Origin: Candidatus Omnitrophota bacterium
GTDB taxonomy: Bacteria; Omnitrophota; Gorgyraeia; B26-G9
DNA: 33,341 nt
Direction: 5' to 3'
Assembly: GCA_016213925.1 (NCBI GenBank)
Contig: JACQZH010000003.1
Location: forward strand, 1 to 33,341
Part shown: positions 1 through 33,341 of the stretch, piece after piece
Numbering within the stretch: the stretch's first letter is position 1
Layout: each line of letters starts with the position of its first letter
The notes under the pieces: generated by a model
Told to the model about the DNA's origin: nothing
The model's input: only the letters and a program-made list of their open reading frames with translations
The model's database searches: none
Made by a program: the position numbers and the translations under genes

Positions 1-2
1 AA

Positions 3-2444
3 TTTGAAGCGGCCAAACTGCGTTTGCAAAATAGCATATCAATAGAATTTTTTAGGAAATTTTCTAAGGAAAATTCTGTTGTGTTGATAAATATAGTTCC
101 TGGAGAAAAGGTAAGTATAAATAATGGGGGGAATGAATTTGGCCTAATTATTAATGTTGGAGCCGGACTGCTTTTGTCAGATAAGGATTACCTTGCTCAG
201 GAGATTGAAAAAGCATTCGATAATTTCAAAGGCGCGGTTTTAAAAGGAGCGGCGGATATGGAGATAAACGCTAAAAAAACGCTAAAAGATACGCCGGTGT
301 TATTATTAGACTTTTTCGATAACGATAATGAACGAACAAGCATGATATCCGGGCCGTCTCTAGGGAATATATTTCTGGCAATGGGTTTGCGTAAAAAAGG
401 TTTCTTAAGGGTTGGCTTTGACCGGGGGGATATAAATAGCGGAAACGAAGATATTATAGAAAGGATTAAAAAAGAAAAGATAAAAGTTCTCGGGATATCA
501 ATAATTACTCCGCATATAGAGGAGTTGAAAGCGGTTCGGGAACTTGCAAAAAAAATAAGGCAGGCGAACAAAGATATTATTATTGCGGTTGGCGGGCCTT
601 CGGTTAGTTTGGCTTTGGACCTTATTGCTGTGCATATTCCGGAAGCTAATATCATTGTTGCCGGTGAGGCCGAGGAAGCTTTCCCAAGTATACTTTCCGC
701 CTTGGCCGGTAATAATGCAAGCGAAGATATCCCGCTAGATTATGCAGCAACCTTGAAAACATTTTTTGGGACTTATTTAAGATTCGGGCAGACGTCGTTT
801 GCTGCGCATTTAGATTATCTGAACTACTTTTCATCGCTGGATAAGGTTGTTGAAAGTATGAAAATAGAGTTTAGTTTTTTAAAAGAGGAAGCTATTAAAA
901 ACGGGATGGTGTTTATTACAAGCCGCGGATGCCCCTATAAATGTACTTTTTGCGCGCAGATCATGGGGACGCAGTACCGGACGTTTTCCCCTGAAAATAT
1001 AAAAAAGATTTTTTCGGAATATAAAAAACATGTACAGGCTCTATTTAAAGCAAAAAAGATATCACAAACAGAGATGACTAAGGCGATGGTCATAGATTTT
1101 GTGGATGATGACTTTTTTCTTAATAAAACCAGGGCAAAAGAAATATTGAAAGAAATTAAAACACTTGGTTTTTCCTGCCGTTCGATTAGTGTTTCTGTAC
1201 GGAGTTTTTTTAAAAGCCGGGATGGCAGGAGGGTTATTGACCGCGAAATATTTGAGCTTATTGCAAAGTTAGGTTCGTTAGATAAGATCTATATTGGAAT
1301 TGATGGTTTTACAGACTCGGAATTAAAAAGGCTGGGCAAGGGCGGGAAGAGCGGGTATACTCTTGAAGAGGCTAAGCAGATTATAGCTATGTGCCAGGAA
1401 TATGATATAAAATGTACGAGTTTTTTTATTTTAATAAATTCGCAGACCGCCTGGGATGATTTTTGGGAAGCATTATTTACGCTGGATATTCTTGCCCAGG
1501 AAAACGCTTCCTTTGGAATCTGGGGGAACTCTTTTCTTGAGTATTACGTGAATACTCCGGCTTTTTTTCAACTTGTATCAGCGCCTGATTTTGACCAGGA
1601 TCTGCTCGTGACAAATAAAATGACTGTCAAGGGGTTCCCTGAATACGGCATTATTTTCCCGGTAATTTATAAAGACGGATTAGCGAGGGTTTCGGCGCAA
1701 ATGGTTGCAGAAAGGTTTACTGCTTTAACGAAAGTATCGCAGGATATCCCGGTTAAGGCAATACTTTCTGAAGCTATGGCGTATATGCTTTTATATAGCG
1801 ATAAAGACGGCTATGGTATGGGGAAAAGCTTTGCGCAAAGAAAACGTGTGATTGGCTTATTCGATGAATTTATCAGCAGAAGATTAGAAATAGTAGAAGA
1901 ATATTTGTCCAAAAGTGAAAAAGAAATTTGGTTTGCGTGTAATTCTACTTCCAGGAAAGATAATAATGAGCTAGCGGAATTTGTGCTTTCTCTGGAAAGC
2001 CTGATATTGATGAATGAAATATTTGATTCCTTGAATATCAAGCTCGCAAAAAATAAAGATTTGAGAGAAGCTCTTACGGATATTACGCCTGGAGTAGAGG
2101 CAGTATCAGCAACACTAAGCAATTATGCAGGTGAACCTCAAATTACGATGTTTTCGCGGTATTTGGAAAAAGCGGCGAATGTATTAAGCGGCGATATTTC
2201 GCGTTGGCGCTATCTGGGTGAGAGATTCAGGCTGGGAGAAACTTTATTTACTCAATTAGAAAAATGGATTAAGGCAGGTGTCCCTGAAGAGAGGATAATA
2301 AATAATCTCAATTTGTCAAACCCGGGATTAAAAAGCGCAGTGTTTAACGCTCTTAATATACAGGAACAGGATTCCGGGCAAAAAGTTATTGTTAGAAAAA
2401 CAAACAGCACTAAATTTGAAAAATTAATAGCACAGGCAATATAA
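3..2444 (+). CDS. B12-binding-domain radical SAM protein (5' partial), C-terminus AQAI
   Basis: The frame is open to the window edge, and a TTG at 24 has no Shine-Dalgarno, so the true start is probably upstream. Counting from that TTG, residues about 90-230 look like a cobalamin-binding Rossmann domain (LGISIITPH, AVGGPS, AGEAEEAFP). Residues about 290-520 form a radical SAM barrel with the 4Fe-4S motif CPYKCTFC (Cys303, 307, 310). The last ~280 residues are mostly helical and not recognised. Family members perform SAM-radical methylations or rearrangements, often on lipids, cofactors or peptides; the substrate here is unknown. The protein ends in Ala-Gln-Ala-Ile, matching the ends of the next four genes. 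The DxHxxG cobalamin ligand motif is not obvious, as is common in this family. Fusion to another upstream domain is possible. Confidence 0.85.
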   Translation, partial: FEAAKLRLQNSISIEFFRKFSKENSVVLINIVPGEKVSINNGGNEFGLIINVGAGLLLSDKDYLAQEIEKAFDNFKGAVLKGAADMEINAKKTLKDTPVLLLDFFDNDNERTSMISGPSLGNIFLAMGLRKKGFLRVGFDRGDINSGNEDIIERIKKEKIKVLGISIITPHIEELKAVRELAKKIRQANKDIIIAVGGPSVSLALDLIAVHIPEANIIVAGEAEEAFPSILSALAGNNASEDIPLDYAATLKTFFGTYLRFGQTSFAAHLDYLNYFSSLDKVVESMKIEFSFLKEEAIKNGMVFITSRGCPYKCTFCAQIMGTQYRTFSPENIKKIFSEYKKHVQALFKAKKISQTEMTKAMVIDFVDDDFFLNKTRAKEILKEIKTLGFSCRSISVSVRSFFKSRDGRRVIDREIFELIAKLGSLDKIYIGIDGFTDSELKRLGKGGKSGYTLEEAKQIIAMCQEYDIKCTSFFILINSQTAWDDFWEALFTLDILAQENASFGIWGNSFLEYYVNTPAFFQLVSAPDFDQDLLVTNKMTVKGFPEYGIIFPVIYKDGLARVSAQMVAERFTALTKVSQDIPVKAILSEAMAYMLLYSDKDGYGMGKSFAQRKRVIGLFDEFISRRLEIVEEYLSKSEKEIWFACNSTSRKDNNELAEFVLSLESLILMNEIFDSLNIKLAKNKDLREALTDITPGVEAVSATLSNYAGEPQITMFSRYLEKAANVLSGDISRWRYLGERFRLGETLFTQLEKWIKAGVPEERIINNLNLSNPGLKSAVFNALNIQEQDSGQKVIVRKTNSTKFEKLIAQAI

Positions 2445-2589
2445 ATGCGCTTAAAGTAAGAAGCGGATAGCCATAGTCCAAAAATCAAAAATCCATGATT
2501 TATTATTGCTGCTTAATGGTTTCCCCATGTTTAGTTAGCATATCTTATTGAAATACAATAAGTTACATTCACGAAAATCCTCTAAATTA

Positions 2590-2619
2590 TTGGCAAAATT
2601 CCTTAAATCATGGTATACT
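2590..2619 (+). promoter_or_regulatory. sigma70-type promoter with extended -10
   Basis: TTGGCA at 2590-2595 is followed after 18 bases by TATACT at 2614-2619, preceded by TGG (extended -10). It lies in the 286-base gap before the 231-residue secreted protein gene and predicts a leader of about 105 bases. No terminator is visible after the radical SAM gene. Confidence 0.55.
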
Positions 2620-2730
2620 TTTAAACCTTTTTTAACTGGACAGAACAGGAGTTAACTTCTTTATTTTAAAATAGTTAAAAAATGAAAACGCGGATAAACT
2701 TAGCTCTTATAGCTTTAAAATTTTAAAATT

Positions 2731-3426
2731 ATGAATAAGCTAATAAAAATAATTTCATTTATATTGGTCCAGATGTTCTTATTTCTGAATCTTCCTTCTG
2801 CCGGGATGGCAAATATTCTTGGAACAGAAGATAAAGCGCTTAAAGGCTATTTATCTGCGCGTCTTTCGTTAACCAGCAGGTCTTTAGAAAAAGTATTTGC
2901 GTATTATCAGAGTAATGGGCAGTCTTTCGTAAGGCGGATTGATTTGCAAAATAATGAAGAAGGCAGGATTTTAACAGCAGAGCAACAAGTTGAGCCTGCG
3001 TGGATAAAGGCGCTGATCGCAAATAGCGGCGCGTTTTGTTCCGGACTGATGGTGTTAGGTGTTGCCTGTGTTATCGTGAAATTGTCAGGAGTTGATTTTA
3101 ACTTTGCGGATATGGTAAATAACTGCGGGCAATTAACGCAAATGGCAGATAATAGTTTATTCATAGGAATTATTGATATATTCAGCGGGCCAAAGGAATA
3201 CCGGCCGGCCCTGAAAAAAGAAGAAAACCCATTAGTGCCGAAAATTCCACCGGCAACAGAAAGCGTTGCTTTAAATAATGGAAGGCAGGAAGGAAAAACC
3301 GCGCCGGGTTTAAAGAAAAGACAGGAAAAACTTTATCCGGTAGGAGATGTTTTAAAAGACAGTGTTACTTTGAGCGCGCAGGCAATAGAATTGTATTCTT
3401 TGCAAAGTATTGCGCAATCGATATAA
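2731..3426 (+). CDS. Secreted protein of unknown function, C-terminus AQSI
   Basis: 231 residues, no recognised family. It starts with a Sec-type signal peptide (Lys-rich start, hydrophobic run with Gln14, possible cleavage after LPSAG or slightly later), followed by an 'LSARLSLT' box at residues 41-48. A hydrophobic segment around residues 93-112 (SGLMVLGVACVIVKL) could be a membrane helix or buried strand. A Pro/Lys-rich linker follows around 150-190, and the chain ends in Ala-Gln-Ser-Ile. There is no clear Shine-Dalgarno: the bases before ATG are AT-only. It is the first of four neighbouring genes with the same N- and C-terminal signatures, so I infer co-targeting to one place. The function itself cannot be named. 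Confidence 0.75.
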   Translation: MNKLIKIISFILVQMFLFLNLPSAGMANILGTEDKALKGYLSARLSLTSRSLEKVFAYYQSNGQSFVRRIDLQNNEEGRILTAEQQVEPAWIKALIANSGAFCSGLMVLGVACVIVKLSGVDFNFADMVNNCGQLTQMADNSLFIGIIDIFSGPKEYRPALKKEENPLVPKIPPATESVALNNGRQEGKTAPGLKKRQEKLYPVGDVLKDSVTLSAQAIELYSLQSIAQSI

Positions 3427-3566
3427 ATAGACGCAAGATACAGGCTGCAAGATGAAAGACAAAAGCAAGAAACGAAAAGCTTAAATTGAATGAGAAACTA
3501 TTCGGTATTTTTATTATTTTTTTGTCATGAGTTTTGTAGCATGAGGCTTGGAGCTTAATTAAGATT
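3427..3566. repeat. Low-complexity intergenic repeat remnant
   Basis: The gap contains quasi-repetitive words (GCAAGATACAGGCTGCAAGATG; later a near-complementary GTAGCATGAGGCTTGGAGCTT). This style of degenerate wordy sequence recurs in several other gaps of the window. No promoter or terminator stands out. Confidence 0.35.
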
Positions 3567-5066
3567 ATGAAAAAAATACTAAAGATAACTTCAATACTAT
3601 TAATTCAGGCTCTTTTTATAAGTACTGCCTCTATCGGTGCTTGCGCGGGGAATAGTTATTTATCCCCTAAGGTGCAGATAAATGCTGGTTTATTTCAGAA
3701 TGATTTTTCTCAAGCCGGCGTCAATAAACTAAAAATTGCGGATGCTTTTGAAGTGCTGGCGTATGAATTATGTAATAAAGGGGTGGATACAGATAGCGTA
3801 ACGCTAATGTTTCTTGGCATACATGAAGCGGATAATCCGGGAAAAGTATTGACTGAGTTAATGGATATAGCTGATTTATTGGACTTTTCCCAAACGCATA
3901 CCAGCCTAACCTGGTATTTAAAAGCCATAATTTCTTCAGTAGTCGGGTCAAAGGATATTAAAAATTTTATTAATGAATTAAATGCTTCTACTAAGGCTCT
4001 GGCATATTTTTTAAAAGAGCTTAATAAGAAAGGGATCGATGACGTTTTTGTTCAGCAAATTTTAGAAAACATTTTAGCAAGCCCCGGTATCCTGGAAAAG
4101 GTCAGGATGTTAAATCGCATAGTGAAGATTATTGAATTAATAGGCATGGAAGAGGACTCTTCAATATCAATAATTATGGCTGCGTCTTATTTAGACGTTG
4201 TTATGCTGAACAAAGCTTTGCTTGGTGTTAAAAATATTGTTAAAAATTTACCGCAAATAGAACCTGACAAATTAAGTATTGAACAAAAATTCCGTGAATT
4301 TAAGAAACAGGGAAAATTATTAAGAAGAATTGTCGCTGTTTATGATCCACAAACGGGCAGAGGAATAGGCAGCGCTTTTGTCGCGCAAGAGACAAAAAAT
4401 CATTATATTCTTTTTACAAATTCGCATGTAGCTGGCGGGCATGACGGGCTTATATTGAAAACAAATGGCGATGGGGCGCAACTAATCGGAAAAGCGGATG
4501 TTTTAATAAAACATAAAAACAAAAGCCCTTTATTTGACGACATCGCGGTTTTAATCCTGGACAAAAGGCAGGCAGCAAAGAATGGTGTGAAACTAATTCC
4601 GATTGAATTTAGCGAGGATGTCAGCGATGGAGAGTTAGCTGTGTTGGTTAGCGGATATAATAGCACAGTATCAGCTGGGTGGTTGATTCTGATGGGCAAT
4701 GCGGTTTTCTTAATCGGCGCTGAAAATATAAGAGGTGATTCAGGGGCTCCGATCATTGTAAAGAAAGGCGATGAATTTTTTGTTAAAGCGATAAATACCG
4801 CGGCAGGCCCGAAAGGAATGATTTTTTCCCAGGCGCATAAAGAAGAAATAATACGCTTGATTAAAGAGAAGGAAGTTTCAGAGGAAGGCAGGTTTATAAT
4901 GGCGCTTTCTAAATATAGCAATGTTTTAAGTGGAAGTATTGATGCTGCGGCAAGTGTGAATAAAGAGTTGGAGGAATTGGGGAAAGTGTTTAGCTCTATC
5001 GGAACGGTTAATATGCCTAAAGAAAATTCAGGATTTAATTTTAGATTTATTCAGGAATCGATTTAG
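3567..5066 (+). CDS. Secreted trypsin-like serine protease, C-terminus QESI
   Basis: 499 residues. The signal peptide has Gln14 in its hydrophobic core; cleavage could be conventional or at a lipobox-like IGAC (Cys26). The box 'LSPKVQIN' follows at residues 32-39. Residues about 50-250 are helical and unrecognised. Residues about 255-430 form an S1-type (chymotrypsin/trypsin-fold) protease with the full triad: His287 in TNSHVAGG, Asp325 in DDIAVLIL, Ser392 in RGDSGAP. The chain ends Gln-Glu-Ser-Ile, a variant of the tail seen on its neighbours. A protease encoded among proteins sharing N- and C-terminal signatures makes it a candidate processing enzyme for them, but that is inference. The enzyme would act outside the cytoplasm. 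Confidence 0.85.
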   Translation: MKKILKITSILLIQALFISTASIGACAGNSYLSPKVQINAGLFQNDFSQAGVNKLKIADAFEVLAYELCNKGVDTDSVTLMFLGIHEADNPGKVLTELMDIADLLDFSQTHTSLTWYLKAIISSVVGSKDIKNFINELNASTKALAYFLKELNKKGIDDVFVQQILENILASPGILEKVRMLNRIVKIIELIGMEEDSSISIIMAASYLDVVMLNKALLGVKNIVKNLPQIEPDKLSIEQKFREFKKQGKLLRRIVAVYDPQTGRGIGSAFVAQETKNHYILFTNSHVAGGHDGLILKTNGDGAQLIGKADVLIKHKNKSPLFDDIAVLILDKRQAAKNGVKLIPIEFSEDVSDGELAVLVSGYNSTVSAGWLILMGNAVFLIGAENIRGDSGAPIIVKKGDEFFVKAINTAAGPKGMIFSQAHKEEIIRLIKEKEVSEEGRFIMALSKYSNVLSGSIDAAASVNKELEELGKVFSSIGTVNMPKENSGFNFRFIQESI

Positions 5067-5190
5067 ATACAGTGTTTAGCGGTTAGGAGAAAAACTACAA
5101 AGCTGTAAAGAAATAAGACATAAACGGCAACCATCTTCTGGATATCTCAATAGAAACGTATGATTTACGGTATATGGGTTATATAAAGTT

Positions 5191-8010
5191 ATGAAAAAAT
5201 TATTTCAAATAATTTCAATATGGTTAATTCAGGCGTTGTTTATTGCGCAAGCGCAAGCTTTACATGAGGCTTTTCCGGTTGAAGGAAATTTTAATTATCA
5301 GGATACATTATCAGCGCCGCTTAACATGCAGACGAATCAGATAAAAGGTGCTTTCATTGATTTAATTGGCTCTTTTACCGGACGCAAAGAAAAAATTATA
5401 AACAACGCTTTAATAAATGTTTTTTTTGAAAGGGATGCGCAGTATTATGGAGGTAATTTTAAAAGCAGGATTTTGGAATTTATTAATAGCAAAAATAAAT
5501 TGGCCGGAGAAGTTATAAATAGCGTTGATGCGATGGATAAAAGAGAAATCACGTTTGAAGGAAAAAAGATTTTAGGAAATTTCAATAAGGAGCCGGTTAA
5601 CCAAGAATGGAAGCCAAGGTTAGTTGCGAGATGGCAGGACTTTGTTAGGATAAGCACTCAGGGAGAATATGACATGCATCAGCTTGTATTCAATACTTTG
5701 GGCACGGCTAATATTCTTCTTCAAATGCCAACGGAAAATACTTCGGGGCTGGATGTTCAAAAAAACATCGAAAATGTCCGTAAACTTTTTAAAAATGCCT
5801 ATATTATTCTATGCGCGATAGCAATAGAAGCCGAAGAGTTAGAAGCAGGTCTTGAGGCCTATGAACAGGATCTTAAATCAGAAGATAGTGAAGTGCGTTT
5901 ACAGGCTGCAGTAGTATTCGCAGCTTGCGGCAGGAAAGATGACCCTTTGGTCAGGGATATCTTTAGGAAATCTGCGGTTGATGAAGCTTTAACTCTTGCG
6001 CAGAGGATTAAAGCGGCGGAATATTTAACCAAAGAGGAAATCAATCCAATAGGTTATCAAATAAGGCGTTTTAAGGAACATTATGATTTTATAGATAAAA
6101 GAAGCCTGGAAGTGTTAACTCAAGGCTCAATGCCAGGGCGAACGATAGCTGAAGCGGAAGAGCTTATTAGAGGAATTGAAAATATAGATAAAAGGCAAGC
6201 GGATATCCTAATAGAAAGGTTGAAAAAAATTGATTGGGAAGGCGCGCAATTAAGTAAGATTGTAAGAGGAATCGAATTTTTTAACGGGCTATGGAAGCAG
6301 CAGCTAAAAGAAGTTTTATGCTTGGAGCATGATTTCCATCAGGCGCAGGCGGAAGAACTTATGGATAAAGATGTGCCTGATGAGATTATTTTTTCTAGCG
6401 CTGATTATATCTGGGCGGCTATTTTCAGCCAGGAGGTCGTACAGCGTTTGCAAAGGAAAAATACCGTGATGCTGTCCGGAGACCGGGAATGGTTTTTCCT
6501 TGAGGCGTTTAAATTAGTTAGGCAATTTAGCGGGTATTCAATGCCGGATAGGGGCAACAGTATCAAAAGCATATTAAAAAATAAGTGGGAGAAATCAACA
6601 GCAATAAACAGGAATGTCAATATCTTTGATAATCTTAATCAAATGGGCTTATATAGGAGTAATTTTAAATCAGCGGTTACGGAAGAAGCGGTATTGGCTG
6701 TAGCAAATCAATTTATCAGCCGCGCGTATCTTGATGGAGATTCCGTGGAATTTTCTCCCGGGCCGTGTCTTGACAAAAGGGCAATTGCTGTAGGCATAGA
6801 GGCTAACCCGGCGGAAAAAAATGATGCAGTGCATATAAATCATGACACGGAATGGGCTTCTAAATACATCTGGGCTGCGTATCTTGCTTTGTATGAATAT
6901 ATTAAGCCGGAGACGTTTTCAAAGGTAATTTTTGATTATTATTACAGCCAATTGTCAAGCAATACAGGTAATCCTAACGGAATCGGACGCAGGATTTCTT
7001 ATATCGGGATCCGGCTTGAGGATATTAAGGATTTAGATGAAGTGTTAGGGATATTCATCCCCTTGAGCATTGCTTTAGAAGCATATATGGATAAGGAAAA
7101 TCAAAGCCTGGCTCAAATATGGAGAAGTTTTCGGTTAAAGTTTGAGGATATTGTCCGCGCGCAGAATGATGAAGCGCTTAATAAAGAATTTTTCCAGCAG
7201 GCAAGGATGAAAAGGTTTGTGGAATTGGTTTCAAAAAATAACCGGGATAATGAATTTTTTCCTCAAATTAAAAATCTGCTTGTTGAGACTTTGCATGATA
7301 TCGATGAACAGCAAAAAAAAGACAAAGAAAAACCCGGATATTTAGAGAGCCGATTAAAACCGCTTAAAAAAAACGCGGTTACTTTGAATGAAGAGGTTAG
7401 TATTGTTTTTGGGCAGAAAAGGCAAGGCAGCACGCAGGCAGCGGTTTCTAAAACGCAGGTGTTATTGAAAAATGATAATACGCAGGAGCGGTTTTTAATT
7501 TCTCTTATTCCCCAAAGGGCTCCGGTTGCCGGTATAATGAAAAGATACATCAGTATCCGCGGAAAAAAATACTGGGTGTTTAAAGAGAGTATCCGTGAGT
7601 CGGGAAATCATAAAAATTCGTTTAATTACCAAAAAGATAAGAATCAAAGATATATAGTTTTAAACGGAAGAAAATATATTGAAACGGATAAAGGGCTGCG
7701 GGAAGAAAGCACAGGAAGAAATTTTTTGTATATGCGCCAGGGGTTTAAGCATTTAATTTCTTCTTCGATCGATATGGGAGGCAGAACCTACAGGATCAGC
7801 CGGGACGGGATTACTGATGCCCTTACGCGGAAGAAATTTTACTTTAAAAGAGATGGGCAGGGGAAGTTGATTGTTGATTTGAAAGAGATAACCGGCAATA
7901 CGCAATTAGCTAATTTTTTTGATTTCCCAAAAGTTATTAAAAAACCGGATTTGCCCCTTTCTCCGATGTTTTTACCCCAGGAGACGATTCTTTTGGGGCA
8001 ATCAATTTGA
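5191..8010 (+). CDS. Large secreted protein of unknown function with C-terminal repeats, ends GQSI
   Basis: 939 residues. The signal peptide has Gln14 in the core and a plausible AQAQA cleavage site, then the box 'LSAPLNMQ' at residues 40-47. Residues about 215-280 resemble HEAT-like helical repeats (SEVRLQAAVVFAACG...). A long, mostly helical middle has no recognised family. Near residues 790-910 three related segments of about 45 residues share G-[KR]-[KT]-Y, then a charged loop and T-x-[RK]-x-F-x-[YF] (IRGKKYWV, LNGRKYIE, MGGRTYRI). These suggest a small beta-rich repeat, possibly for binding a wall or polysaccharide. It ends Gly-Gln-Ser-Ile. No Shine-Dalgarno is visible before ATG. The gap upstream (5067-5190) holds no recognisable element. 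Confidence 0.75.
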   Translation: MKKLFQIISIWLIQALFIAQAQALHEAFPVEGNFNYQDTLSAPLNMQTNQIKGAFIDLIGSFTGRKEKIINNALINVFFERDAQYYGGNFKSRILEFINSKNKLAGEVINSVDAMDKREITFEGKKILGNFNKEPVNQEWKPRLVARWQDFVRISTQGEYDMHQLVFNTLGTANILLQMPTENTSGLDVQKNIENVRKLFKNAYIILCAIAIEAEELEAGLEAYEQDLKSEDSEVRLQAAVVFAACGRKDDPLVRDIFRKSAVDEALTLAQRIKAAEYLTKEEINPIGYQIRRFKEHYDFIDKRSLEVLTQGSMPGRTIAEAEELIRGIENIDKRQADILIERLKKIDWEGAQLSKIVRGIEFFNGLWKQQLKEVLCLEHDFHQAQAEELMDKDVPDEIIFSSADYIWAAIFSQEVVQRLQRKNTVMLSGDREWFFLEAFKLVRQFSGYSMPDRGNSIKSILKNKWEKSTAINRNVNIFDNLNQMGLYRSNFKSAVTEEAVLAVANQFISRAYLDGDSVEFSPGPCLDKRAIAVGIEANPAEKNDAVHINHDTEWASKYIWAAYLALYEYIKPETFSKVIFDYYYSQLSSNTGNPNGIGRRISYIGIRLEDIKDLDEVLGIFIPLSIALEAYMDKENQSLAQIWRSFRLKFEDIVRAQNDEALNKEFFQQARMKRFVELVSKNNRDNEFFPQIKNLLVETLHDIDEQQKKDKEKPGYLESRLKPLKKNAVTLNEEVSIVFGQKRQGSTQAAVSKTQVLLKNDNTQERFLISLIPQRAPVAGIMKRYISIRGKKYWVFKESIRESGNHKNSFNYQKDKNQRYIVLNGRKYIETDKGLREESTGRNFLYMRQGFKHLISSSIDMGGRTYRISRDGITDALTRKKFYFKRDGQGKLIVDLKEITGNTQLANFFDFPKVIKKPDLPLSPMFLPQETILLGQSI

Positions 8011-8041
8011 AGCGGTTTTACCAAGGAGAGAGCAGTTTGTT

Positions 8042-8872
8042 ATGAAGCATAGTTTTTGTGAAGAATTTAAAAAGAAAATTGTAATGGGGTTATTGCAACT
8101 ACTTTTACTTTGCAATTTAGCTTATGCGGAAAACTTTGCCAATCCCGATAGTTTTAAAACATATGACTGCTTGTCTCCTGGTTTAAATATCAATAACTTC
8201 AAAAATGTGTTCATGGCGGTAAATAGGCCGGCAGGAAGCGCGGCCTTTGCAGATAGGTTAGCGGATTCTTCGTTGTATGCGGTAAATCCATTGCTTGCTT
8301 CGTATCTAACCAATGCAAATGATTACAATTTTTTTGATTTGGTTAAAGAGGGATATGAATTTGGCATCCGCGAAGAGATTGATGAAGAAATGGGAATATT
8401 ACGCGTGAAAGTAGAAATTTTTCAGCATGGGGAACGAGTAAACGGGAAAGAGCTGTCGTTTTTGGTTTTCTTTGAGTTTAAAACAATAGTTGTGGAAAAT
8501 TTTTATCCGGAATTCACCGAAGGAAAGAACAATAGAAACAGGCAGAATAAAAATGGGAAGGGAAGAGCACTGTTAAGTTATTTATTGTCTATCCCCGAGT
8601 TTGAAGATTATGAAATAATATCTGTCGCGGAGGAGCCGTTTCAAAAATCAGTGCTTAAAATGCCTGTTTATCAGCCCATGGCTGATATCGAAGGGGTTAC
8701 GGTTTATGAAAGAATAAGCAAACAGAGGCTGGATAGCATGGGAAGCGCTAAAGCTGCAAATCCTGCTTTGGAAAAACTGCAGGAGATTTGGTTTCAAACA
8801 ACTATATACGCGAAAATTCCTAAAGCAGAGGCGATATTAAATACTTCTAATGTTACAGATCAAGCGATATAG
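8042..8872 (+). CDS. Secreted protein, possible GNAT-like fold, C-terminus DQAI
   Basis: 276 residues from ATG 8042, preceded by AAGGAGAG; the longer open frame from 7919 overlaps the previous gene and lacks a signal sequence, so I reject that start. The signal peptide (Gln19 in the core, cleavage near LAYA) is followed by the box 'LSPGLNIN' at residues 44-51. A segment around residue 185 (NGKGRALLSYLL) resembles the acetyl-CoA-binding motif A of GNAT acetyltransferases, between plausible beta strands. This is weak, and acetyl-CoA would not be expected outside the cytoplasm, so the fold may have been repurposed. It ends Asp-Gln-Ala-Ile. It is the last of the five tail-sharing genes. Confidence 0.7.
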   Translation: MKHSFCEEFKKKIVMGLLQLLLLCNLAYAENFANPDSFKTYDCLSPGLNINNFKNVFMAVNRPAGSAAFADRLADSSLYAVNPLLASYLTNANDYNFFDLVKEGYEFGIREEIDEEMGILRVKVEIFQHGERVNGKELSFLVFFEFKTIVVENFYPEFTEGKNNRNRQNKNGKGRALLSYLLSIPEFEDYEIISVAEEPFQKSVLKMPVYQPMADIEGVTVYERISKQRLDSMGSAKAANPALEKLQEIWFQTTIYAKIPKAEAILNTSNVTDQAI

Positions 8873-8965
8873 CGTTTGTCTAAAATAGCTTGTAATTCCA
8901 AAAAATACTTAGCTCCTAGACAGGCAATGAAAGAGTTAAGTTTCTCTGGACAAGTCAATTCTTAT

Positions 8966-9165
8966 CCCAAAATTTGCAATAGAAATTATTTTGCGACGAA
9001 AACTATCTGCACGAAAAAGCGCGGGCAAATTTTGCTATTGCAAAATTTGGGTTTATATGTAAAATGAAACCATGTACTCCAGAATGCTTAGCTCTCTCAA
9101 CAATAAAAGCTTTCTTGAAAGATTATCCTTTGGGGGGATTTTTTTCTATTGCAAAATCCGGGTTT
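8966..9165. repeat. Short repeat in 335-base non-coding gap
   Basis: The gap 8873-9207 has no convincing gene. The word CTATTGCAAAATTTGGGTTTA (9035-9055) recurs as CTATTGCAAAATCCGGGTTT (9146-9165), and a near-perfect inverted copy (CCCAAAATTTGCAATAG) lies at 8966-8982. The inverted pair could form a 17-base stem. The role is unknown. Confidence 0.5.
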
Positions 9166-9207
9166 AAGTGAATTTTGGCGGTATTTTCATTGCGTGGAGA
9201 AATTTAG

Positions 9208-11355
9208 ATGCCTATTTACAATTCCAAACAAAAAGTCAGGTCAGGGATGCCCTTGGGCGGTATCGGCGCCGGAAAGCTTGAAATAACTCCTTATGGAACT
9301 ATAGATTATATTACTTATCAAAATAACTGGTCAAACCCCATAAAAAATAAGACTAATGAAAAAGAGTGTAAGGCACAAGGTATTGCCGGCCTGCATTTCG
9401 CGCTTTATGTGAATACAAAAGCCGCAGTAATCTGTAAGCTTTTGCAGACGGAGAAAATAAAAGATTACAATACGGTAAAAGAGATTGATTTCAAGGCTGA
9501 ATTTCCTTTTGCCCAGCTTACTTATAAGGAAAAGAATCTTCCGGTTAATATTAAACTAAACGCGTTTTCCTTTTTTATTCCTGAAGATTTAAAAAATTCC
9601 AGTTTGCCTGCCGCGGTTTTCGAATTTGAAGTGGAAAATATCATTGCTAAAGAAATTGAAGTAGGGTTGATGTTTTTGGGCAGGAATCTGATCAGTAAAA
9701 ACTCTGTCGGCCGTTTTAACCAGGTACAAAGGGAAAATAATATCACCGGCATAGAGTTTTTGCATAAAAACCCTTTGGCTTTTGATGAATCTGCGGGAGA
9801 TGCATTTGTCGGGATTCCTCACGCTATTGGCGATATAACTTATTTTTCCGAATGGAATATGCAAAAAGAAAATTTCTTTTTTGAGCCGAATGTCGGGCTT
9901 GATGCTTTTGAATATTTTCAAAAAGAGGGAAGGCTTCCTAATGTAAATTCAAAAATGCCGGCACAGAGCCAGAGCGTGGAACTGGGAGCGGCGCTGGCGG
10001 TAAAATTCAAGTTAAAACCGCGGCAGAATAAAAAAGTTCCGTTTATCTATTCCTGGCATTTCCCCAGGCATTTTCAAGGGCACTATTATGAAAAGAGTTT
10101 TAGGAAAAGCCGGGAAGTTGCGGCCTATGTAAATAAGAACAAGGATGAATTATCAAAAAAGACAGCATCTTTGCCTGTAATTCTGGATGAGATGGGCTTA
10201 GCTCCATGGTTCAAAGATGCTTTGATGAACAACTTATATATTTTATTTTCTTCAAGCTGGTTTACGCGCAAAGGTGATTTTACCATGTATGAAGCGCCTT
10301 TGATCTGTCCTTTGATGGGAACTCTGGATGTATATTTTTATGCTTCAACAGCGATTAGCTTATTGTTTCCAAGCCTGGATAAAAAGGCATTGCTTTTGTT
10401 TAAAAAGAGCATACGCAAGTCAGGATATATGCCGCATGATATCGGATATGAAAGGATTGATTTACCTTCCAACGGGACCACTCTGCCGCTGTGGAAAGAT
10501 CTTAATTCAAAGTTTGTTCTGCTTGTATACCGCGCGTATCTTTGGTCAGGAGACCTAAAATTCCTAAAGGAGATGTACCCTGTTGTTAAACGGGCTTTTG
10601 AGTACAGTTTAACCCTGGATAAGGATGCGGATGGATTGCCGGATACTGAAGGATTTGATACGACTTTTGATACATGGGGTTTTAAAGGGGCAAGTTCTTA
10701 TGCCGGCGGAGTTTTTTTAGCCAGCCTGCTGGCATTTAAAAGCATAGCTGAAGTTTTTAATAATAAAAGGCTAGGGCAGAAATGCGTAAAACTTTATCTA
10801 AAAGGAAGAGACTCTTTTGAAAAAAAACTCTGGAACGGAAAGTTCTATGTTACAGCCAGGAGCAAAGAACGGGTGTATGATTCTTGTATGGTGGCGCAGC
10901 TTAGCGGCCAATGGTATGCTTATTTGCTTGGATTAGGCAGAATGTTTCCGGAGGAAAATATTAAAAGCGCGATTAAGCATATCTTGATGCTTAATGATAA
11001 AGACTCTATATTTGGAGCAACGAATTCGGTTTTTATCAATAAAAAGAGGGATGTGGAATCATATCATTCCCAGAATATCTGGCCGGGTGTTTGTTATTCA
11101 TTTGCCGCGTTAGCGATATACGAAGGTTTTATTAGGGAAGGGCTGGCGCTGACCAAAAAAGTTTGGAATACTCTTTCTGTAAAAAATAAAAACCCCTGGA
11201 ACCAGCCTGATGTTATATTGACAAAAGACGGGAGTTTCGGATTTGGCGACTATTATATGCGCAATTGCGTTATCTGGACGGTTCTTTATGCCCTTGCCCA
11301 AAAAGATGAACAGGTGAAAAAAGGATTAATAAAAATCCGTAATCTTACAGCTTAA
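9208..11355 (+). CDS. GH116-like (GBA2/DUF608 family) glycoside hydrolase homologue
   Basis: 715 residues, no signal peptide, GGAG upstream. The N-terminus GMPLGGIGAGKLEI is the hallmark of the GBA2 N-terminal domain. The C-terminal half is an (alpha/alpha)6 catalytic domain with GTLDVYFYAS and DTTFDTW, matching GH116 landmarks. Family enzymes are retaining beta-glucosidases or glucosylceramidases. By my by-eye alignment the acid/base Asp of the usual M-A-D-Q-x-A-G-Q-W motif is Ala here (MVAQLSGQW). The nucleophile Glu before the DVxFYAS motif also does not line up; the nearest Glu is in MYEAP, a few residues off. So it may be a divergent enzyme or a non-catalytic binder. It lacks the Q[SA]I tail of the genes upstream. 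Confidence 0.8.
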   Translation: MPIYNSKQKVRSGMPLGGIGAGKLEITPYGTIDYITYQNNWSNPIKNKTNEKECKAQGIAGLHFALYVNTKAAVICKLLQTEKIKDYNTVKEIDFKAEFPFAQLTYKEKNLPVNIKLNAFSFFIPEDLKNSSLPAAVFEFEVENIIAKEIEVGLMFLGRNLISKNSVGRFNQVQRENNITGIEFLHKNPLAFDESAGDAFVGIPHAIGDITYFSEWNMQKENFFFEPNVGLDAFEYFQKEGRLPNVNSKMPAQSQSVELGAALAVKFKLKPRQNKKVPFIYSWHFPRHFQGHYYEKSFRKSREVAAYVNKNKDELSKKTASLPVILDEMGLAPWFKDALMNNLYILFSSSWFTRKGDFTMYEAPLICPLMGTLDVYFYASTAISLLFPSLDKKALLLFKKSIRKSGYMPHDIGYERIDLPSNGTTLPLWKDLNSKFVLLVYRAYLWSGDLKFLKEMYPVVKRAFEYSLTLDKDADGLPDTEGFDTTFDTWGFKGASSYAGGVFLASLLAFKSIAEVFNNKRLGQKCVKLYLKGRDSFEKKLWNGKFYVTARSKERVYDSCMVAQLSGQWYAYLLGLGRMFPEENIKSAIKHILMLNDKDSIFGATNSVFINKKRDVESYHSQNIWPGVCYSFAALAIYEGFIREGLALTKKVWNTLSVKNKNPWNQPDVILTKDGSFGFGDYYMRNCVIWTVLYALAQKDEQVKKGLIKIRNLTA

Positions 11356-11440
11356 GTTTGTATTCTCTGGAAAACGGTTTATGAAAAAATGCTTCTAAAG
11401 TGTGAAAAATGTAATGACGTCCCGAATGTAAATGCTCTTT

Positions 11441-11545
11441 GGAGTATGCATCGGGACTCCGAAGAGAAGCATGAATATACGGCTTCATTCGGGGCAAAGC
11501 TGCGGGTCTAAAGCTTTAAGCAATGACAGCCGGGCATACCGACAA
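11441..11545 (+). ncRNA. Probable cyclic di-GMP-I (GEMM) riboswitch
   Basis: The 3' half is close to the GEMM-I consensus: GGCAAAGC, then GCGGGTCTAA, a short capped stem, then ATGACAGCCGGGCATACCGA. The closing helix is present, GTATGC (11444-11449) pairing with GCATAC (11534-11539). The internal hairpin (CTCCGAA..GAAGC / GCTTC..TCGGGG) is longer than usual and its loop is not a clear GNRA. The 5' conserved strand is also divergent, so ligand specificity (c-di-GMP versus cGAMP) is uncertain. It sits in the leader of the 1490-residue secreted protein. Confidence 0.7.
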
Positions 11546-11565
11546 CGCAAGAAAAGCCAAAACAG

Positions 11566-11602
11566 CCAAGCTGCCAAAGGTGATAAACGGAGCTTGGTTT
11601 TT
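11566..11602 (+). terminator. Intrinsic terminator, expression platform of the riboswitch
   Basis: CCAAGCT (11566-11572) pairs with AGCTTGG (11591-11597), with an extra CC/GG step, followed directly by TTTTT. It lies between the aptamer and the AAGGAAGG ribosome binding site at about 11611, the layout expected for transcriptional control by the riboswitch. Confidence 0.7.
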
Positions 11603-11623
11603 ATATTAATAAGGAAGGCTTTA

Positions 11624-14600
11624 ATGAAAACAAGCAATTTAAGAAAAAAGATTTGGTTTAAAGTCATTAGCTTAAGTATGATGCAATTATTCATGCTTAA
11701 TTCTATTGTTTTCGCTTTTGATTTCCAGGATTCTGCTTATAAGAATGATAATAGAAATGATTACAGGGATAAATTTAATAGCCAAGTGGCGATGCTTAAT
11801 ATCCCTGCTAATTCTGTAATCCCCATGTCTAAAGAATCCACCGCGCGTGATATAAATGATGTTTCAGATGTTGATTATAATCTTATAATTGAAAATTTGA
11901 AGGGATGTGATTTAAAGACTAAATGTGCGATATTAAAAACGGTTGGCTGCTCTGAATTGCAGGCAGCAACGAGGCTGACTGAAAAAGGATATAAAGCTGA
12001 TGATGTGGCCAAAAGCCTCAAAGAAGAGGGCTTTGATCAGGAAAAGGTCGCTGACGCAATTGAAACTATTATAAAAAAAGAAAGAAATTTTTCGTCACAG
12101 GAAAATGTTTCTAAGAATACTTTAAAGACAAGCGCCGAGGAAGAAAAAGGAAGTGAAAAAGAGGAAAGTGAAGAGTATGTTGAACAAGGGCTAGCTTTGG
12201 AAAAAGATAAGAAAGAGCGCTTGGAAGTTAACCGGCAAATTGATTTTATCATTGAAAAAGAAGCAGAAAGAATAATAGAGAAAACGATTCGGGATGATGC
12301 GTTGCAACGGCAGGTTATTGAGGTTGTTAAGTTAATGCTTAATGAAGGCAAGCGCGGTGTAGTATTATTTGAGGTTTTAAAGAAATCCGGATTTTCCAAT
12401 GAGAAGATTATCAGCGCGCTTTTATCAGTAGGAGTTGACTTAAAGGAAATTATTTCCATGTTCAAGCAGGCAAATATCAGCTGCGAAGATATTGTGAAGG
12501 CGTTATTTAGCTCCCAGTCCAGTTATTCTGCTAAGGAAATATATGCCGCGCTAATTGCCTGTGGTTACGATGATGAAGAAATTATCAGCGCTTTTAGAAT
12601 ATCCGGCATAGCAGCAAATGAAATATTGAAGATTAGTTCGGAATTAGGCCGCGATATGATCAATGTTGCTAAGGCTATGATTAAAGCAGGATTTAGCTAT
12701 ACGCAGATTGCAAAAGCATATTTGCTTAAAGCAATGAAATGGACTTGGGATAAGAGCGTTGACATTATTAACTGTGCGGTAAAGGCGTTTGACGCGTTTA
12801 TTACTAATATCAGTAGAAAAATTTCTTCAAAAGAAGATTTGGCGTATACGCTTATTGTCGAAGACATACTTAATGCCGGAAAAGTTGTTATAGAAGATCA
12901 AAATGTTATGACAAGCATGTTTGCGATTAAGAAAGTCGCGAATGATTTTGGTGTTAATTTAGACGGATATAATATCGGACTAGAAACACTTAAAGAGCTT
13001 GAAAACGGAGCAATAATTAATCTGGATAATAATCACTGGGTAACTTTTGCCGGTGTAGAAAAGGATATGGTTACGATAATTGATAACGGCGAGAAAAAAC
13101 AAATTTCTTTATTTGAATTGAAAATGCGCTGGGATAGCAATGCTTTGCTGGTAAATAAAAATAAAAGCGGTTTAAAAAATATTAATGATTTGAAAATGAG
13201 GCAAATCCGGGGAGGAAGAAGCGCAAACAACGCTTGGAAGGCTATTCAGAGAGAAGTTGGTAGAGAGAGGAAAGATCTTACAAAGCCGGTAGATGAATAT
13301 ACCGGCGAGGCAGAAGAGTTGTTGGGAGTGGATGAGTATAGGGGAAGCTCTAACTTTTTTGCGCAAATGTATGTAGATGGTTTTGATGCGAATGTTGCAA
13401 TGGGAGAAATGAATAGCGGGATTACGGCAACAGAATCAACAGCGTTAGCTACTGAAGGCCAGTTTACGGATGCGTTTACAAATGCTGCCGAAACTCCGGA
13501 TGAGTATTCAAGCGCTCCCGCTACAGATGAATTAATAGAAAAAGTTGACGGGATTAGCGAGGATATCGCGGAAGCTTTAAATATTGATGAGTATAGAAGC
13601 AGTTCAAACTTTTTCGCGAAGCTTCATGTGTCTTCATATGATGCTGTAGATATGTTTGTTGATGGGGAAGTAAATTATATGAAGTCTATGGCGTTAGCCG
13701 GTGAGGGCAAATGGGAAGAGTCATGGGATACGCTTTGCGTGGCGCAGTACCAGTTCAATGGAAATGCTTCGCAGGTTTGGATGGGGCTGATGAGTGAGGA
13801 TGATGCCAGGGAAGTAGGTAAAGTGGTTAAGCCGATTATTACTGCTGTTTGCACGATTATCGGCGGATATTTAGGCGGGGATGAAGGCGCGGCGATTGGC
13901 GCTTTTGTCGGTACTTTGTGTTCTTCGATGTTTGATTATGATATGCAGCAGATGGCTAAAAATAATAATAATGTGGATGGATTCAATAAGGGGCTTGGGA
14001 TATACGCTAAATACGCGGTGATTTCAGCAGCAGCTGCGTATTGTTCCTCATGGCTGGGCGGTGAGCTTGGAGATTGGTGGAGTGGCGGCAGTGAGGCTGC
14101 CGGAGGTACTGCGGGAGGGACAACAGGAGGAACTGCAGGCGGGGGGGCAACAGGAGGGGCTGTTGGCGGAGGCACTACCAGCGTAGGAACATCAGCTGGT
14201 ACGGGCCAGGTAATAAGCGCTGCTGTGCAACAGGCAGTTAAGCAGTCTCTATCAAGCTATGTGCTTACTTATGGGCTGGATAAAGCCGGCGTAGATGACC
14301 CGTACTTAAGGGCGGCGATAATCGGGATTGTCGGTGCTTATAGCGGCAGTCAGGGCTGGGGAGTTGACACCCAGAGTATGGTTGAAGGATGTTTATCTAA
14401 TGTGGCAATGGAAGGCATAAGAGAGCTTGGAGAAGATCAGGGCTGGGACCCGGCAATCACTGAAAGCTTGGCTGCGATTGTTGGCACTATAGTTACTTCT
14501 GCTGTTGATGCAGGATTTGACACGTATGCAGCGAGTAATAATAATGTTACTGAAACAGGAACTGACTCGGCTGTTACTGACAGTACAGAGGATGAATCAG

Positions 14601-16096
14601 AGCCTCCTGCGGGAGGTGATATTGTTTTAACTGATTCAACAGGTACAGTGAATACTTTTACCAATAGTTTTTCTAATAATATGAAAAATTCCGCAGGGGA
14701 TCTTTGCGCGAAAATTGCCAGCAATATTGTTGTGGCTGTTGCTGAAAAAAATGGAGCAGGGCCTGAAGTTACGCAGATGCTTAGTTATGTAGCCAAAAGC
14801 CTTACTAAGGATGCGGTTAATGCCGGATTAAGTGAAAATGAAAAATTTACCTGGTCTGATGTGGGTAAGGCAGCTAAAGAAGGACAGAGCGCGCTGATTG
14901 TTACAGGCATGCGTAATTATCTTGTTGATCAATGCGGAATGACAGAAGAAGACGCGACAGCTGTCATATATTCAGCGATGGTTAGTGCGGATATGTCTGC
15001 GACAAACAATAACATAGGTAATGAAAATTCAAACTCGCTTGGGTTAACGCTCACGAATAATCTAAATAGCTTAGTCAATGGTCCGGGCTATGAGGGAAAC
15101 GCGTATGATCGCGCCAGTTATACGAATACTTTTAACACTAACGCGGAAAACCTTGATAATAGCGTTAATAACAACGGGAATAGTTTTATAAGCGCGTATT
15201 CGAATTTAAAGAGCGAAGAGGTTAAAGGCCGGCAGATGAGTTATTCGATTGAAACTTTTGATACAATGATAAACGCTGCTGAGACTGGAGTTAAGCAGCA
15301 TCTGGCAAAGAAGCAAGCAGAAAAGCAAAATATTGAGCTTGCACACAATAGCCTGACAGGACAACAATTGATTGAAACGTTTAAAAATGAGGAACCCGGA
15401 TTGCATGTTTATGGCGATATGGATAATAATAAGCCGACAATGTTATTGATACATGGAGCAGGCGGTGAGCCGGCTGACTTTGCGTTTTTTGTGGATACAT
15501 ATCAGGGCGAGTATAATATTGTTTTTTATACATATAGTCAAAAAGATGATCTTGATCAGACCTCCAGCAATCTTATAGCTGAATGGGGAACTTTTACTAG
15601 TGAGAATGGAGTGGAAAATACTGTGGTAGTGGAGCATTCTTTTGGACAAACAGTATTTCGGAATGCCGTTATTAATGATGGAACAGGAGTGTTTAACAAT
15701 GCAGACTCAATAGCATTGACACCAATATACGGCGGGGATGCAGGAGCAGAAGGCAGTTCAACTGGGGTGGCAGGGGTTGTTACCGGAGTCGCTGGATATG
15801 GCAATACAGTTAACGCAGTAGATCCTTTAGGAGAAAAGTCGCAGTCATTATACAGTTCAAATAACCTTAATCTGTTTAATGAAAGAGTAGGTTCTAATAA
15901 TGTTATAATGATACAAGGTGATACGCATAGCCCTAATAATAGTTCTTCGGAAACTTTTACTAATAACTGGCAAAATGCGTTTAATTCTGCTAATATCTCG
16001 GTATCCTTAGAACAAACAACCACATATTCGCATACTGAAGCTTTAGTCTCGCCAATTGCTCGAGAGGTTTTTGATGACATGCTTAGAAACCGCTGA
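11624..16096 (+). CDS. Giant secreted multidomain protein with C39-like and lipase-like domains
   Basis: 1490 residues from ATG 11624, chosen because AAGGAAGG precedes it and a signal peptide follows (Gln21 in the core, cleavage near VFA); the longer frame from 11432 runs through the riboswitch. In order: acidic linker; about 200 residues of short two-helix repeats of the type 'ALxxxGxxxEEIxxA'; a C39-peptidase-like domain (about residues 400-515) keeping NHW and IDNG but with no candidate catalytic Cys; two copies of a ~45-residue module starting DEYR.SSNFFA; glycine-zipper segments around a Gly/Thr-rich linker; and a C-terminal alpha/beta hydrolase with LLIHGAGG and nucleophile motif EHSFGQ (Ser1339). 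It looks like an exported enzyme or effector. The tail is LRNR, not Q[SA]I. Expression is likely set by the upstream riboswitch. Confidence 0.8.
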   Translation: MKTSNLRKKIWFKVISLSMMQLFMLNSIVFAFDFQDSAYKNDNRNDYRDKFNSQVAMLNIPANSVIPMSKESTARDINDVSDVDYNLIIENLKGCDLKTKCAILKTVGCSELQAATRLTEKGYKADDVAKSLKEEGFDQEKVADAIETIIKKERNFSSQENVSKNTLKTSAEEEKGSEKEESEEYVEQGLALEKDKKERLEVNRQIDFIIEKEAERIIEKTIRDDALQRQVIEVVKLMLNEGKRGVVLFEVLKKSGFSNEKIISALLSVGVDLKEIISMFKQANISCEDIVKALFSSQSSYSAKEIYAALIACGYDDEEIISAFRISGIAANEILKISSELGRDMINVAKAMIKAGFSYTQIAKAYLLKAMKWTWDKSVDIINCAVKAFDAFITNISRKISSKEDLAYTLIVEDILNAGKVVIEDQNVMTSMFAIKKVANDFGVNLDGYNIGLETLKELENGAIINLDNNHWVTFAGVEKDMVTIIDNGEKKQISLFELKMRWDSNALLVNKNKSGLKNINDLKMRQIRGGRSANNAWKAIQREVGRERKDLTKPVDEYTGEAEELLGVDEYRGSSNFFAQMYVDGFDANVAMGEMNSGITATESTALATEGQFTDAFTNAAETPDEYSSAPATDELIEKVDGISEDIAEALNIDEYRSSSNFFAKLHVSSYDAVDMFVDGEVNYMKSMALAGEGKWEESWDTLCVAQYQFNGNASQVWMGLMSEDDAREVGKVVKPIITAVCTIIGGYLGGDEGAAIGAFVGTLCSSMFDYDMQQMAKNNNNVDGFNKGLGIYAKYAVISAAAAYCSSWLGGELGDWWSGGSEAAGGTAGGTTGGTAGGGATGGAVGGGTTSVGTSAGTGQVISAAVQQAVKQSLSSYVLTYGLDKAGVDDPYLRAAIIGIVGAYSGSQGWGVDTQSMVEGCLSNVAMEGIRELGEDQGWDPAITESLAAIVGTIVTSAVDAGFDTYAASNNNVTETGTDSAVTDSTEDESEPPAGGDIVLTDSTGTVNTFTNSFSNNMKNSAGDLCAKIASNIVVAVAEKNGAGPEVTQMLSYVAKSLTKDAVNAGLSENEKFTWSDVGKAAKEGQSALIVTGMRNYLVDQCGMTEEDATAVIYSAMVSADMSATNNNIGNENSNSLGLTLTNNLNSLVNGPGYEGNAYDRASYTNTFNTNAENLDNSVNNNGNSFISAYSNLKSEEVKGRQMSYSIETFDTMINAAETGVKQHLAKKQAEKQNIELAHNSLTGQQLIETFKNEEPGLHVYGDMDNNKPTMLLIHGAGGEPADFAFFVDTYQGEYNIVFYTYSQKDDLDQTSSNLIAEWGTFTSENGVENTVVVEHSFGQTVFRNAVINDGTGVFNNADSIALTPIYGGDAGAEGSSTGVAGVVTGVAGYGNTVNAVDPLGEKSQSLYSSNNLNLFNERVGSNNVIMIQGDTHSPNNSSSETFTNNWQNAFNSANISVSLEQTTTYSHTEALVSPIAREVFDDMLRNR

Positions 16097-16156
16097 GTAT
16101 GTTCTAATCAACTACAAGAAAATCATAATTAAGAGATATTTATTCACTGTGTAAAT

Positions 16157-16185
16157 TTGAAACCCTTAAGAGAATATGGTATAAT
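16157..16185 (+). promoter_or_regulatory. smpB promoter, near-leaderless
   Basis: TTGAAA (16157-16162), 17-base spacer, TATAAT (16180-16185) with an ATGG extension. The predicted start of transcription falls at about 16191-16194, at or next to the ATG of smpB, and no Shine-Dalgarno is present. Confidence 0.7.
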
Positions 16186-16193
16186 TACACATT

Positions 16194-16655
16194 ATGCCGA
16201 TAAGAAATATCGCGACAAATAAGCGCGCTTTTCATGAGTATGATATCATTGAAAAAATAGAAGCTGGGATTGAGCTAAGAGGAACGGAAGTAAAATCCTT
16301 AAGGGAAAATAAGCTTGATTTAAAAGACAGTTTTGCCCGGGTAGAAAGAGGAGAGGTTTTTCTTTATAATTTATATATAAGCCCTTACGAAAAAACTAGT
16401 TATGATAATACTGATCCGCGCAGGGTAAGAAAGCTGTTGCTGCATAAAAAGGAAATAACAAAACTTATCGGCAAAACAGCACAGAAGGGTTTTACCTTAA
16501 TTGCTTTGTCGGTTTATTTTAATGAAAAAGAGAAAGTAAAAATAGAGCTTGCCTTGGCTAAGGGCCGGAAGCTGTATGATCAAAGAGAAAAGATAAAAAA
16601 TAAAGAAGAAAACCGGCGTATAAGAAAAATAGTAAAAATTAAGGATAAGAAATAA
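16194..16655 (+). CDS. smpB: SsrA-binding protein SmpB
   Basis: 153 residues, the normal length. SmpB binds the tRNA-like domain of tmRNA and brings it to stalled ribosomes for trans-translation. Family landmarks are present: N-terminal ATNKRAFHEYDI, GIELRGTEVKSLR, the central YISPYE, and a Lys/Arg-rich C-terminal tail that enters the ribosomal decoding centre. It lies 181 bases upstream of the tmRNA gene, a common pairing. A strong promoter lies immediately upstream and the message appears leaderless. Confidence 0.97.
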   Translation: MPIRNIATNKRAFHEYDIIEKIEAGIELRGTEVKSLRENKLDLKDSFARVERGEVFLYNLYISPYEKTSYDNTDPRRVRKLLLHKKEITKLIGKTAQKGFTLIALSVYFNEKEKVKIELALAKGRKLYDQREKIKNKEENRRIRKIVKIKDKK

Positions 16656-16669
16656 CAGTAATATTTTTC

Positions 16670-16816
16670 TAAACCCTAAATTCGAAACACTAAACTCTAA
16701 TAAAACTCAAATGGACAAAATTTAAAATCTAAAACAAAATAATTAATGTTTTGAGTTTATAATTTTTAGGTTGTGATTTGTTTAGAATTTAGGATTTAGA
16801 ATTTAGAGTTTTATTT
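16670..16816. repeat. AT-rich inverted-repeat element (CTAAACCCTAAATT type)
   Basis: Degenerate runs of CTAAACCC-TAAATT words on the left (16670-16711) are answered by TTTAGAATTTAGG words on the right (16749-16816), so the unit can fold into a long imperfect hairpin. A related unit lies at 25475-25592, sharing the 16-base word TTAGAATTTAGGATTT. Confidence 0.6.
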
Positions 16817-16836
16817 TTTTTGTTCTTTGAGATTTT

Positions 16837-17272
16837 GGGGGTGAAAGGTTTCGACTTAGGTGGATTTAGTAAGAGCAGCATGCCGAGGTGGTCGGGAGGC
16901 CTCGTTAAACACCTGGCAAACAAATAAACGCAAAAGCTGAAACGGAAGTTCCAGTAAGCGTGGACGCGCTTCTTTCGAAAATCGGTGAGGGTATTTCTCA
17001 TCCTGTTTTCGGGGGATTTGTTCCCGCTGCATGTGTTGCTTTAAGATAAAGCAGCCCGTTTGTTAATCTTCGTCTGGCAGGTTAATGAACGTCATTTACA
17101 GACTCGTCCCGCTTGTTTGCTTTTGGCATGCGGGATTAAAAGTTCAAAAGCTGCCTTTTGGCATATCCTGCCTATCGGAGATGCAAAAAGAAAGATTCGT
17201 AGATAGAATAAACATGTAGATACTCTTATAGATTGCTTGAGGACGCGGGTTCGATTCCCGCCACCTCCACCA
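16837..17272 (+). ncRNA. ssrA: tmRNA (transfer-messenger RNA)
   Basis: The 5' GGGGGTG pairs with 3' CACCTCC before ACCA, and the T-arm GCGGGTTCGATTCCCGC is intact. Pseudoknot 1 is visible (CGAGG..CCTCG, with GGTG..CACC). At 436 nt it is longer than the usual 350-400. Aligned with the E. coli resume site, translation would resume at GCA 16930. That frame reads AKAETEVPVS..., stays open for 39 codons and stops at TAA 17047-17049 inside a GCTTTA/TAAAGC hairpin, ending ...AACVALR rather than the usual ...LAA. Other frames stop almost at once (ANK; QTNKRKS). The gene identity is certain; the tag reading is tentative. Confidence 0.95.
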
Positions 17273-17283
17273 TATTGGGAACG

Positions 17284-17310
17284 GGGCGTTGTTTAAAAAT
17301 AACGCCTTGC
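17284..17310 (+). terminator. Weak hairpin after ssrA
   Basis: GGCGTT and AACGCC form a 6-bp stem around an A/T loop shortly after the tmRNA 3' end. Only TT follows, so it may be a weak terminator or a processing barrier. Confidence 0.3.
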
Positions 17311-17366
17311 GTCTATTAAATTGTTATCTAAAAATAAATAAGAAAATATTAAAAAACAAAAATAAA

Positions 17367-17472
17367 TTTAACCACAGAGCGCACAGAGAATCACAGAGAA
17401 AAATGAAAAATTTAATTATCCGGTATTAACCCGCAAAAATCTCCGTGAACTCTGTGCCCTCTGTGGTGAAAA
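17367..17472. repeat. ACCACAGAG inverted repeat
   Basis: TTTAACCACAGAGCGCACAG (17367 on) is mirrored by CTCTGTGCCCTCTGTGGTGAA (to 17470), forming arms of about 33 bases around an AT-rich centre. Repeats of this wording are dispersed in many bacterial genomes and resemble REP/MITE-like elements; there is no coding capacity. Confidence 0.7.
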
Positions 17473-17507
17473 ATAGTAGTTAAAAATAAAAATCAGATAA
17501 CATCAAG

Positions 17508-17573
17508 TCGCTTCAGCTAACTGGTGAGCACGCTCAATGAAGCTCCCCCCAGTAGCTGAGCTCCGGTGTTGTG
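17508..17573 (+). repeat. Imperfect palindrome copy 1 (attC-like)
   Basis: CAGCTAACTGGTG near the left end pairs with CCAGTAGCTG near the right end with one unpaired A, as in the extrahelical bases of integron attC sites. The outer parts (CGCTT and GAGCTCCGGTGTTG) are partly complementary. It shares its ends and the internal ACGCTCAATGA with copy 2 at 18088. Confidence 0.5.
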
Positions 17574-17583
17574 AGAAAATAAA

Positions 17584-18099
17584 ATGCCTTTTACTCCCTT
17601 TCATTTTGGTGCACATGCTTGCGTAGCGCTACCTTTAAACAAAAAAACGGGAAATATTCTGGTTTTTCTCCTCACCAATGTAATCATTGATATTGAACCG
17701 TTATTAGTTATAATTTTCAATTTTTCATATCCGCTACACGGCTATGCACATACATTTATAGGAGCAAGTATCCTTGGGGGTATTTGGGGTATTATTGCAT
17801 ATCAATTTAAAACAATATTTGAAAAAATACTAAAAATCCTAAAACTTCCTCCCATATTTTCAATGAAACAATATATCATTTCGGGAATCTTAGGCGCATT
17901 GCTTCATGTGCTTTTTGATACACCCTTATATACAGACATAAAACCATTTTTCCCATTAGCTATTAATCCCTTTTATGGTTTAATATCACATCCATCAATG
18001 TATAAAATCTGTTCTTTATTGTTTATTCCTGCCATGATATTATATTTTTGGGTTGTAAATAGGTATAGAAAAATAAAAACTCATAATCGCTCCAGCTAA
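17584..18099 (+). CDS. Small integral membrane protein of unknown function
   Basis: 171 residues with four or five hydrophobic helices. It begins MPFTPFHFGAHACVALPL and carries conserved-looking HGYAHTF and LLHVLFDTPLYTDIKPFFPL, with several His and Asp at helix ends. This resembles YdjM/DUF4184-type membrane proteins annotated as metal-dependent hydrolases, but I cannot assign an activity. There is no Shine-Dalgarno and no clear promoter. It is bordered by the two copies of the palindromic repeat, and its TAA stop falls inside copy 2 (AGCTAAC), the arrangement seen when integron cassette genes run into their attC site. Confidence 0.7.
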   Translation: MPFTPFHFGAHACVALPLNKKTGNILVFLLTNVIIDIEPLLVIIFNFSYPLHGYAHTFIGASILGGIWGIIAYQFKTIFEKILKILKLPPIFSMKQYIISGILGALLHVLFDTPLYTDIKPFFPLAINPFYGLISHPSMYKICSLLFIPAMILYFWVVNRYRKIKTHNRSS

Positions 18100-18176
18100 C
18101 TGGTGGGCACGCTCAATGATCCGCCATAAAGCACGGAGGTCCAGGAAGTCCACCCCAGTAGCTGCTCTCCGGCGCT
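18088..18176 (+). repeat. Imperfect palindrome copy 2 (attC-like)
   Basis: Left arm CCAGCTAACTGGTGGGCACG and right arm CCACCCCAGTAGCTG pair with a bulged A. The variable centre is longer than in copy 1, as is typical of attC variable terminal structures. The right flank CTCCGGCGCTAG parallels CTCCGGTGTTG of copy 1. Confidence 0.5.
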
Positions 18177-18203
18177 AGAAAGAAATTATAAAATATAATT
18201 TTT

Positions 18204-18213
18204 ATGGTATAAT
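18204..18213 (+). promoter_or_regulatory. Extended -10 promoter of the toxin-antitoxin-like pair
   Basis: ATGGTATAAT, an extended -10 identical to that of smpB. The -35 region is AT-rich and poor. TATAAT ends 7 bases before the ATG at 18221, so the message would be leaderless or nearly so. Confidence 0.55.
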
Positions 18214-18220
18214 AATAAAT

Positions 18221-18406
18221 ATGGATAAAAAAATATTTAAAATCACATCTCTTCGGGATAGTGACGATTATTCCTTTTGGAAAGATAAACCATATCTTGA
18301 AAGAATGGAAAGCTTAGAAAAATTGAGGAGAATCATATTTAACTATGATCCAACTACCCAAAGACTTCAAAGAATTCTTAAAATTACTAAACTCAAAAAG
18401 GATTAA
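18221..18406 (+). CDS. Small protein preceding a nucleotidyltransferase, probable antitoxin or partner
   Basis: 61 residues. The pattern 'W..KPYLERMESLEKLRRIIFNYDP.TQRLQRIL' resembles the short proteins encoded just upstream of AbiEii-like nucleotidyltransferases in many genomes. The pair behaves like a toxin-antitoxin module by arrangement; which partner is toxic is not shown by sequence. The 3' end overlaps the next gene by 62 bases in another frame, so the two are likely translationally coupled. Transcription would start almost at the ATG. Confidence 0.65.
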   Translation: MDKKIFKITSLRDSDDYSFWKDKPYLERMESLEKLRRIIFNYDPTTQRLQRILKITKLKKD

Positions 18407-18819
18407 ATATCTTGTTGTTGGCGGCTACGCTGTGGCGCTTCATGGATATCCAAGAGCCACTGGGGATATAGATATCTGGATAGCTATATCACTGGATAAT
18501 GCACGTAAAACCACAAAAGTTTTACAAGAATTCGGATTTAATGTTCCTAAATTAAAAGTGGGGCTCTTTCTGGAAAAAGAAAATGTTTTTGAAAAAAGAA
18601 AAAAATATTCGGATGGGAATCCCTCCTCTAAGAATTGAAATTCTAACATCTATAGACGGGGTAACATTCTCCGCGTGCTACAAAAATAAAATAACTGTAA
18701 TGATTGAAGGCATAAAAGTAAACTTCATTTCTTTAAAAGACTTGAAAATAAATAAGAAAGCAAGTGGAAGATATAGAGATTTGGATGACCTCGAACATCT
18801 CAAAAAAATAATAAAATAA
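18345..18819 (+). pseudogene. AbiEii-like nucleotidyltransferase with a frameshift at an A7 run
   Basis: The first frame (18345-18638) carries the nucleotidyltransferase core: VVGGYAVALHGYPRATGDIDIW, i.e. the helix-turn motif and D-x-D metal-binding residues. The expected continuation (MGIPPLRIEILTSIDGV..., then KINKKASGRYRDLDDLEHLKKI) is in the next frame and ends at 18819. The switch falls at A6-G-A7 (18592-18605); removing one A from the A7 run (18599-18605) restores a single protein of about 157 residues. Family members add AMP or other nucleotides to targets, or act as abortive-infection toxins. This could be a true mutation, an assembly error in a homopolymer, or a site of transcriptional slippage. 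Confidence 0.7.
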
Positions 18820-18835
18820 ATTTCTATCAAATTAA

Positions 18836-18892
18836 TCCAGCTGACTCTTCCCGCGCTTCGCTTAATCAGGGTAGCTAATTTTTGTGTTAGGC
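18836..18892 (+). repeat. Possible third attC-like palindrome
   Basis: CCAGCTGACTC...GGGTAGCTAATT, ending in GTGTTAGGC. It shares the AGCTRAC/GTAGCT arm logic with copies 1 and 2, and GTTAGGC matches the attC core GTTRRRY. Overall similarity is low. Confidence 0.35.
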
Positions 18893-18984
18893 AGAAAAAA
18901 TATAGGTGATTTTGATAGAGGAAAAGCCTAATATCGCCACTCGTCCGGTTTTAAACCTTTTTAATAGCTAAAATCCCGCCTGGA

Positions 18985-18993
18985 TGATATAAT
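18985..18993 (+). promoter_or_regulatory. Extended -10 promoter upstream of the amidase operon
   Basis: TGATATAAT (TG-N-TATAAT) with a weak -35. It would start a leader of about 60 bases containing a short open frame before the amidase gene. The rest of 18893-19060 shows nothing else recognisable. Confidence 0.5.
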
Positions 18994-19025
18994 ATTTCAC
19001 GGTAAAAACACTAAAGAGAGCAAGG

Positions 19026-19061
19026 ATGTTCCCTGCGCAAAAAATACTTAATTTAATCTGA
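19026..19061 (+). CDS. Short upstream open frame (leader peptide MFPAQKILNLI)
   Basis: An 11-codon frame with a good ribosome binding site (AGAGAGCAAGG, though it lies very close to the ATG). It ends in TGA that overlaps the amidase start (TGATG). The amidase ATG has no Shine-Dalgarno of its own, so translation may be coupled through this frame. Speculative. Confidence 0.35.
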   Translation: MFPAQKILNLI

Positions 19062-20167
19062 TGATATTTAAAAGAAATAACTTTAATATTATAGTAGCTG
19101 CTTTATTATGTGTTGTTTTAGGCGGCTGCGCCACATCCGCGGGAAGAAAACCTGTTTCCGGCGCAGAAGATAAGAAAGCGGTTAAACTTGACCGAAAGTA
19201 CTATATCCCTTTAAGTTCGGTATGCAATGATTATGATCTAACCTGGGAATGGGATGGATTTTCCAGGATTATTAATAAAAAAAAATATAATATCGATATA
19301 AAGATGTATCCGGGAAGCGCGGTCACTTTATATAATAATCAGGTGTATCAGCTGGATGCCGCGGTGCAGATTTATGACGGCGCAATAATGGTTCCTGCGT
19401 CTTTCACAAAAATATTTTTTAAGGAGAAAAAAACTGTTTCTTTACCCGTTGAGAAAAAAGAAGAGCTATTCAGTATAAAGAAGGTAGTTATTGATGCCGG
19501 GCATGGCGGCAAAGACCCCGGAGCTGTTGGTAAGGGCGATGTATTGGAAAAAGAGATTAACCTGGATATTGCCAAACGATTAAAAGAAGAGTTGGAGGCT
19601 GAAGGTATACAGGTTATTTTAACCCGGGATACTGATATTTTTCACCCTCTGGAGAAGAGGCCTGAAATAGCCAATAGCGCGGGAGCGGATTTTTTTATCA
19701 GTATCCATTCAAACGCGTCAAAAAGCAGTTCTGCCAGTGGGTTTGAAGCGTATTATTTATCAACCAATTATGATGATTTTTCAAAAGCTGTGCAGTTAAG
19801 GGAAAATGCTGCCATAAGTTTCGAAAAGAACACGGATTATCAATATTCAACAAATCTTAACGCGACGCTTTGGGATATGATCTTAAATGAAAATAGAATC
19901 GAATCTGTGGAAATGGCAAACGCTATCGCTAAATCTCTGCAGAGAATGTTAAAACTGCAGACAAGATATGTCAGGGGCGCGATGTTTTATGTTTTAAAAG
20001 GCGCTCGCATGCCGGCAGTATTGTTGGAAGTCGGGTATTTGTCAAATCCGACAGAAGCTTCAAGGCTCAATAACGCGTATTACCGGCAGATGCTTGCTGA
20101 GTCTATCGCGTCAGGTATAGCGCAGTATAAAAAAGAATTTGAAATGAATAACGGGTTTAGTAAATGA
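19061..20167 (+). CDS. Lipoprotein N-acetylmuramoyl-L-alanine amidase (AmiC/Amidase_3)
   Basis: 368 residues. A lipoprotein signal (VVLGGC, Cys23) anchors it to a membrane facing the periplasm. Residues about 45-125 resemble the copper-amine-oxidase N-terminal-like domain often found beside amidases. The catalytic Amidase_3 domain covers about 140-355: Zn ligands His148 (DAGHGG), Glu163 (LEKEINL) and His216 (SIHSNA), and catalytic Glu323 (LLEVGYLSN). It cleaves the bond between muramic acid and the stem peptide, mainly during daughter-cell separation. Its stop overlaps the murI start (ATGA), so the two cell-wall genes are translationally coupled. Confidence 0.93.
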   Translation: MIFKRNNFNIIVAALLCVVLGGCATSAGRKPVSGAEDKKAVKLDRKYYIPLSSVCNDYDLTWEWDGFSRIINKKKYNIDIKMYPGSAVTLYNNQVYQLDAAVQIYDGAIMVPASFTKIFFKEKKTVSLPVEKKEELFSIKKVVIDAGHGGKDPGAVGKGDVLEKEINLDIAKRLKEELEAEGIQVILTRDTDIFHPLEKRPEIANSAGADFFISIHSNASKSSSASGFEAYYLSTNYDDFSKAVQLRENAAISFEKNTDYQYSTNLNATLWDMILNENRIESVEMANAIAKSLQRMLKLQTRYVRGAMFYVLKGARMPAVLLEVGYLSNPTEASRLNNAYYRQMLAESIASGIAQYKKEFEMNNGFSK

Positions 20168-20976
20168 TGAAAAAAACAAGGCCAATCGGGATTTTTGATT
20201 CAGGCGTGGGCGGATTGACTGTAGTCAAAGAGGTTATGCAGGCTTTGCCCGGAGAAGATATCGTGTATTTTGGAGATACGGCGCGTGTCCCCTATGGGCC
20301 GAAATCACAGGATACCATAATCAGGTTTTCTATAGAAAATATTCTTTTTTTGCTCCGACAGAATGTTAAATTGATTATTATTGCCTGTAATACATCTTCA
20401 AGTGTCGCGTTGAGTATTGTTGAGCGCAATTTTAAGGTCCCGATAATCGGCGTGATAAATCCGGGCGCTGCGGAGGCTGTGCGCTTGACAAAGAAAAAAA
20501 GGGTTGGAGTTATCGGTACAAGGACAACCATAAAGAGCAGAGCTTATGAAAAACAGATACAACTGCTTGCTCCGCAAGTCAGGGTATTTAGCGAGGCTTG
20601 CCCGTTATTTGTGCCGTTAGCAGAGGAAGGCTGGCTTGAAAAAGATGTGACCAGGCAGATTGCCGATGAATATTTGAAGCCGCTTAAAACCAAGCATATC
20701 GATACTATTGTTTTGGGCTGTACGCATTATCCCTTACTTAAGCCTGTTATCAGAAAAGTGATGGGTGATGAGGTTAAGCTTGTTGATTCAGCCAGGCAGG
20801 TTGCCAAAAAGGCAAAGATTATTTTAGAACAAAATGGTTTGCTGGCCGCAAAAGGGGCTAAAAGTAAAAGCCGGATATGTTTTTATGTCAGTGACGAGCC
20901 GGAAAATTTCGCAAAACAGGGGCAAAAATTCCTCGGTTTTAAGCTGGGAAATGTAAGGAAGGTTGCTAATGTATGA
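20164..20976 (+). CDS. murI: Glutamate racemase
   Basis: 270 residues, typical length. It interconverts L- and D-glutamate to supply D-Glu for peptidoglycan. Seen: N-terminal IGIFDSGVGGLTV, the GDTARVPYG motif, the two catalytic cysteines Cys75 (ACNTSSS) and Cys186 (LGCTHYPLL). It overlaps the amidase gene by 4 bases and queD by 8, placing it in one tight operon. Confidence 0.97.
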   Translation: MMKKTRPIGIFDSGVGGLTVVKEVMQALPGEDIVYFGDTARVPYGPKSQDTIIRFSIENILFLLRQNVKLIIIACNTSSSVALSIVERNFKVPIIGVINPGAAEAVRLTKKKRVGVIGTRTTIKSRAYEKQIQLLAPQVRVFSEACPLFVPLAEEGWLEKDVTRQIADEYLKPLKTKHIDTIVLGCTHYPLLKPVIRKVMGDEVKLVDSARQVAKKAKIILEQNGLLAAKGAKSKSRICFYVSDEPENFAKQGQKFLGFKLGNVRKVANV

Positions 20977-21337
20977 AATAAGTGTTGTAATGGATTTTAG
21001 CGCGGCGCATAACCTGCGCAATTATAAGGGCAAATGTGAAAAACTTCACGGGCATAATTGGCATGTTGAAGCTGCCTTTGTTTCGCAAAAACTCGGTAAA
21101 AGCGGTATGGTGGTTGATTTTAATTTAGTAAAAAAAATGCTAAAAAAAGAATTGGAATATTTTGACCATTCATATATAAACGATACTAAATTTTTCAAAA
21201 AAGTTAATCCTACTTCTGAAAACATCGCCAGGTTTTTATTTGAGAGATTATCACTGAAAACGAAAAAGAAAACGTATAAATTAATGCGTGTAAGTGTTTG
21301 GGAAACATCAGGCAGCAGGGCAACATATTATGAATGA
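20969..21337 (+). CDS. queD: 6-carboxy-tetrahydropterin synthase QueD
   Basis: 122 residues from ATG 20969, with GGAAGG just upstream; the TTG two codons earlier is less likely. It converts dihydroneopterin triphosphate to 6-carboxy-tetrahydropterin, the first committed step to preQ0 after GTP cyclohydrolase I. Zn-binding His14, His27 and His29 (AAHNL, LHGHNW) and catalytic Cys23 are present. The start overlaps the murI stop. After the gene, CCCTG..CAGGG can form a small hairpin without a T run. The gap to queC contains AGTAACCAG words. Confidence 0.95.
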   Translation: MYEISVVMDFSAAHNLRNYKGKCEKLHGHNWHVEAAFVSQKLGKSGMVVDFNLVKKMLKKELEYFDHSYINDTKFFKKVNPTSENIARFLFERLSLKTKKKTYKLMRVSVWETSGSRATYYE

Positions 21338-21439
21338 CCCTGTTTTAGACAGGGAGTAACCAGAAACCAGAGCACAGTATCCAGAAATTATGAAGTTTTA
21401 CTGTAAGGGGCGGTTTGCTGATATAGTTGACGATTTTAT

Positions 21440-22108
21440 ATGATAAAGAGTAAGAAAAAAGCGGTTGTACTGCTTTCCGGAGGCCTTGATTCAGCGGTAG
21501 CACTTTATGCGGCTAAAGCAATGGGATATAAGGTGCATTGTTTGAGTTTTGAGTACGGGCAGCGCCATGAAAAAGAACTGCGCTCGGCAAAAAAGATAGC
21601 GCGATGCTCTTCGAGCCCTTGGATGCTGGCGCGGTTTAGTTTGCCATGGAAAGGTTCATCGTTGATTGATAAGAATATGCAGGTACCGGCAAAGGGTGAT
21701 TTTTTAAAAAGTATTCCGACAACATATGTGCCGGGGCGCAATATAATTTTTTTGAGCTTTGCCGCGTCATTCGCGGAACGAATTAACGCTGAAGCGGTTT
21801 TTATCGGCGCGAATGAAATAGATTTTTCCGGATATCCTGATTGCCGGCAAGGTTTTTTGAAAACATTTCAGACGGCGCTTAATCAGGGGACAAAACAGGG
21901 CGTTGAGGGTAAGAAAATAAAAATCTGTTATCCTCTTGTAAAAAAAAATAAAGCGCAAATTATAAAAATGGCAAAGCGTTTAAAAGTTCCGCTGGAGTTA
22001 ACCTGGTCGTGTTATCATGGCAAGGCAAAACCATGCGGAATTTGCGATAGCTGCCGGCTACGTGAACTTGGGTTTAAAGCCGCAAAGATGAAAGACCCTG
22101 CTTTATGA
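21440..22108 (+). CDS. queC: 7-cyano-7-deazaguanine synthase QueC
   Basis: 222 residues. It is an ATP-dependent enzyme making preQ0 from 7-carboxy-7-deazaguanine and ammonia. The PP-loop SGGLDS lies at residues 13-18, GANEIDFSGYPDC is family-typical, and the structural Zn site has Cys191, 199, 202 and 205 (WSC, CGICDSC). AAGGGGCGG upstream may serve for ribosome binding. The stop overlaps the queE ATG (ATGA). No preQ1 riboswitch is recognisable upstream. Confidence 0.96.
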   Translation: MIKSKKKAVVLLSGGLDSAVALYAAKAMGYKVHCLSFEYGQRHEKELRSAKKIARCSSSPWMLARFSLPWKGSSLIDKNMQVPAKGDFLKSIPTTYVPGRNIIFLSFAASFAERINAEAVFIGANEIDFSGYPDCRQGFLKTFQTALNQGTKQGVEGKKIKICYPLVKKNKAQIIKMAKRLKVPLELTWSCYHGKAKPCGICDSCRLRELGFKAAKMKDPAL

Positions 22109-22785
22109 AAAAGGCAAGGATTTCGGAGATTTTTTTTAGCTTGCAGGGTGAAGGGCCTTATGTCGGGACCTCGCATGTTTTCGTGAGGTTTTTCGGCTGC
22201 AACATCGAATGCCGGTATTGCGATACTAAGCTGCTAAAATACAGGGAATATACGGCGGATGCGCTGGTATCTAGCGTGCGGCGTTTAGCCGTAAAATACC
22301 GGGCTGATTTTATAAGTTTAACCGGCGGAGAGCCATTGCTCGCGGCGGATTTTATAAAAGAGTTTCTTGAAAAAATTACCCTGAAAAAACAAAAAATTTT
22401 TCTTGAGACCAATGGAATATTGTCCGCTGATTTTTTAAAGATCAAAAAACATGTTGATATAGTTGCCATGGATATTAAACTGCCAAGTTCAACCGGCATA
22501 AAAGGCTTCTGGAATGAACATGAAGAATTTCTTAATCGAAGCCTGGGCAAAGAGGTGTTTATAAAGGCAGTAATTACTTCGCAAACAAAACTGGCCGATG
22601 TGATAAAAGCAGCTAAAATAATAGATGGTGTTAATAGAAGTATTCCTTTGATTCTGCAGTCGGATTACCGTGCGGTTTCAGGAGTGTTTATAAAAAGAAT
22701 TATCGGTTTTCAGGTTGCGGCAAAGAAATATCTTTCTGATGTAAGAATTATACCGCAAATGCATAGGATGTTGGGTATTAAGTAA
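22105..22785 (+). CDS. queE: 7-carboxy-7-deazaguanine synthase QueE
   Basis: 226 residues. This radical SAM enzyme performs the ring contraction of 6-carboxy-tetrahydropterin to 7-carboxy-7-deazaguanine. FSLQGEGPYVG at the N-terminus and the cluster motif CNIECRYC (Cys32, 36, 39) are diagnostic, followed by LTGGEPLL and ETNG. It is translationally coupled to queC. The stop codon is part of a tandem AGTAACC repeat. Confidence 0.95.
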   Translation: MKKARISEIFFSLQGEGPYVGTSHVFVRFFGCNIECRYCDTKLLKYREYTADALVSSVRRLAVKYRADFISLTGGEPLLAADFIKEFLEKITLKKQKIFLETNGILSADFLKIKKHVDIVAMDIKLPSSTGIKGFWNEHEEFLNRSLGKEVFIKAVITSQTKLADVIKAAKIIDGVNRSIPLILQSDYRAVSGVFIKRIIGFQVAAKKYLSDVRIIPQMHRMLGIK

Positions 22786-22810
22786 CCAGTAACCAGTAAC
22801 CAGTAACCAG
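22781..22810 (+). repeat. Tandem heptamer AGTAACC x4
   Basis: Four exact copies of AGTAACC plus AG. The first copy supplies the queE stop codon. A single diverged copy, AGTAACCAGAAACCAG, sits in the queD-queC gap at 21355. It is a simple repeat of unknown origin. Confidence 0.8.
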
Positions 22811-22888
22811 AAAATGATAACTGAAAAAAATAATTAAGGTCAGAAATAAATACACGATATATATAGAGGTATTGAAAGGCAGATAGCT

Positions 22889-23308
22889 ATGAAAAAAAAC
22901 GAAAAGTTAAAGCAAGAAAAGAGCGGTTATGAAAACCTGCAGAGCGGGATTAGAAATTTAAAAATGCCTGAAATAGAGGTATGGGAAAATATGTACAGTG
23001 ATAAGGATTATTGGATTGATATGGATGTCCCTGAATTCACTTGTATTTGCCCAAAAACCGGTTTGCCTGATTTTGCCGTATTTAATATTAAATATCAACC
23101 GCAAAAATATTGCGTTGAATTGAAATCGCTTAAATATTATATCAACGCGTACAGGGAAGTCGGAATATTTCATGAGCACGCGACAAATAAAATTCTAGCG
23201 GACTTTTGCCGGGCTGTAAAACCTAAGGAGGCGCTGATTACCGGGATTTTTAATTTGCGCGGGGGGATAAAAACAACAGTTTCCGCGCGTTATAAGAGGG
23301 ATAAATGA
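22889..23308 (+). CDS. queF: NADPH-dependent 7-cyano-7-deazaguanine reductase QueF
   Basis: 139 residues, the short (type I) form. It reduces preQ0 to preQ1, the base inserted into tRNA on the way to queuosine. The catalytic Cys54 in FTCICPKTGLPDFA and the ELKSLKYYINAYRE and IFHEHATNK motifs are all present. It completes queD-C-E-F; the GTP cyclohydrolase and Tgt/QueA steps are not in this window. The stop overlaps the next ATG by 4 bases. Confidence 0.96.
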   Translation: MKKNEKLKQEKSGYENLQSGIRNLKMPEIEVWENMYSDKDYWIDMDVPEFTCICPKTGLPDFAVFNIKYQPQKYCVELKSLKYYINAYREVGIFHEHATNKILADFCRAVKPKEALITGIFNLRGGIKTTVSARYKRDK

Positions 23309-24144
23309 GAATAGTAGAAGCCGGGATTATTAAAGATAAAGTTAAGTCTTTAGCTATTAACGCAAATGTTAAGATACGCAGTGATGTTTTGCGGGCTTTG
23401 AAAAATGCTTATGAGGGAGAAAAAAACCGCCTTAGCCGGAGCGCTTTTAAAGCGATCATTGATAACGCGGAGATTGCGTTCAAAAATAAACTGGCAATTT
23501 GCCAGGATACCGGTTTGCCGGTTGTTTTTGTTGAAATCGGAAGCAGTGTTTTTATTAACGGGAATATAACGAAAATAATTACTGATGCTGTTGCTCAAGG
23601 GTACCGGGAAGGGTTTTTTCGCGCTTCGATTCAGAAAGATCCGCTTAACCGCAACCAAAAATTATCTTACGGCCCGGCAATAATGCATACGGACATCGTA
23701 ACCGGCGGGAAAATAAAAATTACTTTATTGCCAAAGGGTTTCGGCAGTGAGAATAAATCAAAACTGAAAATGTTTAATCCGACGTCACCGCTGGCTGATA
23801 TCGAGGAATTTATTGTTGAGGCAGTTAAGGCTGCCGGAGCAACGGCATGCCCACCGTATATCATAGGGGTTGGGATAGGCGCGACCGCTGATTATGCAGG
23901 ATTACTCGCGAAAAAAGCGTTGCTGATTTCCATCAATAGCGTGAATAAGGATAAACAATTAGCCGTGCTTGAGCAGAGATTGTTGAAAAAGATCAATAAA
24001 TTACGTATCGGAGCTTTTGGTTTCGGGGGTAAGTTTACCGCTTTAGGGATTAAGGTGATTTGCGCTCCCACGCATATAGCCGGGCTTCCGGTAGCTGTAA
24101 ATATAAGCTGTCACGCGTTAAGAAGCGCGAGCGTAGTAATATAA
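23305..24144 (+). CDS. Class I fumarate hydratase, alpha subunit
   Basis: 279 residues. It corresponds to the N-terminal, iron-sulphur part of class I fumarase or the related L(+)-tartrate dehydratase. Likely 4Fe-4S ligands are Cys66 (AICQDTG), Cys182 (CPPYIIGVGIG) and Cys269 (NISCHALR). Fumarase interconverts fumarate and malate in the TCA cycle. It lies directly before the beta subunit and is coupled to queF by an ATGA overlap. Tartrate dehydratase cannot be excluded from sequence alone, but fumarase is more usual in this two-gene form. Confidence 0.9.
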   Translation: MRIVEAGIIKDKVKSLAINANVKIRSDVLRALKNAYEGEKNRLSRSAFKAIIDNAEIAFKNKLAICQDTGLPVVFVEIGSSVFINGNITKIITDAVAQGYREGFFRASIQKDPLNRNQKLSYGPAIMHTDIVTGGKIKITLLPKGFGSENKSKLKMFNPTSPLADIEEFIVEAVKAAGATACPPYIIGVGIGATADYAGLLAKKALLISINSVNKDKQLAVLEQRLLKKINKLRIGAFGFGGKFTALGIKVICAPTHIAGLPVAVNISCHALRSASVVI

Positions 24145-24223
24145 ATTAAAAATTAGAAACCAAAAGCTAAAAATTTTGCCGGAAGTTATTAGCGTAAGAT
24201 TGCAGCTTTAAGCGTGGATATTT

Positions 24224-24754
24224 ATGATAAAATTAGAAGCTCCTTTAACAAAAGAAAAAATTAAAAAATTGCATTGCGGGCAGGAAGTTGTGTATGATGG
24301 TATGCTATATACAGCCCGGGACCAGGCGCACAAGCGTATTATAAAATTACTTAAGGATAATAAAAAACTTCCTTTTGATATTGAAGGCAAGTTGATTTAT
24401 TACTGCGGGCCTAATCCTGCTGCGCCGGGTAAGGTTATCGGCGCTTGCGGCCCGACGACATCGGCAAGGATGGACGCGTTTACACCTGAATTGCTGAAAA
24501 ACGGGCTGTTGGGGACTATCGGAAAAGGAGAGCGTTCTCAAGAGGTAGTTCAGGCAATCAAAAGATATGCCGGGATTTATTTTTCTACTTACGCCGGCTG
24601 CGGAGCGTTACTCGCCCAACGGGTAAAAAAAAGAGAGCTTGTATGTTTTGAGGATTTGGGAACAGAGGCGGTTTTTAGCTTTGAAGTGAAAGATTTTCCG
24701 CTGATTGTGGCGATTGATTGTAAAGGAGAAAGCATTTATGAACAGAGCAGGTAA
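24224..24754 (+). CDS. Class I fumarate hydratase, beta subunit
   Basis: 176 residues, equivalent to the C-terminal domain of class I fumarase. Recognisable are the substrate-site segments [21 protein letters not shown]-like (positions about 65-85), the IGKG motif and the late LGTEAV. It acts with the alpha subunit encoded 79 bases upstream. Its 3' end overlaps the rph gene by 17 bases. Confidence 0.92.
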
Positions 24755-25472
24755 AAGAAAACCTGAAGCTATGCGTAAGGTTACGATAACAAAAAATGTT
24801 ATGAAATACGCCGAGGGCTCTTGTTTGATAGAGGTGGGAAATACTAAGGTTATTTGTACTGCATCCTGCGAAGAAAAAGTCCCGGTATTTTTGCGTGACA
24901 AGGGAAGCGGCTGGATAACTGCCGAATATGGAATGCTGCCGCGTTCCTGCCGGACGCGGATTGTCAGGGAGGCAAGTATCGGCAAGCTAGGCGGCCGGAC
25001 TCATGAAATACAGCGCTTGATCGGCAGGTCATTGCGCGCGGCAGTTGATTTAAATCAGCTGGGAGAAAGGACAATCTGGATAGATTGTGATGTTTTACAG
25101 GCTGACGGAGGCACTCGTACGGCAAGTATTACCGGCAGTTTCATCGCGTTAGTGGATGCTTTGCATAAGCTTCAAAACGAAGGGAAGATTGCTATTTTCC
25201 CTGTTAGAAAATTTGTTGCCGCGGTAAGCGTGGGAATTATTGAGCAAGTACCGATGCTTGATCTGGATTATGAGGAAGATTCAAATGCGCAAGTAGATAT
25301 GAATGTTGTGATGACTTCTCTGGGTGAATTTATCGAACTTCAGGGCACTGCTGAAAAATATCCCTTTAACCAGAAACAGCTTCAGGTATTAACTCAATTA
25401 GCGAAAAAAGGCATAAATAAACTCATTGGTTTGCAGAAAAAGGCGTTAAAAGATTTACCTTTTGCTATATAG
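24738..25472 (+). CDS. rph: Ribonuclease PH
   Basis: 244 residues from ATG 24738 (AAAGGAG at 24722), which overlaps the fumarase gene by 17 bases; the upstream in-frame ATG would add unrelated sequence. A phosphorolytic 3'-5' exonuclease that trims tRNA 3' ends. Family motifs: N-terminal [54 protein letters not shown], and [14 protein letters not shown] with the metal-binding Asp residues. Confidence 0.96.
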
Positions 25473-25474
25473 AA

Positions 25475-25592
25475 AAATTAAAAACTAAAACCTAATAATT
25501 AAAATACTAAAAAACAAGAGAGGTTTTTAATTTAAATGTTTGGCTTTTGGATTTATTTAGGGTTTAGATGTTAGAATTTAGGATTTTAAATT
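25475..25592. repeat. AT-rich inverted-repeat element, second copy
   Basis: The gap before the ITPase gene is a degenerate hairpin of AAACTAAAACCTAAT-like words against TTTAGGGTTTAGATGTTAGAA-like words. TTAGAATTTAGGATTT (25571-25586) is identical to 16782-16797 in the element before ssrA. Confidence 0.6.
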
Positions 25593-25595
25593 ATT

Positions 25596-26210
25596 ATGGA
25601 AATAGTAGTTTCAACACGGAATAAAGATAAGTTCAGGGAAATCAGCAGGATTTTAAAAGATCACCGAATTAGTCCGTTAAGCTTGGAAAATTTTCCACGC
25701 GCTCCAAAGAATATTAAGGAAGACGGAAAAACATTCAGTGAAAACGCCTGTAAAAAAGCACTGAAGGTAGCGTATTCCACGAAATATTTAACAGTGGCTG
25801 ACGATTCCGGGCTGGAAGTGGAATTTTTAAACGGCGCACCGGGGATTTTTTCAGCGCGTTTTGCCGGAAAAGACGCGACGTATAACTCCAATAATGAGAA
25901 ATTGCTGAAATTATTAAAGGATGTTCCTGACGCGAAACGCCGGGCGAAGTTTATCTGTTGTGTGGCAATCGCGGACAAAGACGGTATTGTCGATATTGTT
26001 GAGGGTAAGTACAGCGGCTGTATTGGGTTAAAGGCTAAAGGCACAAGAGGATTCGGTTATGACCCGATATTTTATTGTCCTCGTCTTGGAAAAACATTTG
26101 CACAGCTTAATCCGGATCTGAAAAATAAGGTCAGCCATCGCGCCAAAGCTTTTGCTAAGGCAAAAAAGGTTATTATAAATTACATCAAAGGAAAGAAAAT
26201 TAAGGAATAA
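25596..26210 (+). CDS. rdgB: XTP/dITP diphosphatase (RdgB/HAM1)
   Basis: 204 residues. It hydrolyses non-canonical purine triphosphates (XTP, ITP) to keep them out of DNA and RNA. It starts VVSTRNKDKFREI; TVADDSGLEVEFLNGAPGIFSARFAG and GTRGFGYDPIF are the family signatures, and ending SHRAKAF completes the nucleotide site. The rph-rdgB order is common in bacteria. Confidence 0.96.
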   Translation: MEIVVSTRNKDKFREISRILKDHRISPLSLENFPRAPKNIKEDGKTFSENACKKALKVAYSTKYLTVADDSGLEVEFLNGAPGIFSARFAGKDATYNSNNEKLLKLLKDVPDAKRRAKFICCVAIADKDGIVDIVEGKYSGCIGLKAKGTRGFGYDPIFYCPRLGKTFAQLNPDLKNKVSHRAKAFAKAKKVIINYIKGKKIKE

Positions 26211-26212
26211 AA

Positions 26213-28000
26213 ATGAAATTATATTTACGCTTGCTTAGTTTTATCCGCGTGCATATGTTTACGCTTTCATTAGCAGTTATATTTATGGTTTTGTCTGCTT
26301 TTTTTGACAGTATGTCATTGACAATGCTTGTGCCTTTGAGCGATAAGATTTTAGGCCAGAATAAAATTGTTTTTGATAAACCTCTCCCGGGAATATTGGC
26401 GAAGATGGTGGAAAAAATTAATGCCACTCCTTCACTAGAAATATTGAACGTTATTGTGGCGATTATCATGGTGATTTTTGTTTTAAAGGGTATATTTTTC
26501 TTTTTCAGGACTTATCTGATAACGAAATTAAGCCAGCTTGTGATAAGGGATATACGGGACGCAATCTATAAAAAAATTCAAAATTTTTCTCTGGATTATT
26601 TTACGCAGAGCGCGGCCGGGCATTTGGTCTCACGTATTACTTATGACGTAGATATTCTTAAAGGTACGATATCGGTAGGGATTACTGATTTGGTTTATCA
26701 ATTACTGACGATGGTTTTTCTGGCAAGTATAGTTTTTTATATTAATTGGAAATGGGCGGTCATGTCTTTGACAATGGTGCCCCTGGTGGCGGTGCCGATT
26801 TTACATATTGGCAGGATGATAAAAAAGATCAGTACCCAAGCGCAGGAAAAGATGGGAGATCTTAACCGGAAATTATTCGAGACTATTTCAGGGATAAGGA
26901 TCGTAAAGGCTTTTTCTATGGAAGATTCAGAGATAACTAAAGTCGGAAATCACAATTTTTTATTTTATAGGATTATGATGCGGCTGCAAAGAAGGGCATT
27001 GATTCTAGGGCCGATGACAGAATTTATCGGGGCCTGCGGAGGCGCGGTAGTGCTTTACTATGGCGGTAGGGAGGTTATTAATGGCAGGATGTCTTTTGGC
27101 ATATTTGTACTCTTTTTAGGGGCGTTACTGTCTTTGATCCGTCCTTTCCGGCGTTTGAGTGAAATCCATAGTATTAATCAGCAGAGTTTAGCGGCGGCAA
27201 AGAGAATTTTTGAGGTTTTGGACGCACCGATAAAAGTTATGGAATCTAAAAACGCGAAAGTACTCGCGCCGATAAAGGAAGAGATAGACTTTGAGAGTAT
27301 AAGTTTTGGTTATGATGATACAGTAATTCTTAAAGAAGTTAGCCTTAAGGTTAAAAAAGGAGAAGTTATCGGCATAGTCGGAGCCAGCGGAGTAGGTAAG
27401 ACAACCCTGGTTAACTTAATCCCGCGTTTTTATGATCCGACTTCAGGTAGAGTTACCATAGATGGCATAGACATCAAGGATGTTACTTTCAGGTCGCTGC
27501 GAACGCAAATTGGAATAGTAACTCAAGATCTTATGCTTTTTCATGATTCCGTCCGTAATAATATTGCCTATAGCCGGGAGGACGCTGCTTTAGAAGATGT
27601 GGTAAATGCGGCTAAGGTAGCCGAAGCTCACGAATTTATAGAACGACTTCCGCAAGGCTATGATACGGTTATCGGAGACATGGGGGTAAAACTTTCCGGA
27701 GGGCAAAAACAGCGCTTGGCAATTGCCAGGGCAATTTTAGATAATCCGCCGATACTTATATTAGATGAAGCGACTTCGCAGCTGGATGCTGAATCGACCC
27801 GGTTAGTTCAGGAGGCGCTGGATCATCTTTTAGTAAACCGGACTGCTTTTATTATAGCTCACCGTTTAGCTACTGTAAAGAAAGTGGGCAGAATCATAGT
27901 TTTAGAAGGCGGGCAAATTGTTGAACAAGGCACGCATGATGAATTGATAAAGAAAAATGGGGCATATAAGAAACTTTTTGACCTGGAGTTTTTAGCTTAA
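26213..28000 (+). CDS. MsbA-like ABC exporter (half transporter)
   Basis: 595 residues: an N-terminal six-helix membrane domain (about 1-320) followed by an ATPase domain with Walker A GASGVGKTTL, Q-loop VTQDLMLF, signature LSGGQKQR, Walker B ILILDEATS and switch His in AHRLATV. It functions as a dimer. Similarity to the MsbA/lipid-flippase type suggests export of lipid A core, another lipid or a peptide; the substrate is not determined by sequence. It follows rdgB by 2 bases and has no terminator immediately after. Confidence 0.9.
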   Translation: MKLYLRLLSFIRVHMFTLSLAVIFMVLSAFFDSMSLTMLVPLSDKILGQNKIVFDKPLPGILAKMVEKINATPSLEILNVIVAIIMVIFVLKGIFFFFRTYLITKLSQLVIRDIRDAIYKKIQNFSLDYFTQSAAGHLVSRITYDVDILKGTISVGITDLVYQLLTMVFLASIVFYINWKWAVMSLTMVPLVAVPILHIGRMIKKISTQAQEKMGDLNRKLFETISGIRIVKAFSMEDSEITKVGNHNFLFYRIMMRLQRRALILGPMTEFIGACGGAVVLYYGGREVINGRMSFGIFVLFLGALLSLIRPFRRLSEIHSINQQSLAAAKRIFEVLDAPIKVMESKNAKVLAPIKEEIDFESISFGYDDTVILKEVSLKVKKGEVIGIVGASGVGKTTLVNLIPRFYDPTSGRVTIDGIDIKDVTFRSLRTQIGIVTQDLMLFHDSVRNNIAYSREDAALEDVVNAAKVAEAHEFIERLPQGYDTVIGDMGVKLSGGQKQRLAIARAILDNPPILILDEATSQLDAESTRLVQEALDHLLVNRTAFIIAHRLATVKKVGRIIVLEGGQIVEQGTHDELIKKNGAYKKLFDLEFLA

Positions 28001-28071
28001 ATCTTTTTTAAAAGAATATTCAAAGTATAAATTTCCTTAAAAGTGCTGCTTAAAAAAAATTCAAAAAAAAC

Positions 28072-28099
28072 TTGTAAAAAGGAAAAGATATGGTATATT
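28072..28099 (+). promoter_or_regulatory. Promoter of the rpsB operon
   Basis: TTGTAA (28072-28077), 16-base spacer, TATATT (28094-28099) preceded by ATGG, the same extended -10 context as other promoters in the window. It gives a leader of about 60 bases. Confidence 0.6.
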
Positions 28100-28166
28100 A
28101 ATGAAATCGTTTAAAAAGGATAAAATTGCATATTTCATTTAAAGTAATCTAAAAAGGAGGGAAAAT

Positions 28167-29026
28167 TTGTTAGTTTCAATCAAACAGTTATTAGAGTCCG
28201 GAGTACATTTCGGCCATCAGACAAAGCGTTGGAATCCGAAAATGGCGCGGTATATTTTTGGAGAGCGCAATGGTATTTATATCGTAAATCTTGAGAAGAC
28301 AGAAAAAGAATTACAGAAAGCCTGTGAATTCGTGAATAAATGCGCGGCGCGCGGGGAGTATATTCTTTTTGTCGGTACAAAGAAACAGGCGCAGCAGGCT
28401 ATTATCGAAGAAGCAAACCGTTGCGGCATGTTTTATGTTGATCAAAGATGGCTGGGAGGTACTTTGACTAATTTTGAGACTATCCGCCGCAGCATAAAGC
28501 GGCTTGAAGAGCTTGAAAAAATGAAGGAAACCGGAGTTTTTGACAAATTAAAAAAGAAGGAAGTCGCTGTTTTGACTAAGGAAATGCTGAAATTATTAAA
28601 AAACCTAAGCGGGATTAGGAATATGGATAGGCTGCCGGGTGTTTTATTTGTTGTGGATGCTAAAAAAGAAGAAACAGCGGTGAAAGAAGCCCGCCGTTTA
28701 AAAATTCCTGTTATTGCTTTAGTGGATACTAATTCTGATCCGGATGTAATTGACTATGTTATCCCGGGAAATGACGATGCGATAAAATCGATCCGGCTTA
28801 TATGCGGCGCTATCGCGGATTCTATTAATGAGGGGAAAAGCCAGTTAGAGAATATCAGAAAATCAAAAGAAGTGATAAAAGAACAGGAAAAAGTGAGTAA
28901 AAGTCAGGGGATAGCTACTCTTGATGAAGAAGCTGTTGAGGATGAAAAAGCGGTTAAGAAAGTTAAAAAACAGTTGGTAGGAGAAATTAAGAAGAAACCG
29001 ATAAAAGTAAAACGAAAGGTAGAATA

Positions 29027-29027
<1 letters not shown>
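28167..29027 (+). CDS. rpsB: 30S ribosomal protein S2
   Basis: 286 residues starting at TTG 28167, placed 5 bases after a strong AAAAAGGAGGG. Canonical motifs: [63 protein letters not shown]. The last ~50 residues are a Lys/Glu-rich extension beyond the conserved S2 body, as in several phyla. First gene of rpsB-tsf-pyrH-frr; its stop overlaps the tsf start (TAATG). Confidence 0.98.
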
Positions 29028-30342
<1,315 letters not shown>

Positions 30343-30378
30343 GGCAAATAATTTGACAGTAATTAAGGAGGTTATCCC

Positions 30379-30939
30379 ATGAGTCTTAAGGAAATTCTTC
30401 ATCAGGCAGAAGATAAGATGAAGAAAACCATTGATGTGGTAATGCGTGATTTCAGCACGGTAAGAACCGGGCGGGCTAGTGTATCTTTGGTTGAGGGCAT
30501 AAAGGTTGATTACTATGGGACACCTACTCCTTTAAAACAGCTTGCCGGGATTTCTACTCCGGAAGCGCGGTTAATAGTTATACAGCCGTGGGATCCGTCT
30601 TGTATCGGAGCAATAGAAAAAGCTATCTTAAAATCAGAATTAGGTATTACTCCAAATAATGACGGTAAGGTATTGCGGCTTAATGTTCCGCCATTGACTA
30701 AAGAGCGCCGCGGTGAACTTGTGAAGGTTGTGCACAAATTAACTGAAGAGGGCAGAATCGCGATTCGTGCTGTTCGCCGTGATTCGAATGAACAGATAAA
30801 GCAAGTGGAAAAGTCCGGTAAAATTACCGAAGATGAAAGTTTTAAGGGACAGGAAGATGCCCAAAAATTGACCGATAAATATATAAAACAGCTTGAGGAC
30901 GTTTCAAAGCAAAAAGAAACAGAAATAATGGAAGTTTAA
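30379..30939 (+). CDS. frr: Ribosome recycling factor
   Basis: 186 residues, standard length, with AAGGAGG before ATG. With EF-G it splits post-termination ribosomes. Motifs: FSTVRTGRAS, VDYYGTPTPLKQLA, IQPWDPS, KSELGITPNNDGKVLRLNVPPLTKERR. tRNA-Lys begins 2 bases after the stop, so it may be processed from the same transcript. Confidence 0.98.
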   Translation: MSLKEILHQAEDKMKKTIDVVMRDFSTVRTGRASVSLVEGIKVDYYGTPTPLKQLAGISTPEARLIVIQPWDPSCIGAIEKAILKSELGITPNNDGKVLRLNVPPLTKERRGELVKVVHKLTEEGRIAIRAVRRDSNEQIKQVEKSGKITEDESFKGQEDAQKLTDKYIKQLEDVSKQKETEIMEV

Positions 30940-30941
30940 AA

Positions 30942-31017
30942 GGGCCGCTAGCTCATCTGGTAGAGCACCGCCCTTTTAAGGCGGTTGTGGAAGGTTCGAG
31001 ACCTTCGCGGCTCACCA
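30942..31017 (+). tRNA. tRNA-Lys (UUU)
   Basis: Full cloverleaf: acceptor GGGCCGC/GCGGCTC, D-arm GCTC...GAGC, anticodon stem CCGCC/GGCGG with loop CTTTTAA (anticodon TTT), T-arm GAAGG-TTCGAGA-CCTTC, encoded ACCA. Confidence 0.97.
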
Positions 31018-31020
31018 ATT

Positions 31021-31098
31021 GTCCCCATCGTCTAGTCTGGTCTAGGACAACAGATTTTCGATCTGTCGACAGGGGTTCGAATCCCCTTGGGGACGCCA
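31021..31098 (+). tRNA. tRNA-Glu (UUC)
   Basis: Acceptor GTCCCC/GGGGAC, anticodon stem ACAGA/TCTGT with loop TTTTCGA (anticodon TTC), T-arm AGGGG-TTCGAAT-CCCCT, encoded CCA. Its last 20 bases plus three flanking bases are duplicated 188 bases downstream. Confidence 0.96.
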
Positions 31099-31102
31099 AA
31101 TA

Positions 31103-31135
31103 AAAAACCACTCGAAAGAGTGGTTTTTTATTTTT
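31103..31135 (+). terminator. Intrinsic terminator after the tRNAs
   Basis: CCACTC-GAAA-GAGTGG stem followed by TTTTTTATTTTT. It probably ends the rpsB-frr-tRNA transcript. Confidence 0.9.
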
Positions 31136-31138
31136 CCC

Positions 31139-31288
31139 TGAAGCTGGGATTCGAAGCGCAGTGAACGGAGCGACCAAGTGGGAGCTCAAAATTGCCTGGA
31201 CGGCAATTTTAGTGAACGAAGGGGGGCCTGCGCAATGAGCGACAGGAAGTCGCGAATGAAGTAGGCGAATCCCCTTGGGGACGCCAAA
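31139..31288. repeat. tRNA-associated repeat with duplicated tRNA-Glu 3' end
   Basis: The 23-base string CGAATCCCC...GCCAAA at 31266-31288 is an exact copy of the tRNA-Glu end at 31078-31100. GGGATTCGAA at 31147 is an inverted copy of the T-arm. Between them lie words such as GTGAACGGAGCGAC and AATGAGCGACAGGAAGTCGCG, and a perfect 9-bp hairpin AAAATTGCC-TGGAC-GGCAATTTT (31188-31210). It could be a scar of an element that used the tRNA as attachment site; there is no coding content. Confidence 0.65.
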
Positions 31289-31414
31289 AAAAACACCACT
31301 TTTTTTTAGGGTGATTTATATTTTTATGGAGGTGCACTTAATAGGTGATTTCTGCTTTGGCAAAAACCAGACTATTTTACTTTAGATTGAAACTGAAACT
31401 GAAATTTTTATAAC

Positions 31415-31443
31415 TTGACACAGTCGAAGGATGGAGGTAAACT
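31415..31443 (+). promoter_or_regulatory. Promoter of a structured leader or small RNA
   Basis: TTGACA (31415-31420), 17 bases, TAAACT (31438-31443). The -35 is a perfect consensus, the -10 is 4/6. Bases 31289-31414 before it show only an AT-rich stretch and a 19-codon open frame at 31326 that I do not consider a gene. Confidence 0.55.
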
Positions 31444-31449
31444 TTAAAT

Positions 31450-31571
31450 GTAATTATAAAGTCCCGAGTTTAGAAGGAATAAATCCCGGACGTTAAAACC
31501 AGCCTTAGCTGGTCCGACAAGTTTTGTGTTGGAAAGTAAAACCTTCGCCAAGAAAAGGCGAGGGTTTTTTT
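31450..31571 (+). ncRNA. Structured small RNA or riboswitch-like leader ending in a terminator
   Basis: After the promoter come three hairpins: GTCC..TTTA / TAAA..GGAC with an asymmetric internal loop and GAAGGAA at the tip (31461-31492); ACCAGC-CTTA-GCTGGT (31498-31513); and CCGACA / TGTTGG-like (about 31513-31532). The terminator CCTTCGCC-AAGAAAA-GGCGAGGG-TTTTTTT follows (31542-31571). The next gene's AAGGAGG begins 5 bases later. It does not match a riboswitch class I know. It is either an independent small RNA or an attenuator for the TPR gene. Confidence 0.55.
31540..31571 (+). terminator. Intrinsic terminator immediately before the TPR gene
   Basis: An 8-bp GC-rich stem (one G-T pair) followed by seven T. 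Because it directly precedes a ribosome binding site, read-through must be controlled or weak if the downstream gene is to be expressed from the 31415 promoter. Confidence 0.85.
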
Positions 31572-31587
31572 GTTTTAAGGAGGCTAC

Positions 31588-31965
31588 ATGGATAAGACAA
31601 AAGAGTTTAACGAGCGTGTGATTGGGTTCTTAAATAGTAAGAAAGAAGGGAAAAGTGACGTAATACTCTTCAATTTAACAAAGCTCATAGAACTAGATCC
31701 TGAAAACCCTGAGCATTATTATAATAGGGGTGTTGCCCAGGGGCATACTGGAAATTATGAGTTAGCTATAAATAATTATACAAAAGCGATAAAACTTAAC
31801 CCTAATGATTTTGAAGCGTATGGAAACAGAGGGGTAGCATACGATGCTTTAGGACAGCAAGATAAAGCAATTGCTGACCTTGAGAATACTAGGATCATTC
31901 CCCGGGCAAAACTCGTTAAATGCTGGGGAATTATGCTAATAGAAGAAATTATTTTTGGGAGATAA
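31588..31965 (+). CDS. TPR-repeat protein, probably truncated
   Basis: 125 residues with a good AAGGAGG. Two tetratricopeptide repeats are clear (NPEHYYNRGVAQGHTGNYELAINNYTKAIKLNP and DFEAYGNRGVAYDALGQQDKAIADLEN; each under its own half of residues about 48-110). TPRs mediate protein-protein binding. After DLEN the sequence stops looking like TPR (RIIPRAKLVKCWG...), because from about 31880 the DNA encodes a DNA glycosylase in another frame. I read this as the 5' fragment of a longer TPR gene joined to foreign sequence by deletion or recombination. Confidence 0.65.
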   Translation: MDKTKEFNERVIGFLNSKKEGKSDVILFNLTKLIELDPENPEHYYNRGVAQGHTGNYELAINNYTKAIKLNPNDFEAYGNRGVAYDALGQQDKAIADLENTRIIPRAKLVKCWGIMLIEEIIFGR

Positions 31966-32348
31966 TGTTTAAAGTTTTAAGAAAAAAAGATCCTAAAGAG
32001 TATAAGCAAAGAATAAAAATATTAGAAAAAAATCACATAGGCTTATGGGATGTTATTTATTCATGCACGCGTAAAGGTAGTGCCGATACTAAAATTCAAA
32101 AGCCTAAGTTTAATAATATTACTCAACTTTTAAAAGAATATTCAGGCATTAAGGCAATTTTTCTAAACGGACGTAAGGCAGAAAAGTTTTTTGTTAGTAA
32201 GTTTCAAGAAAATAACCAAAATGTGCATATTGAACAATTACCTTCAACGGGTCCGGCAAATGCGGGACAAACTCCTGCATATAAGTATTTAAAATGGAAA
32301 AGAATAAGTGAATTTTTGACTCGTAAAACACAAGGAGGTGTGCGATGA
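31880..32348 (+). pseudogene. Frameshifted hypoxanthine-DNA (deoxyinosine) glycosylase, UDG superfamily
   Basis: From 31880 one frame reads LRILGSFPGQNSLNAGE, the conserved N-terminal motif of this glycosylase family. The continuation YANRRNYFWEI...IGLWDVIYSC.RKGSADTKI...KAIFLNG.KA...LPSTGPANA is in another frame, from about 31930 to 32348. Two missing bases near 31931 (GAA-T-TAT for GAA-TAT-TAT) explain the break. Such enzymes remove deaminated bases (hypoxanthine, some uracil) from DNA. There is no start codon in the first frame, which runs out of the TPR gene. An open frame from ATG 31920 alone would lack the active-site first motif. The stop overlaps the next ATG. Confidence 0.75.
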
Positions 32349-33250
32349 AGAAAAATGGATTTTTCCGGGTAAAGGTTTTGTTGAGAGCTGTAGTATTTTG
32401 TTTGCTGTTTAATGTCCTGACTATTTTTGCCAAGGATGAACTAGGCCTGCCGGATGCACCTGAAATGGAATTAGATGATAAGAATAGCATGCAAACTATT
32501 GCGGTTATTGCAGAGCTTAAAGCAAGAATAGAAAAAGACCCTGCCGATACTGAAAATTATACAGTATTAGCTTGTTTCTATGATTATTTAGGTATGCATG
32601 AGGAGGCACTTAAAGTGCTTTTTCAGAAGTTAGAGCATTACTATGGGCCAGATTGGCATGTTTTGTATTATAACATTGCAAAAACGTATATAAATTTAGA
32701 TCAATTGGAAGAAGGCAAAGCCTACTTAGATAAAGCAATGAAGTATCAACCGGATGATGTCTATAATAATGTTCTTTTGATGGAATACTCAATTGTGAAA
32801 AAGGACTATCAGCAAGCAGCAAAATGCATGAAATTGCTTGCGGAGATTGTTCCAGACAAAGACTGGTATTATGATACTTATTTAAAAGTTTATTCTTGGG
32901 AAGATAGGGAAGGTTATGATTTTGTTGCTTTATATAAGGAAGCATTGAAAGAAAATCCTGAGAATCATTATGCAATCCGTGCGTATGCACTTATGCTTAG
33001 AAATCAACGGGGCGATGATTTTTTAAAAGAATTTTCCTTTATTATGAAAGAACTTATGAGGGCATGCAAGTTAAAGCCGGATTATGTATTTCATTATGTA
33101 GGGATCAGTAATACTTATTTGTGGAAATGGGGAATGAAGGGTGATAAAAGGGATTTGACTCAAGCTTTAAAGTGGATGAAAAAAGCCCATAAGCTAGAAC
33201 TGATCTTCCCCCGAAAAAGTGGACATAACGAAGAGAGGATGGTAATCTAA
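32345..33250 (+). CDS. Secreted TPR-repeat protein, 3' end replaced by an IS element
   Basis: The reading frame gives 301 residues, but native sequence ends near residue 286 (KWMKKAHKLE), where IS sequence begins at about 33201; the last ~15 residues are encoded by the IS end. A signal peptide (residues 1-29, ending IFA) is followed by at least four TPR-like helix pairs, e.g. ADTENYTVLACFYDYLGMHEEALKVL-like from residue about 60 and HVLYYNIAKTYINLDQLEEGKAYLDKA from about 104. Preceded by AAGGAGG and coupled to the glycosylase by ATGA. The original protein was probably longer; its periplasmic partner is unknown. Confidence 0.75.
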   Translation: MKKNGFFRVKVLLRAVVFCLLFNVLTIFAKDELGLPDAPEMELDDKNSMQTIAVIAELKARIEKDPADTENYTVLACFYDYLGMHEEALKVLFQKLEHYYGPDWHVLYYNIAKTYINLDQLEEGKAYLDKAMKYQPDDVYNNVLLMEYSIVKKDYQQAAKCMKLLAEIVPDKDWYYDTYLKVYSWEDREGYDFVALYKEALKENPENHYAIRAYALMLRNQRGDDFLKEFSFIMKELMRACKLKPDYVFHYVGISNTYLWKWGMKGDKRDLTQALKWMKKAHKLELIFPRKSGHNEERMVI

Positions 33251-33341
33251 CCATAATCTCGAAGGAGGTGTCCGATGGAGAAGAGGAAATTGAAGCGGTT
33301 TGATAAAGAATTCAAGATTTCGGCGGTCAAGATGATTACCG
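33201..33341 (+). mobile_element. IS3-family insertion sequence, left end (partial)
   Basis: The end TGATCTTCCCCCGAAAAAGTGGACA has the TGA...CCCC-AAAAGTGGACA form of IS3-family terminal repeats, followed at the usual distance by the transposase orfA. The element continues past the window, so the right end and target duplication cannot be seen. Confidence 0.8.
33275..33341 (+). CDS. IS3-family transposase OrfA (3' partial)
   Basis: GAAGGAGGTGTCCG precedes the ATG at 33275. The 22 visible residues start MEKRKLKRFDKEFKISAVKM, typical of the helix-turn-helix OrfA (HTH_Tnp_1, 'tyt: R.F..EFK..AVK') that binds the IS ends. OrfB with the DDE integrase core is expected downstream, outside the window. 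Confidence 0.85.
   Translation, partial: MEKRKLKRFDKEFKISAVKMIT

What the first reader, a model, noticed from the sequence alone, without database searches (positions are those of the whole stretch)
3..8872. Five consecutive proteins share a C-terminal Q-[SA]-I tail
The products ending at 2444, 3426, 5066, 8010 and 8872 end AQAI, AQSI, QESI, GQSI and DQAI, although the bodies are unrelated (radical SAM, unknown, protease, unknown, GNAT-like). The codons vary (CAG/CAA, GCA/GCG/TCG/TCA, ATA/ATT) and the stops include TAA, TAG and TGA, so this is not one copied DNA end. A shared tripeptide at the extreme C-terminus of neighbours suggests a sorting, assembly or proteolytic-recognition signal, for example for a PDZ-type protease or a dedicated export system. 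The genes after 9 kb lack it.
Basis: partly seen in the sequence, partly recalled or inferred. Interest (0 to 1): 0.85.

Follow-up and report, generated by a model that had tools for sequence, protein, structure and literature searches.

The report
Two-ended address tag on exported proteins
In one family of uncultured Omnitrophota bacteria, dozens of otherwise unrelated exported proteins, including versions of sugar-metabolism enzymes, share a start signal, a short motif just behind it and the same six-residue end, which looks like an undescribed address label for sending proteins somewhere outside the cell's own cytoplasm.

Summary
The tail is real and extends far beyond the window. The five window products end in [AS]-I; four have Q-[AS]-I and the third is QESI. 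Genome-wide the motif is L-[IV]-E-Q-[AS]-I at the extreme C-terminus, with conservation confined to the last six residues. It sits on proteins that share two N-terminal features: a Sec signal peptide (KIIxLILIQAFLxxDxAWA|G) and, about 16 residues after the predicted cleavage site, a "TLSPxLxI...F...F" box. I chose proteins in 11 relatives by the N-terminus alone: 81 of 86 end in [AS][IV], against 1 of 33 other ORFs. Giants of 7,423, 8,031 and 9,619 aa carry both ends. Bodies are unrelated and shuffled; many resemble cytosolic enzymes (pyruvate kinase, FBPase-aldolase-TIM, glycogen debranching, permuted enolase, radical SAM, helicases). In 285 Omnitrophota genomes, the profile hits all 8 genomes of this family (3-22 hits each) and 9 of 277 others (1-2 partial hits). 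No Pfam or NCBIfam sorting domain matches. Most likely this is a dedicated post-Sec sorting or secretion signal; destination and machinery are unknown.

The parts
3..2444 (+). B12-binding/radical SAM protein, 5' end cut by contig start; tail KLIAQAI
   Evidence: PF04055 2.3e-16, PF02310 2.9e-14; end checked; the window is the whole contig C9
2424..2441 (+). C-terminal tail LIAQAI
2731..3426 (+). exported protein of unknown body, 231 aa, with all three elements
   Evidence: N-terminal profile hit E=2.5e-18
2731..2811 (+). signal peptide MNKLIKIISFILVQMFLFLNLPSAGMA (cleavage inferred)
2848..2898 (+). TLSP-type box YLSARLSLTSRSLEKVF
3406..3423 (+). C-terminal tail SIAQSI
3567..5066 (+). exported trypsin-like protease candidate (TNSHVAGG, GDSGAP), 499 aa, with all three elements
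   Evidence: PF00089 E=0.0023, below cut-off; profile hit 1.3e-16
3567..3650 (+). signal peptide MKKILKITSILLIQALFISTASIGACAG (cleavage inferred)
3657..3707 (+). box YLSPKVQINAGLFQNDF
5046..5063 (+). C-terminal tail FIQESI
5191..8010 (+). exported protein of unknown body, 939 aa, with all three elements
   Evidence: profile hit 6.2e-19; 29% identical over 156 aa to a tailed protein of G003
5191..5259 (+). signal peptide MKKLFQIISIWLIQALFIAQAQA (cleavage inferred)
5305..5355 (+). box TLSAPLNMQTNQIKGAF
7990..8007 (+). C-terminal tail LLGQSI
8042..8872 (+). exported protein of unknown body, 276 aa, with all three elements
   Evidence: profile hit 9.4e-18; no Pfam match
8042..8128 (+). signal peptide MKHSFCEEFKKKIVMGLLQLLLLCNLAYA (cleavage inferred)
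8168..8218 (+). box CLSPGLNINNFKNVFMA
8852..8869 (+). C-terminal tail VTDQAI

Best explanation
The tail is one half of a two-ended address tag carried by a large, lineage-specific exported proteome. Shown from sequence: (1) a conserved Sec-type signal peptide with an AWA|G-type cleavage site; (2) a 'TLSPxLxI...FQxxF' box about 16 residues into the mature protein; (3) L-[IV]-E-Q-[AS]-I as the last six residues; (4) all three on bodies that share nothing else. Inferred: Sec moves the unfolded protein across the inner membrane and signal peptidase I removes the signal peptide. In the periplasm a dedicated receptor reads the box and/or the short amphipathic tail and passes the protein to a second step, most likely secretion through an outer-membrane channel (a secretin-based type II-like system is the leading candidate). 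Many bodies look like enzymes that need ATP, NAD, SAM or nucleic acid, so I think final delivery into another cell (host or prey), or into a cytosol-like compartment, is more likely than work in the periplasm. That last step is speculation.
For: N-terminal profile without any tail information: in 11 relatives 81/86 hits end [AS][IV] (75/86 [AS]I) against 1/33 other ORFs, Fisher p=1e-22. Information content jumps from 0.39 bit at -7 to 1.15-2.85 bits at -6 to -1, so the motif is exactly terminal. Conversely, 22/25 Q[AS]I-ending ORFs have signal peptide plus box and the other 3 lack their 5' end. Box starts a median 16 residues after the predicted cleavage site. Homologous pairs whose alignment stops hundreds of residues before both ends still both end in the tail; pairs 60% identical over the body differ just before the tail and keep it. 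Three giants end NILVEQAI, ELINNAI, LLLEQAI. Family-restricted: 8/8 genomes of the family with 3-22 hits; 9/277 other Omnitrophota with 1-2 partial hits. No sorting-domain match. Secretins are more numerous in this family: 5-10 against 2-7 per genome, p=0.002 per Mb, and a two-secretin locus with a GspC-like protein recurs.
Against: No receptor or processing enzyme was identified. The secretin link is correlative, and the locus was not searched for outside the family. Signal peptides were judged by eye and pattern, not by a trained predictor. Nothing shows where the proteins end up or whether the tail is needed. Two genomes of the family (G004, G007) have few such proteins. The own-genome set was partly collected by tail, so only the relatives are an unbiased test.
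Confidence: 0.6

Rival explanations
1. Compartment or retention signal: the tail keeps or concentrates Sec-exported proteins in the periplasm or an internal periplasm-derived compartment, working like KDEL or the peroxisomal/glycosomal SKL tail, so that a second carbon metabolism runs there.
For: Same anatomy (exact C-terminal few residues, unrelated bodies); cargo rich in glycogen and glycolytic enzymes: GDE+GH77, PGM+isomerase+ROK, FBPase+aldolase+TIM, PK, permuted enolase, PPDK, with a canonical enolase elsewhere in the genome.
Against: No compartment is known; ATP, NAD and SAM are not expected in a periplasm; PK keeps the catalytic-Lys region but loses the NFSHG and GDLG contexts (sequence inspection), so some copies may be inactive or repurposed.
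Confidence: 0.18
2. Proteolytic signal: a periplasmic tail-specific or PDZ protease recognises the nonpolar C-terminus and trims or degrades these proteins unless they are exported or folded.
For: C-terminal A-I is the kind of nonpolar end that Tsp/Prc-type proteases accept (own knowledge); 35 of 38 genomes have an S41 protease.
Against: S41 and PDZ_2 copy numbers do not differ between families with and without the tail; helical moment 0.55 against 0.37 shuffled and strand moment 0.21 against 0.35 argue against a strand-type PDZ ligand; it does not explain the co-conserved N-terminal box.
Confidence: 0.1
3. Structural clasp: the N-terminal box and the tail pack together (or on a common subunit) to close the protein ends; no sorting.
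For: Box and tail co-occur almost one to one.
Against: A clasp would not need an exact free C-terminus nor be limited to exported proteins of one family; the AlphaFold2 attempt was uninformative (mean pLDDT 36.5).
Confidence: 0.07
4. Shared ancestry or chance: the tails are left over from duplication of one C-terminal gene piece.
For: Genes cluster (window, C34, C13, C67).
Against: Only six residues are conserved, codons and stops vary, and tails persist where bodies and pre-tail residues have diverged or been swapped.
Confidence: 0.03

Closest known systems
Type IX secretion system cargo (Bacteroidota)
   Same: Sec signal peptide plus a C-terminal secretion signal shared by unrelated cargo
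   Different: T9SS uses a folded C-terminal domain of about 80 residues; here six terminal residues plus an N-terminal box; SprA was not found (control silent)
PEP-CTERM/exosortase, GlyGly-CTERM/rhombosortase, LPXTG/sortase
   Same: lineage-specific C-terminal sorting signal on many unrelated exported proteins
   Different: those have motif + transmembrane helix + basic end; here no transmembrane segment, no basic end, and the motif is the terminus itself; no NCBIfam sorting model matched in the 40 proteins scanned
KDEL/HDEL (ER retention) and PTS1 SKL (peroxisome/glycosome) tails of eukaryotes
   Same: a few exact C-terminal residues on unrelated bodies; for glycosomes, glycolytic cargo
   Different: bacterial, different residues, coupled to a second N-terminal box; receptor unknown
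PEXEL (Plasmodium) and RxLR (oomycete) export motifs
   Same: short conserved motif about 15-25 residues behind a signal peptide
   Different: different sequence and organism; those have no matching C-terminal tail
Type II secretion substrates
   Same: Sec export first, then a secretin channel; secretins and a GspC-like gene present
   Different: T2SS substrates are not known to share a linear motif; no link between this locus and the tagged proteins was shown

Membership tests
Type IX secretion cargo | N-terminal Sec signal peptide | tested here: met
   conserved signal peptide with A-W-A|G consensus; no trained predictor used
Type IX secretion cargo | folded conserved C-terminal domain of about 80 residues | tested here: not met
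   conservation limited to residues -6 to -1
Type IX secretion cargo | SprA translocon in the genome | tested here: inconclusive
   0 of 13 genomes, but no control genome rang
PEP-CTERM / sortase-type signals | C-terminal motif + hydrophobic helix + basic residues | tested here: not met
   tail is terminal and preceded by non-conserved, non-transmembrane sequence; no NCBIfam sorting model in the 40 proteins scanned
Type II secretion substrates | secretin-based machinery in the genome | tested here: met
   5-10 secretins per genome; locus with GspC-like protein, ATPase and two secretins
Type II secretion substrates | secretion abolished when the machinery is removed | not testable with these tools
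   uncultured organism
PDZ / tail-protease substrates | strand-compatible nonpolar C-terminus bound by a PDZ domain | tested here: not met
   hydrophobic periodicity is helical, not strand-like; PDZ_2 and S41 numbers ordinary
KDEL/PTS1-like tail signals | short signal exactly at the C-terminus of unrelated proteins | tested here: met
KDEL/PTS1-like tail signals | cognate receptor and compartment | not tested
   no receptor identified
PEXEL/RxLR-like export motifs | short motif shortly behind the signal peptide | tested here: met
   box starts median 16 residues after predicted cleavage
PEXEL/RxLR-like export motifs | delivery into another cell | not testable with these tools
   no localisation data

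The most novel reading that the evidence does not exclude
A bacterial protein-export pathway with a two-ended linear address (post-signal-peptide TLSP box plus C-terminal LIEQAI) that delivers an entire set of cytosol-type enzymes, including divergent glycolytic and glycogen enzymes, nucleotide kinases, NAD-synthesis-like, helicase and DNA-binding proteins, into a partner cell or a membrane-bounded compartment.
Probability: 0.3. Interest if true: 0.95.

Novelty: new variant of a known kind. Interest (0 to 1): 0.85.

Why it matters
It gives a sequence signature for what looks like a dedicated export pathway in a phylum suspected of predatory or symbiotic life (PMC10066038). It ties unexplained giant ORFs of this family to the same pathway and lists about 40 candidate cargo proteins in the best-covered genomes that can be tested. 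Exported versions of glycolytic enzymes, if active, would be hard to explain by any known bacterial periplasmic biology.

Tried and rejected
AlphaFold2 on a three-sequence family to see whether box and tail pack together: mean pLDDT 36.5, uninformative. Naming the species: the FBPase fusion found nothing in genome contigs; rpsB gave best matches to Candidatus Omnitrophota records at up to 67% identity, so only the phylum is supported. No tagged protein was found in those 80 named loci. S41 and PDZ_2 as lineage-specific partners: rejected, equal numbers elsewhere. SprA: none, control silent. tmRNA tagging as the source of the tails: rejected; the tmRNA (16837-17272) has a poorly predicted tag that does not end like the tails, and the tails are genome-encoded. 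Weak profile hits in other families of the class cover mainly the signal peptide, and their ORFs run off the held DNA, so their tails were not read; one exported enolase-like ORF in G013 ends AYKK, without tail. Literature search found no description of such a signal in Omnitrophota, within an open-access library only.

Full report
OBSERVATION. The five window products end IAQAI, IAQSI, IQESI, LGQSI and TDQAI with different codons and three stop types. The phylum is Omnitrophota: the best rpsB matches are Candidatus Omnitrophota records at up to 67% identity.

GENOME-WIDE. CARKCNATHTRR gives 71 matches in the genome against 33 for the reversed control. Reading the ORFs shows about 25 long proteins ending Q[AS]I, typically after two hydrophobic residues, with another cluster on contig C34. 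Of the 25 held ORFs of at least 150 aa with this end, 22 have a signal peptide plus a downstream LSP-type box. The other three lack their 5' end: the window's radical SAM gene at the contig edge, and two ORFs lying just behind a signal-peptide fragment, one after an N-run and one after an apparent frameshift.

THE N-TERMINUS. Eighteen N-termini gave a profile that, without tail information, found 48 places in the genome. About 17 of these were proteins not used for training, and nearly all end in a variant of the tail: LVEAAI, LVNAAI, VIEEAI, VETSI, LVGRAI, LIEGAI, LIGQSI, AIESAI, YIDSAI, LIDRSI, IIENSI. So Q at -3 is the commonest residue, not the rule.

UNBIASED TEST IN RELATIVES. The profile hits all 12 genomes of the family, 6-47 places each. 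Combining the held stretches, 86 profile-selected complete ORFs in the 11 relatives end [AS][IV] in 81 cases and [AS]I in 75, against 1 of 33 other ORFs (Fisher p=1.4e-22). Conservation is confined to the last six residues: -7 0.39 bit, -6 1.15, -5 1.96, -4 1.20, -3 2.22, -2 2.74, -1 2.85. In the own genome at least one exception (L103) sits next to a second ORF that carries the tail in another frame, which points to a frameshift.

SELECTION ON THE TAIL. All-against-all comparison shows homologous bodies whose similarity stops hundreds of residues before both C-termini, yet both end in the tail. Full-length orthologues keep the tail while the residues just before it differ (for example 60% identical proteins ending KASLGHYYLIRQAI and SSSLNNQDLLLQAI). 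FBPase-aldolase-TIM orthologues end VLVGRAI, VLIDKAI and AFLERAI. The giants end NILVEQAI (7,423 aa), ELINNAI (8,031 aa) and LLLEQAI (9,619 aa).

ANATOMY. Signal peptide: K-I-[IT]-[SA]-L-I-L-I-Q-A-F-L-L-x-[DN]-x-A-W-A|G. Box: [SD]-[TCY]-L-[SA]-P-x-[LIV]-[QN]-[IL]-[ND]-x3-[FL]-Q-x2-[FY], a median of 16 residues after the predicted cleavage. The tail's hydrophobic residues lie on one face of a helix (moment 0.55 against 0.37 shuffled), not a strand (0.21 against 0.35).

CARGO. Whole-protein alignments conserve only the two ends. Bodies include, in the own genome: GDE+GH77+glucan-dikinase-like domain; FBPase GlpX+class II aldolase+TIM; PGM+isomerase-like+ROK; pyruvate kinase+fucose pyrophosphorylase; an enolase whose C-domain precedes its N-domain; PPDK; ARMT1 phosphatase; radical SAM/B12; AAA helicase; methyltransferases. 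Relatives add UDPGP, NAD(P)H-hydrate dehydratase, HD, GGDEF, IGHMBP2-like helicase, Fis/HTH, guanylate kinase and nicotinate-nucleotide adenylyltransferase-like domains. The isomerase call rests on visible GGSSL and SKSGTTGET motifs only. A canonical enolase is encoded separately on C51. In the own genome the 42 profile places make up about 4.7% of the assembly.

DISTRIBUTION. Among 285 Omnitrophota genomes a 69-sequence profile at E<=1e-7 hits 8 of 8 family members (3-22 each) and 9 of 277 others (1-2 each, mostly only the signal-peptide part of very long ORFs).

MECHANISM. The simplest account is Sec export followed by recognition of the box and/or tail by dedicated machinery. Secretins are more numerous in the family (5-10 against 2-7 per genome; per Mb p=0.002). 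A conserved locus with an ATPase, a GspC-like protein, two secretins and TPR proteins recurs in at least six genomes, and in the own genome it lies on a contig with two tagged genes. This is correlation only: I did not search for the locus in other families. S41 and PDZ_2 numbers are ordinary. ATP-, NAD-, SAM- or DNA-dependent cargo argues, by inference, for a destination with cytosol-like contents.

LIMITS. Draft genomes; signal peptides judged by pattern; no localisation data; partner not found; catalytic competence judged by eye. The own-genome set was partly selected by tail, so the statistics rest on the relatives, whose stretches were chosen around profile hits; hence the small control set of 33 ORFs.

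Noticed in passing
G000:C67:5915-9100 (L099:4907-8119): Exported 1,071-aa protein with a circularly permuted enolase (Enolase_C before Enolase_N), alongside a canonical cytosolic enolase on C51.
   Followed up: partly
L346 (G000:C40:1-19500); L347-L351 in relatives: Recurrent locus with ATPase, GspC-like protein, two secretins about 4-7 kb apart and TPR proteins; candidate secretion machinery.
   Followed up: partly
window 11432-16096: 1,554-aa ORF with a similar signal peptide (KVISLSMMQLFMLNSIVFA) but no box and no tail (ends DMLRNR); C39 peptidase-like domain.
   Followed up: no
L216 (G013:C53:6000-12500): In another family of the class, large exported ORFs share a different N-terminal region (LKGLxFDPANPLxxEFI..); one carries enolase segments and ends AYKK, suggesting exported metabolic proteins may be wider than the tail.
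   Followed up: partly
L103:2986-3372, L059/L100, L015/L064, L050:4370-7603: Tagged genes apparently broken by frameshift, in-frame stop or N-run: box fragment and tail fragment in neighbouring frames.
   Followed up: partly
window 16837-17272: tmRNA (Rfam 178.8 bits) whose tag predicted by ARAGORN is unusually long and probably wrong.
   Followed up: partly
one search counts, genomes G028 and G031: Some other families of the class (G028 65 against 32, G031 88 against 53) also show a mild excess of the Q[AS]I-stop pattern over the reversed control; not examined.
   Followed up: no
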